64,000 nucleotides of DNA, taken from positions 62,001 to 126,000 of the forward strand of contig NZ_AOLM01000020.1 of the NCBI RefSeq assembly GCF_000337835.1, written 5' to 3'. The DNA is from Haloferax sulfurifontis ATCC BAA-897. GTDB taxonomy: Archaea > Halobacteriota > Halobacteria > Halobacteriales > Haloferacaceae. Below are positions 1 to 64,000 of the stretch, piece by piece (position 1 is the stretch's first letter; each line of letters begins with the position of its first letter). The notes beneath the pieces were generated by a model. The model saw only the letters and a list, made by a program, of their open reading frames with translations, did not search any database and was not told the DNA's origin. The translations under genes and the position numbers were made by a program.

Positions 1-1268
1 CCGACGCGGTGGGCCTGCGTGATGGCCGGGAACTCCTGCGTGCTGTGGAGCAGGTAGTCGCTCGTGGCGACGGTGTAGCGCGCCTCCGGGTCGATCGGCT
101 CGCCGCCGACGAACGCCCCGACGACCTCGTCGCGGTCGTCGTCCCAGACGATGCGCGCGCCGCTGACGTGGGCGTGCCACCAGTCGGGTTCGCCGAAGCC
201 CATCTCGGCCCCGCGGGCGGCCCCGAACGCCGCGAGCAACTCCGTGCCGGTCACCTCGGCGACGACGAGGTGCTCCTCGAAGGGGACGAGGCTCACGAGG
301 TCGGCGTGGCTCACGTCGGGGCCGACGGGCGGGCCGGAGCGGATGCCGCCGCTGTTCTGGAGTCCCACGTCCGCGCCGGTCGCCCAGCGGTAGGCGTCGG
401 CGATGGCGTTGCCGACGCGGCACTCGCCGGCCGCGACGGTCTCCTCGGCGCGGTCCATCGGGCGGTCGATGCGGCAGAGCACCTCGTCGAGCCCGGCGGC
501 GTCGACTCGCCCCTCCAGCGCCGCCACCAGTCCCTCGTCGGGTCGGTACTCGGCGGTCCGGTGGCGGACCGTCTCGATTCGGTCGGCGGCGACGCGGACC
601 TCCCAGACGACGTGGCCGTTCGCGCCGGGGCGGACGATTGGCACGCCGTCGACCACGTCGTCGCGCTCGGCGTGGACGTGACCGCCGAGGACGAGGTCCA
701 CGTCGCACCGGGCGACGAGTTCGTCGTCGCCGCTCCCGAGGTGCGAGAGCGCCACGACGAGGTCCGCGCCGTCGGCCCTGAGCGCGTCGGCGGCGTCTGA
801 CGCGACCGCGTAGGGGTCGGCGAAGTCGAGGTCGGTCGCCTCGGGGTTGATAGAGCCGGTCGCGGGGTCGGTGACGCCGAAGAACCCGAGCGTCAGGCCG
901 TCTATCTCGCGGGTCGTCCGCGGGACGCTTCCCTCGGCGGCGGCGAACCGACCGCCGCCCTCGCCGCGGACGTTGCTCGTGACCCACGTCGGCCGGCTCG
1001 CGGCGACGAGTTCCCGGGTCCGGGTGGCCCCGTAGTCGAAGTCGTGGTTGCCGAACGTCTCGAGGTCGGCGTCCACGGCGTCGTAGAAGTCGAGCGCCTG
1101 CCCGCCGCGCTCGACGAGAGAAAGGACGCCCGGCGCGGTGTTGTCGCCGGTGCCGACCACGAGGGTGTCGTCGCCGTCGAGGGCGCGGACACAGCCCGCG
1201 AGACGGCCGGCGCGCTCGGTGTCGTCGAAGACGTTCTCGATGTCGGAGTAGTGGAGGAGCCGAGGCAT
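1..1268 (-). CDS. 5'-nucleotidase/UshA-type metallophosphoesterase, C-terminus cut by window edge
   Basis: The frame is open from an ATG at 1268 to the window edge, so about 420 residues are visible and the C-terminal end is missing. It reads as a calcineurin-like two-metal phosphoesterase joined to a 5'-nucleotidase C-terminal domain. Visible motifs in order are HYSDIEN (residues 6-12), GTGDN (39-43), GNHDFDYG (from 73), LSHLG and GGHVH, which supply metal ligands in this family. An NSGGIR stretch later is typical of the 5'-nucleotidase C-terminal domain. The usual DxH of the first motif is replaced by HYSD, an arrangement I believe is common in haloarchaeal members. Likely hydrolyses nucleotides or related phosphate esters; no signal peptide is seen, so probably cytoplasmic. 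Confidence 0.85.
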   Translation of the reverse strand, partial: MPRLLHYSDIENVFDDTERAGRLAGCVRALDGDDTLVVGTGDNTAPGVLSLVERGGQALDFYDAVDADLETFGNHDFDYGATRTRELVAASRPTWVTSNVRGEGGGRFAAAEGSVPRTTREIDGLTLGFFGVTDPATGSINPEATDLDFADPYAVASDAADALRADGADLVVALSHLGSGDDELVARCDVDLVLGGHVHAERDDVVDGVPIVRPGANGHVVWEVRVAADRIETVRHRTAEYRPDEGLVAALEGRVDAAGLDEVLCRIDRPMDRAEETVAAGECRVGNAIADAYRWATGADVGLQNSGGIRSGPPVGPDVSHADLVSLVPFEEHLVVAEVTGTELLAAFGAARGAEMGFGEPDWWHAHVSGARIVWDDDRDEVVGAFVGGEPIDPEARYTVATSDYLLHSTQEFPAITQAHRV

Positions 1269-1374
1269 TCGCTTCTCGAATGTGGCGGTGCGGGCGGATA
1301 AGAAGCCGTCGGGACGGCCCGCGACGTCGACGCGGACCGAACCGAATCGGACCGAACCGAAACGGTTGCCGCGG

Positions 1375-1587
1375 TTACTCGCCGCCTTCTCCTTCGAGTT
1401 CGAACGCGACTTCGACCTCGGCTTGGTACTCCCGCGTCTCGACGGACGCGAGTTCGACGCCGAGCTCCTTTACTTCGACCCAGTGGACGCCCGCGAGCGT
1501 CTCCTCCGCGCGGTTAATCGCGTCGTCGACGGCGGCGTCGAAACTCTCTGCACTCCGACCGACGAGGGTGATTTTCTTGAACACCAT
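1375..1587 (-). CDS. Dodecin, flavin-binding storage protein
   Basis: A complete 70-residue dodecin. The family forms hollow dodecamers that bind riboflavin-type flavins stacked between tryptophans. Residues that match the Halobacterium salinarum protein are visible: W36 (in VHWVEV) and Q55 (in REYQAEV), the flavin-sandwiching and hydrogen-bonding positions. N-terminal MVFKKITL and the central GVE repeat are typical. It is monocistronic, with a TATA-like box centred about 30 nt upstream, consistent with a leaderless transcript. Likely role is flavin buffering and protection against flavin photochemistry. Confidence 0.95.
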
Positions 1588-1613
1588 CTCGTCGGACCCT
1601 TCGTCTTACTATC

Positions 1614-1621
1614 ACAAATAA
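1614..1621 (-). promoter_or_regulatory. TATA-like box of dodecin gene
   Basis: Read on the minus strand this is ATTATTTG, centred about 30 nt before the ATG at 1587. That spacing fits a leaderless haloarchaeal transcript. Confidence 0.5.
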
Positions 1622-1723
1622 TCGTCCCCGGCTCGGCGACTCGGCGACGGGGAGGTCGGGGCGGTTGGAGCGGTCGGGGCGGTCGGGGCGGTCGGAGCGA
1701 CCCCCGACGCGCCGTCGCGGGAC

Positions 1724-2530
1724 TCACTCGTCGGGGCGGTACGGGCGCGCGGTCTCGGCCCACGCCGCGACGAGCGTCCGCCCCCACGCCACGGCCGAGG
1801 GGTCGTAGCTCACGACCAGCGCCTCGGGGCCGCCCATGTGGTCGTAGACGACGAGCGTGACCGAGGCCGTCGTCGGGCGGTTCATCACCACGACGCCGAA
1901 CTCCGGTTCGTCGTCGACCGCGGACACGCGGACGCCGGCGTCGACTATGGCGTCGAGGCCGTCGGGATAACGGTTCGAGAGCCAGTCGAGCGACTCCGCG
2001 GAGAGCACGAGTGTGGCGCCGTCCCCGAGCCGCATGAGCTGTTCGCGCGCCTCGGGCCAGCTACTGAACAGAAACGGGCCGTTGAAGCCGATGACCTCCG
2101 TCACCTCGCCGAGGTCGAAATCTATCGATACCCGCCGTTCCATCGACGTGAGGTCGCCCGTACAGACGACCGCGTCGCGGAACAGCGAGGGCGGCGGATT
2201 GACCGACTCGGGGAGGCGGTCGAGCACCGGTCCCGCGTCGAGCACGTTCGCCATGGCCCGGAGCGCCTCGTCGTGCGTCTCCAGCGCGACTCGCCCCGCC
2301 GTCGTGGCGGCGAACCCGCCGTCCGACCGTTCGACCAGACCGAGGTCGACGAGTCGCTCGACGGCGCGGTCGACGGTGGACCGAGAGACAGAGAGCGCGC
2401 GGACCAGTTCGGCTTTCGATAGCGGCTCCGACGAGAGCGCCTGAAGAATCTGACTGCGGCGACCGACCGCCTCGAACGCGTCGGCGGCGTCCTCGTCGTC
2501 TTCGTCCCCGTCGCCGACCCAACTCGACAT
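1724..2530 (-). CDS. Winged-helix regulator with FilR1-type (DUF1724) sensor domain
   Basis: 268 residues from the ATG at 2530. Residues about 20-80 form a winged helix-turn-helix: an acidic N-terminus, then SKAELVRAL and VSRSTVDRAVERLVDLGLVER, the recognition helix and wing. The remaining about 180 residues match the general layout of the FilR1/DUF1724 C-terminal domain found in methanogen and haloarchaeal regulators. The open frame runs further upstream to 3304, but that part lies over the next gene in another frame and reads as arginine-rich shadow, so I start at MSSWVGDG. A clear paralogue lies at 43216-44019. The ligand is unknown. Confidence 0.8.
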   Translation of the reverse strand: MSSWVGDGDEDDEDAADAFEAVGRRSQILQALSSEPLSKAELVRALSVSRSTVDRAVERLVDLGLVERSDGGFAATTAGRVALETHDEALRAMANVLDAGPVLDRLPESVNPPPSLFRDAVVCTGDLTSMERRVSIDFDLGEVTEVIGFNGPFLFSSWPEAREQLMRLGDGATLVLSAESLDWLSNRYPDGLDAIVDAGVRVSAVDDEPEFGVVVMNRPTTASVTLVVYDHMGGPEALVVSYDPSAVAWGRTLVAAWAETARPYRPDE

Positions 2531-2631
2531 CGGTATGAACGTCTCAGCCCGTGTACAAATGTATATCGGGACTCGGCGAGATTCGGCCACGGTCGGCTGA
2601 TTGGGTCGGAGTGTCGTTCGCTCCCGTCGTG

Positions 2632-3291
2632 TCAGCGAGGTTCTCTTTCGAGCCGGCGCTCCAACGCGCCGACCACGTCGGAGAGGTGTGCGGTGCCCCA
2701 GACGGCGACGATGACGCCGCCGACGGCGTCGAACACGAGGTCGAGGAGCGTGTCGTCGAGGCCGTACTGCGTCAGCACCGACCCGGTGCCGGCGAGCGAG
2801 GCCGCCCCGGAGATGGCGAACTCGATGACCTCCCAGAAGACGCCGAACGCGAGGACGAAAAGCAGGATGAAGACGAACATGAACCGCGGCGGCAGGTAGA
2901 TGTCCGCCGTGTGCTCGTCGACCGCGCGGACGGTCGCGTAGCCGGCCGCCGCGACGACCGACGACGACAGCGCGTGGGTGAGATGGTCCCACCACCAGAC
3001 GCCCGAGTAGAAGCTCGTCTCCGACCCCGGAAAGCCGACCGTCCCGAGCGCGTGGAGGAACGCCGCCGAGGATATCCAGAGCGTCAGCCCGGCGTCCATC
3101 GGGATGCGGTAGTCGCGTTCCAGCATCGCCGGCAGGTACGTCACACCGAGGCCGACGAGCGCGTTGACGACGATACCGAAGTTCCCGCGGTCGAGGCCGA
3201 TGAAGACGAGGCCGACGAGGACCACCTGCATCGCCCGCGAGAGCTGGGACTGCCGTCGCTCGTCGATGCGGAAGTACGAGCGAATCCTCAC
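2632..3291 (-). CDS. YjdF/DUF2238-like polytopic membrane protein
   Basis: 219 residues with about six hydrophobic segments. The motifs WDHLTHALSS, FWEVIEF and YGLDDTLLDLVFDAVGG resemble those of the YjdF/DUF2238 inner-membrane family, whose biochemical role is not established. The start codon overlaps the stop of the upstream membrane gene by 4 nt (3288-3291), so the two are translationally coupled and probably act together. Assignment to the family rests on my recognition of the histidine and acidic motifs. Confidence 0.7.
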   Translation of the reverse strand: MRIRSYFRIDERRQSQLSRAMQVVLVGLVFIGLDRGNFGIVVNALVGLGVTYLPAMLERDYRIPMDAGLTLWISSAAFLHALGTVGFPGSETSFYSGVWWWDHLTHALSSSVVAAAGYATVRAVDEHTADIYLPPRFMFVFILLFVLAFGVFWEVIEFAISGAASLAGTGSVLTQYGLDDTLLDLVFDAVGGVIVAVWGTAHLSDVVGALERRLEREPR

Positions 3292-4004
3292 GGCGACTCA
3301 CCACCTTCCGACGCGCGGGCGTCCCCGTCCGCCTCCGCCGCCTCCGACTCCTCGGCTATCTCCGCCACCTCCTCCGGGAGCCGCTCGCGCGAGCCGGCCC
3401 GGCGGCGGAAGTAGTACTCGAACAGCAACCCGGCGGCGAGACCGGCGACGGTGGCGGCGACGAAGTCCCACATCAGCCCGGTCTCGATGACCTCGTCGGG
3501 GCGGCCGTTCAACAGCAGGCGCGTCCCGAGGTAGAGGTCCGAGAGCCACTGGACGACCGCCCAGACGCCCGCGGCGGCCATCGTGGCGATGACGACGAAG
3601 AAGACGGCGAAGGAGTGGTTCATCCGGACCGGCGTGAACACGTCGAGTTCGACGGCGACGATGAGCGCGATGGCGGCCACCGCGAGGTACGTCGAGACGC
3701 GGCCGGTGAAGGTCACGCCGCCGATGGTCTGGCCCCGAACGAGGACGCGGGCGACGAGCGGGAGCGAGGCGAGCGCGACGACCTCCCACGGAAGCATCGC
3801 TCGCGGTTCGCGGAAGGCGACGGCCGGGACGACGGTGACCGCGGCGACGACGGCCGCGAACCCGCCCCAGACGAGGTCGCCGCCGGTGACGACGCTCCCG
3901 ACGGCGACGGCGACGAGGAAGCCGACGAACAACCACGCGAGCGCCGCGTTGAGCCGTCTGCTCCGGACGAATCGCGCCAGCTCCGTCTCTGCGGCCTGCG
4001 ACAT
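3288..4004 (-). CDS. Polytopic membrane protein coupled to YjdF-like gene
   Basis: 238 residues. After a short cytoplasmic N-terminus there are seven or so hydrophobic segments. A conserved-looking DLYLGTRLLLNG ... TGLMWDFVAATVAG section sits near residues 155-200, and the C-terminal tail is very acidic and rich in E, A and D. I do not recognise a functional domain; the LMWDFVA segment resembles the final helix of the downstream protein, so the two may be distant relatives. It is first in a two-gene operon with a 4-nt ATGA overlap. Confidence 0.7.
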   Translation of the reverse strand: MSQAAETELARFVRSRRLNAALAWLFVGFLVAVAVGSVVTGGDLVWGGFAAVVAAVTVVPAVAFREPRAMLPWEVVALASLPLVARVLVRGQTIGGVTFTGRVSTYLAVAAIALIVAVELDVFTPVRMNHSFAVFFVVIATMAAAGVWAVVQWLSDLYLGTRLLLNGRPDEVIETGLMWDFVAATVAGLAAGLLFEYYFRRRAGSRERLPEEVAEIAEESEAAEADGDARASEGGESP

Positions 4005-4060
4005 GCTCGTCCGTTAGCGACGGGTTGAGAAAACGTTTGGGCGAAGACGCCCCGTTTCGA

Positions 4061-4405
4061 TTACGTGTTCGTGCCGTGAACGACCTCGTAGTCGTTCCCA
4101 CCACCGTTCGACACGCCGATGATTGCCCACTCGTATGGAAGGTCGATACCGCGAAGCCGCTCTCGAAGCGAGCCGATGTGGTCGTCCCACGTCACGAAAC
4201 AGCGGAACCGATACGGTGTCTCGGTTCCGCCGTCAGCGAGCACCGGACGGCATTCGGTCGCTTCGCGCGAACTCAGTGCGGTCACGTGGACCGTACGCCA
4301 CTTGCGTTCGGCCAGCATATCGGGTCCGTCCCCAGAGACGGAGTAGCCGAGCCGGCCGAATATCGACCGAGCCTCCTGAACAGGAGGCATCGAAGCCTGG
4401 GCCAT
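4061..4405 (-). CDS. Small haloarchaeal protein (DUF7116-like)
   Basis: 114 residues, soluble. The sequence pattern (MAQASMPPVQEARSIFGRLG, then ERKWRTVHVTAL, then RFRCFVTWDDHIGSLRERL) resembles a conserved small protein found widely in haloarchaea that I believe is catalogued as DUF7116. No catalytic motif is apparent. It stands alone between a membrane operon and a small zinc-ribbon protein, all on the minus strand. Function unknown. Confidence 0.7.
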   Translation of the reverse strand: MAQASMPPVQEARSIFGRLGYSVSGDGPDMLAERKWRTVHVTALSSREATECRPVLADGGTETPYRFRCFVTWDDHIGSLRERLRGIDLPYEWAIIGVSNGGGNDYEVVHGTNT

Positions 4406-4492
4406 GCACGTCTACGTACACCCGCACTCCTGATAAAGATTGTCACGGTATACCATACCAATAACTGGCTAGCGGCCGCGCCGGACGCTCGA

Positions 4493-4741
4493 CTACTCGT
4501 GAGCGGCGTCCCACTCCTCGGGCTTGCGGACGTTCCCGCAGTTGTTGCACTCGATGCGGGCCATCGTGTCCATCGCGGTGTCGAACGAGTCGCAGTTCCC
4601 GCAGAGGTAGCCCCATCGGTTCTCGGCGTCCTCGGTCGAATAGACGACGTAGAACGGCCCCTTCGAGCCTCGCTCTGGCTCGTCGGTGGCGACGAAGACG
4701 GTCTTACCGCTCGATACGGTCTGGGTCTGAAGTTCGGCCAT
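4493..4741 (-). CDS. Small zinc-ribbon protein (DUF5816-like)
   Basis: 82 residues. Two CxxC pairs, CGNC at about residue 47 and CNNC at about residue 65, would form one zinc ribbon. Before them is a beta-rich segment (GPFYVVYSTEDAENRWGYLCGNC). It resembles the haloarchaeal DUF5816 family, whose function is unknown. Haloferax is known to encode many zinc-finger micro-proteins, and this fits that class. It lies 39 nt downstream of the Fe-S carrier gene on the same strand. Confidence 0.75.
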   Translation of the reverse strand: MAELQTQTVSSGKTVFVATDEPERGSKGPFYVVYSTEDAENRWGYLCGNCDSFDTAMDTMARIECNNCGNVRKPEEWDAAHE

Positions 4742-4780
4742 GCCACCGCTTCGCGCGGGGGCGGCTTAAGAAATTGGTCC

Positions 4781-5146
4781 CTACGTCCGGAACGACTCGC
4801 CGCACCCGCAACTGCTCTCGGCGTTCGGGTTGTTGACGTGGAAGCCCGCGCCCTGCAGGCCGCCCTCGAACTCGAGGGTGGAGCCGCCGATGTAGTTCAT
4901 GCTCGCGGGGTCGACGAACACGCGGAGGCCGTGCTGTTCGACGACCGTGTCGTCGTCTTCCGGTTCGTTGTCGAAGCGCATCCCGTAGGACAGCCCGGCG
5001 CAACCGCCCTGCTGGACGAACAGCCGGAGTCCGGCCACGTCGGTGTCCATCGACTCTCCTTCGAGGAGGGAGACGGCCTCGTCCGCGGCCGCGGGCGTGA
5101 CCGTCACCGCCACATCGCCGCCGCCACTCGCGGATTCCGTGCTCAT
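4781..5146 (-). CDS. A-type iron-sulfur carrier (HesB/IscA/ErpA family)
   Basis: 121 residues from MSTESAS. The family delivers Fe-S clusters to apo-proteins and uses three cysteines: here QQGGCAG (first Cys) and the C-terminal SSCGCGES pair, all present. GLRLFVQQGGCAGLSYGM and NYIGGSTLEFEGGLQGAGF are typical of the fold. An in-frame ATG three codons upstream at 5155 is an alternative start. It is followed by a small zinc-ribbon gene and preceded by hisD on the same strand. Confidence 0.92.
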   Translation of the reverse strand: MSTESASGGGDVAVTVTPAAADEAVSLLEGESMDTDVAGLRLFVQQGGCAGLSYGMRFDNEPEDDDTVVEQHGLRVFVDPASMNYIGGSTLEFEGGLQGAGFHVNNPNAESSCGCGESFRT

Positions 5147-5277
5147 ACGCCCCACTATACTGTGGGAACGGATAACTGTGGCGCAGGCGGAACTTCGCGC
5201 GCCGCTCCGGTAGGGTGCGACTACCGGACGAAAAACGGGGGGAAACGACTCGAACCGGTCGTTTTCTCCCGACCCGC

Positions 5278-6564
5278 CTACTCGTCGAACCGCTCGCGGA
5301 CGCTCTGGGCGTGGGCGTCGAGGCCCTCGGCCTCGGCGAGCGTCGTAATCGTCTCCGAGAGCTCCGACAGCCCCTCGCGGTCAAGGCGCTGGACCGTCGT
5401 CGAGCGAACGAAGTGGTCCACGGAGAGGCCGCCCTGTCGCTTCGCGCCGCCGCCGGTCGGGAGGACGTGGTTCGTCCCGGAGGCGTAGTCGCCGGCCGCG
5501 ACGGGCGTGTACGGGCCGAGGAAGACGCTCCCCGCGGAGTCGATGCGGTCCAACAGCGCCTCGTCGTCGTCGGCCTGAATCGTCAGGTGCTCGGCGGCGT
5601 ACTCCTCGGCGAACAGCACCGCCTCGGACATCGACCGCGCGAGGAGGACGCCAGACGCGTCGCCTTCGAGCGCGGCTTCGATGGTCTCCGTGCGCTCGCG
5701 CTCGCCCGCCTGTCGCTCGACCTCCGCCACGACGTCCGCGGCGAGGTCGGCGTCGTCGGTGACGGCGACGACCGAGGCGTTCGGGTCGTGTTCGGCCTGC
5801 GCGACGAGGTCGGCGGCGACGAACCGCGCCTCGGCGGTCTCGTCGGCGACGACGAGCACCTCGGAGGGGCCGGCGAGGAAGTCGATGTCCACGTCGCCGC
5901 GGACCTCGGCTTTCGCCGCCGTGACCCACTTGTTGCCCGGCCCGACGACCTTCTGGACGGCCTTCACCGTCTCCGTGCCGTAGGCGAGCGCGGCGATGCC
6001 CTGCGCGCCGCCGACCGAGTAGACCGCGTCCGCGCCAGCGACGTGCATCGCGGCGAGCGTGACGGGGTTCATCGGCTCCGCGGGCGGGGTGGCGACCGCG
6101 ACGTGTTCGACGCCCGCGACCTTCGCGGGGATGACCCCCATGAGGACGCTAGACGGGTAGGCGGCGGTGCCGCCGGGGGCGTAGACGCCGACCCGGTCCA
6201 GCGGCCGGTAGCGACGACCCAGTTCGCGGGTGCCCGCGTCACCGAACTCCTCGCGCCAGTCCTCGGGGACTTGCTTTTCGTGGAACTCGCGGACGTTCGC
6301 CGCGGCGTCCTCGATGGCCTCGCGCACGTCGTCGTCGATCTCGTCGTAGGCGCGCTCGGCGGCGTCGGTCACGTCGATGTTGCCGACCTGGACGCCGTCG
6401 AACTCGTTTGAGAACTCCCGGACCGCCACGTCGCCCTCGCGGCGGACCCGCTCGACGATGTCGCGCACGTCGGACCGGACCTCCCCGACGCCGGCGTCCC
6501 GCTCGAAGAATGCGCGGCGGGCGTCGGTGCCGAGGTCGGCCAGCTCGCGAACCTCGATGTTCAT
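5278..6564 (-). CDS. hisD: Histidinol dehydrogenase
   Basis: 428 residues, full family length. Catalyses the last two steps of histidine biosynthesis, histidinol to histidine with two NAD. Family signatures are clear: YAPGGTAAYPSSVLMG, GNKWVTAAKAEV, the GPSEVLVVADE stretch, zinc and base residues in VAQAEHDPNA and in AAEHLTIQ. No other his genes are visible, consistent with scattered his genes in haloarchaea. Start chosen at MNIEVREL with no competing upstream ATG. Confidence 0.97.
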   Translation of the reverse strand: MNIEVRELADLGTDARRAFFERDAGVGEVRSDVRDIVERVRREGDVAVREFSNEFDGVQVGNIDVTDAAERAYDEIDDDVREAIEDAAANVREFHEKQVPEDWREEFGDAGTRELGRRYRPLDRVGVYAPGGTAAYPSSVLMGVIPAKVAGVEHVAVATPPAEPMNPVTLAAMHVAGADAVYSVGGAQGIAALAYGTETVKAVQKVVGPGNKWVTAAKAEVRGDVDIDFLAGPSEVLVVADETAEARFVAADLVAQAEHDPNASVVAVTDDADLAADVVAEVERQAGERERTETIEAALEGDASGVLLARSMSEAVLFAEEYAAEHLTIQADDDEALLDRIDSAGSVFLGPYTPVAAGDYASGTNHVLPTGGGAKRQGGLSVDHFVRSTTVQRLDREGLSELSETITTLAEAEGLDAHAQSVRERFDE

Positions 6565-6682
6565 ACCCCGGCTTTGCGGCCGGCGCGAAAAGTCGTTGCG
6601 GAAGCGGTGGGGCGGCGGCCGGCGGCTGTTCGGTTCTCCGGACAGTCGCGGAGCCGCCCCGACGTCCGTCGTTTTCGCCCCG

Positions 6683-7915
6683 TCACCCGAGGAGCGTCGA
6701 GTACAGGAGCCAGCCGTTCAGGACCACGATAACGGCGATAACGATACCGAGGACGCCGGTCGTGGTCGCCCGGTTGCGGAAGTTCCCCATCAGCGACGCC
6801 TCGTGGGTGAACCAGAGGAGCGGAATCAGGACGAACGGCAGTTCGAAGCTCAGCGCGACCTGCGAGGCGACGAGCACCGACGTGGGGTCGAAGCCCGCGG
6901 CGACGATGAGGAGACTCGGCACGAGCGTGACCGACCGGCGGAGCCAGACGTTGACGTTGAGGTCCAGAAAGCCGTCCATGACGGTCTGGCCGGCCATCGT
7001 CGCCACGAGCGACGACGAGAGCCCGGCGGCGATGAGCGCGACGCCGAACGCGAGGCTCGCGTTCGCCCCGAAGACGCCGGTGAGGGTGACGTACGCCTCT
7101 TCGAGCGTCTCGATGCCCGTCCCCTGAAGCGCGGCGGCGGCGACGATGAGCATCGCGGCGTTCACGAACATCGCGCCGAAGAGCGCGACGACGGTGTCGA
7201 GACGCTCCAGCCGGAAGTGGCGGCGGTGGACGGCCTCGGTGTCGCCGTCGGACTCGATGAGTCGGTCGCGGCGGTCCTGGACGATATACGGGTGGAGGTA
7301 GACGCTGTGCGGCATCACGGTCGCGCCGAGGATGCCGATGGCGACGTACAGCGCCGAGGCGTTCGGCACGGTCGGGACGAGGCCGGACGCGACGGTCGAC
7401 GCGGTCGGCCTCGCCAGCGCCATCTCGAAGACGAACGAGAGCGCGATGACGCCGACGAGCGCCATGATGGTGAGTTCGACCCAGCGGAACCCCCGTTTGT
7501 GGGCGGTCCGAACGCCGAGCAGGGCGAACGAGCTCACCGCCGCGAGGACGGCCCCGGCCCACAGCGGCAGTGAGAAGACGAGACTGAAGCCGATTGCGGC
7601 CCCGATGATTTCGGCCATGTCGGTGGCGACCATCGCCAGCTCCGCGGCGGCCCACAGGACCACGACGACGGGGCCGGAGAACCGCTCGCGGCAGAGCTGT
7701 GCCACGCCCTTCCCTGTGGCGATACCGAGCTTGGCCGCGAGCACCTGAATCCCCATCGCCATGACGCTGGCGAGGACGATGACCCACAGCAGGGCGGGGC
7801 CGAACTTCGCGCCGCCCGAGATGTTGGTCGCCCAGTTGCCGGGGTCCATGTAGGCGACGCTGATGATGAAGCCGGGACCGAGATACGAGAGCAGTTCGCG
7901 GAGCGAGGTGCGCAT
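6683..7915 (-). CDS. Nramp-family divalent metal transporter (canonical site)
   Basis: 410 residues with about eleven hydrophobic segments. The helix 1 motif DPGN (D24 to N27) and the helix 6 segment GATVMPHSVYLHP supply the known Mn/Fe-binding residues of Nramp (Asp, Asn, Ala and Met), so this should be a proton-coupled Mn(II)/Fe(II) importer. The upstream 229 nt hold a TATA-like element and possible operator. Compare the second Nramp-fold protein at 25122-26480, in which these residues are replaced. Confidence 0.93.
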   Translation of the reverse strand: MRTSLRELLSYLGPGFIISVAYMDPGNWATNISGGAKFGPALLWVIVLASVMAMGIQVLAAKLGIATGKGVAQLCRERFSGPVVVVLWAAAELAMVATDMAEIIGAAIGFSLVFSLPLWAGAVLAAVSSFALLGVRTAHKRGFRWVELTIMALVGVIALSFVFEMALARPTASTVASGLVPTVPNASALYVAIGILGATVMPHSVYLHPYIVQDRRDRLIESDGDTEAVHRRHFRLERLDTVVALFGAMFVNAAMLIVAAAALQGTGIETLEEAYVTLTGVFGANASLAFGVALIAAGLSSSLVATMAGQTVMDGFLDLNVNVWLRRSVTLVPSLLIVAAGFDPTSVLVASQVALSFELPFVLIPLLWFTHEASLMGNFRNRATTTGVLGIVIAVIVVLNGWLLYSTLLG

Positions 7916-7951
7916 CTCTTACCGCCACCCCGATTGTTCACACATGCAAAC

Positions 7952-7979
7952 GTCTGAGTTGTCCATGTCTAAATTATAG
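7952..7979 (-). promoter_or_regulatory. Possible promoter and operator of Nramp gene
   Basis: On the minus strand a CTATAATTT element lies at about 7971-7979, roughly 60 nt before the ATG. Two AGAC steps follow it, 13 nt apart (around 7966-7970 and 7952-7955). A metal-responsive DtxR/SirR-type repressor site would be expected here, but I cannot match a known consensus. The rest of 7980-8144 shows nothing recognisable. Confidence 0.3.
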
Positions 7980-8144
7980 TTTCGCGTACTCAGTAAAACT
8001 GCTGTCGATTGTTTCACACGCGAACCAATGCCACGCCCTCAGTCGGAGGGTGCGACGGGCGACCCGGCGGTGACCGGAAAGCGTCGTCCGCGACCGGACA
8101 ACGGGGAACGCCGGCGCTCGCCTCTCACGACGGGGTTAACGCGA

Positions 8145-8738
8145 CTATGCCACGTGGCGCTGTTCCGTGTACGTCAACGTCCGGTCGTCGGTCTCGATGG
8201 TCGACTGGACCGTAATCCAGCCGTCCGCCTGCCGGACCGCGAACGCCTCCGAGTACGACAGTTCGACGCGCTTTGTCGTCGTGTACGACTCGCCGGCCGC
8301 GAGGTCGCCGACCGCCTGCGACCCGCGCCAGACCTCGTCGTCCGGGTCGGTGCCGTTGCCGACGAAGATGCGACTGTAGACGGTGACGCCGGAACTGCCT
8401 GTGTCCTGCTGGTTCGTAATCGTGCTCGTCACGTCGCGGCAGGTCTGGCCGCACTCCTCGATGTCGTCGACGACGACGCCGAACGGCGGCACCGATTCGG
8501 TCGCGGTCGCGGTCGCGTCGCCGCTGTCACTACTTCCGCCGTCGTTACTTCCGCTGTCGCTCCCGCCGCTGTCGCCGCCGTCGTCGGGCGGCGCGGTCGT
8601 CTGCGTGGGGAACGCTCCGTCGGAGTCGTCGGCGGAGGTTGTGTCGGCGAACGGTCCGACTCCGGTCAGGAACGCGGCCGAGATACCGGCCGTGAGGAGG
8701 ACCAGAACTGTCGCGGCGACGAGGAGTGTGCGTCTCAT
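8145..8738 (-). CDS. Secreted or membrane-anchored haloarchaeal protein
   Basis: 197 residues. A basic start and one hydrophobic helix (about residues 4-27) form a signal peptide or N-terminal anchor. A low-complexity Asp/Gly/Ser/Thr linker (about 33-80) follows, then a beta-rich globular domain containing ECGQTCRDV and a C-terminal WITVQSTIETDDRTLTYTEQ. The two close cysteines could form a disulfide outside the cell. Function unknown; the domain is reminiscent of CARDB-like extracellular beta-sandwich modules. Confidence 0.75.
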   Translation of the reverse strand: MRRTLLVAATVLVLLTAGISAAFLTGVGPFADTTSADDSDGAFPTQTTAPPDDGGDSGGSDSGSNDGGSSDSGDATATATESVPPFGVVVDDIEECGQTCRDVTSTITNQQDTGSSGVTVYSRIFVGNGTDPDDEVWRGSQAVGDLAAGESYTTTKRVELSYSEAFAVRQADGWITVQSTIETDDRTLTYTEQRHVA

Positions 8739-8808
8739 ATGAAGTGGAAATTCGGATTGGATGGGTGTCGTTTAACGCAGTTGTCGGCTATCTTCGGGTC
8801 ACACTTAG

Positions 8809-9081
8809 TTACGCACCCGAAAAGCCGTCGGCGCGGTCGCTTAGCGAGTCCCCAAGCGAGCCGTCGAGCGCCCCGGTCAGGAAGTCACTAACGATGCGGT
8901 GGACGTCCAAGACGAACTCCGGAACCGGGTCCGGGAGCTCGCCCGGCGGCCCCTGCTGGCCGGCCTCTGACGCGGGGGACGATTCGCGTGCGTTCTCGGA
9001 CGGTGCGGCGGCGGCGACGCCCGCGGTCGCGACGAGGACGGCGAGCGCGACGCCGACGAGGGTGAGTCTGCGTCGGTTCAT
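8809..9081 (-). CDS. Small secreted protein
   Basis: 90 residues. A Sec-type signal peptide is evident (MNRRRLTLVGVALAVLVA, cleavage likely after AAAA). The mature part is short, Pro/Gly/Ser-rich, then an amphipathic stretch (PVPEFVLDVHRIVSDFLTGAL). No domain recognised. It is 70 nt from the preceding secreted-protein gene on the same strand, so they might be co-expressed. Confidence 0.6.
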   Translation of the reverse strand: MNRRRLTLVGVALAVLVATAGVAAAAPSENARESSPASEAGQQGPPGELPDPVPEFVLDVHRIVSDFLTGALDGSLGDSLSDRADGFSGA

Positions 9082-9205
9082 CGTGAATCGCAGTCGCTCT
9101 TCGGGGGGCGAGGGTGATGAAAAGCGGACACCGTGGCGGGCGTTTTGCGTCGGTTTCGCCGAGTTTCGACGCGGTTTACGGCGAATTGCCGCCGGTTCGG
9201 TGCCG

Positions 9206-10393
9206 TTACTGGTTCAGCGCTTCGCGCATGGCGGCGAACCCGGCTTCGGGGTCCACGTCCGCGCCCTGCGCCTCCAGCGCCTCGCCGAGGGCCGTCAGGA
9301 GGAACGAGACGTTCTCCGGCCGCGCCGAGTGGCCCATACAGCCGATACGGAAGATGTCGCCCGCGAGCGCGCCGAGGCCGCCGGCGATTTCGAGGTCGTA
9401 CTGTTCGAGCACGTAGTCGATTGCCTCGCCCGCGTCGACGCCGTCGGGGACGAGCACCGCGTTGAGGCTGGGGAGCCAGTAGCCGTCTTCGGGGTTGAGA
9501 CCGAGGCCCATCGCCTCGACGCCGGCTTTCAGCGCGCCCGCGACCCGGCGGTGGCGCGCCCACCGCGCCTCGATGCCCTCTTCGGCGACCAGTCGGAGCG
9601 CCTCGCGGATGGCGTAGACGTTGGTGATGGGCGCGGTGTGGTGGTACGAGCGGTCGTCGCCCCAGTAGCCCTCCAACAGCGACAGGTCGAGGTACCACGA
9701 GCGGGTGGGTTCCTCCCGCGAGAGCACCTTGTCCATCGCGCGGTCGTTGAGCGTCAGCGGGCTCGCGCCCGGCGGGCACGACAGGCACTTCTGCGGGCCG
9801 GAGTAGGCCGCGTCGATGCCCCAGTCGTCGACTTCGAGTTCGACCCCGCCGAGCGAGGTGACGGTGTCGGCGACGACGAGCGCGTCGTGGTCGTGGGCGA
9901 TGCTCGTCAGCTCGGGGACGCTCGGCTGTTTCACGCCCGTCGAGGTCTCGGCGTGGACGAACCCGAACACGTCCGGCTGGTACTCGTCGAAGGCGTCCTG
10001 TACGTCCGCGGGGTCGAGCGGCTCGCCCCACGGCGCGTCCACGTGGACGACCTCGCCGCCGGCGCGCTCGGCCATCGACTCCATGCGCCCGCCGAAGTAG
10101 CCGTTCGTCGGGACGAGCATCGTGTCACCCGGTTCGACGAGGTTGCCGATGGCCGCCTCCATCGACGCCGAGCCGGTCCCCGAGACCGGAATCGTCCACT
10201 TGTTGTCGGTGCGGAACGTGTAGCGCATGAGCTCCTGCACCTCGTTCATGATGTCGATAAACGACGGGTCGAGGTGGCCGACGAGCGGCGTGGACATCGC
10301 GCGGAGCACGCGCGGGTGGACGTCGCTCGGGCCGGGGCCCATCAGCGTGCGATTCGGCGGAGTGAGTTCGCCGACATCGGGTGCATCGGACAT
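9206..10393 (-). CDS. Class V aminotransferase (alanine/serine-glyoxylate type)
   Basis: 395 residues from MSDAPDVG; an upstream in-frame ATG would add eight poorly coded residues. PLP-dependent fold type I enzyme. N-terminal MGPGPSDVHPRVLRAMS and GHLDPSFIDIMNE, the cofactor-binding VSGTGSASMEAAIGNL, HAETSTGVKQP, and the Schiff-base lysine in YSGPQKCLSCPPG are all recognisable. Likely transfers an amino group from alanine or serine to glyoxylate or pyruvate. A second, quite diverged class V enzyme lies at 21597-22709. Confidence 0.9.
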   Translation of the reverse strand: MSDAPDVGELTPPNRTLMGPGPSDVHPRVLRAMSTPLVGHLDPSFIDIMNEVQELMRYTFRTDNKWTIPVSGTGSASMEAAIGNLVEPGDTMLVPTNGYFGGRMESMAERAGGEVVHVDAPWGEPLDPADVQDAFDEYQPDVFGFVHAETSTGVKQPSVPELTSIAHDHDALVVADTVTSLGGVELEVDDWGIDAAYSGPQKCLSCPPGASPLTLNDRAMDKVLSREEPTRSWYLDLSLLEGYWGDDRSYHHTAPITNVYAIREALRLVAEEGIEARWARHRRVAGALKAGVEAMGLGLNPEDGYWLPSLNAVLVPDGVDAGEAIDYVLEQYDLEIAGGLGALAGDIFRIGCMGHSARPENVSFLLTALGEALEAQGADVDPEAGFAAMREALNQ

Positions 10394-10486
10394 GGTCTGA
10401 CTTGACGTGCCACGCAAACCGGCAAAAACGATGTGATTGCGGAACGTCGTGAAACGGGCCAGATATCGACCGGCCCCCCAGCACGC

Positions 10487-13400
10487 TCACCCCGACAGCG
10501 CCTGCGCGACCTTCTCTATCGGGTGCGGCGGTCGCCGCGCCGCCTCGTCCCTGTCTTCGAGTTGCGTCCGACACGACGCGCCGGGGGCGACCACCTCGTC
10601 GCCCGGACTGTCGTCGACCTGTTCGAACAGGATGTCTCCCATAGCCTTCGAGAGGTCGTAGTGTTCGGCTTCGTAGCCGAAACTCCCGGCCATGCCGCAA
10701 CAGCTCGAATCGAGCGGGTCGACCTCGTAGCCGACCCGCCGGAGGACGCCCACCGCGTGGTGGTCCTTGTTCAGCGCCTTCTGGTTGCAGTGGCCGTGGT
10801 AGGTGAGCGAGCCGAACGCGCCGCCGTCGGCGACCGCCGAGGCGACAGGTCCGGCCGCGTCGTCGCCGTCGGCCGAGCGCCCGCGAATCGGGAGGGCCTC
10901 GTCCAGTCGGTGGGTGTCGAGGAACTCCATGACGCCGTAGGCGGCCGCGGCGACCGGGGCGACCGCGTCGTCCGGCAGGAGGTCGGCGTACTCGTCTTGG
11001 AACATCACCGCGTCCGAGGGCTCGACGAAGACGACGGACCAGCCGGTTTCGACCGACGGGCGGAGCGTCTCGACGTTGTGGCCCGCGCGCCGCCGCGCGA
11101 GGTCGAGGAAGCCGCCGGAGTAGGCGGCGCGACCGCTCGGCTCGACGCCCTCCGCGAGTCGGACGTGGACGCCGGCGGCCTCCAGCACGCGAACCGCCGC
11201 CTTCCCGATTTCGGGCGTGACGTAGTTCGTGTAGGTGTCGGGAAACAGGAGGACGCGGTGGTCGGCATCGCTCGCCGGCACGCGGGGCCGTCGCCCGTCC
11301 ATCCACGATTCGAGCGTGTCGCGGGTGAAAGAGGGGAGCGACCGGTCGGGGGCGACGCCCGCGAGCCGCTCCATCGCGGCCCGCGCGCCCGGTAGCTCGG
11401 CCGCCCAGTTCGAGACGGGCGCGAGTGCGCTCCCGACGCCGGCCAGCCGGTCGATGTTGGCGAACAGGCGCTCGCGGAGCGACGCGCCTTCCTCGGCGTG
11501 GTGGGCGTGTTTCACCTCGGCTTTGAGCTTCGCCAAGTCGACGCCGGTCGGGCAGTCGTTCTGACAGCCCTTACAGCCGACGCAGAGGCCGAGGACCTCC
11601 TCTTGGAAGCGGTCGGAGTGAATCTCGTCCTCCGGGAGGTCGCCGCTGATGGCCGCGCGGAGCATGTTGGCCCGCCCGCGGGTCGTCTCGGCCTCGTCCT
11701 TCGAGGCGCGGTAGGTCGGACACATCGTCTCCGAGCCGGTCTGCCGGCAGGTCCCACAGCCGTTGCAGAGTTCGACGAGGTGCGAGAAGCCGCCCTCCCC
11801 GTCGAAGTCGAGCGTCGTCGCGGGCTCGATGGACTGGTAGGCCGCGCCGTACCGGAGGTTCTCGCGCATGTCCGCGCCGACGCCGCGGTCGCCGTCCGGG
11901 CCGAGGTCGTCGGGGCCGTCGCGGTAGACGACGTTGCCGGGGTTCATGCGCCAGTCGGGGTCGAACGCCGTCTTCAGTTCCTTGAACGCGCCCCAGAGTT
12001 CGGGACCGTACATCTTGGGGTTCCACTCGGTGCGGGCCATCCCGTCGCCGTGCTCGCCCGAGAAGGCTCCCCGGTGGTCCAACACGAGGTCGGTCACGTC
12101 GTCGGTGATGGCGCGCATCGTCTCGATGCCCGCGCCGTCTTTCAGGTTCAAAATGGGGCGGATGTGGAGCGTCCCCGCGCCGGCGTGGGCGAAGTACGCG
12201 GCCGACGTGCCGTGGTCCTCTAGCACGTCCTCGAACGACTGGACGTACTCCGCCAACTCCTCGGGCGGGACGCTCGCGTCCTCGATGAACGGGTAGGGCT
12301 TCGGGTCGCCCGGCAACGACATGAGAAGCGGTATCGCCGCCTTGCGGAGCTTCCAGAGGTCCGCCTGCGCCTCGGGCGTGTACGCCTCGATGGCTTCGAA
12401 CGCGCCGCCGCCGTCGGTGGCGGCACCCGCCGCTGGCTCGTCACCCCCCACCGGTTCGTCACCCGCCGCCGACTCGGCGTCGCCGTCTCGCAGGAAGTGG
12501 TCGTTCGCTTCGCGAATCACCGCCTCGAAGTCGTCGTGCAGTTCGGAGTCGAACTCCAGCATCAGCGCCGCCGCCGTCCCGTCGGGAATCTCCTCGACGT
12601 ACTGGGCGTACTCGCTGGACTCGGCGGCCATCCGCAACACCTCGTCGTCCATGAGTTCGACCGCGCTGGCGTCGAAGTCCAGCGCGTCGGGGACCGCCGC
12701 CATCGCCTCGACGAGGTCGTCGTAGGCGTAGAGGACGAGCGCCGTCTCCTCGGGAACCGTCACGAGAGACACCGTGGCCTCGACGACGACGCCGAGGGTG
12801 CCCTCCGCGCCGACGAACAGCTTCGAGAGGTTGACGACCGTCTCGCCGTCGTCGGTCTCGGAGACGACCTTGTGGAGGTTGTAGCCCGACACCGACCGCT
12901 TGAGGCTCGGATACCGCCGCTCGATTTCCTCCTCGTGGTCCTCGACGAGGCCGAGGACGGTCCGGTAGAGGGCGGCCTCGCGGTCGTCTTTTTCGACGAT
13001 GTGGTTCCACTCGTCGCCCCCGACGACCACGTCGCGGGTGTGGACGACCGACCCGTCCGCGAGCACGACCCGCAACTCCTCGGTGTAGGCGTCGGTGATG
13101 CCGTAGCGGACCGAGTGCGCGCCCGTGGAGTTGTTGCCGATGCCGCCGCCGACCGTCGCGCGGTTCGACGAGGCGGGGTCCGGCGCGAACTTCAGGCCGT
13201 GCTCCGCGAGGCGGTCGTCGAGGTCGTCCTGCACCACGCCGGGTTGGACCCGCGCCCGCCGCGCGTCGGGGTCAACGCAGACGATGTCGTCCATGTACTT
13301 CGAGCAGTCGATGACGACACAGCCGGGACCGACGGTCTGTCCCGCCAGCGACGACCCCGCCCCGCGCGGGAGCACGGGCACGTCGTGTTCGGCGGCCGTC

Positions 13401-13681
13401 CGCACCGCGGCGCGCACGTCGTCCTCGTCGCGGGGGACGACCACGCCCGCCGGGCGCGCCCGGTAAATCGAGCCGTCGGTCGCGTACAGCACCTGCGCGT
13501 ACTCGTCGAACCGCACCTCGCCGGAGACGACGTCCCGGAGGTCGGCGGCGAGGTCGGCGTGTTCGGCTACGTCGACCACGTCGTAGTCGCGCGACTCCTG
13601 AAATCGCTGGAAATCTCCCCGTCTCTCGCCGTTCGTTTCCGCCGTGATTCGCGTCGCCCGCGGAGGGCCGTCGCCAGACAT
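10487..13681 (-). CDS. FAD-binding and Fe-S-binding dehydrogenase (D-lactate/2-hydroxyacid type)
   Basis: 1064 residues. The N-terminal half is a PCMH/FAD-binding type 4 oxidase (LPRGAGSSLAGQTVG, DPASSNRATVGGGIGNNSTG) followed by the FAD-oxidase C-terminal domain. The C-terminal half has two 4Fe-4S motifs (CNGCGTCRQTG near residue 636 and CVGCKGCQNDCPTG near 694) and a CCG domain ending with SSCCGMAGSFGYE near 997. This architecture equals a GlcD-GlpC fusion such as YdiJ or archaeal D-lactate dehydrogenase, oxidising a 2-hydroxyacid and passing electrons to the respiratory chain. The start at 13681 is chosen because the upstream frame reads as non-coding. About residues 430-450 is a variable Ala/Gly-rich insert. 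Confidence 0.9.
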   Translation of the reverse strand: MSGDGPPRATRITAETNGERRGDFQRFQESRDYDVVDVAEHADLAADLRDVVSGEVRFDEYAQVLYATDGSIYRARPAGVVVPRDEDDVRAAVRTAAEHDVPVLPRGAGSSLAGQTVGPGCVVIDCSKYMDDIVCVDPDARRARVQPGVVQDDLDDRLAEHGLKFAPDPASSNRATVGGGIGNNSTGAHSVRYGITDAYTEELRVVLADGSVVHTRDVVVGGDEWNHIVEKDDREAALYRTVLGLVEDHEEEIERRYPSLKRSVSGYNLHKVVSETDDGETVVNLSKLFVGAEGTLGVVVEATVSLVTVPEETALVLYAYDDLVEAMAAVPDALDFDASAVELMDDEVLRMAAESSEYAQYVEEIPDGTAAALMLEFDSELHDDFEAVIREANDHFLRDGDAESAAGDEPVGGDEPAAGAATDGGGAFEAIEAYTPEAQADLWKLRKAAIPLLMSLPGDPKPYPFIEDASVPPEELAEYVQSFEDVLEDHGTSAAYFAHAGAGTLHIRPILNLKDGAGIETMRAITDDVTDLVLDHRGAFSGEHGDGMARTEWNPKMYGPELWGAFKELKTAFDPDWRMNPGNVVYRDGPDDLGPDGDRGVGADMRENLRYGAAYQSIEPATTLDFDGEGGFSHLVELCNGCGTCRQTGSETMCPTYRASKDEAETTRGRANMLRAAISGDLPEDEIHSDRFQEEVLGLCVGCKGCQNDCPTGVDLAKLKAEVKHAHHAEEGASLRERLFANIDRLAGVGSALAPVSNWAAELPGARAAMERLAGVAPDRSLPSFTRDTLESWMDGRRPRVPASDADHRVLLFPDTYTNYVTPEIGKAAVRVLEAAGVHVRLAEGVEPSGRAAYSGGFLDLARRRAGHNVETLRPSVETGWSVVFVEPSDAVMFQDEYADLLPDDAVAPVAAAAYGVMEFLDTHRLDEALPIRGRSADGDDAAGPVASAVADGGAFGSLTYHGHCNQKALNKDHHAVGVLRRVGYEVDPLDSSCCGMAGSFGYEAEHYDLSKAMGDILFEQVDDSPGDEVVAPGASCRTQLEDRDEAARRPPHPIEKVAQALSG

Positions 13682-13826
13682 TATCACATATAATCGTTCA
13701 GGATAGCAAAAACCTGTGTGTGACTCGCCACGTTTGCCCGAAGCGGTAGTCGTTCGCGGCGGGCCGGCTTCGTCGCACGGGGTCTGAGCGGGGGTTGTAC
13801 GGGTTTTCACCCGGCTGAGACCTCGG

Positions 13827-14648
13827 CTACTGCGGCGGGTTCCGGGGGTAGTTCCCGACGCCGGTTCGGAGTTCGCCGTCGGCGACGACCCAGCCCTGTC
13901 GGTCCGCCGGGAGGTCGTAGGCGGCGACGTGGTCGACGTACTCGTTGTAGTTCCAGCCGCCGACCCACCACGAGTTCGCGCCGCGGAGTTCGACGCTCAC
14001 CGAGACGTTCGTCGTCGCGGGGCCGTCGTACTGCACGAACAGCATCGACTCGTAGTCGTAACACCGGGTGTCGTCGCCCTCGCTCGGCCAGTCGCAGGGG
14101 ACGAGCCGGGCGTTCTCGCGGGGTTCGAACAGCGGTTCGGTCCCCTCGGGCGCGAGCGTGTCGATGGACTGGTTCACCCGCACGTCGGCGGACAGGTCTA
14201 TCGCGTCGTGTTCGACGCGGAGCGTGTCGGAGTCGTTCCGACTGTACTCGCTCGCCGGAATCCGCTCCCAGCGGACGAGTCGGTCGTTCTCGACGACGCT
14301 CCGGTAGTACGTCGGGTCGGCGGGAATCTCGTCGGCCCGGAGGCGGAGCATCGGACCGTACTCCGTCTCGGCCACGGCGTACCCCCAGCCCGCCGGAAGC
14401 AGGTACTCGCGGGACTCGACGGCGTCGCCGACGGCCGAGGAGCCGTCGCTGACGGGAAGCGGGACGAGGACCGTCACGTTCGAAACCGGTTCGTCCGCCG
14501 AGATGCGGACGCTGTAGTCGTACTGGCTCCCGTAGGAGTCGAGAAACGAGAGCCGGCCGAACGCCCAGATCCCGCCGGCCGCGACCGCGACCACGACGAG
14601 CGCGGCGACGACGACGATACCGAGTGTGCGGAAATTCACGGAAATCAC
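13827..14648 (-). CDS. Membrane-anchored extracytoplasmic protein of unknown function
   Basis: 273 residues. One N-terminal transmembrane helix (about 9-31) is followed by a beta-rich exported domain with several N-x-S/T sequons (NVTV, NDSD, NQSI, NVSV), plausible for N-glycosylation. The domain has SRNDSDTLRVEHDAIDL and RWERIP. No enzymatic motif. It sits between the dehydrogenase and a flavodoxin-like gene on the same strand, 17 nt upstream of the flavodoxin start region in coordinates but transcribed before nothing obvious. Function unknown. Confidence 0.7.
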   Translation of the reverse strand: MISVNFRTLGIVVVAALVVVAVAAGGIWAFGRLSFLDSYGSQYDYSVRISADEPVSNVTVLVPLPVSDGSSAVGDAVESREYLLPAGWGYAVAETEYGPMLRLRADEIPADPTYYRSVVENDRLVRWERIPASEYSRNDSDTLRVEHDAIDLSADVRVNQSIDTLAPEGTEPLFEPRENARLVPCDWPSEGDDTRCYDYESMLFVQYDGPATTNVSVSVELRGANSWWVGGWNYNEYVDHVAAYDLPADRQGWVVADGELRTGVGNYPRNPPQ

Positions 14649-14665
14649 CGGGCCGGCCCGCCCGC

Positions 14666-15241
14666 TCAGACCGCCGCCCCTCCCGCGGCGGTGCCCGCGG
14701 TCGAGTCCACGAAGTCCGCGAAGTCGGCGGCGAACGTCTCGACTTCGTCCCAGTCGGTGTACTCGTAGTCCCGCGAGGCGTCCGTGTCGCCGGTCGCGCC
14801 CTTGGCGATGCGCTTCATCACCATCCGGGTGAGAAAGCCGTACTCGGAGTACCGAAGCGCGCCCCCGAACGCGGCCATCCGCTCGGGGTGCCAGCCGCTT
14901 TCCTCGACGAACTCGTCGATGTACGTCGCGACCTCGGCGCGGGCGTCCTCGTCGTCGAGCGCCGACGACAGCGACACCTGGAAGAAGCCGTTGGGCCGCG
15001 CCTCGATGTCCTCGCGGTACTCGCGGACGAACGCGTACACCTGCTTCGAGTGCGCGCCCATGTGAATCGACGACCCGACGAGCACCGCGTCGGCGTCGGC
15101 GACCGCCTCGCCGGCGGCGTCGTCGGTGACCGACTCGGTCCGCACGTCGTACCCGTGGGCCGCCAGCGCCATCGCGATGCGCCCGGCTATCTTCTCCGTC
15201 TGTCCCTCTTTGCTCCCGTACGCGACGAGTATCGTTCCCAT
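14666..15241 (-). CDS. Flavodoxin-domain protein (HemG-like)
   Basis: 191 residues from MGTILVAYGSKEGQTEK; another ATG three codons earlier at 15250 is possible. The GSKEGQTEKIA loop is the FMN phosphate-binding loop of the flavodoxin fold, and VLVGSSIHMGAHSKQV with the later YSEYGFLTRMVMKRIAK matches menaquinone-dependent protoporphyrinogen oxidase (HemG) and related proteins. In haloarchaea the actual substrate is unproven. The last about 15 residues are an Ala/Gly-rich tail. Confidence 0.8.
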   Translation of the reverse strand: MGTILVAYGSKEGQTEKIAGRIAMALAAHGYDVRTESVTDDAAGEAVADADAVLVGSSIHMGAHSKQVYAFVREYREDIEARPNGFFQVSLSSALDDEDARAEVATYIDEFVEESGWHPERMAAFGGALRYSEYGFLTRMVMKRIAKGATGDTDASRDYEYTDWDEVETFAADFADFVDSTAGTAAGGAAV

Positions 15242-15377
15242 ACAGTTCACCGCGTTCCTGTTAGCTCGCTCACACCATAACGGCAGTCGGCACCTCTCAG
15301 TCGTCGGGAATCCGGCCGGACGACGCTCGGAGGAGGAACTGTTTTGCCCGTCGCCGCATCACTCTTGAATACAACTC

Positions 15378-16022
15378 ATGAATATCCCGATGGGAACCTA
15401 TCTGGTCACGCAGTCGGACCGCTCCGCCGGGCGGTCGACGCCCGACGTGGTGCGGGCCGCCGTCGACGGCGGCGTCGACGTCGTTCAACTCCGGGAGAAG
15501 CACGCGAGCGCCCGCGACCGCTACGCGGTCGGCCGCGAGGTCCGCGCCGTGACGGCCGACGCGGGCGTCCCGCTCGTCGTCAACGACCGGGTCGACATCG
15601 CGGCCGCCATCGACGCCGACGGCGTCCACCTCGGCGACGACGACGTGCCCGTCTCGGTCGCGCGCGAGCAACTCGGCGACGACGCCATCGTCGGCCGGTC
15701 GGTCTCGACCGTCGCGGGGGCGAGAGCCGCCGCGGAGGCCGGCGCGGACTACCTCGGCGTCGGCGCGGTGTTCGCCACCGACACGAAAGACACCGACCCC
15801 GAGCAGTCCGAAATCGGGACCGAGCGCGTGTCTGCCATCGCGGACGCCGTCTCCATTCCGTTCGTCGGCATCGGCGGCGTCACGCCCGACAACGCCGCCG
15901 ACGTGGTCGCCGCCGGGGCCGACGGCGTCGCGGTCGTCTCGGCCATCACCGCCGCGGACGACCCCGCCGACGCGACCCGCCACCTCGCCGATTCGGTCGC
16001 CGCCGGGAGGGACCGCCGATGA
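15378..16022 (+). CDS. thiE: Thiamine-phosphate synthase
   Basis: 214 residues. Joins HMP-PP and the thiazole phosphate to give thiamine phosphate. Conserved segments seen: VVQLREKHA, VNDRVDIA, VHLGDDDVPV, the phosphate-binding GVGAVFATDTKD, and PFVGIGGVTPDNA. First gene of the thiE-thiM-thiD operon, with its stop overlapping the thiM start (ATGA at 16019-16022). No TPP riboswitch is apparent upstream. Confidence 0.96.
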   Translation: MNIPMGTYLVTQSDRSAGRSTPDVVRAAVDGGVDVVQLREKHASARDRYAVGREVRAVTADAGVPLVVNDRVDIAAAIDADGVHLGDDDVPVSVAREQLGDDAIVGRSVSTVAGARAAAEAGADYLGVGAVFATDTKDTDPEQSEIGTERVSAIADAVSIPFVGIGGVTPDNAADVVAAGADGVAVVSAITAADDPADATRHLADSVAAGRDRR

Positions 16023-16915
16023 GCGGACACGACGACGCTGACGGCGCGGGTGGACCGGGCGGTTCGGACGACGCGCCCGGTACGGGCGGCGTGCCCGACG
16101 TGGCGCTGGACGAGGCGCTCGCCGCGGTCGCGGGCGAGCAACCGCTCATCAACTCGGTCACGAACGACGTGACGGTCAACGACGTGGCGAACGTCACGCT
16201 CTACTGGGGCGGCCTGCCGGTCATGTCCGACGACGAGCGCGAGGTCGGCGACATGGTCGGTATCGCCGACGGCTGTCTGCTCAACATGGGGACCGTGAGC
16301 GAGTCCGGCGAGGAGACGATGCTGACCGCCGGGCGGGCCGCCAACGAGCGCGGCGTGCCCCTCGTCGTCGACCCCGTCGGCGTCGGCGCGACCCCGACGA
16401 GAGACCGGGTCGCGGACCGCCTCGTCACCGACCTCGACGTGGACGTGCTCAACGGCAACTACGGGGAGATATCCGCGCTCGTCGGCGACGACGCCGAGGT
16501 CCGCGGGGTCGAGTCGGTCGGCGAGTACGCCGAAATCGCCGCGGCGGCCGTCGAGTGCGCCCGGAAGACCGGCGCGGTCGTCGTCGCCTCCGGCGAGACC
16601 GACATCGTCGCCACCGAGGAGACCGCCTTCGAGGTCGACGCCGGCCACTCGATGATGGGCGGGGTCGTCGGCACCGGCTGTATGCTCGGCGTGACCCTCG
16701 CGGTGTTCGCGGCCGCCGTGGACGACCCGCTCGACGCGGCGCTCGCCGGAACCGCGGCGTACGGGCTCGCGGGCGAACTCGCCGCCGAGGGCGCGTTCGG
16801 CGACTACCGCGGCCCGGCGAGCTACAAAATCGCCTTCCTCGACGCGGTCGCGGGGCTCGCGGACGCCTCGACGCCGGACATCGCCGACCGAATCGACCGC
16901 ATCGAGGTGCAATAG
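16019..16915 (+). CDS. thiM: Hydroxyethylthiazole kinase
   Basis: 298 residues from the ATG overlapping thiE. Phosphorylates 4-methyl-5-(2-hydroxyethyl)thiazole for thiamine salvage. After an unusual Gly/Asp-rich N-terminal extension of about 30 residues come the family motifs INSVTNDVTVNDVANVTL, MSDDEREV, VVDPVGVGAT, LNGNYGEISAL and the catalytic-Cys anion-hole loop GTGCMLG. The frame is open far upstream, but that part is shadow of thiE. Stop is directly adjacent to thiD. Confidence 0.96.
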   Translation: MSGHDDADGAGGPGGSDDAPGTGGVPDVALDEALAAVAGEQPLINSVTNDVTVNDVANVTLYWGGLPVMSDDEREVGDMVGIADGCLLNMGTVSESGEETMLTAGRAANERGVPLVVDPVGVGATPTRDRVADRLVTDLDVDVLNGNYGEISALVGDDAEVRGVESVGEYAEIAAAAVECARKTGAVVVASGETDIVATEETAFEVDAGHSMMGGVVGTGCMLGVTLAVFAAAVDDPLDAALAGTAAYGLAGELAAEGAFGDYRGPASYKIAFLDAVAGLADASTPDIADRIDRIEVQ

Positions 16916-17755
16916 ATGCCGGGGACCCCGCCCGACCCGCGGACGCCGCCGTACGCCCTCACCATCGCCTCCAGCGACTCCGGCGGCGGCGCGGGCATCC
17001 AGGCCGACCTGAAGGCGATGACCCGACTCGGCGTCTACGGCGGGTCGGTCATCGTGGCCGCGACGGCCCAGAACACCCGCGGCGTCGAGGGGTCGCACGT
17101 CCTCCCCGCCGAGTCGATTCGCGCCCAGTTCGAGGCCGTCGCCGACGACTTCGACATCGCGGCCGTGAAACTCGGGATGCTGGCGACGGCCGAGGCCGTC
17201 GAGACGGTCGCCGACTGCCTCGCCGACTGCGACGCTCCGGTCGTCCTCGACCCCGTGATGGTCGCCACCTCCGGCGACAGACTGCTGGCCGAGGACGCCG
17301 TCGACGCCTACGACGCGCTGTTCGCGCGGGCGACGCTCGCCACGCCGAACGCCGACGAGGCCGAGGCGCTGACGGGCGTGTTCCCCGACTCACCGACGGC
17401 CGTCTCCGAGGCCGCCGACTGGTTCTTCGACCGCGGCGCTGACGCCGTGCTCCTGAAGGGCGGCCACGTCGCGCCCGACGGCGACACCGTGGTCGACACG
17501 CTCGTCACGCCGACCGAGACGACGACGTTCGTCAACCCCCGCATCGACGCGACGGCGACTCACGGCTCGGGCTGTACGCTTTCGAGCGCCGTCGCCGCTC
17601 GCCTCGCCCGCGGCGACGACCTCGCCGACGCGGTCCGGCACGGCATCGAATTCACGCGCGCGACCCTCGCCGAACCCGCCGACGTGGGCGAGGGCGCGGG
17701 GAGCGTGAACCACCTCGTCGGCGTCGGCGACGGCTGGACGCCCGACGAGTCGTAA
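16916..17755 (+). CDS. thiD: Hydroxymethylpyrimidine/phosphomethylpyrimidine kinase
   Basis: 279 residues, a ribokinase-fold enzyme that phosphorylates HMP and HMP-P. ASSDSGGGAGIQADLKA, VLDPVMVATSGDRLL, TPNADEAEALTG, LLKGGHV and the GSGCTLSSAVAA anion-hole loop are all present. No C-terminal ThiN domain follows, unlike many archaeal ThiDN fusions, matching the presence of a separate thiE here. It starts immediately after the thiM stop, so the three genes form one thiamine salvage and coupling operon. Confidence 0.96.
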   Translation: MPGTPPDPRTPPYALTIASSDSGGGAGIQADLKAMTRLGVYGGSVIVAATAQNTRGVEGSHVLPAESIRAQFEAVADDFDIAAVKLGMLATAEAVETVADCLADCDAPVVLDPVMVATSGDRLLAEDAVDAYDALFARATLATPNADEAEALTGVFPDSPTAVSEAADWFFDRGADAVLLKGGHVAPDGDTVVDTLVTPTETTTFVNPRIDATATHGSGCTLSSAVAARLARGDDLADAVRHGIEFTRATLAEPADVGEGAGSVNHLVGVGDGWTPDES

Positions 17756-17833
17756 GCGACGACCGGCGACCGGCGACGCGGCTCTCCGACGGCCGCCACG
17801 CCCCTTTTTCCGGCTACGTGTCGTATCGCGAAC

Positions 17834-18631
17834 ATGGTCGACACACCAGCATCGAACGCGCTCCGCGCCCGAATCGAGGCCGGCGGCGTCGCGCTCGGCG
17901 TCCTCGACAACACCTACAGCCCGACGCTCGTGGAGTTCTACGGCGAACTCGGTCTCGACTTCGTCTGGCTCGACCTCGAACACGGCGGCCCCAGCCCGCT
18001 CGACTCGGGCGCGATGGAGGACCTCCTCCGCGCGGCGGAACGAACCGGCATCGAGCCGCTGGTTCGGCTCCCGACGGCGGACCCCGAGTTCGTCCGGAAG
18101 GCCCTCGACCTCGGCGTCAGGAACGTCTTCCTCCCGCGCGTGGAGTCGGCCGACGAGGTCCGCGCGGCGGTTCGGTCGGCCCGCTTCACCTACGGCGACG
18201 GCCCCGGCGACCGCGGCCTCGCGTCGCCCCGCGCCCGCCGGTGGGGCCTCGCCGACGACTACGTCGCGGCCGAGGACCGCGAGACGCTCGTCGGCGTGAC
18301 CGTCGAGACCGCCGAGTCGCTCGCGGACCTCGACGCGATTCTCGACGTGCCCGAACTGGGCTTCGTCTTCATCGGGCCGTTCGACCTCTCGGTGGCGCTC
18401 GGCCACCCCGGCGAGATAGACCACCCCGACGTGCGGGACGCGGTCGAGCGCATCCGCTCGGCCGCCGTCGATGCGGGCGTCCCCGTCGGCGGCCTCGGCT
18501 TCGGCATGGACGACGCGAATCAGAAGGCGGAACACGGCTATCAGCTCATCAATCTCGGCAGTACCACCGGCGCGCTCAAGGGCGTCGTCGACGGCTGGCT
18601 CGACGACGCGGCGGTCGACCGCGAAGCGTAG
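17834..18631 (+). CDS. HpcH/HpaI-family aldolase
   Basis: 265 residues. TIM-barrel class II aldolase family acting on 2-keto-3-deoxy acids. WLDLEHGGPS, PLVRLPTADPEFVRKALDLG, VFLPRVESADE, the GLASPRARRWG loop, the metal-site VTVETAES and FVFIGPFDLSVALG are family hallmarks. The natural substrate cannot be read from the sequence; candidates are sugar-acid derivatives or homoprotocatechuate-pathway intermediates. TATA-like CTTTTTC lies about 26 nt upstream. Confidence 0.9.
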   Translation: MVDTPASNALRARIEAGGVALGVLDNTYSPTLVEFYGELGLDFVWLDLEHGGPSPLDSGAMEDLLRAAERTGIEPLVRLPTADPEFVRKALDLGVRNVFLPRVESADEVRAAVRSARFTYGDGPGDRGLASPRARRWGLADDYVAAEDRETLVGVTVETAESLADLDAILDVPELGFVFIGPFDLSVALGHPGEIDHPDVRDAVERIRSAAVDAGVPVGGLGFGMDDANQKAEHGYQLINLGSTTGALKGVVDGWLDDAAVDREA

Positions 18632-18640
18632 CGCCCGCGC

Positions 18641-19387
18641 CTACTCTGTCGCGTCCGCCCCCGAGTCGGACAGCCGCATCGCCACGCTGTACATCTCGCC
18701 CGCGGACTCCGATTCGACCGCGTCGGCGACGCGCTCGACCTCGGCCGCGAGCCACCCGCCCATCGGGTCGGGAACCTCGGCCGCCAGCGACCTCGCCAGC
18801 GACGCGTGCGCCTCGACGTGGCCTTCGGACCACGGCACCGGGTCCAGTAGGGTCAGTTCGCGGTCGAAGCGCCAGTCGTACCCCGAAAACAGCGCCCCGA
18901 GCGCGTCGCCCGGATAGAACGTCAGCGCGGGTCGCCCGCGGGCCAACTGGCTCGCCGCGTTTTCGAGCGCGAACAGCTCCCGAATCGCGGCGTCGTCGGG
19001 GAGCGGTTCGTAGTCGTCGACGACGAGGTGACAGCCGGGCGCGGCGACCCGCGTTAGCTCCCGTGCGACGGCGGCGAGCGACTCGGGACCGATGAGGTTG
19101 AACAGCCCGTGGGCGGTGACGATACCGACCGAGTCGTCGGCGAGCGGGAGGCTCCGAACGTCGGCCTGAAGCACCGCGGTCCGCGCTCGGTCCGCCGGCT
19201 CGGGTGCCACCCGGTCGCGGACGAGGGCGGCGTGTTCCGGGTCGTTCGTGACGGCGTAGACCCGTTTCGCGCCCGCGTCGAGGAGTCCGGCGGTGGCGTT
19301 GCCGGTCCCCGCGCCGGCCTCCAGACAGACCGCGTCGCGGACCGGCCGGTCGTCGAGGGCGGCCGTGACGGTCGTTGGAACGTCCAT
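18641..19387 (-). CDS. Class I SAM-dependent methyltransferase
   Basis: 248 residues. A Rossmann-like methyltransferase: motif I LEAGAGTGNATAGLL at about 22-36, an acidic motif-II position at the end of strand 2 (VYAVTNDPEHA), then LQADVRSLPLADDSVG, and post-I GCHLVVDDYEPLPDD. The substrate is unknown. It converges on the aldolase gene, with only 9 nt between stops, and lies 40 nt upstream in coordinates of the aldo/keto reductase stop on the same strand. Confidence 0.85.
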   Translation of the reverse strand: MDVPTTVTAALDDRPVRDAVCLEAGAGTGNATAGLLDAGAKRVYAVTNDPEHAALVRDRVAPEPADRARTAVLQADVRSLPLADDSVGIVTAHGLFNLIGPESLAAVARELTRVAAPGCHLVVDDYEPLPDDAAIRELFALENAASQLARGRPALTFYPGDALGALFSGYDWRFDRELTLLDPVPWSEGHVEAHASLARSLAAEVPDPMGGWLAAEVERVADAVESESAGEMYSVAMRLSDSGADATE

Positions 19388-19427
19388 TGGCGGCGGGTGG
19401 AATCGAGGCGGGAGTCGTCTCGCCTCG

Positions 19428-20312
19428 CTAGTGGTGGAGTTGCTCGGGCACGGGGCTCTCGTCGTGGCGGAGGCGCTCGATGAGCGACCGCTGGGCCGTC
19501 TCGTCCATGCCGTTGTACCGCGTCGCGGCGTCGAGGACCATCGCCACGAGCTTCGGGTCGCCCGGCGTGACGACGCTCGTGAGGCCCTGGGCGGCCGCGA
19601 AGTCGAACCGCTCGGCGATTTCGTCCGGGGCGTCGACCGGCTCGTACCAGTTGGCGAACGGCCGGTCCGCCTCGGGGAGGTCGTCGGTGTCGGGCCACGG
19701 GCCGCGAGCGAACGCCTTGATGCCGAGCGTCCCGATACCCGCCTTCTCGGCCGCCTCGAAGACGCCCGCGTAGTCGTGTTCGTCGTCGCCCTTGCCGACG
19801 ACGACGGGGTTCAGCGGGAACATCAGCGTTTCGAGGTCGTCGATGCGGTCGATGGCGTCGCGGATGAGCCCCGGATTCCCGTGGCTCGTCAGCCCGATGT
19901 GGCCGATTTTCCCCTCGTCTTTCGCCTCGCGGAAGGCCGCGAGCGCGCCGTCGTCGGCCGTGATTTCGTCCAGTTCGGACTCGTATTCGAGGCCGTGGAC
20001 CTGATAGAGGTCGATGTAGTCGACGCCGAGGCGGTCAAAGGAGCGGTCGAGCTTCCGCTTCGCGCCCTCGTAGCCCCGCTCTTGGGTCTTACAGCCGAGG
20101 AAGATGTCCTCGCGGTGCTGGCGGAGCTTCGGGCCCAGTTTGAGCTCCGCGTCGCCGTAGGTCGGGGCCACGTCGAAGTGGTTGACGCCCTTCGAGAGGA
20201 CGTGTTCGACCATCTGGTTCGCGCCCTCCTGTTCGAGCCAGTTGAGCGCGATAGCGCCGAACGTTGCGATGGTACTCTCGTGGCCGGTGTCGCCGAGTGC
20301 GCGGGTCTGCAT
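19428..20312 (-). CDS. Aldo/keto reductase
   Basis: 294 residues from ATG 20312, the first start giving a family-like N-terminus (MQTRALGDTGHE). NADPH-dependent (alpha/beta)8-barrel. The catalytic tetrad is visible: Asp and Tyr in FDVAPTYGDAE, Lys in FLGCKTQ, His in LYQVHGLE. A TATA-like TTTTTG lies about 28 nt upstream. The open frame continues far upstream as shadow of plus-strand genes and was trimmed. Substrate unknown. Confidence 0.92.
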   Translation of the reverse strand: MQTRALGDTGHESTIATFGAIALNWLEQEGANQMVEHVLSKGVNHFDVAPTYGDAELKLGPKLRQHREDIFLGCKTQERGYEGAKRKLDRSFDRLGVDYIDLYQVHGLEYESELDEITADDGALAAFREAKDEGKIGHIGLTSHGNPGLIRDAIDRIDDLETLMFPLNPVVVGKGDDEHDYAGVFEAAEKAGIGTLGIKAFARGPWPDTDDLPEADRPFANWYEPVDAPDEIAERFDFAAAQGLTSVVTPGDPKLVAMVLDAATRYNGMDETAQRSLIERLRHDESPVPEQLHH

Positions 20313-20456
20313 ACGTCGAACGTCATCGCCGACGGGCAAAAACGTGTGTCTCGCCGACTCGACTGCCGGGTCCGTGCGAGCGGCGACGACGCCGCCGCGA
20401 CCCGGTAACACTCGCGTCAGCGGATACTCAAGTCCTTGCGGCCCGTAAGACCGTCC

Positions 20457-21446
20457 ATGGCAGACATCACGCCCACACCCGGCATCCACCACGTCACCTG
20501 CATCGCGGGCGACCCCCAGCAGAACCTCGACTTCTGGGTCGAGACGCTCGGACTCCGGCTCGCCAAGCGCTCCATCAATCAGGACGACCCCAGCACGTAC
20601 CACTTCTTCTTCACGGACGCGGAGGGGACGCCCGGCACGAGCATGACGTTCTTCCCGTGGGAGAGCCTCTCGCGCGGGAAGGTCGGCACCGGGCAGGTCT
20701 CGCGGACCGCGTTCCGCGTGCCAGAGGGGAGCCTCGACTACTGGGAGGACCGGTTCGACGAGTACGGCGTCGACTACGACGACCGCGTCGAGCGGTTCGG
20801 CGAGACGGTCCTCCCCTTCAGCGACCCCGACGGCCTCCCGGTCGAACTGGTCGAAGTGGAGATTCCCGACGACGACCCGACCGTCCCGTGGACCGAGTTC
20901 GTCCCCGAAGACGTCGCGATTCGCGGCTTCCACTCCGTGACGCTCTGGCTGGCCGACCCTCAGCCCTCCGAAGACCTGCTCGAAACGATGGGCTTCGAGC
21001 GCGTCGGCACCGAGAAAGCGCAGGGCGACACCCCCGGCGACGAGCGGACGCGGTTCGCCGCGACCGGCACCGTCGGGAAGTACGTGGACGTGTTGCCGAC
21101 AATCGAGAGCAGTCGGCAGGGCCTCGGCACGGTCCACCACGTCGCCTTCCAGACGCCGACCGACGAGGACCAAGAGGCGATGCGGAAGGCCGTCCAGTCG
21201 AAGGGCCTGCGCCCGACGGCCCAGATCAACCGCCACTGGTTCCGGTCGGTCTACTTCCGCGAGTTCGGCGGCGTGCTGTTCGAACTCGCCACGAGCGACC
21301 CGGGCTACACCGCCGACGAACCCCTCGACGACCTCGGCGGCCGCCTCGTCCTCCCCGGCGAGTTCGAAGGTCGGCGCGAGCAGATAGAGGCCGGCCTGAC
21401 CGACGTGACGGTCCCGCGGGCCGAGTCGGCCGAAGCCGACGACTGA
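20457..21446 (+). CDS. VOC-superfamily ring-cleaving dioxygenase-like protein
   Basis: 329 residues from MADITPTPG. Two vicinal-oxygen-chelate modules: GIHHVTCIAGDPQQNLDFWVETLGL begins module 1, GFHSVTLWLADPQPSEDLLETMGF and TVHHVAFQTPTD lie in module 2. Metal ligands can be assigned to His (IHHVT), His (VHHVAF) and Glu (GVLFELATSDPGY), the pattern of Fe(II)/Mn(II) PcpA/MhqO-type enzymes that cleave hydroquinones. In archaea the substrate is unproven. A weak TATA-like GATACTCAAG sits about 30 nt upstream. Confidence 0.85.
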   Translation: MADITPTPGIHHVTCIAGDPQQNLDFWVETLGLRLAKRSINQDDPSTYHFFFTDAEGTPGTSMTFFPWESLSRGKVGTGQVSRTAFRVPEGSLDYWEDRFDEYGVDYDDRVERFGETVLPFSDPDGLPVELVEVEIPDDDPTVPWTEFVPEDVAIRGFHSVTLWLADPQPSEDLLETMGFERVGTEKAQGDTPGDERTRFAATGTVGKYVDVLPTIESSRQGLGTVHHVAFQTPTDEDQEAMRKAVQSKGLRPTAQINRHWFRSVYFREFGGVLFELATSDPGYTADEPLDDLGGRLVLPGEFEGRREQIEAGLTDVTVPRAESAEADD

Positions 21447-21585
21447 GCCCCGACCCCGAGTTTGTCCGGCACCGCTCCCGCCCGTCGGACGCGCTTTTTG
21501 CCCCGTGTTAACACCCCGTGAGCGACTGCGACGAGTGTCGCAATCACAAGTACCATCATCGCCCGCGACGCAGTGGTCCGTATTC

Positions 21586-21591
21586 AGGTGG
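21586..21591 (+). promoter_or_regulatory. Shine-Dalgarno motif deciding a GTG start
   Basis: AGGTGG ends 5 nt before the GTG at 21597 and complements the 16S 3' end (CCUCC core). It supports that GTG over the upstream GTG at 21573. Clear SD motifs are otherwise uncommon in this window. Confidence 0.55.
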
Positions 21592-21596
21592 ATGAC

Positions 21597-22709
21597 GTGA
21601 CGGAAAAACGCGAATACACGGACGACTATCAGGACAAGACGCTGTACATCCCCGGTCCGACCGAGGTGCGCGAGGACGTCATCGCGGAGATGTGCCAGCC
21701 GATGTTCGGCCACCGGATGGACCGCATGACCGACCTCTATACGACCATCGTCGAGGACACGAAGGAGTTCCTCGGCACGGACAACGACGTGATGATTCTC
21801 ACGGGGTCGGGCACCGAAATCTGGGAGTCCTCGACGCTCAACCTCGTCGACGAGAACATCCTCGTGCCGACCTGCGGGAGCTTCAGCGAGCGCCACGCGA
21901 ACGTCGCAGAGCGCCTCGGCAAGAACGTCGACCGCATCGAGTACGAGTGGGGACAGGCCATCAAGCCCGAGGACATCCGCGAGGCGCTGGAGTCCAGCGA
22001 CAAGCAGTACGACGTGGTCGCCACCGTGATGAACGAGAGTTCGACCGGCGTCCGCAACCCCATCGAGGAGATCGGCGACGTGGTCGCCGAGTACCCCGAC
22101 ACCTACTTCGTCGTCGACGCGGTGTCCGCCCTCGGCGGCGACTACGTCGACATCGACGAGCACAACATCGACGTCATCTTCGCCTCGTCGCAGAAGGCGT
22201 TCGCCATGCCGCCGGGGCTCGCCATCTGCACCGTCAGCGAGGACGCCTACGAGCGCGAACTGTCGAAGGACTCGGCGTCGTGGTACGGCGGCTTCCAGCG
22301 CGCCCTCGACTACTACGACCGCAAGGGCCAGACCCACTCCACGCCCGCGATTCCCATCATGCTCGCGTACCGAAAGCAGATGAAGTACATGCTCGAAGAG
22401 GGCCACGAGGGGCGCGACCAGCGCCACCGCGAGATGGCCGAGTACACCCGCGACTGGGCCTACGAGCACTTCGACATGTTCCCCGAGGAGGGCTACGAGT
22501 CCCAGACGGTCGCCTGCATCGAGAACACGCAGGGCATCGACGTCGCCGCCACTATCGAGGAGGTCAACGAGAAGTACGACATGGCGTTCTCGAACGGCTA
22601 CGGCTCCGCGCTCGGCGAGAAGACGTTCCGCATCGGCCACATGGGCGAACACGACGTGGAGTCCATCAAGGCGCTGACCGACGCCATCGAAGACGTCGCG
22701 GACCTGTAG
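21597..22709 (+). CDS. Class V aminotransferase, second copy
   Basis: 370 residues from the GTG at 21597 (V/MTEKREYTDDYQ), chosen because of an SD 5 nt upstream; GTG 21573 would add eight residues. LYIPGPTEVREDVIAEM, FGHRMDRMTDLYTTI, LTGSGTEIWESS, MNESSTGVRNPIEE, VVDAVSALGGD and the PLP lysine in FASSQKAFAMPPG define an alanine/serine:glyoxylate-pyruvate type enzyme. Much more diverged from the 9206-10393 enzyme than a recent duplicate, so probably a different substrate. Followed 16 nt later by a tautomerase gene. Confidence 0.9.
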   Translation: MTEKREYTDDYQDKTLYIPGPTEVREDVIAEMCQPMFGHRMDRMTDLYTTIVEDTKEFLGTDNDVMILTGSGTEIWESSTLNLVDENILVPTCGSFSERHANVAERLGKNVDRIEYEWGQAIKPEDIREALESSDKQYDVVATVMNESSTGVRNPIEEIGDVVAEYPDTYFVVDAVSALGGDYVDIDEHNIDVIFASSQKAFAMPPGLAICTVSEDAYERELSKDSASWYGGFQRALDYYDRKGQTHSTPAIPIMLAYRKQMKYMLEEGHEGRDQRHREMAEYTRDWAYEHFDMFPEEGYESQTVACIENTQGIDVAATIEEVNEKYDMAFSNGYGSALGEKTFRIGHMGEHDVESIKALTDAIEDVADL

Positions 22710-22725
22710 GGAAGCCCCGCCGCAG

Positions 22726-23097
22726 ATGCCGCATCTCCAGTTCGACCTCGACTTCGAGGTCACGGCGCGCGAGGCGGACCAGTTCGCGACCGAGATGGCC
22801 GAGTTGTACGCCGAGCGAATGGACGCCGACACCGACTACGCCGCCGTCACCGTCCGCGAGGTCGAGGCGATTCACCTCGGTCGGGCGACCGGAGACGAGA
22901 CCGTCGTGCTACAGGCCGACATCCGGGCGGGCCGGTCGACAGAGCAGAAGCGCGACCTCGCCCTCGCGGTCATCGAGGCCGTCGCCGAGCGGTTCGGCGT
23001 GCCGGAGTCGAACCAGAAGGTCGTCTTCACCGAACACGAGGGGAGCCAGATGATGGGCTACGACCGCGTCGGCGACGACTGGTCCGAGTCGGCCTGA
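22726..23097 (+). CDS. Tautomerase-family protein
   Basis: 123 residues. The family uses an N-terminal proline exposed after Met removal; here the protein starts MPHLQFDLD. Layout (beta hairpin, a helix with ADQFATEMAELYAERM, then VREVEAIHLGRA and a second helix STEQKRDLALAVIEAVAERFGVPESN and VVFTEHEG) is like 4-oxalocrotonate tautomerase/CHMI or MIF-type subunits. Probably co-transcribed with the aminotransferase. Its last 40 nt overlap the convergent histidine kinase gene. Confidence 0.8.
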   Translation: MPHLQFDLDFEVTAREADQFATEMAELYAERMDADTDYAAVTVREVEAIHLGRATGDETVVLQADIRAGRSTEQKRDLALAVIEAVAERFGVPESNQKVVFTEHEGSQMMGYDRVGDDWSESA

Positions 23098-25001
23098 CCG
23101 GGGGCGGTCCGGAGTTCGACCGCGAAGACGGAACCGCAGGGGTCGTTGTCCTCGACCCACACGTCGCCGCCGTACTTCTCGACCAGCGACTGCACGAGGT
23201 ACAGTCCGAGGCCGGTCCCACGGCTCTCCAGTCCCTTTTCGTCCTTGGCGAAAATCGACTCTTTCCGCTCGTCGGGCACGCCGCGCCCGTCGTCGGCAAT
23301 TCGGACCACGACGCGGCCGTCGCCCTCGTGTCCCGTGACGGAGACGGCGAGGCCCGGTTCGCTTTTGTCCGTGTGCTGGACGGCGTTCGTCAGGAGGTTC
23401 CGGAAGACGGACCCGAGCATGTCGTCGGCGAGCACCGCGACCGCCGGCAACTCGGCGTCGACCGTCACGCTCGCGTTGGGTGCCATCTCTCGGAGCGACG
23501 CGAGTTCGGCTCTCAGCACGGGAGCCAGCCGGACCGGTTCGGTCTCGACGCCCCGCGTGCTCATCATCTCGGCCATGTCTCTGGCCGTCTTCGTCAGTTC
23601 GACCGCGTGGTTCGCCCGCTTCCGCACGATTTCGACGTATTCCCGGGCCTCGTCGTCGGAGACGCGCTCGGCGAGCAGTTCCGCGTAGGCGGTCACCAAC
23701 TGCAGGTCGTTGCGAACGTCGTGGCGGACGACCTGATTCAACACCGCGAGTTCGTCGCGTTGCGTTTCGAGGAGGCGGTTCTGTTCGTGGAGTTCCGCCT
23801 CGTACCACTTCCGCGTCGTGATGTCGCGGGCGACGCTCAGGATGGCCGACTCCCCGCGGTAGGTCACGAGGCTCGAACTGATTTCGACGGGGAACTCTCG
23901 CCCCGATTTCGTCCGGTGGACCGTCTCGAACACCTGCGTGCCGTCGGCCGGCATCCGGGAGATGAGCCCCGAAATCTCGTCGTCGCTGAGTCCCGCGTCG
24001 ATGTCGTGCGGCGTCATCGAGAGGAGTTCGTCCCGCGGGTAGCCGAACAGCCCCACCGCGGTCTCGTTCACGGTGAGGATGCGGTCGTCGGTGCCGAGGA
24101 CCCAGACGGTGTCGTTCATGCCGTCGATGAGCTCTTGGTACTCCTCGCGGGCGCGCTTCAGTTGCCGCTCTCGCTTTCGGTGGTCGGTGATGTCCCGCGA
24201 GACGGCGACAACGCCCACGACCTCGCCCGCTACCCGAAACGGCGCGAAGCGGTAGCTCAGCGTCCGCGACTCGCCGTCCGGGGTGACGAGGTCGGCCTCG
24301 CCTTCGAGCGAGTCTATCTCGCCGTCGACGAGTCGCTGATACGGGTCGTCCGGGGAGTCCCTTCGAACCGCCTCGACGAGCGGGCTTCGCTCGCCTTCGA
24401 GTTCGGCCGGCGTCGTCTGGTAGACGTCGGCGAGGTACCCGCTGACGAGTCGGAACCGACCGTCGCGGTCGTACAGGCACGCGCCCTCTCGTATCTGCTC
24501 GAAGACCTCCTCGTAGACGAGCGACGGGTCGAACTCCCCCCGAGCGGGCGGTGCGACCACCCGCCCGACCCGGGCGGCCAGCTCGTCGTACCCCTCGCGG
24601 CCCCGCACCCGGACGTAGTCGGTGACGCCGGCGTCGAGGGCGTCGCTCGCCGTCAGCCCCCGCCTCCCGTCGGCGACGACGAAAAACGGCAGGTCGAGAG
24701 CGCGTCGCCGAACCGCGGCGAGGAAGTCGAGCGTGCCCATCTCCCCCGCGTCGGTCGACGCGACGACACAGTCGAAGCCGGAGTCGGAGTCGGAATCAGC
24801 ACCGGAACCGGAGTCGGCACCGGAGTCGGAACCGAAGCCGGCGTCAGCGCCTTCTAGCCGTTCCAACGCCGCGGTGGCGGTCCGAACCCCCTCGACGTCG
24901 ACCCGTGCCGCGCGCCGACGGACGGCCTCGACGACCGCCGCCGCGACGCTCGAATCGGCGACGACGAGGAGCCTAATCGAACCATCACCATCGTTCATCA
25001 T
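23058..25001 (-). CDS. PAS-domain sensor histidine kinase with N-terminal pseudo-receiver
   Basis: 647 residues, soluble. Residues 1-165 look like a receiver fold, but the acceptor Asp position reads as Ser/Thr (VVASTDAGE) and a Ser-Asp repeat linker interrupts it. Two PAS domains follow (about 175-290 and 300-415), each ending in a DIT motif. The HisKA box is VVRHDVRNDLQLV near 440; the ATPase has NLLTNAVQHTD, DDGRGVPDE and GTGLGLYLVQ. Cytoplasmic signal input is thus likely; the partner is unknown. Start may be either of two adjacent ATGs. Its 3' end overlaps the tautomerase gene. Confidence 0.9.
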   Translation of the reverse strand: MMNDGDGSIRLLVVADSSVAAAVVEAVRRRAARVDVEGVRTATAALERLEGADAGFGSDSGADSGSGADSDSDSGFDCVVASTDAGEMGTLDFLAAVRRRALDLPFFVVADGRRGLTASDALDAGVTDYVRVRGREGYDELAARVGRVVAPPARGEFDPSLVYEEVFEQIREGACLYDRDGRFRLVSGYLADVYQTTPAELEGERSPLVEAVRRDSPDDPYQRLVDGEIDSLEGEADLVTPDGESRTLSYRFAPFRVAGEVVGVVAVSRDITDHRKRERQLKRAREEYQELIDGMNDTVWVLGTDDRILTVNETAVGLFGYPRDELLSMTPHDIDAGLSDDEISGLISRMPADGTQVFETVHRTKSGREFPVEISSSLVTYRGESAILSVARDITTRKWYEAELHEQNRLLETQRDELAVLNQVVRHDVRNDLQLVTAYAELLAERVSDDEAREYVEIVRKRANHAVELTKTARDMAEMMSTRGVETEPVRLAPVLRAELASLREMAPNASVTVDAELPAVAVLADDMLGSVFRNLLTNAVQHTDKSEPGLAVSVTGHEGDGRVVVRIADDGRGVPDERKESIFAKDEKGLESRGTGLGLYLVQSLVEKYGGDVWVEDNDPCGSVFAVELRTAPGQADSDQSSPTRS

Positions 25002-25020
25002 ATAAACCGCTCACGTCGGT

Positions 25021-25029
25021 CGGATATAA
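25021..25029 (-). promoter_or_regulatory. TATA box of histidine kinase gene
   Basis: On the minus strand this reads CTTATATCC, centred about 25 nt before the ATG at 25001, so the transcript would be leaderless or nearly so. A second TATATG-like stretch overlaps the start codon itself and is too close to serve this start. Confidence 0.5.
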
Positions 25030-25121
25030 GGACCCGTGCCGACTCCCACGATTCGAGATGATTACCCGGTTGTAACACCCAGTAGCAACACTTTTGTGAC
25101 GACCGCCGAGACCACGACGCC

Positions 25122-26480
25122 ATGAGCGAACCCAGACTCGACGTATCGGCGGTGGCGGACGGCGACTGGCGGGGGTACCTCTCGGAGATGGGGCCCTCGT
25201 GGGTCGCGGGCGCGGTCGCGGCGGGGCCGGCGACGATGGCGACCGTGCTCACGGCCGGGGCGACGTTCGGTTACGCGATGCTGTGGGTCGTCGTGCTCTC
25301 GGCGGTGCTCGGGGCGTCGGCGCAGTACCTCTCGATGCGGCTCGGACTGCTTACGGAGGACGGCATCGTCTCGGTCGTGGAACGCGAGCTGGGCGACGGC
25401 TGGGCGTGGGTGCTCGTCGCCGACGCGGTGCTGGCCGCGGGGCTGGCTCAGTTGGTCATCATGCAGGGCCTTGCGAACGTGAGCGCGACGATAACCGGCG
25501 TCGACGCCCGCGTCTGGGGCGTCGCGTGGGCGGTCGTCCTCGCCGCCGGCCTCGCCGGGCGCGGCTACCGCTTCGTCGAACTCCTCGCGAAGGGGCTCGT
25601 CGCGGCCGTCGTCGCCGCGTTCCTCGCGTCGCTGGTTTTGGTCCCCATCGACCCGGCGGCCGCGGCCGGCGGGCTCGTCCCGCGAATCCCCGCCGGCGTC
25701 GACGGCGCGCTCGTCGCGGCCGGCATCCTCGGCGGCGCGGTCCACATCACGCTCATCACGATGCACTCGTACACGATGCGCGCCCGCGGCTGGACCACCC
25801 GCGACTACGGGCTGGCGACGTTCGACGTGGGCGCGTCGATGCTCGTCGCCTTCGGCGTCTACAGCCTCGCCATCTTCCTCGTCGCCGCGGGCGTCCTCCA
25901 CGGTCCCGAGGTGGCCGCGGGCGACCTCACGGCGGTGGCGGCCGCGCAGGCGCTCGGCCCGATTGCTGGCGCGAACGCGCGGTGGCTGTTCCTCCTCGGG
26001 CTCCTCGGCGCGGCCGTCTCCACGCTCGGCGGCAACACCGTCGTCCCGCCGTACCTCGTCGCCGACAAACTCGGCTGGGGGACGGACCTCTCGGACGACC
26101 GATACCGCGCGCTCCTCGCGGGGGTGGCGCTGTTCTCCGGCGTCGGCGCGTTTCTCGGCGGGGCCTTTTTCCCGCTTCTCGTGTTGGTGCTGGCGTTCGG
26201 CCTCGTCGGCACGCCGTTCGCAATCACCGTCGTGCTCGTCTTGCTCAACGGCGACGCGGTCTCGGAGCCGAACTCGACGCTGGCGAACCTCGACGGCGTC
26301 GTCCTGTTCGGGGTCACGACGGTCCTCGCCGCGAACTTCGTCCGCTCGCGGGCGCTTTCGGACCTCGGCGACCCGCTTTCGGTCTTCGTCGTCGTCTTCG
26401 CCGCGGCGATGGGGGCGGCGACGCTCGGCCTGCTCGGCAAGTTCGTCCGCGAGGCGGTCGCGCGACCGACCGCGGCCTGA
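25122..26480 (+). CDS. Nramp-fold transporter with substituted metal-binding site
   Basis: 452 residues with about eleven hydrophobic segments. N-terminal helix 1 aligns without gaps to the canonical Nramp at 6683-7915, but its DPGN motif is GPAT (G35 to T38): the metal-binding Asp and Asn are replaced. The helix 6 GATVMPHS segment is GGAVHITL, replacing Ala and Met. So the fold is Nramp but a classical Mn/Fe site is absent. Related non-canonical clades carry Mg or Al, or are uncharacterised. A TATA-like ACTTTTGTG lies about 28 nt upstream. Substrate is inference only. Confidence 0.85.
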   Translation: MSEPRLDVSAVADGDWRGYLSEMGPSWVAGAVAAGPATMATVLTAGATFGYAMLWVVVLSAVLGASAQYLSMRLGLLTEDGIVSVVERELGDGWAWVLVADAVLAAGLAQLVIMQGLANVSATITGVDARVWGVAWAVVLAAGLAGRGYRFVELLAKGLVAAVVAAFLASLVLVPIDPAAAAGGLVPRIPAGVDGALVAAGILGGAVHITLITMHSYTMRARGWTTRDYGLATFDVGASMLVAFGVYSLAIFLVAAGVLHGPEVAAGDLTAVAAAQALGPIAGANARWLFLLGLLGAAVSTLGGNTVVPPYLVADKLGWGTDLSDDRYRALLAGVALFSGVGAFLGGAFFPLLVLVLAFGLVGTPFAITVVLVLLNGDAVSEPNSTLANLDGVVLFGVTTVLAANFVRSRALSDLGDPLSVFVVVFAAAMGAATLGLLGKFVREAVARPTAA

Positions 26481-26498
26481 CTGGCGGTCGTCGCGGCC

Positions 26499-27185
26499 CT
26501 ACTCGCCGTAGCGGCCCGACGCCCGGTCGTACTTGGAGACCATCGCGACGACGGCGGTCCCGAGTCCGCCCGTCGCGGCCCAGAACTGCCACGGGAGCGA
26601 CCCCGAAGACCCGCCGCTCGGGACGTAGGGGTACGACAGCGACCCCGCCTCGACGATGTCCGCCGACCCGGGCATGAGACCGGACCCCGGCTCGTTCGGA
26701 ATCGCGCCCTCCTCGGCCGGGCCGCCGGGCTCGCCGCAGACGACCCGACCGACCATCCCGAGTTGCTTGTGCGGGCTACAGAAGTAGTCGTAGGTCCCCT
26801 CGACTTCGAAGGTGTACGAGAAGCTGGTTTCGGCCTCCTCCAAGAGGCCGCTGTCGAAACCGGACGCGTCCGCCGGGATGCGCTGTTCGGCCTGATTCGA
26901 CTCGGCGTAGGCCGTCGCGGAGTGGCCGCCGCTTTCGAGGACCCACTCGACGGTGTCGCCGGGGTCGACGTGCAGTCCGATTGGGTCGAAATAGTACTCT
27001 CCGTCTTCTGTCACCATCTGGATAGTATGGGTGGTCGAACCGCCGCCGGACGCGCCGCCACCGGCGTCTGTGTCCCCGTCGGAACCGACGGTCGAGTTCC
27101 CGCTCGACGCCCCGGTGACACCCGTCGACGCCCCGAGAATGGCGATTCCACCCGCGATATTTTTCATGAACGTTCGTCTGTTCAT
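26499..27185 (-). CDS. Membrane-anchored halocyanin (blue copper protein)
   Basis: 228 residues. MNRRTFMKN plus a hydrophobic stretch is a likely Tat-type signal. The Gly/Ser/Asp linker (about 30-50) leads to a plastocyanin fold with type I copper ligands His in ESGGHSATAY and Cys, His and Met in YDYFCSPHKQLGM. A C-terminal helix (LPWQFWAATGGLGTAVVAMV) anchors it to the membrane. Divergent from the cytochrome b/Rieske operon across 269 nt, so it is likely the mobile electron acceptor of that complex. Convergent stop to the Nramp-like gene is 18 nt away. Confidence 0.9.
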   Translation of the reverse strand: MNRRTFMKNIAGGIAILGASTGVTGASSGNSTVGSDGDTDAGGGASGGGSTTHTIQMVTEDGEYYFDPIGLHVDPGDTVEWVLESGGHSATAYAESNQAEQRIPADASGFDSGLLEEAETSFSYTFEVEGTYDYFCSPHKQLGMVGRVVCGEPGGPAEEGAIPNEPGSGLMPGSADIVEAGSLSYPYVPSGGSSGSLPWQFWAATGGLGTAVVAMVSKYDRASGRYGE

Positions 27186-27236
27186 AATGGTGTTTGAGTT
27201 CGTATTACCGCTGATACTGCCTACTACCTGACCGTT

Positions 27237-27246
27237 CGTATACTAT
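27237..27246 (-). promoter_or_regulatory. TATA-like box of halocyanin gene
   Basis: ATAGTATACG on the minus strand, about 57 nt before the ATG at 27185, implying a leader of about 30 nt. The similar spacing on the opposite side of this divergent region suggests shared control. Confidence 0.4.
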
Positions 27247-27385
27247 CTTGTAGTTCTGTTGGTTCTCGAACATCCCGAAACAGAAAGAAAGATAACCGCT
27301 CGTCTGAACGCTTACGTGGCATCGTCGCTCCCGCGAATCCACGGTCGACCCACAGTCGTGGGAGCGTCAATCCGGCAGTAACGAT

Positions 27386-27407
27386 TAGGTAAACCTATTG
27401 GTATATT
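27386..27407 (+). promoter_or_regulatory. Palindromic operator-like site and TATA of the bc-type operon
   Basis: TAGGTAAACCTA at 27386-27397 is a perfect palindrome (5-bp arms, 2-bp centre). It directly precedes a GTATATT TATA-like element at about 27401-27407, roughly 50 nt before the ATG at 27455. A site overlapping the BRE position would suit a repressor or an oxygen/redox regulator. The palindrome and spacing are seen; the function is inferred. Confidence 0.45.
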
Positions 27408-27454
27408 CATGAAATTCGTGGTGAATCCGACCCGACGTTCGGCGGTGAGAACCG

Positions 27455-28054
27455 ATGCGGCGTGAAACCGCAGTCATCCTGCTCCTCATCGCGGTCGTGC
27501 TACTCCCGATGTGGTACGTCGCGCTGACGAGCGGGACCGAGGGCGGCGGTATCGGCGTCGGCACCGGTGCAGAGCCGGTCGCCGTCAACACCTCGTCCGA
27601 CCTCCAGCCCGCCAGCGGCTACCTCCCCGGCCCGGTCGAAGTCGGCGTCAATCAGGCCGGCGTCGTCGCGTGGGTCGCGCTCCTCGGGATGGTCGGCGTG
27701 ATGGTCGGGACGAAGCGGTTCCTCGACCGCATCAGCCACCTCGGCGACTCCGTCGTCGCCGACGGCGGCCGCGCGACCGTCTCCGTCCCGCCGTACATGG
27801 AGACGGAGTCCCGGCGCATCCTCGACTACGTCCCGGCCGTGTCGTCGCGGACCGGACTGCTCGTCGTGGCGCTCCTCTCGTGGGTGGACGTGTCGTTCGC
27901 CGCCCTCCTCACGCTGGAGGGGCTCGGCCCGGCGCGGACGCAGTTCCTCGGCACCTACGCCGGGATGCTGTTCCTCTCGCTCGCGCTGACCGTCCTCGCG
28001 TACACGGCGTACTTCGTCCCGAGCATCACCGTCGCAGAGACCAGAGACCACTGA
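27455..28054 (+). CDS. Membrane protein of the Rieske/cytochrome b operon
   Basis: 199 residues. Helix 1 at about 5-24, a periplasm-side loop rich in Gly/Thr, helix 2 near 68-88, then two more near 130-150 and 165-190. No heme-binding His pair or CxxCH is seen. First gene of the operon; 14 nt before the Rieske gene. Position suggests an accessory subunit of the bc-type complex or an anchor for its partner. I do not recognise a named family. Confidence 0.7.
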   Translation: MRRETAVILLLIAVVLLPMWYVALTSGTEGGGIGVGTGAEPVAVNTSSDLQPASGYLPGPVEVGVNQAGVVAWVALLGMVGVMVGTKRFLDRISHLGDSVVADGGRATVSVPPYMETESRRILDYVPAVSSRTGLLVVALLSWVDVSFAALLTLEGLGPARTQFLGTYAGMLFLSLALTVLAYTAYFVPSITVAETRDH

Positions 28055-28068
28055 CCATCCGCACAGAT

Positions 28069-28728
28069 ATGAGCAAACGGACCACCGACACCGACACCGA
28101 CACTGAGGCCGACACCGACACAGACGCTCCGGACATCCCGCAGAGCGACGACGAACTGACGCGGCGAAACATGGCGAAGCTCCTCGCCGGCATCGGCGGC
28201 GCGGCCGCCATCGGAAGCTTCGGCGTCGACTACGCCGCGGGACTCCCCGGCAGTCTCGACACCGGGAGCGAGACGCTCTACGTCGAGGGCACGCGGCTCG
28301 TCGACAGGGACGGAAACCCCCTGACCGCCGCCGACGCGCTCTCGACCGCCGAGTTCGACAAGATGGACGTCTTCCCGGAGAAGGAAGGCGGCGGCGCGCT
28401 CGTCACCAAGCGCGCGACCACGCTCCTGCTTCGCTTCCCCGAAGACGAGTACGAAGCGCCCACGAACATCGAGGGGACGGCCAAGGGCTACGTTGCCTAC
28501 TCGAAGGTCTGCACCCACGAGGGCTGTCTCGTCGCGGGCGAACAGGGCTCCGAGCTCCGGTGTCCCTGTCACGGAAGTCTCTACGACCCCACGAAGGGCG
28601 CGTCCGTGACCGGCGGCCCGGCCTCGCGGGCGCTCCCGCAACTTCCCCTCGGCATCGCCGACGACGAGGACGGGACGCTCCTCCTCGCGACGGGACCGTT
28701 CGAGGGACCAATCGGGACGGAGGAGTGA
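28069..28728 (+). CDS. Rieske 2Fe-2S subunit
   Basis: 219 residues from the ATG at 28069; the open frame upstream is shadow. After a Thr/Asp repeat N-terminus, TRRNMAKLLAGIGGAA is a twin-arginine signal anchor. The cluster is bound by CTHEGC (near residue 147) and CPCHGS (near residue 166), both complete, giving the high-potential Cys2His2 site. High-potential electron transfer from quinol to halocyanin is expected. The stop is followed by cytochrome b after 1 nt. Confidence 0.95.
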   Translation: MSKRTTDTDTDTEADTDTDAPDIPQSDDELTRRNMAKLLAGIGGAAAIGSFGVDYAAGLPGSLDTGSETLYVEGTRLVDRDGNPLTAADALSTAEFDKMDVFPEKEGGGALVTKRATTLLLRFPEDEYEAPTNIEGTAKGYVAYSKVCTHEGCLVAGEQGSELRCPCHGSLYDPTKGASVTGGPASRALPQLPLGIADDEDGTLLLATGPFEGPIGTEE

Positions 28729-28729
28729 G

Positions 28730-30163
28730 ATGACGAGGACAGCACCGGACGACGGCTCCGGCGACGACCGACCGGACGCTCGGCCGGACGGCGGCGAGGC
28801 GGACGCAGACCTGCCGGGGACCGACCTGACGGTCCGAACCCACGAGGCCTACCCGAGAAACGCCCTGTTCGACTGGCTGGACCAGCGGCTCGAACTCGAC
28901 CACACGCTCCTCGGCAAGGCGTTCCCGGAGGACGACTACGGCTCGTTCCTCCTCGGCGAAATCGCGCTTTTCACCTTCGTCATCCTCGGCCTGACGGGGA
29001 CGTTCCTCGGCCTCCTGTACAACCCGGCGGTCAACAGCGTCACCTACGAGGGCAACGCGCTCCAGTACGCCGACACGGAGGTGCCCGCGGCGTTCGCGAG
29101 CGTCCTGCACATCACCTACGACACCACCTTCGGGATGTTCGCGCGCATGATGCACCACTGGGCGGCGTACCTCTTCATCGCCGCCATCGCCCTGCACATG
29201 TTCCGCGTCTTCTTCACGGGCGCGTACCGCAACCCCCACGAGCCGAACTGGTTCATCGGGAGCACGCTCCTGCTTTTCGCTCTCGTGGAGGGCTTTTTCG
29301 GCTACGCGCTCCCCTACGACAACTTCAGCAAGACCGCGACGACAATCGGCTTCCAGATGACCGGCACGATTCCGGGCGTCGGGTCGTTCCTGCAGTCGCT
29401 CGTCTTCGGCGGGGCGTTCCCGGCCGGGGCCGACCAGGTCATCCCGCGGATGTTCTTCCTCCACGTGTTTCTCATCCCGGCCGCGCTGGTCGGCGCAATC
29501 GCCCTTCACATGGCCGTGTTGATGCGGCAGAAACACACCGAACACGCGCCGAGCTCCCGCGGTGAGGGTCGCCCCGACGACGATGACGACAGTGTCGTCG
29601 TCGGAATGCCGCTTTTCCCCCAGCAGTTCCTCGTCTCGACCATCGTCTTCCTCCTGACGGCCGCGACCGTCGCCTTCCTCGCCGGCTTCTTCCCGGTCCA
29701 GCGCATCGCCGCCATCGGCCCGGCGACGCCCACGTCGACGCCCTCGCACGTCGGCCCGGACTGGTTCTTCATGTGGGTGTTCGGCTCGCTGAAGATGATG
29801 CCCTCGTGGCTCGGCGAGTGGGGCCGGTTCGCCGGCGGCGTCGTCGTCCCCTCGCTCATCATCGGCGTGATGATGATTTGGCCGCTCCTCGACAACCCCG
29901 AACACCCGGTCCACTTCACCGCCGACCCGCTCGACCGACCGCTCCAGACGGCCCTCGGCGTCGCGGCCGTCATGCTCATCATCGTCCTCTCTATCGACGG
30001 CATGCGGGCCACCGTCGCCGCCGTGTTGGGCGTCTCCGACGCCGTCCTCTACCCGTGGCTCGCCGCGCTGACCGTCGGGATGCCAATTTTCGACTTCGCC
30101 GTCGTCTACTGGCTCCTCAAACGCCGTAAACGCCGCAAGAGCCGGACCGGAACCGCCGGCTGA
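28730..30163 (+). CDS. Cytochrome b subunit, b6-IV-type full length
   Basis: 477 residues with about eight helices. The b-heme ligands can be placed in MMHHWAAYLF and AIALHMFRV (helix B) and in FFLHVFLIP and ALHMAVL (helix D), spaced 13-14 residues apart. GPDWFFMW in the second half is the PEWY-type Qo-site motif. Acidic N-terminal extension of about 40 residues is haloarchaeal. No cytochrome c1 gene is next to it. With the Rieske and halocyanin it forms a quinol:halocyanin oxidoreductase. Such genes are sometimes named petA/petB in haloarchaea. Confidence 0.95.
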   Translation: MTRTAPDDGSGDDRPDARPDGGEADADLPGTDLTVRTHEAYPRNALFDWLDQRLELDHTLLGKAFPEDDYGSFLLGEIALFTFVILGLTGTFLGLLYNPAVNSVTYEGNALQYADTEVPAAFASVLHITYDTTFGMFARMMHHWAAYLFIAAIALHMFRVFFTGAYRNPHEPNWFIGSTLLLFALVEGFFGYALPYDNFSKTATTIGFQMTGTIPGVGSFLQSLVFGGAFPAGADQVIPRMFFLHVFLIPAALVGAIALHMAVLMRQKHTEHAPSSRGEGRPDDDDDSVVVGMPLFPQQFLVSTIVFLLTAATVAFLAGFFPVQRIAAIGPATPTSTPSHVGPDWFFMWVFGSLKMMPSWLGEWGRFAGGVVVPSLIIGVMMIWPLLDNPEHPVHFTADPLDRPLQTALGVAAVMLIIVLSIDGMRATVAAVLGVSDAVLYPWLAALTVGMPIFDFAVVYWLLKRRKRRKSRTGTAG

Positions 30164-30201
30164 CCGCACAGACCCGCGACCCACCGAACCCGACTTCGAC
30201 T

Positions 30202-30690
30202 ATGAACGTTCCACTCTCGCCCCGCGCGTTCCGCCTCGTCGACGGCGGCTCGAAACTCGTCGGCCTCGTGGCGATAGCCGCCGCGCTCAACGGGGCCGCG
30301 GCCCCCCACTCGCTCGCCGTCGGACTCGCCGGCTTCGTCGTCGGCGTCGGGACCGCGTTCCTCTCGCCCCGCGAGGCCCCGTCCGACGCCGACCGCGGAG
30401 ACGACTCCGCCTTCGCCTCCGCGACCGACACCGACGCCGACGACGGCCTCCCCCGACGGCCGCTCACGAGTCTCGCAACGCGCCTGTGGCGCAGTCGGCT
30501 GGCCCGGCTGGGCGGCGCGCTCTGGCTCTCGGCGTTCGGCGTCGCGGCCGCCGGCGTCGCCCTTCGAGCCGCCGGCTCGTACCGCCTCGCGGCGACGCTG
30601 TTCGGGGCCTCCGGCCCCCTCGGACTGGTCGGCATCCTCGGCATCGCCGCCGGCGGTGGGTGGCTCGCGCTCGCCTCGCGTCGGGAGTGA
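30202..30690 (+). CDS. Small membrane protein, last gene of the respiratory operon
   Basis: 162 residues. Two helices at about 18-55, an acidic linker (DADRGDDSAFASATDTDADD) and two further helices at about 100-155. No known motif. It begins 38 nt after cytochrome b on the same strand and so is probably transcribed with it. Possible role in complex assembly or stability is inference. Confidence 0.65.
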   Translation: MNVPLSPRAFRLVDGGSKLVGLVAIAAALNGAAAPHSLAVGLAGFVVGVGTAFLSPREAPSDADRGDDSAFASATDTDADDGLPRRPLTSLATRLWRSRLARLGGALWLSAFGVAAAGVALRAAGSYRLAATLFGASGPLGLVGILGIAAGGGWLALASRRE

Positions 30691-30778
30691 CCGCGGCGGC
30701 GTGTCCGACAGTCACTCGCGGACCGCGGGCGAATCACGCGACTTATTTTCGACCTCGACAAGCGACAGAGACGCGACA

Positions 30779-32431
30779 GTGCCCTCAGATACATCCGACG
30801 GCGGCGGTTCCGGTGATGATGTCCCAACCGATAGCGACATCCTCGACGACGCTCTCGACGACGCCGACCTCGACGACGATATCCCCGCCGACGAGCGCGA
30901 CGCGCTGTTGACCATCGGTCACGGCGCGGTCGTCGGCTCGGGCGGACAGTCGCTCCAGCGCGCCCTGACGACGGCGACCGAGTACGTTCTCGCACAGGGG
31001 TTCGGTCCGGTCGTCTACGGCGTCTACGCGTTCGCGTGGCGAATCGCCCAACTGCTGTTCCGCCTCGTCAACTTCGGGTCGGTCGGGACGCTCCAGCGGT
31101 ACCTCTCGGCGTACGACGACGACCCCGCTCGGCAGGGGCGAGTGGTGGGGCTGGCGTATCTGACGACGCTCGTCGTCGGCCTCGGACTCGCCAGCGGGCT
31201 GGTGCTCACGAGCGGGTGGCTCAACGACGCGACGGTGTCACACCCCGCCTTCCCGCCGACGATACACCTGTTCGCGGCGCTCGTCGTCCTCGTCGGACTG
31301 GTGCGGATTCACGCCGGCGTCCTCAGGGCGGTGCAGTCGGCCCGCGGCGAGGTGCTTTTCAACCGCGTCCTCCGCCCGGCGGTCAAACTGGTCGGTGCCG
31401 TGGCCGCGATGGCGCTCGGGTACTCGCTGGTCGGCGTCGCCGCCGCGTTCGTCGTCGGCATGGCCGGCCTCGTGGTGCTGGGCGCCCCGATGGTCGTCTC
31501 GGCGAGCGGCATCCGCCCGTCCGTCGGCGGCCTGCGCTCCGAGGCCCGGCGGTTCTACAACCACTCGGCCCCCATCGCGCTGAGCAGTCTCGGCAAGGTG
31601 TTTCAGAACCGCATCGACGTGATGCTCGTGGGGTTCCTCCTGACCGCGAAGGCGGCGGGCGTCTACAACGTGGTGCTCGTGTTGGTGTCTCTGGCGTGGA
31701 TTCCGCTCCTCTCGTTTAACATGCTCCTGCCGCCGGTCGCGTCGGGGCTCTACGCCGACGACGAGATGGAGACGCTCAACGCGGTGTACACGGCGGTGAC
31801 GCGGCTCATCGTCACCTGCGTCGTTCCGATTCTCGCCGTGCTCGCGGTGTACGGGCGGGCGGTTCTCGCCGTGTTCGGCCCGAACTTCACGGCGGGCTAC
31901 GTCCCGCTCGTCGTCTACCTCGGCGGCGTCTTAGTCGGGAGCGCCGTCGGCGCGACGGGGTGGCTCCTCATGATGACCGACCACCAGTACGCCCGGATGG
32001 CGCTCGACTGGCTCTTGGCCGTCCTGAACACGCTCCTCACGTTCGCGTTCGTCCGGGCGTTCGGCCTCGCCGGCGCGGCGCTCGGCACGGCCGTCGCCAT
32101 CGCCGTCCAGAACTCGGTGCAGGTCGTGCTCCTGCGTCGCTTCGAGGGGCTATGGCCCTTCGACGCAACGTTTCTCAAGCCCCTCGGCGCGGGCGTCGTC
32201 GCCGCCGGCGTCATGCTCCTCGTCCGCGAGACGCTGGCCGGGGGCGGCCCCGGCGGCGTCGTCGCCGCCGCCGGCGCGACGCTGGGCGCGGTGACGTACG
32301 TCGTCGCGCTCGTCGCACTCGGCGTCAACGACCGCGACAGACTCGTGGTGACGGCATTGGCCGCACGGTATCGTCGGGCGGTACTCGCGGCCCTCGGCGA
32401 GCGGCGTCCCGGGACGTTCGAGGACCGATAG
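30779..32431 (+). CDS. Wzx/MOP-family polysaccharide flippase
   Basis: 550 residues from a GTG at 30779; the open frame upstream reads as shadow. A TATA-like TTATTTT about 33 nt upstream supports this start. After an Asp-rich cytoplasmic N-terminus of about 45 residues there are about 14 hydrophobic segments. TTATEYVLAQGFGPVVYGVYAFAWR and NRIDVMLVGFLLTAKAAGVYNVVL are typical of O-antigen flippases, which move lipid-linked glycans across the membrane. In Haloferax this class serves N-glycosylation or exopolysaccharide export; no glycosyltransferase is adjacent, so the substrate is unknown. Confidence 0.88.
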   Translation: MPSDTSDGGGSGDDVPTDSDILDDALDDADLDDDIPADERDALLTIGHGAVVGSGGQSLQRALTTATEYVLAQGFGPVVYGVYAFAWRIAQLLFRLVNFGSVGTLQRYLSAYDDDPARQGRVVGLAYLTTLVVGLGLASGLVLTSGWLNDATVSHPAFPPTIHLFAALVVLVGLVRIHAGVLRAVQSARGEVLFNRVLRPAVKLVGAVAAMALGYSLVGVAAAFVVGMAGLVVLGAPMVVSASGIRPSVGGLRSEARRFYNHSAPIALSSLGKVFQNRIDVMLVGFLLTAKAAGVYNVVLVLVSLAWIPLLSFNMLLPPVASGLYADDEMETLNAVYTAVTRLIVTCVVPILAVLAVYGRAVLAVFGPNFTAGYVPLVVYLGGVLVGSAVGATGWLLMMTDHQYARMALDWLLAVLNTLLTFAFVRAFGLAGAALGTAVAIAVQNSVQVVLLRRFEGLWPFDATFLKPLGAGVVAAGVMLLVRETLAGGGPGGVVAAAGATLGAVTYVVALVALGVNDRDRLVVTALAARYRRAVLAALGERRPGTFEDR

Positions 32432-32656
32432 CGGTCCTGCGACTGCGCCTTCGAGGTCCTCACACTCGCAGGGCGAACTATTCAGCAGGCGCATCAAAGC
32501 CTTCTCCACCGAGGCGACCGGTTCGTAGCTGGACTAGATTCCTATAAAAATTCAATAAAATAATCAGTCTCAGCGCTCGTAAAGCCGTTTATGTCGTTAG
32601 TTGGTGTCTTACAACCAAGAGGTTGAATAGGTCAGAGAGCATAGTTAACAAGACTC

Positions 32657-34573
32657 ATGGTTGGGGGGAGGACGCTGTACAAACTGGGGGTGCTCGCTCT
32701 GATACTGTTTCTCGCGGCCGGGACTGTCTCGTCGCAAAACGCGACGACGGGTCCGCGGTTGGAAGCCTCTGCGAGGGTTTCACAGAGCGTCGTCGAAGCG
32801 GGGGACACGGTTCGAATCAGCTTCAGTGTCGAAAACGTCGGGGACTCGGACGAGTCCACCGCGTTTTATCTCTTGTTTCCCGAGTCGAACGGGGGGTTCC
32901 CGGATGAATGGGAGATGGTCGACCGATTCGACGACGGTGGGTCGTGGACCGGACCGGGCGCGTGGTTTCACAAGGTACACTGGGATTGGTCTGGCCTGGA
33001 TGCCGGCGAGTCGGTCGACCCGTGGATGGAGTTCACGGTTCCACCGAGCGCAAGCGGTGTCTACACGATAACGTGGGAGCTCGACTACTCGGGTGGCGGC
33101 GGGACGAAGACCGTCCAAATCGACGTCAGAGAACCCAACACGAAGCCGTCACCGGAGTTCTCTATCAGCCCACAAGACCCGAAGGCCACACAACCGATTA
33201 CGTTCAACGGGTCCGCGTCGTCAGACCGTGGCGGTCGCATCGTCCGATACCGCTGGGACCTGGACGACGACTCGGAGTTCGAGTCTTCGGGACCGGTGGC
33301 CCGACACTCGTTCGACGCCCCCGGTCGATACACAGTTCGTCTCAACGTCGTCGACGACCGCGGGGCGGACGCGACCCTCTCTCAGCAGGTCGTGGTACGA
33401 GAGAACGAAAACCCCACCGTGACGATGCCGTCTCTCTCGACGATACGTGAGAGCCAGCGTGTTCAAATCGCTCTCGAAACCGTCGAGGACCCCGACGGCA
33501 TCCGGTCGATAGAGTGGGACATCGACGGTGACGGGAGCGTCGACCGAACGGGCGAAGCGGTGTTTCTCAGTTATGACACGCCGGGGACGTACACCGTCTC
33601 AGTCACCGCGACGGACGCGTTCGGTGCCACGACGACGAGGAGCCGAGAAATCGTCGTCGTTGCGAACGAACCGCCGACCGCCGAGTTCGAACCGAACGAA
33701 ACGCGGGCGAAGGAACTCGACCCCATACGGTTCGACGCGAGCGCGACGACCGACGACGGCCGCATCGACGCCTATCGGTGGGACCTGAACTCCGACGGCG
33801 AGATAGACGCGGAGGGTGAATCGGTCACGCACGCGTTCGAGACGCCCGGGACGGTCACGGTCACGCTTCAGGTGGTCGACGACCTGGGGGAGACTGACTC
33901 GGCGCGGCGAGAGATTCGCATCGAACCGAACCCGACGCCAACGCCGCGGTACGACCAGTCACCGGCGAAGGTCGCGGTCGGGATGACGGTCACGCTGGAC
34001 GCCTCCTCGTCGACCGACGACGGCTCTATCGAGCGCTACAGCTGGGACCTCGACGGCGATGGCGAGCCTGAGATGACCGGTCGGACGGTGACGACCCGTT
34101 TCAACCGCACCGGCAGGTTCCCCATCTCGCTGTCGGTGACCGACGACAAGGGGGCGACGGCGACCCACGAGGGAACCATCACCGTGCGGAGCCTGCCGCG
34201 AGCCGATGCCGAGGTCAGCCGGACCAGCGCGACTGTCGGCGATGAGCTGTTCTTCGACGGGCGGAGTTCGACCCACGAAGACGGCTCTATCGCCGAGTAT
34301 CACTGGGATTTCGACGGCGACGGCTCGTTCGAAGCGACGGGCGCGACGACCAGACGCTCGTTCGAGGAACCGGGGACGCACGTCGTCCGACTGCAGGTCG
34401 TCGGCCCCGAGGGGTTCACCGACGAAGACACGGTGAGCATCTCCGTCACCCCGAGACCACTGTGTGGACAGAACTGCCGGATTGGACTCGTCACCGCGGT
34501 CGCGGTGGTGGCTGGTCTGTTCGTCCTCTGGAGAGTTGTCGAGCACTTCGGGTTCTGGTCCCGGCGAGGGTGA
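32657..34573 (+). CDS. Cell-surface protein with five PKD domains
   Basis: 638 residues. Signal peptide 1-26, then a beta-sandwich region to about 160 (SVENVGDSDE, like CARDB). Five PKD domains start near residues 160, 249, 336, 424 and 512, each with a YxWDLDxDGxxE-type core, for example YRWDLDDDSEFE, YSWDLDGDGEPE and YHWDFDGDGSFE. A C-terminal helix at about 607-627 anchors it, followed by a short basic tail. PKD modules act in adhesion and protein contacts. Operon with two membrane genes, 3 nt and then a 4-nt overlap. GC is lower than neighbours. Confidence 0.88.
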   Translation: MVGGRTLYKLGVLALILFLAAGTVSSQNATTGPRLEASARVSQSVVEAGDTVRISFSVENVGDSDESTAFYLLFPESNGGFPDEWEMVDRFDDGGSWTGPGAWFHKVHWDWSGLDAGESVDPWMEFTVPPSASGVYTITWELDYSGGGGTKTVQIDVREPNTKPSPEFSISPQDPKATQPITFNGSASSDRGGRIVRYRWDLDDDSEFESSGPVARHSFDAPGRYTVRLNVVDDRGADATLSQQVVVRENENPTVTMPSLSTIRESQRVQIALETVEDPDGIRSIEWDIDGDGSVDRTGEAVFLSYDTPGTYTVSVTATDAFGATTTRSREIVVVANEPPTAEFEPNETRAKELDPIRFDASATTDDGRIDAYRWDLNSDGEIDAEGESVTHAFETPGTVTVTLQVVDDLGETDSARREIRIEPNPTPTPRYDQSPAKVAVGMTVTLDASSSTDDGSIERYSWDLDGDGEPEMTGRTVTTRFNRTGRFPISLSVTDDKGATATHEGTITVRSLPRADAEVSRTSATVGDELFFDGRSSTHEDGSIAEYHWDFDGDGSFEATGATTRRSFEEPGTHVVRLQVVGPEGFTDEDTVSISVTPRPLCGQNCRIGLVTAVAVVAGLFVLWRVVEHFGFWSRRG

Positions 34574-34576
34574 ACC

Positions 34577-34915
34577 GTGCAGTCAGCGTTCCATCGTCTC
34601 GTCGCGGCCGCCTCGACAGAGGTCGTCGTGGGGCTGGCCGACAACTGGCTCAACGTCGTCATCGTGGGCGACGTGGTGTTCTTTGTCGGCTGTCTCGGCG
34701 CTGTGCTGTGGCTGACCTCCAGTCAGCAGACCTCGGCAGTTGAGACGGCCGTTCTCTTCGTTGCTCTCGGCGTGGCCGGAGCGGTCCTCATAATCGAGGT
34801 TCCGGTCGTCCGTGAAGCGGTGAGCGCGGTCGCGTTCGTCTTCGCCCTCGCGCTCCCCATCGGAATCGCGGTCAGTACCGTCGACCGGCTGATGAAGAGC
34901 GATATCAGGTCATGA
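34577..34915 (+). CDS. Small four-helix membrane protein in PKD operon
   Basis: 112 residues from a GTG 3 nt after the PKD gene stop. Hydrophobic segments near 27-48, 55-72 and 78-102, short loops and a basic C-terminal end (DRLMKSDIRS). Its 3' end overlaps the next gene by 4 nt. No known family; the tight coupling suggests a complex with the PKD surface protein. Confidence 0.7.
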   Translation: MQSAFHRLVAAASTEVVVGLADNWLNVVIVGDVVFFVGCLGAVLWLTSSQQTSAVETAVLFVALGVAGAVLIIEVPVVREAVSAVAFVFALALPIGIAVSTVDRLMKSDIRS

Positions 34916-35805
34916 GCGGGCTCCGAACCGTCCCCCTGATGGAGACCGCGCCGGCACAGATCGGCTACTTCTTCGACATCTATCCCCGCATCGCGGGACC
35001 GGTGATACTCGGGGCGGGTATCGTCGCTCTCATCTGGTGGTACGTGTACGACGTCGAACTCGCGCGCCGCCGGTGGAGACCGGGATACGGACAGCGATTA
35101 CTCCTGGCGACGCTTCTCGTCACAGGTGGGTTCGTGGCGGGCGTGGGGTTCTTGGCTCGAGGCGAAATCGTCTGGCTCTACGCCGCGCTCGTGTTCGTTA
35201 TCGGCCGCGTGCTTCAGGGGGCCGTCTTCGTCCAGTTCCTCCGGAAGCTCGGAGTTATCCTGGGGCGCGTCGTCGACGCGGTCTCCGGTGGGGGCGGTGG
35301 CGACGGTACCTCAGTCGTCCGTCGCTTCGTCGTGAGCCGGCTCCGACGGTGGGCGTACTTCGGTATCCTCACCCTCGTCGCGTTCGGTAGCGCCGCGGTC
35401 GCCTTACTGGGCGGGGTGGTCACCGATGCCCCGACGTTCGAAACGGTCGCGCTCACGTGGACGGTGTTTCTCGCGATATCGACCCTCGGCACGCTACTGT
35501 GGGACCTCCGGTACGCGGCCCCCGACATCCAACGTCTCCCCCTGTTCGGACTCCTCCTCTGTATCGCCGGGACGGAGGTCTACGTCTTTGACCTCCCGCC
35601 GCAGGTCCGGTCGTTCGCGGCCCCGTACGTCACCGAGTACGCGCCCGTTGTACAGTTCCTCCAACCGATGGACTGGGTACTGCTCGCCGTCGGTCAGGTG
35701 GCACTCCTCGTCGGAGTCGCGTTCTCCACTGCCGTGCTCTTCTTCGGCCCCACGGACTCCGATGACGAACGGGAGACCGACGTGGCCCGTCCGGACGCGA
35801 AGTAG
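34912..35805 (+). CDS. Polytopic membrane protein in PKD operon
   Basis: 297 residues. About eight helices: near 28-46, 66-84, 88-110, 150-172, 180-200, 210-228, 250-280. A cytoplasmic Gly-rich loop (SGGGGGDGTS) with basic residues after it divides the halves. C-terminal tail acidic. No catalytic motif is seen. Third gene of the PKD operon, start overlapping the previous stop (ATGA). Function unknown. Confidence 0.7.
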   Translation: MSGLRTVPLMETAPAQIGYFFDIYPRIAGPVILGAGIVALIWWYVYDVELARRRWRPGYGQRLLLATLLVTGGFVAGVGFLARGEIVWLYAALVFVIGRVLQGAVFVQFLRKLGVILGRVVDAVSGGGGGDGTSVVRRFVVSRLRRWAYFGILTLVAFGSAAVALLGGVVTDAPTFETVALTWTVFLAISTLGTLLWDLRYAAPDIQRLPLFGLLLCIAGTEVYVFDLPPQVRSFAAPYVTEYAPVVQFLQPMDWVLLAVGQVALLVGVAFSTAVLFFGPTDSDDERETDVARPDAK

Positions 35806-35845
35806 ACTACACGTCACTGGTACAGCAGTACACTAATTCCAGAAC

Positions 35846-36223
35846 ATGCCTGTGAGTATCGACGACTTCGAGTCGGGGAACCTCCCACAGGGACCATCGG
35901 TCCCCGAGCAGGTGGTTACGTATCTGTACGCGCACCGCGACCAGGCGTTCACCCGGTCTGAGATTGCCAGTGCCATCGACGAGAACCCAAACGCAGTCGG
36001 AACCGCCCTCTCGCGGCTGAAGGCACGTAATCTGGTTCGGCACCGGGGAGAGTACTGGGCAATCACCCCCGACGAAAGCCGCCTCGCTGACGCATACGAC
36101 CTCCACGTCGCAAGTGAGCGATTGGACGAGAACGATGGCGGCATCGACGCCGACGAGTGGGACTCGACGGCCCCGGATACCCCGCATCCGAGCGAACGGG
36201 ACGTGAGTGAGGACGAGTCCTAG
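35846..36223 (+). CDS. Winged-helix protein, likely antitoxin
   Basis: 125 residues. Residues about 20-80 form a winged helix: PEQVVTYLYAHRDQAFTRSEIASAIDENPNAVGTALSRLKARNLVRHRGEYWAI. The tail is acidic and could wrap the toxin. The stop abuts the next gene's ATG. Such MarR-like/PemK pairs recur in haloarchaea as type II toxin-antitoxin modules. Expected to repress its own operon. Confidence 0.75.
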   Translation: MPVSIDDFESGNLPQGPSVPEQVVTYLYAHRDQAFTRSEIASAIDENPNAVGTALSRLKARNLVRHRGEYWAITPDESRLADAYDLHVASERLDENDGGIDADEWDSTAPDTPHPSERDVSEDES

Positions 36224-36760
36224 ATGCAACCGGAGCGCGGCGACGTCGTACGGAGTTCGGATCCGTTCAAAATCGGGACTGGTAGACAGCGTCCGTGGCT
36301 AATCGTCGACAACGAGACGCACCCCTTCGACGGCGAACAGTACATCGCAGTCGCCATCTCGACGAAAGCGTACGACGACTCGCTTGCGCTCTCAGCCGAC
36401 GTCTGGGAGACTGGCGGTGTCCCTCGGGCACCGTACGTCTCCCCATGGGCTGTACACTCTCCACGAAGTGAGGATTTCGTCGCCTGGCAAGGCCGCGTGA
36501 CGGATGCGTTCGTCGAACAGGTCGTAGCCAAACTGGAGACGTATCTCCGCGGAGATAGGATGTCGCCCAGAACACTAACGGCCGGTCTCATCCCGAGGCG
36601 GCGTGCCGCGTCGACCGGGAAACCCTCGTGCCGGGCGGTCCGTCTTTCGGGCGCGGACGTTCCGAAGTACGCCGGCGTCAGCCGGCCAGTAGCTGTTGCG
36701 CACCCGGGTTCGCCGTGCTGTCATCGCTCCCGAAGCGGGAACACTCGGCCGGGGACTTGA
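36224..36760 (+). CDS. PemK/MazF-like toxin with unusual C-terminal tail
   Basis: 178 residues. Residues 1-110 fit a MazF/PemK-type barrel: RGDVVRSSDPF, RQRPWLIVDNE, YIAVAISTKAYD and WAVHSPRSEDFVAWQGRVTD, ending VVAKLETYL. Family members stop about here. The remaining about 65 residues are Arg/Pro/Ser/Cys-rich and read as non-coding sequence. A TAG lies at 36556-36558 in a neighbouring frame, so a one-base shift could have lost the stop. Expected activity is ribosome-independent RNA cleavage. Pair partner is the gene directly upstream. Confidence 0.7.
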   Translation: MQPERGDVVRSSDPFKIGTGRQRPWLIVDNETHPFDGEQYIAVAISTKAYDDSLALSADVWETGGVPRAPYVSPWAVHSPRSEDFVAWQGRVTDAFVEQVVAKLETYLRGDRMSPRTLTAGLIPRRRAASTGKPSCRAVRLSGADVPKYAGVSRPVAVAHPGSPCCHRSRSGNTRPGT

Positions 36761-36775
36761 GGTACGCACTCGCCT

Positions 36776-37219
36776 CTAGCGCGCCGGGGGTGAAACGAGT
36801 TCCGACCGGCGGGTGTCGTCGCCGGCGAAGAAGACGGCCCGAAGTCGGACGACCTGCCCGTCGACGCGGACGTAGTAGCGGCGGTCTTCCGACTTGTCGA
36901 CCGACGGGAGCGCGTCGAGGTCCTCGCGGAGGGCGTCGTAGTCGCTCAGGCAGTCCGAGACGCTCGACTCGCGGGGGTGGCCCTCGGCGGCCGCCTCGAC
37001 CACCTTCAGCACCCACGGGCTGTTTGCGACCCGCGGGTCGTCCACGTCGACGACGGTCGCCCCGTCGGGGGCCGACCCGACCAGTTCTCCCCGGAGCATG
37101 ATTTCGGCCGACGAACACCCTCGAAGCGACGAGCAGCCCGCGAGCCCGCCGGTCAGCCCGACGCCGACGGCCGCGGCTCCGCGGCGGAGCAGTCGACGGC
37201 GAGAGGGGCGGCCGGCCAT
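36776..37219 (-). CDS. Tat-exported lipoprotein of unknown function
   Basis: 147 residues. RRRLLRRGAAAVGVGLTGGLAGCSS is a twin-arginine signal with a lipobox (LAGC), so the protein is probably lipid-anchored outside the cell. The mature region begins with two close cysteines and holds RRYYVRVDGQVVRLRAVFFAG near the end. No domain recognised. Convergent with the toxin gene, 15 nt apart. Confidence 0.75.
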   Translation of the reverse strand: MAGRPSRRRLLRRGAAAVGVGLTGGLAGCSSLRGCSSAEIMLRGELVGSAPDGATVVDVDDPRVANSPWVLKVVEAAAEGHPRESSVSDCLSDYDALREDLDALPSVDKSEDRRYYVRVDGQVVRLRAVFFAGDDTRRSELVSPPAR

Positions 37220-37261
37220 CGACTGACAGAGATTCGGAGAAACTGATAAGTCTTCCGTCGG

Positions 37262-38647
37262 CTACAGCGCGTACTCGTCTTCGCGCAGTTGGACGTACTT
37301 GCCCTTGTGGTACTTCATTTTCGTCCGCTGGTACCGCGTGGCGAGTTTGGCGGCGCTGAACCCCGCGCTGAGCTTCGAGGCGCCGAACGCCTTGTAGCCC
37401 TCGTCCTTTTCGAGGAGCTTCCGGGCCGCCTTGAACGTCTTGTCCCACTGGTCGGGGCCGTAGTCGTGGACGATTTCGGCCATGGCGACGTTGCGGAGAA
37501 TCTCGTCGCCGATGGCGTCCTTCCAGCGGTCGTTGTAGTCGCTCAGGTCGCCCTCGGCGGCGAGTTCGCCGGCGATGGCTCCCGTCCGGACGGCGACGTG
37601 GTCGCCGCCCTCGTGGAAGGCGGAGGTCGCGCCCATCGCGCCGCCGGTGACGGCGATGCCGGCCGACGCGGGCGAGTCGATGGGGCGCGTCGAGGAGATG
37701 GCGTACGTCTCGGTTCCCTTCGTCTTTCCGCGGTCCTCGACGAGCGGGAAGTCCTCGTCGACGTCGTACTCGTCGCCGTACTCCTGTTCGAGGAGGCGGC
37801 GGACGTACTCGCGGCCCTGCGGGATGCGCTCGTCGTCCTCGCGGAGGAGCGTGTACGCATCGCGGTCGTCGACCTCGTCGATGTCGAGGCCGATGGGCAT
37901 CGTGAGACCGACCCGGCAGACGTTGTTGTCGTTCGGGAACACCCACGGGTACGCCGTGTGGCCGGGCATGTAGCCCCACCAGAACTTAATCGCGCCGTCG
38001 ACCTCGTCGAACAGTTCCGGGGGGAACTCGCGGTGTTCCTGATAGGCGATGTGGTTCGCCTCGGTGGACGACAGGCGGTCCGTGATGGGGAACGGAAGCA
38101 GGTCGTCGAGCACCTTGTTCGTGACCGTCCGCTGGGGGCCGTCGGCGAGGACGACGAAGTCAGCGCCCACGTCCTCGCCGTTGGCGAGGCGGACGACGTG
38201 GCGGGGGTCGTCGCCGGTCGCGTCGAGGTCGGTCCCCACGTCGCGGACCGAGGCCTTCACGCGGTACTCCGCGCCGGCGTCTTCAGCGCGACCGCGGAGC
38301 CAGTCGTCGAACTTCGCGCGGTGGAAGGTGTAGCCGAACTCGTCGTACGAGGAGTCGATACCGGTACTGCGGAGCGTCAGCGACTCGTTCGGCCCGATGA
38401 ACTCCGCGCGGTCGAGGATGTCGAGCACGACGTCGTCGGGGAACTCGTCGGGGTGGATGCCCATGATGTCCACCCAGTAGTCGAGGATACCGGCCGCGTC
38501 CGTCGAATCGGGGCCGAGGCCCGGTCTGTCTGCTCGGGGGACGCCCTTTTCGAGGACCAGAGCGGAGGCCCCGGCCGAGGCCGCGGCGTGTGCCGCCGAC
38601 GTGCCGGCCGGACCGCCGCCGATGATGGCGACATCTACGCGTTCCAT
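37262..38647 (-). CDS. Geranylgeranyl-reductase-family flavoprotein
   Basis: 461 residues from ATG 38647; the open frame runs upstream but a TATA-like TTTAATA lies 27 nt before this ATG. IIGGGPAGTSAAHAAASAG is the FAD-binding GxGxxG motif. VVLADGPQRTV and the later GGAMGATSAFHEGGDHVAVRTG motif fit the family that saturates archaeal lipid or quinone prenyl chains. FWWGYMPGHTAYPWVFP is typical of the substrate wall. The tail QRTKMKYHKGKYVQLR is basic and may touch the membrane. Several paralogues exist in haloarchaea, so the exact substrate is unknown. Confidence 0.88.
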   Translation of the reverse strand: MERVDVAIIGGGPAGTSAAHAAASAGASALVLEKGVPRADRPGLGPDSTDAAGILDYWVDIMGIHPDEFPDDVVLDILDRAEFIGPNESLTLRSTGIDSSYDEFGYTFHRAKFDDWLRGRAEDAGAEYRVKASVRDVGTDLDATGDDPRHVVRLANGEDVGADFVVLADGPQRTVTNKVLDDLLPFPITDRLSSTEANHIAYQEHREFPPELFDEVDGAIKFWWGYMPGHTAYPWVFPNDNNVCRVGLTMPIGLDIDEVDDRDAYTLLREDDERIPQGREYVRRLLEQEYGDEYDVDEDFPLVEDRGKTKGTETYAISSTRPIDSPASAGIAVTGGAMGATSAFHEGGDHVAVRTGAIAGELAAEGDLSDYNDRWKDAIGDEILRNVAMAEIVHDYGPDQWDKTFKAARKLLEKDEGYKAFGASKLSAGFSAAKLATRYQRTKMKYHKGKYVQLREDEYAL

Positions 38648-38670
38648 ACCGCTACAGCACTTCGCTCGGC

Positions 38671-38677
38671 TATTAAA
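38671..38677 (-). promoter_or_regulatory. TATA box of the reductase gene
   Basis: TTTAATA on the minus strand, centred 27 nt before the ATG at 38647; fits a leaderless transcript. Confidence 0.55.
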
Positions 38678-38983
38678 CCCCCTGAAGCGCCGCGGCGTCC
38701 GACGGTTTCGAGACCGCGCGTCCGAACGCCGCTCGGCCCGTTTTTCAGCGGCGTGGCGCGACCGTGATATCGACGCGCCGCCGCTCGGCACCCTCCCCGG
38801 GGCCGACGGTCCCGCGAGCGACGCGACTCCCCGGAGTCGACAGTCCTGCGGCCGACCTGACGCGGAATTTTCGCGACCGATTCCGAGATTCGATAATTCA
38901 TCTATCGTCAGATTGCGGCTACTGCGCTCGATTTTCTCCGATGATTCCAACTGAATACCGAAGTTGATAACCGGGGACGGAGG

Positions 38984-38989
38984 TTTATA
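38984..38989 (+). promoter_or_regulatory. TATA box of the small gene at 39016
   Basis: TTTATA centred 29 nt upstream of the ATG; leaderless spacing. Confidence 0.55.
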
Positions 38990-39015
38990 GCGGAGACCGC
39001 GGTAGCTCCGAGTCA

Positions 39016-39243
39016 ATGACCGCAGACGAGCCGGACGAGCCGAGAGAGCCCGTCGTGTTCCGCGACGAGACGGGCGACCTCGTGTTCGTCGACGGCGGCC
39101 CCGCCCCACAGGGCTATGCGCCCGTTGCGTGGAAACTCGGCGAAGACGGCTCCCGGTTCGTCGTCGACTCGACGGTCGATGCAGTCGCCGTCACGCGGAC
39201 GATTTCGAAACGCCGCCCGCGGCGGCGCGAGCCCATCGAGTGA
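39016..39243 (+). CDS. Small conserved-type haloarchaeal protein
   Basis: 75 residues, soluble, acidic with a basic C-terminus (ISKRRPRRREPIE). VVFRDETGDLVFVDGGPAPQGYAPVAWKL suggests a small beta-sheet protein. A good TATA box at leaderless spacing supports it. Not recognised. 57 nt upstream of the 2-hydroxyacid dehydrogenase gene. Confidence 0.6.
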   Translation: MTADEPDEPREPVVFRDETGDLVFVDGGPAPQGYAPVAWKLGEDGSRFVVDSTVDAVAVTRTISKRRPRRREPIE

Positions 39244-39300
39244 GCGGCCCGCCGCGTCCGAATCGGACAGATTCATCACCGCCTTCGAGAATCATCGAGC

Positions 39301-40260
39301 ATGTCCGACCCAGACATCGCGGTGCTTCGGCAGAAGATACACGGCCTGTCTGCCGAGGCGTACGCCGAAACGCTCCGCGAGCGCCTCCCCGACCGCGAGG
39401 TCGCCCTCGCGACGACGCCCGCCGAGGAGCGCGACCTCCTCTCGCGCGTCCAAGTCGCGACCGGCTTCGACGTGAGCGAAGACGACCTCGAAGCCGCCGA
39501 GAACCTCGACCTGTTCGCCTGCGTGTTCGCCGGCACGGGCCACCTCCCCATCGAGGCGTTCGAGGCCCGCGACGTGGCCGTCACCAACGCCTCCGGCGTC
39601 CACGGCCCGAACATCGCCGAGCAGGTCCTCGGGAGTCTCCTCTACTTCGCCCGCCGCTTCCACGTCGCGGAGCGACAGAAAGGCGCCGGCGTCTGGCAGT
39701 CGTACCCGACGGTCGAACTGCAGGACTCGACGGTCGCCGTCGTCGGTCTCGGCGCGCTCGGGGAGGCCGTCGTCGACCGACTCGACCCGTTCGGCGTCGA
39801 GACCGTCGGCGTGCGCTACTCGCCGGAGAAGGGCGGCCCGACCGACGAGGTCGTCGGCTTCGACGACGAGCAGGGCCTCCACGACGCCTTCGCCCGCGCC
39901 GACTACGTCGTCATCGCGTGCCCGCTGACCGACGCCACCCGCGGCCTCGTCGACGCCGACGCGTTCGCGTCGATGGCCCCCGACACCGTCCTCGTCAACG
40001 TCGGCCGCGGTCCCGTGGTCGACACCGACGCGCTCGTCTCCCAACTCCGGAGCAACGGCATCCGCGGGGCGGCACTCGACGTGACCGACCCCGAACCGCT
40101 CCCCGCGGACCACCCGCTTTGGGACTTCGAGAACGTCCTCATCACGCCCCACAACGCCGGCCACACCCCGAAGTACTGGGAGCGCATGGCCGACATCATC
40201 GCCGAGAACCTCGACAAACTGGACGCCGGCGACGACGACCTGCGGAACCGCGTGGTCTGA
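39301..40260 (+). CDS. D-2-hydroxyacid dehydrogenase
   Basis: 319 residues. NAD(P)-dependent, formate/glycerate dehydrogenase family. Nucleotide-binding VAVVGLGALGEAVVDRL; catalytic Arg in NVGRGPVVDT, Glu in DPEPLPADHPLW and His in TPHNAGHTPKYW are all present. GVHGPNIAEQVLGSLLYFAR is the family N-terminal marker. Haloferax enzymes of this kind reduce branched 2-keto acids to D-2-hydroxyacids; the exact substrate is inferred. Confidence 0.92.
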   Translation: MSDPDIAVLRQKIHGLSAEAYAETLRERLPDREVALATTPAEERDLLSRVQVATGFDVSEDDLEAAENLDLFACVFAGTGHLPIEAFEARDVAVTNASGVHGPNIAEQVLGSLLYFARRFHVAERQKGAGVWQSYPTVELQDSTVAVVGLGALGEAVVDRLDPFGVETVGVRYSPEKGGPTDEVVGFDDEQGLHDAFARADYVVIACPLTDATRGLVDADAFASMAPDTVLVNVGRGPVVDTDALVSQLRSNGIRGAALDVTDPEPLPADHPLWDFENVLITPHNAGHTPKYWERMADIIAENLDKLDAGDDDLRNRVV

Positions 40261-40378
40261 GTCGAGCGGAATCGGCGGCCCCGGGGTGCGGAGTCGGTGA
40301 CGCCGCGACTCTGACCGATGACCCCCGACCGGGCTCCGCACCGAAACTGTCAATTCGGTGGCCACTGTCGGTAGCCCC

Positions 40379-40639
40379 GTGCAGTTCGCATCGTGGCGGT
40401 GGAACCGAATTATCGCCTTCTTCGGCGGCGCTGGACTCCTCGTTTTGGTCCCGTGGTCCGGGCTCTCGCCCGCCCTCCCGGAGTGGGCGGTGGACGTGTT
40501 TCTGTCCGTCCCGTTCGGCTTGTGCGTCTACGGATTCACCGAACAGCCGCGAAAAGTGATTCTGCTGATTCCGGTCGGAACCGCGCTCGGAATCGGGACA
40601 CTCGCCCTGTACCGGGCGTCCGGATTCGGCCTGTTTTGA
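40379..40639 (+). CDS. Small membrane protein
   Basis: 86 residues from GTG 40379 (MQFASWRWNR); GTG 40358 is an alternative giving 93 residues. Three hydrophobic segments at about 10-30, 38-55 and 62-80. No motif. Placed convergent with ilvD, 49 nt away. Confidence 0.55.
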   Translation: MQFASWRWNRIIAFFGGAGLLVLVPWSGLSPALPEWAVDVFLSVPFGLCVYGFTEQPRKVILLIPVGTALGIGTLALYRASGFGLF

Positions 40640-40688
40640 CGGCGGACGACGGCGTCCGCGTCGCGGGAGACGCCGCGGCGACTCGCGC

Positions 40689-42443
40689 TTATTCGTCGCG
40701 CGTGAGCGCCGGGTTCGTCACCGCGCCGTTCGCGGCCGAGCCGAAGTCGCGGGCGTACTTCGCCAGCACGCCGGAGGTGTACGCCGGCGGCTTGGGTTCC
40801 CAGTCTTCCTTTCGCGCGTCGAGTTCCTCGTCCGTGAGGTCCACGGAGAGTTCGCGGTTCGGGATGTCGACGGTCACCTCGTCGCCGTCTTCGAGGAGGC
40901 CGATGGGGCCGCCCTCGGTCGCCTCGGGGGCGACGTGGCCGACCATCGGGCCGCGCGTCGCGCCGGAGAACCGACCGTCGGTGAGAAGCGCCACGTCGTC
41001 CTCGTGGCCCTGTCCGACGACGGCGGCGGTGACGCCGAGCATCTCGCGCATGCCGGGGCCGCCGCGGGGACCCTCGTTGCGGATGGCGATGACGTCGCCC
41101 TCCTCGATGTGGCCCTCCTGCACGTAGCGCATCGCGTCCTCCTCGTTTTCGAAGACCCGGGCGGGGCCGGTGTGGTGGAAGGCGTCGTCGCCAGTCACCT
41201 TCAGCACCGCGCCGTCGGGCGCGAGGTTGCCCGTGAGAATCTTGATTGCGCCCTCCTCCTGATACGGCTCGTCGACCGTGTAGAGGAAGTCCGCTTCGAG
41301 CTCGTCGTCGTCCGGGAGGTCGAGGTGGTCGAGCTCCTCGGCGATGGTGCGGCCGGTGACGGTCATCGCGTCGCCGTGGAACAGGCCGGCCTCGACGAGG
41401 CGGCGGATGACGACCGGGATGCCGCCGATTTCGTGGAGGTCGTTCATGACGCGGGTGCCGCCGGGCTGGAGGTTGGCGATTTTCGGCGTGCGCCGGGAAA
41501 TCTCGTCGAACTCCTCGATGTCGAGGTCGACGCCGGCCTCGGCGGCCAGCGCGAGCAGGTGGAGCACGGCGTTTGTCGACCCGCCGGTGGCGACCTGCAG
41601 GGTGATGGCGTTCTCGAAGGACTCCTTCGTGAGGATGTCGGAGGGGCGGCGGTCGTTTTCGACGCAGTCGAGGACGACCTCGCCGGCGCGGCGGGCGTTC
41701 TCGTAGCGCTCGTCGGACTCGGCCGGCGCGGAGGCCGACCCGAGGGGGGCCATCCCGAGCGCCTCGGAGATGGAGGCCATCGTGTTGGCGGTGAACATCC
41801 CGCCGCAGGAGCCCGCGCCGGGGCAGGCGTGGCGTTCGAGGTCGTCGAGTTCGTCGGCGCTCATGTCGCCTTCGGCGTAGGTGCCGACGCCCTCGAAGAC
41901 GTTCTGGACGGTCACCTCGCGGCCCTCGTGCTGGCCGGGCATGATGGAGCCGCCGTAGAGGAAGACGGAGGGAAGGTCCGTTCGGATGGCGGCCATCATC
42001 ATGCCGGGGAGGTTCTTGTCACAGCCGGCGACGGTGACGAGCGCGTCCATGCGCTCGCCGAAGGAGACGAGTTCGACGGAGTCGGCGATGACCTCGCGGG
42101 AGATGAGCGAGGCCTTCATGCCTTCTGTCCCCATCGAGATGGCGTCGGAGATGGTGACGGTCCCGAACTCGATGGGCATCCCGCCCGCGGCGTCGATGCC
42201 CTCGATGGCGGCGTCGGCGACGTCGTCGAGGTGGACGTTACACGGGGTGATGTCGGCGGCGGGGTTCGGCACGCCGACCATCGGCGACGAGAAGTCCTCG
42301 TCGTCGAAGCCCATGGCGCGGAACATCGCACGGTGCGGGGCCTTGTCGGGACCCTCCGTGACCTCCGTGCTTCGGAGGCTCGGGTCCTTACCGCTGGAGA
42401 ACACGTCGTCGGCGTCCTCCTCGCGAGGGGACTGCTGGCTCAT
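40689..42443 (-). CDS. ilvD: Dihydroxy-acid dehydratase
   Basis: 584 residues, full length. Dehydrates 2,3-dihydroxy acids in isoleucine and valine synthesis. Three cluster cysteines are visible in PCNVH (about 70), [11 protein letters not shown] (about 140) and [16 protein letters not shown] (about 210). [26 protein letters not shown]-like and the C-terminal [15 protein letters not shown] motif complete the match. Acidic N-terminal extension of about 25 residues is haloarchaeal. Monocistronic. Confidence 0.97.
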
Positions 42444-42537
42444 ACCTCTTCGGAGCGCGTGCGCGAACTTAAATGGCCGCGACTGGGCAGACGTTGCAGT
42501 CGGATTCGCCCGCCGACCCTCGGTTTTTGGGGCGTAC

Positions 42538-43116
42538 TTACTCCGCGTCGCGCCGCGCCAGCCCGGTGAGATGCGGCGCTTCCGGGACGATTATCTCCGC
42601 GGTGCCGAGCCGGGCGGCGTTCTCGCTCCCGGGCAGACAGAACGTCGGCATCCCGTCGACGACGCCCGCGGTCGCGCGGGTGCCGACGACCTTGGTGCCG
42701 ATGTCGTCGTACGAGAGCCGCCGGAACAGTTCGCCGAAGCCGGGCAACGTCTTCCCGAACAACTGCGCCGTCGCCTCGACGGTCTGGTCGTCGGGCGTGA
42801 CGCCCGTCCCGCCGGTCGTGACCGTCACGTCGACGTCGCCGCGGTCGGCCATCCGCGCGACCGCGGTCTGAATCTCGTCGTAGTCGTCGTCGACGACCCG
42901 CCGGACCGACACCGAGTGACCCGCCTCGCGGAACAGTTCGGCTATCGCGTCGCCCGCGGGGTCGTCGTCGATATCGCGGGTGGACGAAACCGTCAGCACC
43001 GCCGCTTGGAGGTCGTCGACGTCGTGGTGGTGATGGTCGTGACCGTGGTCGTCGCGGTGATGGCTGTGGTCGTCGTCGCCGTCCCCCTCGCCGTGGTGAT
43101 GGTCGTGGTCGCTCAC
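42538..43116 (-). CDS. moaB: MoaB/Mog-type molybdenum cofactor protein with His-rich N-terminus
   Basis: 192 residues. Residues 1-35 alternate His and Asp (more than a dozen His), a probable metal-binding tail. From [15 protein letters not shown] the MoaB/MogA fold is clear: [59 protein letters not shown] and [12 protein letters not shown]. The family adenylylates molybdopterin before metal insertion. The tail could hold molybdate-pathway metals or another ion; this is inference. Stop at 42538, 94 nt from the ilvD start. Confidence 0.9.
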
Positions 43117-43215
43117 GGCCGCGGCTTCGTCGTCCGGCGATAAAATTCCCGCGTCGCCCCGGCGGTCGTCGGTTCGCGGCGGCCGGTCGGACGGCTCACC
43201 GGCGACCGTCGTGGC

Positions 43216-44019
43216 TCACCCGTCGTCTGGAACGCCGTCGAGCGAGTCGAGCGTCAGGCGTTCCGCGTTCTCGCGGAGGGCTTCGAACTGCTCTGTGGCC
43301 CACTCGACGGCGGCTTCGGTGTCGTTGCGGGCGACCCCGCCGACGCCGGTGTCGGTGTAGACGACGATTCCCGCCTCCGATTCCGTCACCCAGAGGCCGA
43401 AGCGGAACGGGACCTCCGCGCGATAGAGCGTCACCGAGTCGTGTCGGAGCTGGTCGAGGATGACCGCGTGAGAGTCCGGGGCGGCGGCGAGTCGGTCGAA
43501 CAGCTCGTCGGCGATAATCATCTCGACGACCGTCCCGCCCTCGGTGGCGGTCTCGTAGAAGGGCCGAAGCTGACCGACGAGCGCGACCGGGGCGACGCCG
43601 TAGACGCGCTCCGCGCTCTCGACGCTCGAAAACAGCTCCCGAATCGCGCTGTCCGGGATGTCCGGCGTCGACGTGTGAACCGACGCGCCCGCCAAGAACG
43701 CCGGGTCGAGCGGCGCGTCGGTCGGGAGCATCGAAAGGAGGTCCTGCGCCGCCTTGACGCCGCGGAGCGAGTCGAGGCACTCGTCGTACGCGCCGAGCGC
43801 GCACCGACCGACGCAGGTCAGCCGATACAGGCCGTCGGCGCGCTCGACGAGGCCGGCGTCGAGCAGGTCGCGGACGACGCGGTCGACCGTCGAACGCGAG
43901 GCGTCGAGGTCATCGGCGAGTCCGCGCTTGTCTCGCGGTCGCTCCGCGAGCGCCCGGACGAACGACGACCGCCTCACGAGGAGGCGCGAAAGCTGTGCTG
44001 AAGTCTCGTCTCGAATCAC
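43216..44019 (-). CDS. Winged-helix regulator with FilR1-type sensor domain, paralogue
   Basis: 267 residues from a GTG at 44019 (V/MIRDETSAQLSRLL). The frame is open to 44220 but the added segment reads as non-coding. Winged helix at about 10-70 (RGLADDLDASRSTVDRVVRDLLDAGLVER), then the same C-terminal domain as the regulator at 1724-2530, including FRFGLWVTESEAGIVVYTD. Divergent from the quinone oxidoreductase at 44253; a TATA-like GATATATAC near 44134-44142 lies between them. It may control that gene. Confidence 0.75.
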   Translation of the reverse strand: MIRDETSAQLSRLLVRRSSFVRALAERPRDKRGLADDLDASRSTVDRVVRDLLDAGLVERADGLYRLTCVGRCALGAYDECLDSLRGVKAAQDLLSMLPTDAPLDPAFLAGASVHTSTPDIPDSAIRELFSSVESAERVYGVAPVALVGQLRPFYETATEGGTVVEMIIADELFDRLAAAPDSHAVILDQLRHDSVTLYRAEVPFRFGLWVTESEAGIVVYTDTGVGGVARNDTEAAVEWATEQFEALRENAERLTLDSLDGVPDDG

Positions 44020-44252
44020 GTACCTGATATTCCTTCCAACGAGTCGGACGCCTGTCGACCGCCCCTGTACGGGCCGCCGGTAGATGTCGGCGACCGTGAC
44101 TGTCGGGCTCGACTGTGTTGGGAACCCTGTGTCGTATATATCTTCGCACCGATATGATTTGAATCCACGAGGTTCGTCAGCTGTCGAACAAGAGGAAAGA
44201 CGATTGGCGTAAACCCACACTTTAGTTCCTGCCCATCCTCGGTCGGGTCGAG

Positions 44253-45293
44253 ATGAAAGCGGTCCAATTCACGGAACACGGCGACCGAGACGTCCTCGAA
44301 TACGGCGACTTCCCGGACCCGGAAGTCGGTCCCGACGAGGTCCTCGTCGACGTGAAGGCGGCCTCGCTCAACCACCTCGACATCTGGACGCGGCGGGGGC
44401 TCCCGGGCGTCGAGTTGGAGATGCCGCACATCCCCGGAAGCGACATGGCCGGCGTCGTCACCGAGGTCGGCGAGCGCGTGAGCCGGTTCGAGGCGGGCGA
44501 CCGCGTGGCGCTCATCGCGGGCGTCGCCGGCGGCGGCGACGAGTTCTCCCGGAAGGGCGACCCGACGCTCGCGCCGGACTTCCACATCATCGGCGAGCAC
44601 GTCCGCGGCGTCCACGCCGAGTTCGCGGCGATTCCCGAGGAGAACCTCGTGCCCGTCCCCGAGGGCGTGCCGTGGGAGGTCGCCGGCTCCGCGTCGCTCG
44701 TCTTCCAGACCGCGTGGCGGATGCTCGTCGACCGCGGCGAACTCCGCCCCGGCGAGAAGGCGCTCGTCCTCGGCGCGTCCGGCGGCGTCGGCCACGCGGC
44801 CGTCCAAATCGCCGACTACGCGGGCGCTGAAGTGTACGCCACCGCCTCCACCGACGAGAAACTGGAGTACGCCAAGGAGTGCGGCGCGGACCACGTCATC
44901 AACTACGAGGAAGACGACTTCTCGAAGGAGATTCGCAGACTGACCGACGGCCGCGGCGTCGACATGGTCGTCGACCACATCGGCGAGGCGACCTACAAGC
45001 AGTCGCTCAAGAGCCTCGTCAAGGGCGGCCGCGTCGTCACCTGCGGGGCGACCACCGGCCCCGACCCGGGCGCGGGCCTCAACTACATCTTCTGGAACCA
45101 GCTCTCGGTCATCGGCTCGACGATGGCGACGCCCGGCGAGGCCGACGAGGTGCTCGACCTCGTCTGGGACGGCACCTTCGAACCCCGCATCCGCGAGACG
45201 CTCCCGATGAGCGAAATCGACCGCGCGCACGAGCTCATCGAGGAGCGACAGGGCTTTGGCAAGGTGGTCGTAATCCCCGATAGTGAGCTCTGA
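44253..45293 (+). CDS. Zinc-type alcohol dehydrogenase/quinone oxidoreductase
   Basis: 346 residues, medium-chain dehydrogenase superfamily. MKAVQFTEHG start, SLNHLDIWTRRGLPG, PHIPGSDMAGVVTEVG, and the NADPH-binding ALVLGASGGVGHAAVQIA motif. The catalytic Cys of the first zinc-site loop is absent (NHLD replaces CHSD), and residues for the structural zinc are not evident, so it behaves more like a quinone oxidoreductase. Divergent from a FilR1-type regulator. Overlaps the next gene by 11 nt. Confidence 0.88.
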   Translation: MKAVQFTEHGDRDVLEYGDFPDPEVGPDEVLVDVKAASLNHLDIWTRRGLPGVELEMPHIPGSDMAGVVTEVGERVSRFEAGDRVALIAGVAGGGDEFSRKGDPTLAPDFHIIGEHVRGVHAEFAAIPEENLVPVPEGVPWEVAGSASLVFQTAWRMLVDRGELRPGEKALVLGASGGVGHAAVQIADYAGAEVYATASTDEKLEYAKECGADHVINYEEDDFSKEIRRLTDGRGVDMVVDHIGEATYKQSLKSLVKGGRVVTCGATTGPDPGAGLNYIFWNQLSVIGSTMATPGEADEVLDLVWDGTFEPRIRETLPMSEIDRAHELIEERQGFGKVVVIPDSEL

Positions 45294-45603
45294 CACCACG
45301 GCTCGGGACGGCGCGACCGCCGAGTCAGACACCTACGTCCACCGGCCGGACGGCCCCGCGGTCGGCGGCGACGGCTCGGAGCCGGAAGCGACCGGCTTCG
45401 GGAGCCGTGGCTGGGTGCTCGTCGGCGTCGTCGCGCTCTGTTTCCTCGTCGTCCCCGGCGCGGTGTACCTCGTGCCGTCGCTCCCGGCGATGGCCGGCCT
45501 GCCGTACCTCGCGGCCATGCTGGCCCTGCCGATGCTCCCGGCGCTCGCGCTCGGCCTCGTCGCCGTCTGGTCGATGACCGCGGCGACCCGCGGCGACGAC
45601 TGA
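45283..45603 (+). CDS. Small membrane protein overlapping the oxidoreductase gene
   Basis: 106 residues from a GTG at 45283, 11 nt inside the upstream gene. Acidic N-terminus of about 45 residues then two helices at about 47-68 and 75-98. No motif. The overlap suggests co-translation with the oxidoreductase. The stretch 45604-45817 holds a GATATAAATG promoter-like element at about 45759-45768. Confidence 0.6.
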   Translation: MSSDTTARDGATAESDTYVHRPDGPAVGGDGSEPEATGFGSRGWVLVGVVALCFLVVPGAVYLVPSLPAMAGLPYLAAMLALPMLPALALGLVAVWSMTAATRGDD

Positions 45604-45817
45604 ACCGTCCGTAACCGAACTTCGACCCGCCGAGACCGCTCCCTCGAAGCGAGCGAGACGCCCGCCCGTTTTCACGACCGATTCTCTCGCGCCCGAGCCG
45701 CGCTCTCGTCTGCCGGTCTCGACTCCCGTCCCCGGTTCTCGACGGTGGAATTGCGTGTCGATATAAATGGTTCCGACAAGGCTTATCTCCGTTCGTGGTT
45801 GACATTCACACGCACAG

Positions 45818-46216
45818 ATGTTCGAACGCTTCTCCAGCAGTTACTTCCTCGGCCGGTTGTACGTCGAGCCGTACGACGGGACCGAGGCGGCGATTCACCG
45901 AACGGAACACGAGCGACTCAACGAGTGCGTCTACACGGACGGTAGCGGCGTCGAGCGAGTCGACTACCCGCTCGTGATGAAACTCGACACGGCCCATTTC
46001 CCGGTCGTCGGCGACGACGGCGTCCCCTCGGGGACGCTCGCGCTCCCCCGAGACGCCGTCGACTCCGACGCGCTTCCGGACGACCGGCCGGTGCTTCTCG
46101 CCGACGCCCCGCGGGCCGCCGAGTTGCTCCGGTACGCCGGCTACGACCCGGACGACCTCGCGCCCGGCGGACCCGGCGGCTCCGGCCCCGACCGACCCGA
46201 CGACAGGCTGGCCTGA
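45818..46216 (+). CDS. Haloarchaeal conserved protein (DUF5802-like)
   Basis: 132 residues. MFERFSSSYFLGRLYVEPYDG, DYPLVMKLDTAHFPVVGDDG and VLLADAPRAAELLRYAGYDPD match a haloarchaeal family that I believe is catalogued as DUF5802. The C-terminus is a Gly/Pro/Asp tail. A TATA-like box lies about 55 nt upstream with a second TTATC at about 35 nt. Function unknown. Confidence 0.75.
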   Translation: MFERFSSSYFLGRLYVEPYDGTEAAIHRTEHERLNECVYTDGSGVERVDYPLVMKLDTAHFPVVGDDGVPSGTLALPRDAVDSDALPDDRPVLLADAPRAAELLRYAGYDPDDLAPGGPGGSGPDRPDDRLA

Positions 46217-46320
46217 GTCGCGCCGCCGTCGCGCGGGCGGAACGCCCGCCAATCGCCTCGTCCCCGCTCGCCGCGCCTCGCGTCCGAACGCTCAAGTGGT
46301 CGGCCCGCACGCGTCCGTGT

Positions 46321-47259
46321 ATGCTGGACGAGTTGTTGGGTCGAGCCGAACTCAAAGCGCGCATCGCCGAGTTGGAAGACGAACGCGACGCGTTAGCCGG
46401 GCGTCTGGAGGGCGAGTCCGAGCGCCGGGCGGAGGCGGCCCGCGCGCGGCAGGAAGCCGAGAAGGAGGTCAACCGCCTCGAAGACCGCATCACCGAACTC
46501 GAAGACCGCGTCGAGCGCCTCTCGGGCGACGACGACTCCCTCGAGTTCCGCGGGACCGAGGACCTCCGCGGCGACCGCCTCCGCGAGGTGCTGTCCCGCC
46601 TCGATTCGTTTTCGACCGACGCGGAGGGCGCGCTCACCGCCGCCGTCTCCGACGACCGCTCGCTCCCCGCGGCCGCCGAGTCCGCCTTCGGCGACCGCGC
46701 CCCGCTCGTCCGCCGGGCCGCGCCCTGCGTCGCGCTCACCGACGACGCCGGACTGGTGAGCGTCGCGCTCTCGCCGCCGCGCCAACCCGACGACTTCGAC
46801 CGCTGGAGCGACGGCTTCGACCTCGACCCGGCGTGGCTCCACCCGACCGAGACCACGGTGGTCGCGCTCGTCCGCGGCGACCTGTTCGCCCTCGGTCGCT
46901 ACGAGGACGGCGACCTCGAATTCGTCGAGGGCTTCGAGAGCGACGTGAAGTCCGCCCACTCGAAAGGCGGGTTCTCGCAGGCGCGCTTCGAGCGCATCCG
47001 CGAGGGCCAAATCGACGACCACCTCGACCGCTGTCACGAGGCGCTCGACGAGTTCCTCGACGGCGACGCCGACGCAGGCTCGGGCGCGGAAACAGCCGGC
47101 GACGACGCCGACCTCGTCGTCCTCGGCGAGCGAACCGTCCTCGGCGAGTTCCGCGACCGCGCCGCGCTCACCGCCACCGTGGACGCCAGCGGCGACCCCG
47201 AGGCGGCGCTCGCCGAGGCGTCCAGAGAGTTCTGGACCACGCGGCTCTATCGGCTCTGA
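46321..47259 (+). CDS. Archaeal Vms1/Ankzf1-type peptidyl-tRNA hydrolase
   Basis: 312 residues. Residues 1-75 form a coiled coil (repeated ELEDE, LEDRITELEDRVERL). The rest fits a VLRF1/eRF1-like fold, with HSKGGFSQARFERIREGQ near 212-227. The Gln near position 220 aligns with the catalytic glutamine of Vms1, which releases nascent chains from tRNA on stalled 60S-type subunits. Archaeal members are thought to act in the same ribosome rescue step. Monocistronic. Confidence 0.8.
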   Translation: MLDELLGRAELKARIAELEDERDALAGRLEGESERRAEAARARQEAEKEVNRLEDRITELEDRVERLSGDDDSLEFRGTEDLRGDRLREVLSRLDSFSTDAEGALTAAVSDDRSLPAAAESAFGDRAPLVRRAAPCVALTDDAGLVSVALSPPRQPDDFDRWSDGFDLDPAWLHPTETTVVALVRGDLFALGRYEDGDLEFVEGFESDVKSAHSKGGFSQARFERIREGQIDDHLDRCHEALDEFLDGDADAGSGAETAGDDADLVVLGERTVLGEFRDRAALTATVDASGDPEAALAEASREFWTTRLYRL

Positions 47260-47355
47260 GCCGCCGGCGACGCCGCGGATGCGTTCCCGAGACGCCCCGG
47301 AGAGTCGCAGACGACTCGGCGGCGCGACCCGGCAGTCGCCGCCGAATCGTCCCAC

Positions 47356-47362
47356 CTTTTAG
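47356..47362 (+). promoter_or_regulatory. TATA-like box of DUF1611 gene
   Basis: CTTTTAG centred about 27 nt before the ATG at 47386, supporting that ATG over the upstream GTG at 47374. Confidence 0.5.
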
Positions 47363-47385
47363 GGTGGCACGTAGTGGCATCCAGT

Positions 47386-48411
47386 ATGACCGACCCACAG
47401 CGAGTCGTCGTCCTCGCACACGAGAAGTTCCCCGACCGCGCGAAGACCGCCACGGGCGTCCTGAAGTACGCCGACTACGACGTGGTGGCCGTCCTCGACC
47501 GCGACAACCCCGGCACCTCCGCCGCCGACCACCGCCGCGACCTCCCCGACGTGCCCGTCGTCGCGTCGATGGCCGACGCGCCCGACGCCGACGCCCTCCT
47601 CGTCGGCATCTCGCCCATCGGCGGCGCGTTCGACGAGACGTGGCGCGACGACGTTCGCACCGCCCTCGAACGCGGCTGTGACCTCATCTCCGGGCTCCAC
47701 TACTTCCTCGCCGAAGACGAGGAGTTCGCCCGCCTCGCCGACGAACACGGCTGTGACATCAACGACGTTCGCAAGCCCCGCGACGATCTCGGCGTCGCGC
47801 AGGGGAAGTCCGCCGACGTGGACGCCGAAGTCGTCCTCACGGTCGGCACCGACTGCTCGGTCGGCAAGATGACCGCGACGCTCGAACTCGTCGAGGCCGC
47901 CCGCGAGCGCGGCATCGACGCGGGCTTCATCCCGACCGGCCAGACCGGCATCATGATCGCCGGCTGGGGCAACCCGGTCGACCGCGTCGTGAGCGACTTC
48001 ACCGCCGGCGCGGTCGAGGAGATGATTCTGGAGAAGGGCGACGAACACGACGTGCTGTTCGTCGAGGGTCAAGGGAGCATCGTCCACCCGGCGTACTCCG
48101 CGGTCACCTGCGGCATCCTCCACGGCGCGATGGCCGACAAGCTCGTGCTCTGTCACGAGGCCACCCGCGAGGCGATTCACGGCTACGAGGAGTTCGCGCT
48201 CCCCGACCTCTCGGAGTACGTCTCGCTGTACGAGAACCTCGCCGACCCGGTCCACGAGGCCGACGTGGTCGCCGGGATGCTCAACACCTCCCACGTCGAC
48301 GACGACGTGGAGGCGGCCGAGGCCGTCGACGCCTTCGCGGACGAACTCGGCGTCCCCGCGGTCGACCCCGTCCGCTTCGGCTCGGCCGACCTCATCGACG
48401 AGGTGTTCTAG
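47386..48411 (+). CDS. DUF1611 P-loop protein, DgcN-like
   Basis: 341 residues from the ATG at 47386. N-terminal Rossmann-like domain (VVVLAHEKFPDRAKTATGVLKY), then a P-loop GTDCSVGKMT near 154-163, TGQTGIMIAGWG and VEGQGSIVHPAYS. This is the DUF1611 family; bacterial DgcN N-acetylates D-glutamate. The next gene encodes an enolase-superfamily racemase with no gap, as in the DgcN-DgcA pair. Assignment to D-glutamate metabolism here is inference from family and neighbour. Confidence 0.8.
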   Translation: MTDPQRVVVLAHEKFPDRAKTATGVLKYADYDVVAVLDRDNPGTSAADHRRDLPDVPVVASMADAPDADALLVGISPIGGAFDETWRDDVRTALERGCDLISGLHYFLAEDEEFARLADEHGCDINDVRKPRDDLGVAQGKSADVDAEVVLTVGTDCSVGKMTATLELVEAARERGIDAGFIPTGQTGIMIAGWGNPVDRVVSDFTAGAVEEMILEKGDEHDVLFVEGQGSIVHPAYSAVTCGILHGAMADKLVLCHEATREAIHGYEEFALPDLSEYVSLYENLADPVHEADVVAGMLNTSHVDDDVEAAEAVDAFADELGVPAVDPVRFGSADLIDEVF

Positions 48412-49449
48412 ATGCTCACGACCGAGTTCGAGCGCGTCTCGATGCCGCTCGCGGAGCCGTTCGGCATCGCCCGCGGCGTCCAGACCGACGCCGAGAACGT
48501 CGTCGTCCGCGTCGAGGACGAAGGCGGCATGACGGGCGTCGGCGCGGCCGCCCCGTCGTCGCACTACGGCGAGACCGCCGACACCGTCGAGGCCGTGCTT
48601 CCGGACCTGCTGTCCGTGGTCGAGGAGGTCGGCGACGTCCACGCCATCGACCGAATCGAGCGCCGACTGGCCGAGACGGTCCGCCGCAACCCCGCCGCGC
48701 GAACCGCCGTGAGCATCGCCCTCCACGACCTCGCGGCCAAGCGCCTCGGCGTCCCGCTGTACCGCCTCTGGGGGCTCGACCCCTCGCGGACGCCCACCTC
48801 GTCGTACACCGTCGGTCTCGACGACCTCGACACGATACGCGAGAAGACCGCGGAGGCGTACGAGGCCGGCTACGACGTGCTCAAGGTCAAACTCGGCACC
48901 GACCGCGACCGGGCCATCATCGAGGCCGTCCGCGACGAGGCCCCCGGCGCGACCATCCGGGTCGACGCCAACGAGGCGTGGACGCCCCGCGAGGCCGTCG
49001 AGATGACCGAGTTCCTCGCCGACTTCGGCGTCGAGTTCGTCGAACAACCCGTCCCCGCCGAGGACCGCGAGGGGCTGAAGTTCGTCTACGACCGCGGCGC
49101 GCTCCCCATCGCGGCCGACGAGTCCTGCATCACCGCCGACGACATCCCGCGCATCGCCGACCGCGTCGACATCGCGAACCTCAAACTGATGAAGTGCGGC
49201 GGCCTCACGGAGGCCAAACGCGCCGTCCACGCCGCCCGCGCCCACGGGCTGGAGGTCATGCTCGGCTGTATGATAGAGTCGAACGCCGCCATCGCGGCGG
49301 GCTGTCACCTCGCGCCGCTCCTCGACTACGCCGACCTCGACGGCTCGCTCCTCCTCGCGGACGACCCCTACGAGGGAGTCCCGATGCCGAACGGCGGGAT
49401 CGACCTCGAAGCGCTCGACCGACCGGGAACCGGCGCACAGCGTCGGTAA
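48412..49449 (+). CDS. Enolase-superfamily racemase/epimerase, DgcA-like
   Basis: 345 residues, MLE-type. N-terminal capping domain, then the barrel with KVKLG (acid/base Lys near 160), metal ligands Asp in RVDANEAW (about 184), Glu in FVEQPVP (about 211), Asp in ADESC (about 236), and the second Lys in LKLMKCGG (about 260). These fit dipeptide epimerases and N-acyl amino acid racemases. Start abuts the DUF1611 stop, so N-acetyl-glutamate is a plausible substrate. Confidence 0.88.
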   Translation: MLTTEFERVSMPLAEPFGIARGVQTDAENVVVRVEDEGGMTGVGAAAPSSHYGETADTVEAVLPDLLSVVEEVGDVHAIDRIERRLAETVRRNPAARTAVSIALHDLAAKRLGVPLYRLWGLDPSRTPTSSYTVGLDDLDTIREKTAEAYEAGYDVLKVKLGTDRDRAIIEAVRDEAPGATIRVDANEAWTPREAVEMTEFLADFGVEFVEQPVPAEDREGLKFVYDRGALPIAADESCITADDIPRIADRVDIANLKLMKCGGLTEAKRAVHAARAHGLEVMLGCMIESNAAIAAGCHLAPLLDYADLDGSLLLADDPYEGVPMPNGGIDLEALDRPGTGAQRR

Positions 49450-49506
49450 CGCGGACGCGGCGACGCTCCGACGCCGACCGACGCCGACGCGAGACCGCCG
49501 CCCCCG

Positions 49507-50613
49507 TCAGGACTCCCAGTCGAGGTCGTCTTCGCGGGTCTCAGACCGAAGCACGAACGGCCCGATAGAGAGCGTCCGTTTTGCGACCGTCGAGATGCGG
49601 AGGACCGCGGCCGCGAGCACCGCAAAGGGCGAAAGCGAGACGGCCACCACGAACGCCACGGTAAGAAGCAGGTTCGACACGCCGAGCGTCGCGCCGGTAA
49701 TCGTGGTCGGGTCGTCGAGGAAGAGAATCGCGCCGATGCTCGCCACGAGCGCGGGGACGGCCGCGTAGAACATCGTCCGCGAGAGGTCGACCAGTTCCCA
49801 CCGGAAGTACAGCGTCTTGACGTGCTCGCGGGCGGGGCCGAACAGTTCGAGCGCGTCGCGTAGCTCCGACAGCGCCGTCTTCGTCTCCGCCGAGAGGTCG
49901 GCGTCGTGGACGCGGCGGAGCCGCGCCGCCTGATAGATTTTCCACGAGTAGTTGAGGTCCAGCGCCGCCGACAGCACCGCGAACGTCCCGAACTGCCGGC
50001 CCTCCAGCCGCTCTGCGACCGCCTCGGCGTTTGACTCGACCTCCCCGGCGAACTCGCGGACGCGGGCCACCGGGTCGCTGTCGGTATCGTCCGCGTCGCC
50101 GTCCGTACTCGTCTCGCCGCTCTCGCCGGCGTCCCCGTCCGCATCGAGCGTGTCTTCGACCGCCCGCGCCCGCGACGCGATGCCCTCGGCCAGCGCGCGC
50201 AGGAACGCCGAGGGCTCCGGCGGCGCGACCGGCGCGTCCAGCAGGTCGGCGACGTCCTCGCGGAAGCGCATCGACCCCTCCATCCGGTCGCGCTGGTCGC
50301 CCAGCGGGCCGAGTTCGCGCGAGAGCACGAGCTGATTGATGGTGACGACGAGCGTGACGCCCGTGATAATCGCGGTGAGAAGCCCCTGCGCGAGCGTCTC
50401 GATTGGGTCCGAGGACTCGACGGCGACCCGGAGCGGGGTCGGGTCGAGTTGGCCGAGGACGACGACGCTACAGAAGACGACGACGAGCGGGGCCGCGGCG
50501 ACGGCGCGGCGGTCCGCGTCGAGGAGGGCGCGGAGCTTCGCGCGGCTCGTCGTCCCGCGCTCCCGCATCGTGTCGTCGGGCTCGCCGGCCGACGGGCCGC
50601 CGGTGTTCGACAT
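49507..50613 (-). CDS. Membrane protein of unknown function
   Basis: 368 residues. Helices near 40-57, 75-95 and 285-308, 315-340, with a long cytoplasmic middle section containing an acidic, Asp/Ser/Thr-rich insert (DADGDAGESGETSTDGDADDTDSD region) and a helical FGTFAVLSAALDLNYSWKIYQAARLRR. No known family. Minus strand, 118 nt from the PspA gene stop. Confidence 0.7.
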   Translation of the reverse strand: MSNTGGPSAGEPDDTMRERGTTSRAKLRALLDADRRAVAAAPLVVVFCSVVVLGQLDPTPLRVAVESSDPIETLAQGLLTAIITGVTLVVTINQLVLSRELGPLGDQRDRMEGSMRFREDVADLLDAPVAPPEPSAFLRALAEGIASRARAVEDTLDADGDAGESGETSTDGDADDTDSDPVARVREFAGEVESNAEAVAERLEGRQFGTFAVLSAALDLNYSWKIYQAARLRRVHDADLSAETKTALSELRDALELFGPAREHVKTLYFRWELVDLSRTMFYAAVPALVASIGAILFLDDPTTITGATLGVSNLLLTVAFVVAVSLSPFAVLAAAVLRISTVAKRTLSIGPFVLRSETREDDLDWES

Positions 50614-50730
50614 GCCCGAAGCTATCGAGCGGCGGGGTCAAGTGCGTACTGGCGGTCGGTCGCGGAGACGACAGAGGCGACTGGGTCAGCCGAGCGCCTC
50701 ACGGCAAGGCGTCGGGTCGGGCGGGCGCGC

Positions 50731-51558
50731 TCAGGAGGACGAGGAGTCGTCTTCGTTCTTCAGCTCTTCGAGTTCGGCTTCGACCTCCTCGTCGGCCACC
50801 TCGGTCTCGACGTCCACGTCGGCGTCGCTCGCGCTCTCGCTCGATGACGACGACCCGGAGGACTTGCCCATCTCGGCCTTGAGCGTCTCCAGTTCGGTGT
50901 CGACTTCGGCGCTGGTGCGACCGGCTTCGAGCTCGCGCTCGATGGAGTCTTTGTCCGACAGCGCGTCGTCGAACGCGCCGGAGTCCATGAGCTCGTCCAT
51001 CGCGGCCGAGCGGGCCTCCATCTCGTCGGTCTGCTCCTCGGCGCGTTCGAGCGCGCGCCCCACGTCGGCCATCTCGTCGCCGACGCCGGTCATCGCCTCG
51101 GAGACGCGGCTCGACGCCTCGGCGGCCTCGTAGCGGGCCTTCATCGTCTCCTTTTTCGTGCGGAACTCCTCGATGCGGCTCTGGAGTTCGTCCTTCTTGT
51201 TGACGAGTTGGTCTTGGGTCTCCTGCAGGCTGGCGATTTGCGTCTCCAGCTCCTCGATTTGGCTCATCTTGGCCTGCTTCTTTTCGAGCGCCTTGCGCGC
51301 GAGGTCCTCGCGGTCCTGCTGGACGGCCTCGCGGGCCTGGTCGTTGTGCTTTTCGACGTTCTCTTCGAGGCGGCGCTTCTGAATCTCCAGTCGCTTCTTC
51401 TGGGTGGTCAGGTCGGCGATGCCCTGTTTGACCTGCTGTAGCTCGTCGCGCATCTTCTCGTAGGAGTAGTCGAGCGTCTCGGTCGGGTCCTCCGCACGGT
51501 TGAGGAGGGCGTTTATCTTCGACCGGATGACGTACGACGTGCGAGAGAGAATTCCCAT
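50731..51558 (-). CDS. PspA/IM30-family membrane-stress protein
   Basis: 275 residues from MGILSRTSYV; an upstream TTG would add MG only. Amphipathic N-terminus then a long coiled coil (residues about 20-200) with DPTETLDYSYEKMRDELQQVKQGIADL, the family signature for ESCRT-III-like membrane-binding filaments. The C-terminal 60 residues are Ser/Asp/Glu-rich and likely disordered. Protects the membrane during stress; in haloarchaea also linked to salt stress. Monocistronic. Confidence 0.93.
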   Translation of the reverse strand: MGILSRTSYVIRSKINALLNRAEDPTETLDYSYEKMRDELQQVKQGIADLTTQKKRLEIQKRRLEENVEKHNDQAREAVQQDREDLARKALEKKQAKMSQIEELETQIASLQETQDQLVNKKDELQSRIEEFRTKKETMKARYEAAEASSRVSEAMTGVGDEMADVGRALERAEEQTDEMEARSAAMDELMDSGAFDDALSDKDSIERELEAGRTSAEVDTELETLKAEMGKSSGSSSSSESASDADVDVETEVADEEVEAELEELKNEDDSSSS

Positions 51559-51612
51559 ACCCAATTACTACGCGACGTTCGGCTTAAAACCTCACCAGCG
51601 CAACCTGTCTCT

Positions 51613-52260
51613 ATGACCGAGACGATTCTCGTGCCCGGCGGCCGCGACGTGCGGGCGACCCTCGACCGCGCCCGCGGGGACGGCGCGGACGGCACCGACG
51701 ACACCGGCGACGCGGCGGGCCAAGGCGCCGCGATTGTCGTCGCCTGCCCGCCCCATCCGCAACACCAGGGCCACCGCGGCGACGCCCGTCTCGTCGCCGT
51801 CAGCGACGCGCTCTCCGCCCGCGGCGTCGACTGTCTCCGCTTCGATTACGGCCCGTGGGACGAGGGCCACGGCGAGCGCGCCGACACCCTCCGGGCGGTC
51901 GAGTGGGCCGCGGAACGCTACGACCGCGTGGGCCTGTTCGGCTTCTCGTTCGGCGGCGCGATGGCGCTTCTCGCGGCCGCCGAGGGCGCGGACGCCGACG
52001 CCGTCTCCGCGCTCGCCCCCGCCGGGCGACTCGCCGACGACCTCGACGCCGTCGCCGCCTTCGACCGCATCCCCGTCCCCGTGCAGGTCATCTACGGCAC
52101 CCGCGACGACGTCGCCGACTGGGAACCCGTCGTCGAGCGCGCCCGCGAGTACCACCAACCCGTCGTCGAGTTCGCGGCCGACCACTTCTTCATCGGCCAA
52201 GAAGAGAAGGTCGCGGCCGCCGTCGCCGACTTCCTCGTATCGAACCTCGGCGTCGAGTGA
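51613..52260 (+). CDS. Alpha/beta-hydrolase-fold enzyme
   Basis: 215 residues. VVACPPHPQHQGHRGDARL and LRFDYGPWDEGHGE resemble dienelactone-hydrolase-like serine hydrolases. The nucleophile elbow is GFSFGG; Asp in YGTRDDVADW and His in AADHFFIG complete the triad. No signal peptide. Divergent from pspA, 54 nt between starts. Substrate unknown. Confidence 0.88.
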   Translation: MTETILVPGGRDVRATLDRARGDGADGTDDTGDAAGQGAAIVVACPPHPQHQGHRGDARLVAVSDALSARGVDCLRFDYGPWDEGHGERADTLRAVEWAAERYDRVGLFGFSFGGAMALLAAAEGADADAVSALAPAGRLADDLDAVAAFDRIPVPVQVIYGTRDDVADWEPVVERAREYHQPVVEFAADHFFIGQEEKVAAAVADFLVSNLGVE

Positions 52261-52402
52261 GAACGGGGGGGACGACGGGGGAGAGGAGAGCAACAGGGGC
52301 GAGCGACGGCGTCGCCCCCGACCCCAGCGACCCGCGACGAAACGACTCTCTCCCAACCATTCGACCGAACGACACTTCTGACTCGGCTCCGAAGCCGGGG
52401 CT

Positions 52403-53488
52403 ATGGTCCCCCGCAAGCGGCTCGCCGCCGTCGTCGCCCTCCTCCTCGTCGGCGTCGCGCTGAGCCAGTCGTTCGCCGTCGCCACCTCCACCTCGTCGCT
52501 CGAATCGACGTACGAAGCCGAGCCGGTGACCGCCGACTCGCCGCCCGGTCTCGTCGCCTCCTACGACCCCGACGTGGTCAACCTCGCCGCGACGGTGAAC
52601 CGGACGCCGCAACTCCGGGAGCCGGTCGCCACCGCCGCCCGCACCGGCCGGTACGACGGCGACATCGAACCCGAGGCGTACATGACCCTCTCGGACGTGA
52701 ACGAAGACGCCGAGTTCGCCGTCTACGACGGCCGGTACTACCGGTTCTCGCTGAACGTCTCGGGCGACCCGGTCCGCGCGACCATCGAACTCGACCCGAC
52801 CGACTGGGAGACGGTCGCCGCCGGGGCGTCGTCGCCCGCCGCGAACGCCAGCGCCGACGTGCGCGAGGCCATCGACGGCGGCACCGTCACCAACAGCACC
52901 TTCGTCGTGCCGGGGCTCTACGAGCGCGGCGGCGCGCACTACCTCGTCCACCCGGCGAACGAGGGCGAGATTCTCGGGAACTTCCTCGCCATCGTCGGCG
53001 GGTTCCTGTTCAACCCCATCGGCTGGGCGTACACCGTCGCGGGTCTCGGCCTCCTCGGTGCGTTCCGGATTCACCGACGCGCCCGCCCGCTGGACCGCCG
53101 AACCGCCGTACTGGTCGTTCCCGGCACGCTCGTCGCCATGTGGCTGGCGACGACGCTCACCAACACGGGGTCGCTCGGCATGCGCTACGTCCTCGTCCCC
53201 GGCATCGGCGTCGTGACCGCCTTCGGCCTGTTCGCCGGCTTCTGCATCCGCCGCGGGTCGTGGAAGTCGCTCGTCGGTTGGAGCGTCGCGCTCGTCGCGG
53301 TCGTCATCGCGGCCGACGCCGTCGCAATCGGTCTCGTCGGCACGATTTTCGGCACGCTCGGACTCGTCGTCGGCTGGTTCGGGAGCCTGTTGCTCGTTCC
53401 CTACGGCTACGCGCTGGCGGCTGACGCCGAAGACGAGGTCGAAGACGGACCGGGGGCGGTGACGGCCGCGGAGTTGGGTGACGGGTGA
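52403..53488 (+). CDS. Exported multi-pass membrane protein
   Basis: 361 residues. Signal peptide 1-27, an extracytoplasmic domain to about 190 with several N-x-S/T sequons, and five helices in 190-350 (for example FLAIVGGFLFNPIGWAYTVAGLGLL). The tail is acidic. No family recognised. Last chromosomal gene before the AT-rich island; GC is normal. Confidence 0.75.
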   Translation: MVPRKRLAAVVALLLVGVALSQSFAVATSTSSLESTYEAEPVTADSPPGLVASYDPDVVNLAATVNRTPQLREPVATAARTGRYDGDIEPEAYMTLSDVNEDAEFAVYDGRYYRFSLNVSGDPVRATIELDPTDWETVAAGASSPAANASADVREAIDGGTVTNSTFVVPGLYERGGAHYLVHPANEGEILGNFLAIVGGFLFNPIGWAYTVAGLGLLGAFRIHRRARPLDRRTAVLVVPGTLVAMWLATTLTNTGSLGMRYVLVPGIGVVTAFGLFAGFCIRRGSWKSLVGWSVALVAVVIAADAVAIGLVGTIFGTLGLVVGWFGSLLLVPYGYALAADAEDEVEDGPGAVTAAELGDG

Positions 53489-53542
53489 CTCGGCTCTCGG
53501 GACTCGGTGTGTGAGCGTGGAGACAGAGGGGTAATCAGTTTC

Positions 53543-53584
53543 TCAGTTGTACTCGCGCCATCGGTAGCCGCACTCTTGATGCTT
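53543..53584 (-). pseudogene. Displaced 3' end of transcription factor S gene
   Basis: Read on the minus strand it encodes K-HQECGYRWREYN followed by TGA. It matches the C-terminus of the intact tfs at 55157-55486 (KCQECGYRWREYN) in all but one residue. The DNA is identical for 16 bp (53545-53560 with 55159-55174); beyond this, mismatches fall mostly at every third base, the wobble positions. Thus two diverged copies of one gene end flank the island. Confidence 0.85.
53545..53560 (+). repeat. att-like direct repeat, left copy
   Basis: AGTTGTACTCGCGCCA, identical to 55159-55174. Same orientation; core of the tfs-end duplication. Confidence 0.85.
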
Positions 53585-53636
53585 GCTAAGTTGAAGTTTG
53601 TTATTTTCTGTGTTTGACTCTCAACAGAGCCAAACC

Positions 53637-54206
53637 TCACGAGGATGGGATCCTTTTGCGAATTGCTTTGCGGAACCAGTCACCTCTATTAATATCTCTG
53701 TTATTCCAGTCCCTACTCTGGATTCTGAATAGGTAATACAGCTCGTGGACTAGCCAAGTGACCCACGAAAGGAGAACGAACACACCGAATAGTAGCTGTA
53801 TTTGTGGATTCAATTGGTATGATTGGAGGAGGAAAAACAGTCCAGAAAACAGAAGCAGGCCGGAGTATCTGAGAGCTGTTATTTGTAGATGAAATATTAC
53901 TACTCGAATGTCACTAAAGAGTTCCAGAATGAACGTGAGCATCAAGAAACCAGCACAGACAGTCAGGACTCCAATCGTAAGTTCCTGATAGTAGCCAATC
54001 TGGTTATCTTCCAGTATAAATTTAATCACCACTAATACGATAGCAAACAGGGCGACTGATTCTGATGCTGTTCTGTCAACCACTGACATTGAATCCTCAG
54101 CGGAGGGAGCTTCGGTAGTCGATGCTGGATTGATTAAAATCTGTCCAGCGGGAACAAATATAAAAATCCCAAGTAAAGCGAGATATATCAATCCTAAGGA
54201 AGTCAT
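53637..54206 (-). CDS. Five-helix membrane protein of the AT-rich island
   Basis: 189 residues. Hydrophobic segments at about 4-25, 49-65, 75-97, 109-130 and 136-160, with a basic C-terminal tail (RKAIRKRIPSS). Codon use is AT-rich, unlike neighbours. No known family. It begins 4 nt after the last micro-zinc-finger gene on the same strand, so it belongs to that polycistron. Possible effector of the unit, by position only. Confidence 0.75.
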   Translation of the reverse strand: MTSLGLIYLALLGIFIFVPAGQILINPASTTEAPSAEDSMSVVDRTASESVALFAIVLVVIKFILEDNQIGYYQELTIGVLTVCAGFLMLTFILELFSDIRVVIFHLQITALRYSGLLLFSGLFFLLQSYQLNPQIQLLFGVFVLLSWVTWLVHELYYLFRIQSRDWNNRDINRGDWFRKAIRKRIPSS

Positions 54207-54210
54207 CTAA

Positions 54211-54321
54211 CTATTTACGGTGTTCAAAGCAGTAGTCGTGTTCTCGCCCTACAACAGTTTTACATCCTGATTCAGTACAGGATTCCTGTAATGTGTCGGT
54301 TTCAGATTCGTCATTAGACAT
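54211..54321 (-). CDS. Micro-zinc-finger gene, copy 5 of 5
   Basis: 36 residues, last in the transcribed order. C15-x4-C20-x10-C31-x2-H34 with the shared VGREHDYC core. Stop (TAG) is 4 nt from the membrane gene start; its ATG is 2 nt after the stop of copy 4. Acidic N-terminus, basic C-terminus (EHRK). Its C-terminal DNA nearly repeats that of copy 2. No database family known to me. Confidence 0.8.
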   Translation of the reverse strand: MSNDESETDTLQESCTESGCKTVVGREHDYCFEHRK

Positions 54322-54323
54322 AC

Positions 54324-54437
54324 TCAGTTTCGGTGTTTTGGACAAAATTTATGTTCTCGGCCTATGGTTTCGTCACATCCAGACTTAGCACACATACTAA
54401 GCTTTTGATCTATCTCAAAGGAGTCATCACCTAACAT
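54324..54437 (-). CDS. Micro-zinc-finger gene, copy 4 of 5
   Basis: 37 residues. C16-x4-C21-x10-C32-x2-H35, with IGREHKFC core and PKHR end. Its stop codon TGA lies 2 nt before the ATG of copy 5. The C-terminal 30 bp nearly repeat those of copy 3, so copies 3 and 4 look like a tandem duplication. Confidence 0.8.
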   Translation of the reverse strand: MLGDDSFEIDQKLSMCAKSGCDETIGREHKFCPKHRN

Positions 54438-54439
54438 AA

Positions 54440-54556
54440 TCACCCTCGGTGCTTCGGACAAAATTTGTGTTCTCGCCCAATACTGACTTTACAGCCGTCT
54501 TCGAAGCAAACTCTAACATTAGCCGATATACTCTGTTTATTTTCGTCATCAGACAT
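54440..54556 (-). CDS. Micro-zinc-finger gene, copy 3 of 5
   Basis: 38 residues. C17-x4-C22-x10-C33-x2-H36, IGREHKFC core. Stop is 2 nt before the start of copy 4; start is 11 nt after the stop of copy 2. N-terminus MSDDENK is acidic like its paralogues. Confidence 0.8.
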   Translation of the reverse strand: MSDDENKQSISANVRVCFEDGCKVSIGREHKFCPKHRG

Positions 54557-54567
54557 AGCAGAATAGG

Positions 54568-54675
54568 TTAAGCCTCCCGGTGTTTAAAGCAGTAGTCGTG
54601 TTCCCGACCAATACGATTGCCACAGCCACTTTCCCTACAAACTCCTTGGAGCATCCGCTTTTTGTCATCTGTCAT
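54568..54675 (-). CDS. Micro-zinc-finger gene, copy 2 of 5
   Basis: 35 residues. C13-x4-C18-x10-C29-x2-H32, IGREHDYC core with FKHR after it. ATG overlaps the stop of copy 1 by one base (TAATG). Shares the DYCF version of the finger with copy 5. Confidence 0.8.
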   Translation of the reverse strand: MTDDKKRMLQGVCRESGCGNRIGREHDYCFKHREA

Positions 54676-54785
54676 TATTCTTGATGCAGGGTGCAGAAAT
54701 CGTGTTCCCGGCCAATTGGATTATCGCAACCAGTCTTTGAATAAGTCACATATCGTTTAATTGTGTCTCTATCGTCCTCACTCAT
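54675..54785 (-). CDS. Micro-zinc-finger gene, copy 1 of 5, first Cys replaced
   Basis: 36 residues, first in transcription. The core GC-x3-IGREHDFC-x2-H is kept, but the first cysteine of the finger is tyrosine (YSKTGC), and the C-terminal HR is HQ. So zinc binding would rest on three ligands or be lost. Stop overlaps the ATG of copy 2. No strong TATA box is visible upstream; GTAAAAC at about 54814-54820 is a weak candidate. Confidence 0.7.
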   Translation of the reverse strand: MSEDDRDTIKRYVTYSKTGCDNPIGREHDFCTLHQE

Positions 54786-55156
54786 ACATCAAATCTGTAA
54801 ATCTCAACACATCAGTTTTACGGGGATTAATGTGGTAGAGAGAACCTACGAAAATTACCAAATTTGTTCGACCACTTCTTTCGGATGTCCGAGTCTAAGT
54901 GGAGGCACTTCATTGTCGCTGTGACGCTCTTGTACCGGAGTTGTTCTCTCGGTGGTGTGGGCCGACGTGGTTCGCCCAATATGTTATGGCCCCGTGACAG
55001 ATATTATTCCACGAGAACTCTCTGAACCGGCAGTATCCTACCTTTCCAATAGGCAATTCCGTTTGATGTTCTAATCTGAATTGACTAGACATGTGGTAAA
55101 TTCTTTCAAAACTTGTCAAAAATATACCCTCTGCTTTCGGAGGTTTGGGCGGGCTG
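54786..55156. other. Island intergenic stretch with doubtful open frame
   Basis: 371 nt, AT-rich. It contains one minus-strand open frame, 54910-55092 (60 codons from MSSQFRLEHQ), with two Cys and several His near the end but no family resemblance; it may be a remnant. A GTATATTTTTG TATA-like element lies at about 55124-55134. No integrase fragment is recognised. Confidence 0.4.
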
Positions 55157-55486
55157 TTAGTTGTACTCGCGCCACCGATACCCACATTCCTGACATTTAA
55201 AGAACCGCGTCGGCGGTTCGTCGGCAGAGCCGGTCTGTTTGATGGTGTACCACGCTTCGGTGTGGCCGCAGTCGTCGCAGTGAACGTCCTTCGCGGTCGG
55301 TTTGCCCTCGAACTCAGCGCCCTCTTCGGTCTCGATGAGTTCGTCGCCCGACTGCGCCTCGGTGGAGACGAACTCCGCCGCGAGTTCCTCGTCGCGCTCG
55401 GCGGTCCCCTCGCAGTCGTCGTTCGTGCAGGTCATCGCGCCGTTCTGGCTCACCATCATCGAACCGCACTCGTCGCAGAACTGCAT
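55157..55486 (-). CDS. tfs: Transcription factor S (TFIIS/RPB9-like)
   Basis: 109 residues from MQFCDECGSMM; the longer open frame to 55693 is shadow. N-terminal zinc ribbon CDECG plus CTNDDC, C-terminal TFIIS-type ribbon CDDCG ... CQECG with an Asp-Glu in SADEPPTRF, the dipeptide that reaches the polymerase active site to stimulate RNA cleavage. The 3' end is duplicated at 53543-53584, making this the integration target of the AT-rich island. Coding of the last residues may have been supplied by the element. Confidence 0.94.
   Translation of the reverse strand: MQFCDECGSMMVSQNGAMTCTNDDCEGTAERDEELAAEFVSTEAQSGDELIETEEGAEFEGKPTAKDVHCDDCGHTEAWYTIKQTGSADEPPTRFFKCQECGYRWREYN
55159..55174 (+). repeat. 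att-like direct repeat, right copy
   Basis: AGTTGTACTCGCGCCA, identical to 53545-53560, within the 3' end of intact tfs. Confidence 0.85.
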
Positions 55487-55571
55487 ACCCGGCGGTAGCG
55501 GACCGAGGGCAAAGAAGCTGTCACTCCGTTCTGTCGCGGGAAGAATCAGAGTCGCCCCGCCGCGCGCGCCG

Positions 55572-56120
55572 TCAGTCGTCGTTGTCGACCATCGGGCAGT
55601 TTCGCACCCGGAAGTGGTCGCTGTCTTCGAGTTCGACGATGGTCGTCCCCTCGTGGTGGCACGCGAGTTTCGGCGGCTCGCCGAAGTGCTCACAGCGCTG
55701 GCAGAACTCGGTCTTGGGGACGACGTGGTCCGCGACGCCCTCGCTGGCGTCGACCGGGGTGGCCTCGGCGCCGACGCCGACGCCCTCCGCCTCCTCGCTG
55801 TCCCCGCCCTCGACGAGCGACGTCCACACGTCGTCGCGGTCGAGTTCGCCGACTTCGACCGACTCGAACAGTTCGGTCACGTCGTCGCGCTGGTCGGTGA
55901 CTCGCGAGCGGTCGCGGCGCTCGGCCACGCGCCCCGCGAGGTCCGAAAGCGGGGCCGAATCGGCGTCGCCGTTGCGTCCGCCGCGGTCCGCTTCCGGGGG
56001 GCGCTCGGCGTCGGACGCGCCGTCCGTCGGGTCGTCGCGCTCGGCGCGGTCACCGCGGTCGCCGAAGGTGTACGTGTGGTCTCTCTCCGCGTCGTCCGGG
56101 GGGTCGTTGTCGTCGGTCAT
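55572..56120 (-). CDS. Acidic protein with C-terminal zinc-binding motif
   Basis: 182 residues. N-terminal about 70 residues are Asp/Arg/Glu-rich and probably disordered. The C-terminal part has FCQRCEHF, LACHHEGT and NCPMVD, which give a CxxC plus CH plus C set suitable for one zinc or an Fe-S centre. Family unknown to me, though seen as haloarchaeal. Followed 15 nt later in the same direction upstream by the coiled-coil gene, so probably co-transcribed. Confidence 0.7.
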   Translation of the reverse strand: MTDDNDPPDDAERDHTYTFGDRGDRAERDDPTDGASDAERPPEADRGGRNGDADSAPLSDLAGRVAERRDRSRVTDQRDDVTELFESVEVGELDRDDVWTSLVEGGDSEEAEGVGVGAEATPVDASEGVADHVVPKTEFCQRCEHFGEPPKLACHHEGTTIVELEDSDHFRVRNCPMVDNDD

Positions 56121-56135
56121 CGTCTTCGTGGGCTC

Positions 56136-57077
56136 TCAGTCGTCGCCGTGTTCGCTCCCCGCCGCGGCACCGGCACCCCGCTGGGCGGACTCCTCCTCTC
56201 GGGCGGCGGGGGACCGGTCGCGCTCGTCGATGGGGGCGTCGTCCGCGTCCGAACCGGAACCGGCGTCCCGCTCGTCGGGGATGGCCTCGTCGAGTAGGTC
56301 TTCGACCTCGTCGGTCGCGCCGGACGAGTCAGCCGCCTCCAGCGCGGGGAGCCGGCCGGTGTGGAGCGTCGCCGTCCCGAAGAACCCGGGCGACGACGAC
56401 AGGTCGCGGAAGGGAGTCCGACACGACGGACAGCGGGGTTCCGCGAGCAGGTCGAGGTGGACGGTCGCGTCGCACTCCTCGCACCGCGCTTTCTTCTCGC
56501 CGGCCGCGTTCGCCGAACGGAGGAGTTCGGCGAGCGCCGTCCGTTCGAGGTCGGCGGCTTCGAGGTCCGCCGCCCGCCCGCGGAGGTCGAGGAGCGTCCG
56601 CGCGACCGTCCGGAGGTTCTCGTCGAGCGTCGCCGTCGTCTCGTCGAGGTAGCTGAGGATCTCCTCGAAATTCTCGAAGCCGGCGTCGAGTCGGTCGTCG
56701 AGGTCGGCCACGCGGTTGCGAACCGCGTGCACGTCGTCGGCCAGCCGGTCGAGTTCGCCGTCCAACTCGGGGTGCGCGTGGTCGCGCGGCGCCTTCTCGT
56801 CGGTCTCGCGTTTGACCTGGACGACGCGCGTCCGCACGTCGGCTATCTTCTCGTCGAGGTCGCCTTCGAGCGCCTCGACGCGACCCTCGACCCCGTCGAG
56901 TCGGTCGGGAACAGATTCGCTCTCGTCGATTGATTCGCCCGCGTCGATCACGGCGAGCCGGTAGGTCCCGAGGGCCCGCGCGAGCACCGTCTCCGGGTCG
57001 ACGCCCTCCTCGTCGGCGCGCGCTTCGACCCACGTGCGGAGGTCGTCTGAGAGCGACAGCCCGTCTTCCCCTTCCAT
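56136..57077 (-). CDS. Ribbon-helix-helix-like, coiled-coil, zinc-ribbon protein
   Basis: 313 residues. Residues 1-40 look like a ribbon-helix-helix (LSLSDDLRTWVEARADEEGVDPETVLARAL). A coiled coil follows (about 58-175), then CEEC and CPSC (about 198-218) making a zinc ribbon, and a long acidic tail. It lies upstream of the zinc-motif protein and downstream of the RAD55-like gene, all minus strand. The build suggests a structural or DNA-contacting scaffold. Function unknown. Confidence 0.7.
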   Translation of the reverse strand: MEGEDGLSLSDDLRTWVEARADEEGVDPETVLARALGTYRLAVIDAGESIDESESVPDRLDGVEGRVEALEGDLDEKIADVRTRVVQVKRETDEKAPRDHAHPELDGELDRLADDVHAVRNRVADLDDRLDAGFENFEEILSYLDETTATLDENLRTVARTLLDLRGRAADLEAADLERTALAELLRSANAAGEKKARCEECDATVHLDLLAEPRCPSCRTPFRDLSSSPGFFGTATLHTGRLPALEAADSSGATDEVEDLLDEAIPDERDAGSGSDADDAPIDERDRSPAAREEESAQRGAGAAAGSEHGDD

Positions 57078-57160
57078 CTTCGTGTCCAGTTTGTCTACGG
57101 AGCCTTAAGAACTGTCCCCGAATCGGAGACAGGTTGTCGCACGACCCCGTCCCGGTTCGC

Positions 57161-57997
57161 TCAGCGAATCTTCCGCACGTCGCTCACGTCGAGGCCGCTT
57201 TCGTTGATTTCGGTCTCGAACTGCACGATGTTCTCGCTCTCCAGTCGGGCGAGCACGCCGCGGAACTCCTGGACGACCATCGTCCGCGCGCGTTTCGACC
57301 CGCCGGACTCCCACTCGAAAAGCAGTGTCCCGCCGGTCGCGCCCTTGAGGACGCCGAGTTCGGTCTTCGAGAGCGCCTCGGTGCTCGCGAGCACGAGGAT
57401 GAGCCCGCCCCACTGGTAAGAGGCCTTCTCCAGCCCCTTGATGACCATCGCGATGTCCGACCACGTCATCTCGTCGGACTGGCTCGCCACGAGGTCGGTC
57501 AGGGAGTCGATGACGACGAGGTTCCCGGGGGCGTGTTCGCTCAGAGTGCTCCCCAGCGCGCCCAACACGGACTCGCGGTTGTGTCTGTGGCCGAGGTCCT
57601 CCAGCTTCGTCGGCTGGCCGAGGTACCACTCCCGCGGAATCGGGCTGAGCTGGAAGTACTCCGGCGAGAGGTCGTGGAACTCGATGTGTTCGACCGCGGA
57701 CTCGACGACCTCGTCGTCCATCGTGTAGCCCATCTCGCGGCGCAGGTACTCCTCGCCGGAGGTAAAGGAGACGTAGTGAATCTCCGGCGGCGGCGTCGCG
57801 GTGTCCGCGAGCGAGCCGTAGTGGAGGTCGAACAGCTCCTCGTCGGTGTGCGAGAGGGCGTTCATCGTCGCGCTCGTGTAGAGGAACTCCCGAGCGCCCG
57901 CGCCGGACTCCCCCGCGAGGAGCACGACGTTCCCCGGGGGTGCGCCGCCGCCGATGATGCTGTCGAGGCGGGGGACGCCGAAGGGGATTTGAGACAT
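57161..57997 (-). CDS. RAD55/KaiC-like protein with degenerate Walker A
   Basis: 278 residues. RecA-superfamily core: FGVPRLDSIIGGGAPPGNVVLLAGES, a Walker-B-like LVVIDSLTDLV, GLILVLAS. The P-loop GESGAGAREF (29-38) has Ala and Arg in place of the catalytic Lys and Ser/Thr, so nucleotide hydrolysis is doubtful. I recall similar haloarchaeal proteins labelled HTR-like. The next gene downstream is the coiled-coil zinc-ribbon protein, 83 nt away. Confidence 0.8.
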   Translation of the reverse strand: MSQIPFGVPRLDSIIGGGAPPGNVVLLAGESGAGAREFLYTSATMNALSHTDEELFDLHYGSLADTATPPPEIHYVSFTSGEEYLRREMGYTMDDEVVESAVEHIEFHDLSPEYFQLSPIPREWYLGQPTKLEDLGHRHNRESVLGALGSTLSEHAPGNLVVIDSLTDLVASQSDEMTWSDIAMVIKGLEKASYQWGGLILVLASTEALSKTELGVLKGATGGTLLFEWESGGSKRARTMVVQEFRGVLARLESENIVQFETEINESGLDVSDVRKIR

Positions 57998-58125
57998 ACC
58001 GAAGCCGACTCGGCCGCGTCGGTTAGGCGTTTCGGGGAGCGCGGTGGGGCCGTCGCGGTCGCCACCTCCGACTCGCCCCGCGATGCTCGCACCCGTTTGC
58101 TCACGTCCGTTCGCTCACACCCGCT

Positions 58126-59088
58126 TCACTCGACGCGCGCGCCGCGGTTCCGCCCGCGGGCGACCGAGACGGTGCCGTCGATGTCGGCGTCGGCCAGCGC
58201 CGCCCGGCCCGCCTCGACCGCCTCGTCGACGTGGTCGGCGTCGGTGACGCCGTAGACGCACGGCCCCCACGACGACTGGCCCGCGCCGTAGACCACGGGC
58301 GACTCCGACAGCGACGAGACGAGCGCGCCGACCGGCGGCCGGTAGACGCCGCCCTGCTCGTCGGCGTACCACGTCCCGTTGAGCCGGCCGACGGACTCGA
58401 CGGCCTCGCCGAACCGCTCGGCGGACCCCTCGGCGAGCGCCGGGAGGAGCCGCCGGGTGACGATGCCGGCGATGCGGTCGCCGGTCTGCGCGTCCGCGCG
58501 CTCGACGACGGAGCGCATGCTCGACTCCTCGGCCGCGCCGTTGCGGCCGGGGTCCGTGTCCGGGACGACGAGCAGGAATCGCCAGCGGTCGGGAACCTCG
58601 TGTCGGGCGGCGACCGCCGGCACCGACCACGAGCCGTCTTCCGGGCGGTCGGTGGTGAAGCGCGCGGTCGGGTGACCCGCGTCGAGGACGGCCCCGCCGG
58701 CTTCGAACGTGGCGACGCCGACGCCGGAGCGGCCGCCGCGACCCATCTCGGGGGCGAGGCGGCGCACGTCGGCCTCGCGGTCGGTGGCGGCCGCGACCGC
58801 CCGCAACACCGCGAGCGCGAGCTGTGTCCCGCTCCCGAGGCCGGCGTGTCGCGGCAGGGCGCGCTCGACCGAGACGTCGACGCCCTCGACGCCGAGGAGT
58901 TCGACCGCCTGCTCGGCGTACTCGCGGGCGGCGGGATGCCGGCACCGAACGTCGGCCGCGGGCTCGGCGGCGACGACCACCCGCGGCTCGTCGAGCGCGA
59001 CGCCCACGCCGCCGTAGAGGCGGTCGCGGGCGAGGCTCAGATTGAGGAAACCGAAGTGGATGCGCGCGCCGGTCGAGACCCGAACCAT
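58126..59088 (-). CDS. Beta-ribofuranosylaminobenzene 5'-phosphate synthase homologue
   Basis: 320 residues from MVRVSTGARIHFGF; an upstream ATG at 59115 is less likely. GHMP-kinase-like fold: ARIHFGFLNL, the PRHAGLGSGTQLALAV glycine-rich loop, GRGGRSGVGVATFEAGG, and VVYGAGQSSWGPCVYG. The family joins p-aminobenzoate and PRPP in methanopterin-type C1 carrier synthesis. In haloarchaea, which use folate-type carriers, the product role is not certain. Monocistronic. Confidence 0.88.
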   Translation of the reverse strand: MVRVSTGARIHFGFLNLSLARDRLYGGVGVALDEPRVVVAAEPAADVRCRHPAAREYAEQAVELLGVEGVDVSVERALPRHAGLGSGTQLALAVLRAVAAATDREADVRRLAPEMGRGGRSGVGVATFEAGGAVLDAGHPTARFTTDRPEDGSWSVPAVAARHEVPDRWRFLLVVPDTDPGRNGAAEESSMRSVVERADAQTGDRIAGIVTRRLLPALAEGSAERFGEAVESVGRLNGTWYADEQGGVYRPPVGALVSSLSESPVVYGAGQSSWGPCVYGVTDADHVDEAVEAGRAALADADIDGTVSVARGRNRGARVE

Positions 59089-59295
59089 GTCACCGGCTAT
59101 CGGCGGGGACGCCAAAAGGGGGTTTCGACCATGGCAACGCGGGCCGGGGTCTCCCGCCGCTGTCGGTCGGTTTTGACTCTCACGGCGGGCGTCAGAAGAG
59201 GGCCGGACGCTCGACAGCGCGGGGAGAACGGGCGTGGGCCGAACCGAAGCGGGGTCGGGAACTCCAGCGAGACCGGTCGCGTCGGAGCGACCGCG

Positions 59296-59865
59296 TTACG
59301 AGGTCGTCTCGGTCGATTCCGTCTCGTCTGACTCGTACGCCACCGTCACCTCGTCGGCGACGGGCTGGAGGACGTACTTGCCCGCGTTCCCGGCCGTGAC
59401 GGGCGTGAAGTCGGCCGTGAACGTGGTCGTCTCGTCGGCGCGAATCTCGAAGGACCGCTCGAACTTCAGCGGGGCGGAGCCGGGCACCTCGATGGTCGCG
59501 GACGACCCGTCTGCGAGGGTCGCGTCGGTCTCCGACACCTCGACCTGCAGGAACTCGTAGGTGCCCGTCTCCAGTTCGAACTCCTCGACGAGCGCGGAGG
59601 CGTCGCCCTGCAGTTCGACGAGGTCGAGTGCTGTGTCGCCCGCGTCGAGCGACTCCGCCTCGCCGTCGGCGAGTTTGACGCGGACTGTCGAGACCGTCAC
59701 GACGCAGGACTCGAAATCGTCGATGTCGCCGGGCTTGTCGCTCACGCGGGTCGAGAGCGTCCCCGTCGTCGCGGACGCGGTGCCCATACAGCCGGCGAGG
59801 CCGGCGGTGGTTGCGGCGGCGATTCCGGCGGCGGACGTGAGGAAGCGTCGTCTGGTGTGTGTCAT
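59296..59865 (-). CDS. DUF4382-type Tat lipoprotein
   Basis: 189 residues. RRRFLTSAAGIAAATTAGLAGCMG is a twin-arginine signal with a lipobox. GTLSTRVSDKPGDIDDFESCVVTVSTVRV is the start of the DUF4382 beta-sandwich; the C-terminus has SFEIRADETTTFTADFTPV. Exported and membrane-tethered. Function unknown; often a surface or substrate-binding module. The next gene, 253 nt further, is another exported protein on the same strand. Confidence 0.8.
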   Translation of the reverse strand: MTHTRRRFLTSAAGIAAATTAGLAGCMGTASATTGTLSTRVSDKPGDIDDFESCVVTVSTVRVKLADGEAESLDAGDTALDLVELQGDASALVEEFELETGTYEFLQVEVSETDATLADGSSATIEVPGSAPLKFERSFEIRADETTTFTADFTPVTAGNAGKYVLQPVADEVTVAYESDETESTETTS

Positions 59866-60118
59866 TGGTTGGTGTTCGCGTGTCTGCGGGGGTCGCGGCA
59901 CTGCCGGGCGTCCCGGGGTGATGACTGGTGGGGGCCGCCCGCCCCCGCGACATCGACCGCTCTGCACGCCGCCGTATTGAATGGTGAAAACCGGCTCGCC
60001 GGCTTGCGGTCGTTGGCGTGAAATTCGGCTCGAACGGCGTCGAATTTCGCCGAGTTTCGTCGGAAAACGTGGGGTTCTCACCGCCTCCCCGCGCGGGTGG
60101 GCGGCGGACGGTATCGAC

Positions 60119-60916
60119 TCAGCGCACGCGACAGACGTCCCCGTTAGTCGGCTGGTCGCGGGCGGGCGAGACGGCGTCGACGACGGGCAGGACGCTGAAG
60201 CCGGGCGACCCGCCGGTGGCGAAGCCGATGGCGAACACCGAGTAGGTTCGGCCGCCTTCGAGCGTCGTTCCGGGGAGGTCGAGCACGACCGTCCCGTCCG
60301 ACGAGAGGACGACCTGCAGGTCGTACGTCCCGGCGGGGACTGTCTCGTAGTCCGAGACGTCGCCGAACGCCAGCCCCGAAAACAGCGTCGGGCCGTCTTT
60401 GACGACGATGTCGACCTCCGGCGCGTCGGGCGAGAAATGCGCGACGCGGACGCTGGCCTTGCCGTACGGTGCCGGGCGGTTCGTGTCCGCGAGCACGACG
60501 GCCGCGATGTCGGCGAGCACGCCCGTCGCCGCGACGGTGTAATCGCGGTTGCGACGGAGCGTGACCTCGGTGTCGATGACGACCGTCGAGGCGTCGCCAG
60601 CGGGCGTGACCTCGGTGTCGATGACGACCGTCGAGGCGTCGCCAGCGGGCGTGACCTCGACCTGATACGTCCCCGCGGGGACGGTGAAATAGTCGGACAA
60701 GACGCCGAACGGGACGCCCTGCAGGCCGGGGAAGGGGTCGCCGTTTACGTACACGTCTACGGGGGGCGCGTCGGGCGAGAAGTGGCCGACTCGGAACCGC
60801 GCGTCGCCCGCGGCGACGCCGCCGGGGCGTGCCGCCGCGGTCGTCGCGCCGCCTGCGAGCAGGAGACCGGTTGCGCCGAGGCTCTTCAGCATCGTTCGTC
60901 GGGAGAAAGACGACAT
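60119..60916 (-). CDS. DUF4397-type exported protein with a fresh internal duplication
   Basis: 265 residues from MSSFSRRTML. Tat signal (SRRTMLKSLGATGLLL). Two DUF4397 modules, each beginning with RVGHFSPDAPPVDVYV or RVAHFSPDAPEVDIVV and holding a YxTVPAGTY motif. Inside the first module, 15 residues (VTPAGDASTVVIDTE) occur twice in a row with identical DNA. Family proteins bind at the cell surface; ligand unknown. Upstream 60917-61016 is AT-rich, ATTAATATC near 60943-60951. Confidence 0.82.
   Translation of the reverse strand: MSSFSRRTMLKSLGATGLLLAGGATTAAARPGGVAAGDARFRVGHFSPDAPPVDVYVNGDPFPGLQGVPFGVLSDYFTVPAGTYQVEVTPAGDASTVVIDTEVTPAGDASTVVIDTEVTLRRNRDYTVAATGVLADIAAVVLADTNRPAPYGKASVRVAHFSPDAPEVDIVVKDGPTLFSGLAFGDVSDYETVPAGTYDLQVVLSSDGTVVLDLPGTTLEGGRTYSVFAIGFATGGSPGFSVLPVVDAVSPARDQPTNGDVCRVR
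60561..60650 (-). repeat. Exact 45-bp tandem duplication, in frame
   Basis: Units 60561-60605 and 60606-60650 are identical, and a 9-bp part of a third unit follows. Each codes for 15 residues, so the reading frame is kept. The exact identity points to a very recent slippage event. Confidence 0.9.
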
Positions 60917-61016
60917 TTGCAACTACCATGAAGGTCCGTGAAGATATTAATATATCTACAAATCAAATCGTGGAAGAAAGTCACCGAACCGAGACAGTCG
61001 GATGCTCCTGACCGTC

Positions 61017-61337
61017 TCAAACGAGTTCTTCCGCGACAACGTCGACCGCGAGCAGGTTCGGGTCGATGGCGAGGTCGGCTTGGCCCTTGGCGAACTCCGG
61101 GAGGGTGTCGTAGGCGTAGGTCACGACCCGCACGTCGGGGTTCAGCTCCTTGGCCACCGCGATGGCCGTCGCGTCGTCCATGTCGGTGAGCACGAGCAGG
61201 TCGGCGTCCTCGATGCCGGCCTCGCCGAGCGAGTCGGCGGAGGCGATGCCCGTGACGCGGACGACCGTCGCGCCCTCGTCTTCGAGCGCTTCGCCGAGTC
61301 CGTCGGGGTCCGCCCCCGCGACGACTGCCGTCGTCAT
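61017..61337 (-). CDS. Small CheY-like-fold protein in pyrG-guaA operon (DUF7126-like)
   Basis: 106 residues from ATG 61337, overlapping the guaA stop by 4 nt. [45 protein letters not shown] and [23 protein letters not shown] suggest a compact receiver-like Rossmann domain. I believe it is catalogued as DUF7126 in haloarchaea. Operon position after guaA suggests a role in GMP synthesis or its partner glutaminase. Confidence 0.75.
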
Positions 61338-62251
61338 TCGTACTCGATGGTCGCCGGCGGTTTGTGGGTCACGTCGTAGACGACGCGGGCGACGTTCTCG
61401 TTCGTCCCGGTGATGCGCGACTGGATGCGCTGGAGGGTGTCCCACGGCAGTTCCTGTGCGCGGGCGGTCATCCCGTCGCGCGACTCCACGGAGCGCACGG
61501 AGACGATCCAGCCGTGGACGCGGTTGTCACCCTTGACGCCGGTGCCCTTGCCGATGACGGCGGCGAACGCCTGCCACGGGTCGTGCTTTTCGGTCTCGTC
61601 TTCGACGACGTGACACGCGTCGCGGGCGACCTGTACCTTCTCGGGCGTGACTTCGCCGAGGACGCGGACCGCGAGTCCCGGCCCCGGGAACGGCATCCGC
61701 TCGGCGATGATGGATTCGAGGCCGAGCGCACGGGCGACCTCGCGGACCTCGTCTTTGTAGAGGTCGCGGACGGGTTCGACGATGCCCTCGAAGTCCACCA
61801 CGTCCGGCAGGCCGCCGACGTTGTGGTGGGACTTGATGTTGCCCTCGGACTCGATGCGGTCGGGGTAGATGGTCCCCTGCACGAGGTACTGGGCGTCGGT
61901 CTCTTTGGCCTCGCGCTCGAACTCGCGGATGAACTGCTCGCCGATGACCTGGCGCTTTTCCTCGGGGTCGACGACGCCTTCGAGGGCGTCGAAAAAGCGG
62001 TCGCGGGCGTCGACGACGCGGAGGCTCTCCATGAAGGAGAAGGTGTCCGCAATCTGCTCGGTCTCGCCTTTGCGCATCAGGCCGGTGTCGACGTAGACCG
62101 GGGTGAGTTGCTCGCCGACGGCCTCGTAGGCGAGCGTCGCCGCGACGGAAGAGTCCACGCCGCCCGAGAGGGCGATGATGGCGTGTTCGTCGCCGATTTG
62201 GTCGCGAATCGATTCGGTCGCGTCTTCGATGAATTCGTCTACGTTTACCAT
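61334..62251 (-). CDS. guaA: GMP synthase PP-loop (ATP pyrophosphatase) subunit
   Basis: 305 residues. Archaeal two-subunit GMP synthase: this is the synthetase part without a glutaminase domain. [18 protein letters not shown] is the PP-loop; [44 protein letters not shown] and the C-terminal dimerisation KPPATIEYE are clear. Converts XMP to GMP with ammonia from a separate glutaminase. The start overlaps the pyrG stop by one base (TAATG). Confidence 0.96.
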
Positions 62252-63900
62252 TATGCGGTCACCTCTTCGTTGCCGAGTTCGCGCGCGTCGAGCTCGCCGA
62301 GGACCGCGCGGAGGAAGCCGAGGAACGGCGGGCTCGCGCGGTCGGGTCGGGAGCGGAACTCGGGGTGGAACTGCGTCCCGAAGAAGAACGGGTGGTTCGT
62401 CAGTTCGAGAATCTCCATGCGGTTTTCGGCGCGGCCGGAGAAGCGAAGCCCCTCGGATTCGAGCTCGTCGATGAGTTCGGGGTTCACCTCGTAGCGGTGG
62501 CGGTGGCGCTCCGTACAGGAGGTGTCGCCGTACACCGCCTCCGCGAGCGTGCCGGCGTCGATGTCGGTGTCGTGCGCGCCGAGGCGCATCGTGCCGCCCA
62601 TCTCGTCGACCTCGTACTGCTCGGGCAGGAGGTCGATGACCGGGTAGGGCGTGTCGGGGTCGAGTTCGGCCGAGTGGGCCTCGTCGTGGCCGAGGACGTT
62701 CCGGGCCTGCTCGACGACGGCCATCTGGAAGCCCAGACAGAGACCGAGGAAGGGGACGTCGTTCTCGCGGGCGTAGCGGATGGCCTCGATTTTGCCGCCG
62801 GTTCCGCGGGAGCCGAAGCCGCCGGGGACGACGACGCCGTCGGCGTCCTTCAGGCGCTCTTCGTGCTTGTCGAGCATCTCGTCGGAGTCGACCCAGAGGA
62901 TGTTCACGTCGACGCCGCACTCGATGCCCGCGTGCTTGAGCGCCTCGTGGATGGACATGTAGGCGTCTTCGAGGGCGTACTTGCCGACGAGCGCGATGTC
63001 GACCGAGCCGGTCCGGTCGGCCGTGACGAGCTCGCGCCACCGGTTGTCGCGGTCTTCCTTCGGGAGCGCCTCGTCGGCGATGCCGAGCCGCTCCATGACG
63101 TACTCGTCGAGGCCCTCCTCTTCGACCATCAGCGGGACGTGGTAGATGTCCGGCACGTCGGGGTTGGAGAACACGGCGGCGTCCGGCACGTCGCAGAACT
63201 GCGCGATTTTGCTCTTCGTCGCCGGTTCGAGTTTGTCGTCGGCGCGGCCGACGAGGATGTCCGGCTGGAGGCCGATGCTCCGAAGCTCCTTGACGGAGTG
63301 CTGGGTGGGCTTCGTCTTCTGCTCGCCGTTCTTCGAGTAGGGAACGAGCGTGACGTGCGTGAACAGCACGTCGCCGTCTTCCTCCTCGGAGGCGAACTGG
63401 CGGAGCGATTCGAGGAACGGCATCGACTCGATGTCGCCGACGGTGCCGCCGACCTCGACGAGACACACGTCGGTCCCCTCGGCCGCCTCGCGGATGCGGC
63501 GCTTGATGTCCTCCGTGACGTGCGGGATAATCTGGACCGTCTTCCCGAGGTAGTCGCCGTCGCGCTCCTTCTGGATGACGTGCTGGTAGGTCTTGCCCGT
63601 CGTGATGTTGTGGTCGGCGGTCATGTCGACGCCCAGGAACCGCTCGTAGTTCCCGAGGTCGAGGTCGACTTCCGCGCCGTCTTTCAGTACGTACACCTCC
63701 CCGTGCTCGTAGGGGTTCATGGTCCCGGCGTCGACGTTCAGGTACGGGTCAATCTTGACCGCGGTGACGTCGAACCCGGCGTTCTTCAGGAGTCGCCCGG
63801 TGCTCGCGGCCGTGATACCCTTCCCGAGGCCGGACATGACACCCCCGGTTACGAAAATGAACTTGCGCCCCATCTCTGGGTCGTATTCGTCCGTCGGCAT
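62251..63900 (-). CDS. pyrG: CTP synthase
   Basis: 549 residues from ATG 63900. Synthase domain: [53 protein letters not shown]. Glutaminase domain: [23 protein letters not shown] (nucleophile Cys) and FHPEFRSRP (His-Glu). Makes CTP from UTP using glutamine. First gene of pyrG-guaA-small protein, which couples pyrimidine and purine synthesis. TATA-like TTTTGAAG lies about 26 nt upstream. Confidence 0.98.
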
Positions 63901-64000
63901 ACTGACCGTGTGCGAGCGTACTTCAAAACCATTTCGGAGGGAACATCGTGTGCCAGAGCACCGCACGCACCAGAATCCGAGAGAATCGCGCGACTGCGAC

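Follow-up and report, generated by a model that had tools for sequence, protein, structure and literature searches.

The six-gene cassette

On the minus strand of the window, by which we mean the whole stretch of 64,000 nucleotides from Haloferax sulfurifontis ATCC BAA-897 that was analysed, five paralogous micro-genes are followed by a gene for a membrane protein. In reading order these are micro-gene 1 (54675..54785, 36 aa), micro-gene 2 (54568..54675, 35 aa), which overlaps the first by 1 nt in the sequence TAATG, micro-gene 3 (54440..54556, 38 aa), micro-gene 4 (54324..54437, 37 aa), micro-gene 5 (54211..54321, 36 aa) and the adjoining membrane protein gene (53637..54206, 189 aa); each of the six starts with ATG. 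The intervals between the micro-genes are -1, 11, 2 and 2 nt, and 4 nt separate the last of them from the membrane gene. An AT-rich leader (AAAACTGATRTRTYGAGRTTTAYA...; 54786..54824, minus strand) lies directly 5' of micro-gene 1, is conserved in an alignment of the window with the plasmid, Halosimplex, G214 and HRTV-13 copies described below, and is presumed to be the promoter. The original prediction, made from the sequence without database searches, had given the same five frames of 35-38 codons and the same spacing, and translation confirmed both to the base. Its proposal of a compact, coupled set also holds, with translational coupling being probable.

The finger pattern C-x4-C-x10-C-x2-H is present in copies 2-5 and copy 1 has Tyr at the position of the first Cys, so that four of the five are intact, as had been claimed. 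The orthologues of copy 1 on a plasmid (L029:8233-8343) and in the halovirus HRTV-13 (gp43) retain this Cys. The earlier description of the copies as near-identical was too strong: the others are 41-56% identical to copy 2, and a direct comparison of window, plasmid and virus shows that each slot of the array has its own orthologue. In HRTV-13 these are gp44, gp45, gp46 and gp47 for micro-genes 2 to 5, with gp48 (75% identical) corresponding to the membrane protein. A copy-level tree of 37 columns is mostly unresolved and the deep forks are beyond its reach; in it micro-gene 5 falls into a loose group with the last copy from Haloplanus ruber and from Halorubrum saccharovorum.

Are such short frames genes at all? 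The cassette genes have a GC content of 39-48% in a genome stretch of ~68%, and the DNA repeats within the array run in register with the reading frames. For the pooled fingers, dN/dS was 0.33 between window and plasmid (95% 0.19-0.58) and, as approximate values given that dS approaches or reaches saturation in comparisons with HRTV-13, 0.11 for window and virus and 0.13 for plasmid and virus. The membrane protein gave 0.37 for window and plasmid and, with the same approximation, 0.125 and 0.12. All these values are well below 1, as expected for real genes, and all six window frames are open while the adjoining integrase remnant has broken frames. The repeats in register, the intact orthologues in plasmid and virus and the finger dN/dS of 0.11-0.33 place the array beyond chance, and on this comparative evidence the five micro-genes are real genes, in line with the earlier claim.

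From the conserved ligand pattern and an AlphaFold finger model consisting of strands and a short helix (pLDDT 66) we infer that the micro-proteins bind zinc; the finger had no match in the PDB. The membrane protein has about five helices by hydropathy and a basic C-terminal tail, which hydropathy together with the positive-inside rule would place inside; its AlphaFold model (pLDDT 50) was unusable. Searches with the membrane protein against Pfam, NCBIfam, PHROGs, PADLOC and the PDB gave nothing convincing. Family searches also matched the fingers to no DNA-binding family and the cassette to no toxin-antitoxin family. A weak match of the fingers to PHROG 144, an HNH endonuclease family (E 0.003-0.03), covers the finger alone with no HNH domain and was discarded. 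Proteins of ~1100 aa from methylase/helicase clusters (G006, G070, G083 and a Salinirubellus plasmid) have a similar C-x4-C..C-x2-H stretch, which is internal, and they were set aside as unrelated. At L036, L037 and L040 such "ATP-binding" proteins lie near DUF1156 methylase and helicase genes and probably belong to a separate defence cluster. Although papers on CPxCG micro-proteins and on the comparison of HF1-group viruses were found in the open-access literature, no description of the array or its membrane partner was found there.

An island in tfs

The cassette is part of an AT-rich island (53580..55156) with ~42-45% GC against ~68%, which is absent in relatives. Two copies of a 35-nt direct repeat (83% identical), 1614 nt apart, bracket it: one lies within the present 3' end of tfs (55159..55193, minus strand) and the other is the displaced original 3' end of this gene (53545..53579, minus strand). 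The target, tfs itself, encodes transcription factor S (55157..55486, minus strand; PF01096, E=7.9e-17). Empty tfs sites were seen in other species of the same genus, and the window flanks, joined across the repeat, match the empty sites of the relatives G085, G127 and G097 over 507 nt at 91-92% with no gap. It follows from these alignments that the island is a 1.6-kb element integrated into the 3' end of tfs. Within it, upstream of the array, lies the decayed 3' end of a tyrosine integrase gene of HF1-group viruses (54855..55014, minus strand), which was recognized by tblastn with the HRTV-13 integrase (E=3e-11) and by DNA alignment. The tfs-integrated element with its viral integrase remnant, and the occurrence of the array as cargo of tailed haloviruses, go beyond the original prediction.

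At tfs the species' second genome, G107, carries a small AT-rich island of another kind (L098 17000-18500), which encodes a 309-aa protein with a lipoprotein-like N-terminus and no Pfam match. Because another island occupies the same place there, we regard the tfs 3' end as an integration hotspot. In G028 this 3' end carries a doubled att-like remnant. The usual integration site of HF1-group viruses is tRNA-Thr (PMC7230728).

Viral and plasmid copies

Searches by tblastn placed the micro-proteins in four tailed haloviruses, HRTV-13, HRTV-21, HRTV-24 and HJTV-2, represented by five records with five matching places each, and the membrane protein was matched in the same five records at 75% identity; scans of IMG/VR contributed nothing beyond the HJTV-2 record. 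The gene order in HRTV-13 and HJTV-2 is integrase, five micro-genes and membrane gene, followed by convergent genes for a wHTH protein and RtcB, and the spacing of the cassette (-1, 11, 2, 2, 4 nt) is that of the window. The six genes also occur on haloarchaeal plasmids, with 89% DNA identity to the window. Homologous arrays beside the same membrane protein, proposed with the original prediction as a means of checking it, thus exist in both plasmids and viruses.

The HF1-type integrase gene beside the cassette is intact in HRTV-13 and HJTV-2 and truncated in the window, the plasmids and G214; its broken 3' end stands just before the array in five cases: the window, the Natronomonas marina and Halorarius halobius plasmids, Halosimplex salinum and G214. 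In HRTV-5, HJTV-1, HRTV-10, HF2, HRTV-14 and HRTV-15 the slot is empty, and integrase and wHTH genes abut with at most a few nucleotides between them. Because these close relatives lack the cassette at this junction, we consider it viral cargo; like a moron, it is an extra transcription unit that some viruses have and their close relatives lack at that junction. The slot holds other genes elsewhere: in HJTV-3 it contains gp46 (L096 4110-4970), a PLD-like protein that matches PADLOC PDC-S05 (E=7.6e-18) and is a candidate defence gene, and in HSTV-3 it contains a 48-aa CxxC protein. HF2 has one CxxC micro-protein just before its integrase (PMC8707807). Small, Cys-rich CxxC micro-proteins are abundant in the HF1 group (Haloferacalesvirus; PMC7230728) and resemble the cassette fingers in this respect; however, the carriers of the cassette identified here do not include Serpecor1 and Hardycor2, which are described in that literature, and the array with its partner follows the integrase in few viruses only.

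A wider family of membrane proteins preceded by zinc-type micro-genes

Across 391 Halobacteria genomes, GREH micro-genes and members of the close membrane family were found together, in the same five genomes (G000, G024, G090, G115 and G214). More distant homologues of the membrane protein are each directly preceded by one to four zinc-type micro-genes of another class. C4 ribbons stand in this position in G399 (four), in a Natrinema plasmid, G318, G208 and G023 (two each) and in G192 (one). Double or triple ribbons are found in G205 and G380, and one longer protein in G362. Double ribbons also precede the homologue in G642 and G481, which belong to the same phylum outside Halobacteria; the membrane gene of G481 has an internal stop. 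A double-zinc-ribbon gene with a membrane homologue was noted at L124 1325-2010 and at L125 1267-1740 (minus strand of L125). The gap between micro-gene and membrane gene is mostly -4 to +6 nt in the distant loci. In all, the pairing of a zinc micro-gene with this membrane family holds without exception in ~18 lineages, against a zinc ORF in front of 1 of 281 control genes.

The two membrane groups are related by hhalign profile comparison (E=3e-10, probability 97%). The GREH finger might have originated from the first half of the double zinc ribbon, to which it can be aligned by eye, with an hhalign probability of only 4%. A membrane match in G326 (E=8.5e-4) was rejected as spurious, and no direct fusion of a finger to the membrane protein was found. 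In G399 the membrane homologue continues into a C-terminal rhomboid domain (PF01694, E=1.4e-9) with GxSG and His motifs; this fusion, at L069 8114-9851, is the one preceded by four tandem zinc-ribbon micro-genes. This domain of rhomboid proteases is absent from the window protein, as from every other homologue. That the wider family exchanges the GREH finger for CPxCG-type ribbons and keeps its membrane partner had not been foreseen in the original prediction.

CPxCG-related proteins are defined by two Cys/His patterns (spacing 2-3), of which at least one is of the CPxCG, CPxC or CxxCG type (PMC2253796). The window fingers, with C-x4-C and C-x2-H, lie outside this definition, as had been suggested, whereas their zinc-ribbon relatives fall within it; in size, 35-38 aa against under ~70-100 aa, the fingers belong there. 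Like Brz and HVO_0758 of the CPxCG-related group, they are very small, have one zinc-type domain and are often missed by annotation. They differ in forming a five-gene paralogous array tied to one membrane family.

Defence genes near the cassettes

No defence gene was seen directly neighbouring the cassette within the window, and PADLOC defence models gave no match to the membrane proteins of the window, G399 and Natrinema. We also scanned 114 genes within 6 kb of chromosomal and plasmid cassettes with PADLOC (E<=1e-12) and obtained many matches. TIR/PDC-S66 proteins occur beside plasmid cassettes, a HamB-like helicase near that of Haloplanus ruber, a DrmD-like SNF2 protein and a type IIG RM near that of G380, an HmaB-like methylase near G192, Dsr1 near G318 and HEC-06/Orf5 near G362; weaker matches were a DrmC-like PLD protein (G205) and mad8 (G214). 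None of 53 control genes matched, these being genes of the core chromosome and not of mobile islands, and the helicase and methylase models are broad. The enrichment in defence families is therefore suggestive and may merely reflect the mobile islands in which the cassettes lie. No neighbouring partner gene is fixed across the cassette loci. A TIR-domain gene lies beside the Natronomonas marina plasmid cassette (L029), and the gene after the G380 cassette (L117 6824-7705) shows by eye a Fic-like HxxxNxNxR stretch, with no Pfam match.

Possible function of the cassette

What could an array of zinc micro-proteins do in front of a membrane protein? The original prediction offered a hetero-oligomer, a sponge or a set of partners for the membrane protein. 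Because the array is strictly linked to the membrane gene, the partner role appears the most probable of the three; a sponge has no support. The membrane partner is constant across loci with different classes of finger, so the fingers most likely contact this protein directly. In general terms, we consider it quite probable that a mobile element here encodes zinc subunits and a membrane effector that act together. The zinc micro-proteins may be soluble, serving as subunits or regulators that attach to the five-helix protein from the cytoplasm, and the presence of several diverged fingers per membrane protein suggests different inputs or a mixed assembly, that is, a heteromeric or multi-input complex.

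Is this complex directed against viruses? Tailed haloviruses would carry the cassette beside the integrase gene as lysogeny cargo, and decay of the integrase would leave it behind in plasmids and chromosomes. The complex might protect its carrier against competing viruses, either by a superinfection block at the membrane or as a membrane effector triggered via the zinc subunits. An antivirus role is indicated by the cargo position, the slot shared with a candidate defence gene, the persistence of the cassette once the integrase is lost, and the neighbourhoods, and we think its chances are roughly balanced. Like prophage morons, superinfection exclusion genes and PADLOC PDC genes, the cassette comes and goes among close relatives at a single slot beside the integrase; the membrane protein, however, has no sequence relation to known exclusion or defence proteins. 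A mobile module of zinc subunits or regulators of a five-helix membrane effector, probably for superinfection exclusion or defence, is our best explanation, and we would put it at about an even chance. The evidence for its architecture is good, whereas its function is a proposal. A broader reading is more tentative: the cassettes might represent a widespread archaeal system of immunity or exclusion, not described before, whose diverged array provides exchangeable sensors for one membrane effector, with the finger class swapped, a rhomboid recruited at least once, and the whole traded among viruses, plasmids and chromosomes.

The zinc micro-proteins could instead regulate transcription, of the membrane gene as the best-linked target or of host or virus genes. 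The Brz gene directly precedes the membrane protein gene bop, and this small zinc-finger protein is required for bop mRNA (PMC2253796); the window array likewise lies directly upstream of a membrane gene, in an arrangement conserved elsewhere, and the many CxxC micro-proteins of HF1-group viruses are thought to be regulators (PMC7230728). We nevertheless regard such a regulatory module as unlikely: the use of two finger classes with one membrane family points to a protein partner more than to a DNA-binding regulator, it would be odd for regulators to be co-translated, in one to five copies, within the operon of their own target, and no DNA-binding family was matched. A toxin-antitoxin or addiction module, in which the membrane protein would be the toxin and the micro-proteins the antitoxins stabilizing plasmids and proviruses, agrees with the layout of small genes first and a coupled larger gene last and with its presence in plasmids, viruses and islands. 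It would be unusual, however, for one membrane toxin to have as many as five small antitoxins that have diverged and are each conserved, and with no family match we find this improbable. We judge quite improbable a trait of lysogenic conversion or virus-host takeover that has nothing to do with competing viruses (such as counter-defence, the handling of zinc or stress, or membrane proteolysis via rhomboid partners); it would suit viral cargo adjoining an integrase and the one rhomboid fusion, but plasmids and chromosomes keep the cassette when virus and integrase have been lost, and the neighbourhoods are rich in defence genes. That the array is a decaying, non-functional provirus remnant, for which the truncated integrase, the ligand missing from copy 1 and the higher dN/dS of the closest pair might speak, is very improbable, given six open frames with unchanged spacing and dN/dS well below 1 next to the broken integrase.

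If the membrane module does act against viruses, it would bring a membrane-based archaeal system into a field in which bacterial examples prevail, and viruses would be shown to carry such a system against each other. Whatever its role, the fixed link to one membrane family turns the function of these micro-proteins into a two-partner experiment. It also sets zinc-finger micro-proteins, an archaeal class that is large, mostly orphan and overlooked by gene callers, in a context that bears on function; the five micro-genes do not appear in the gene tables of the plasmids. The six cassette genes of the Natronomonas marina plasmid (L029 8233-9381) are missing from the PLSDB gene table, and in the viruses the cassette genes are labelled "hypothetical".
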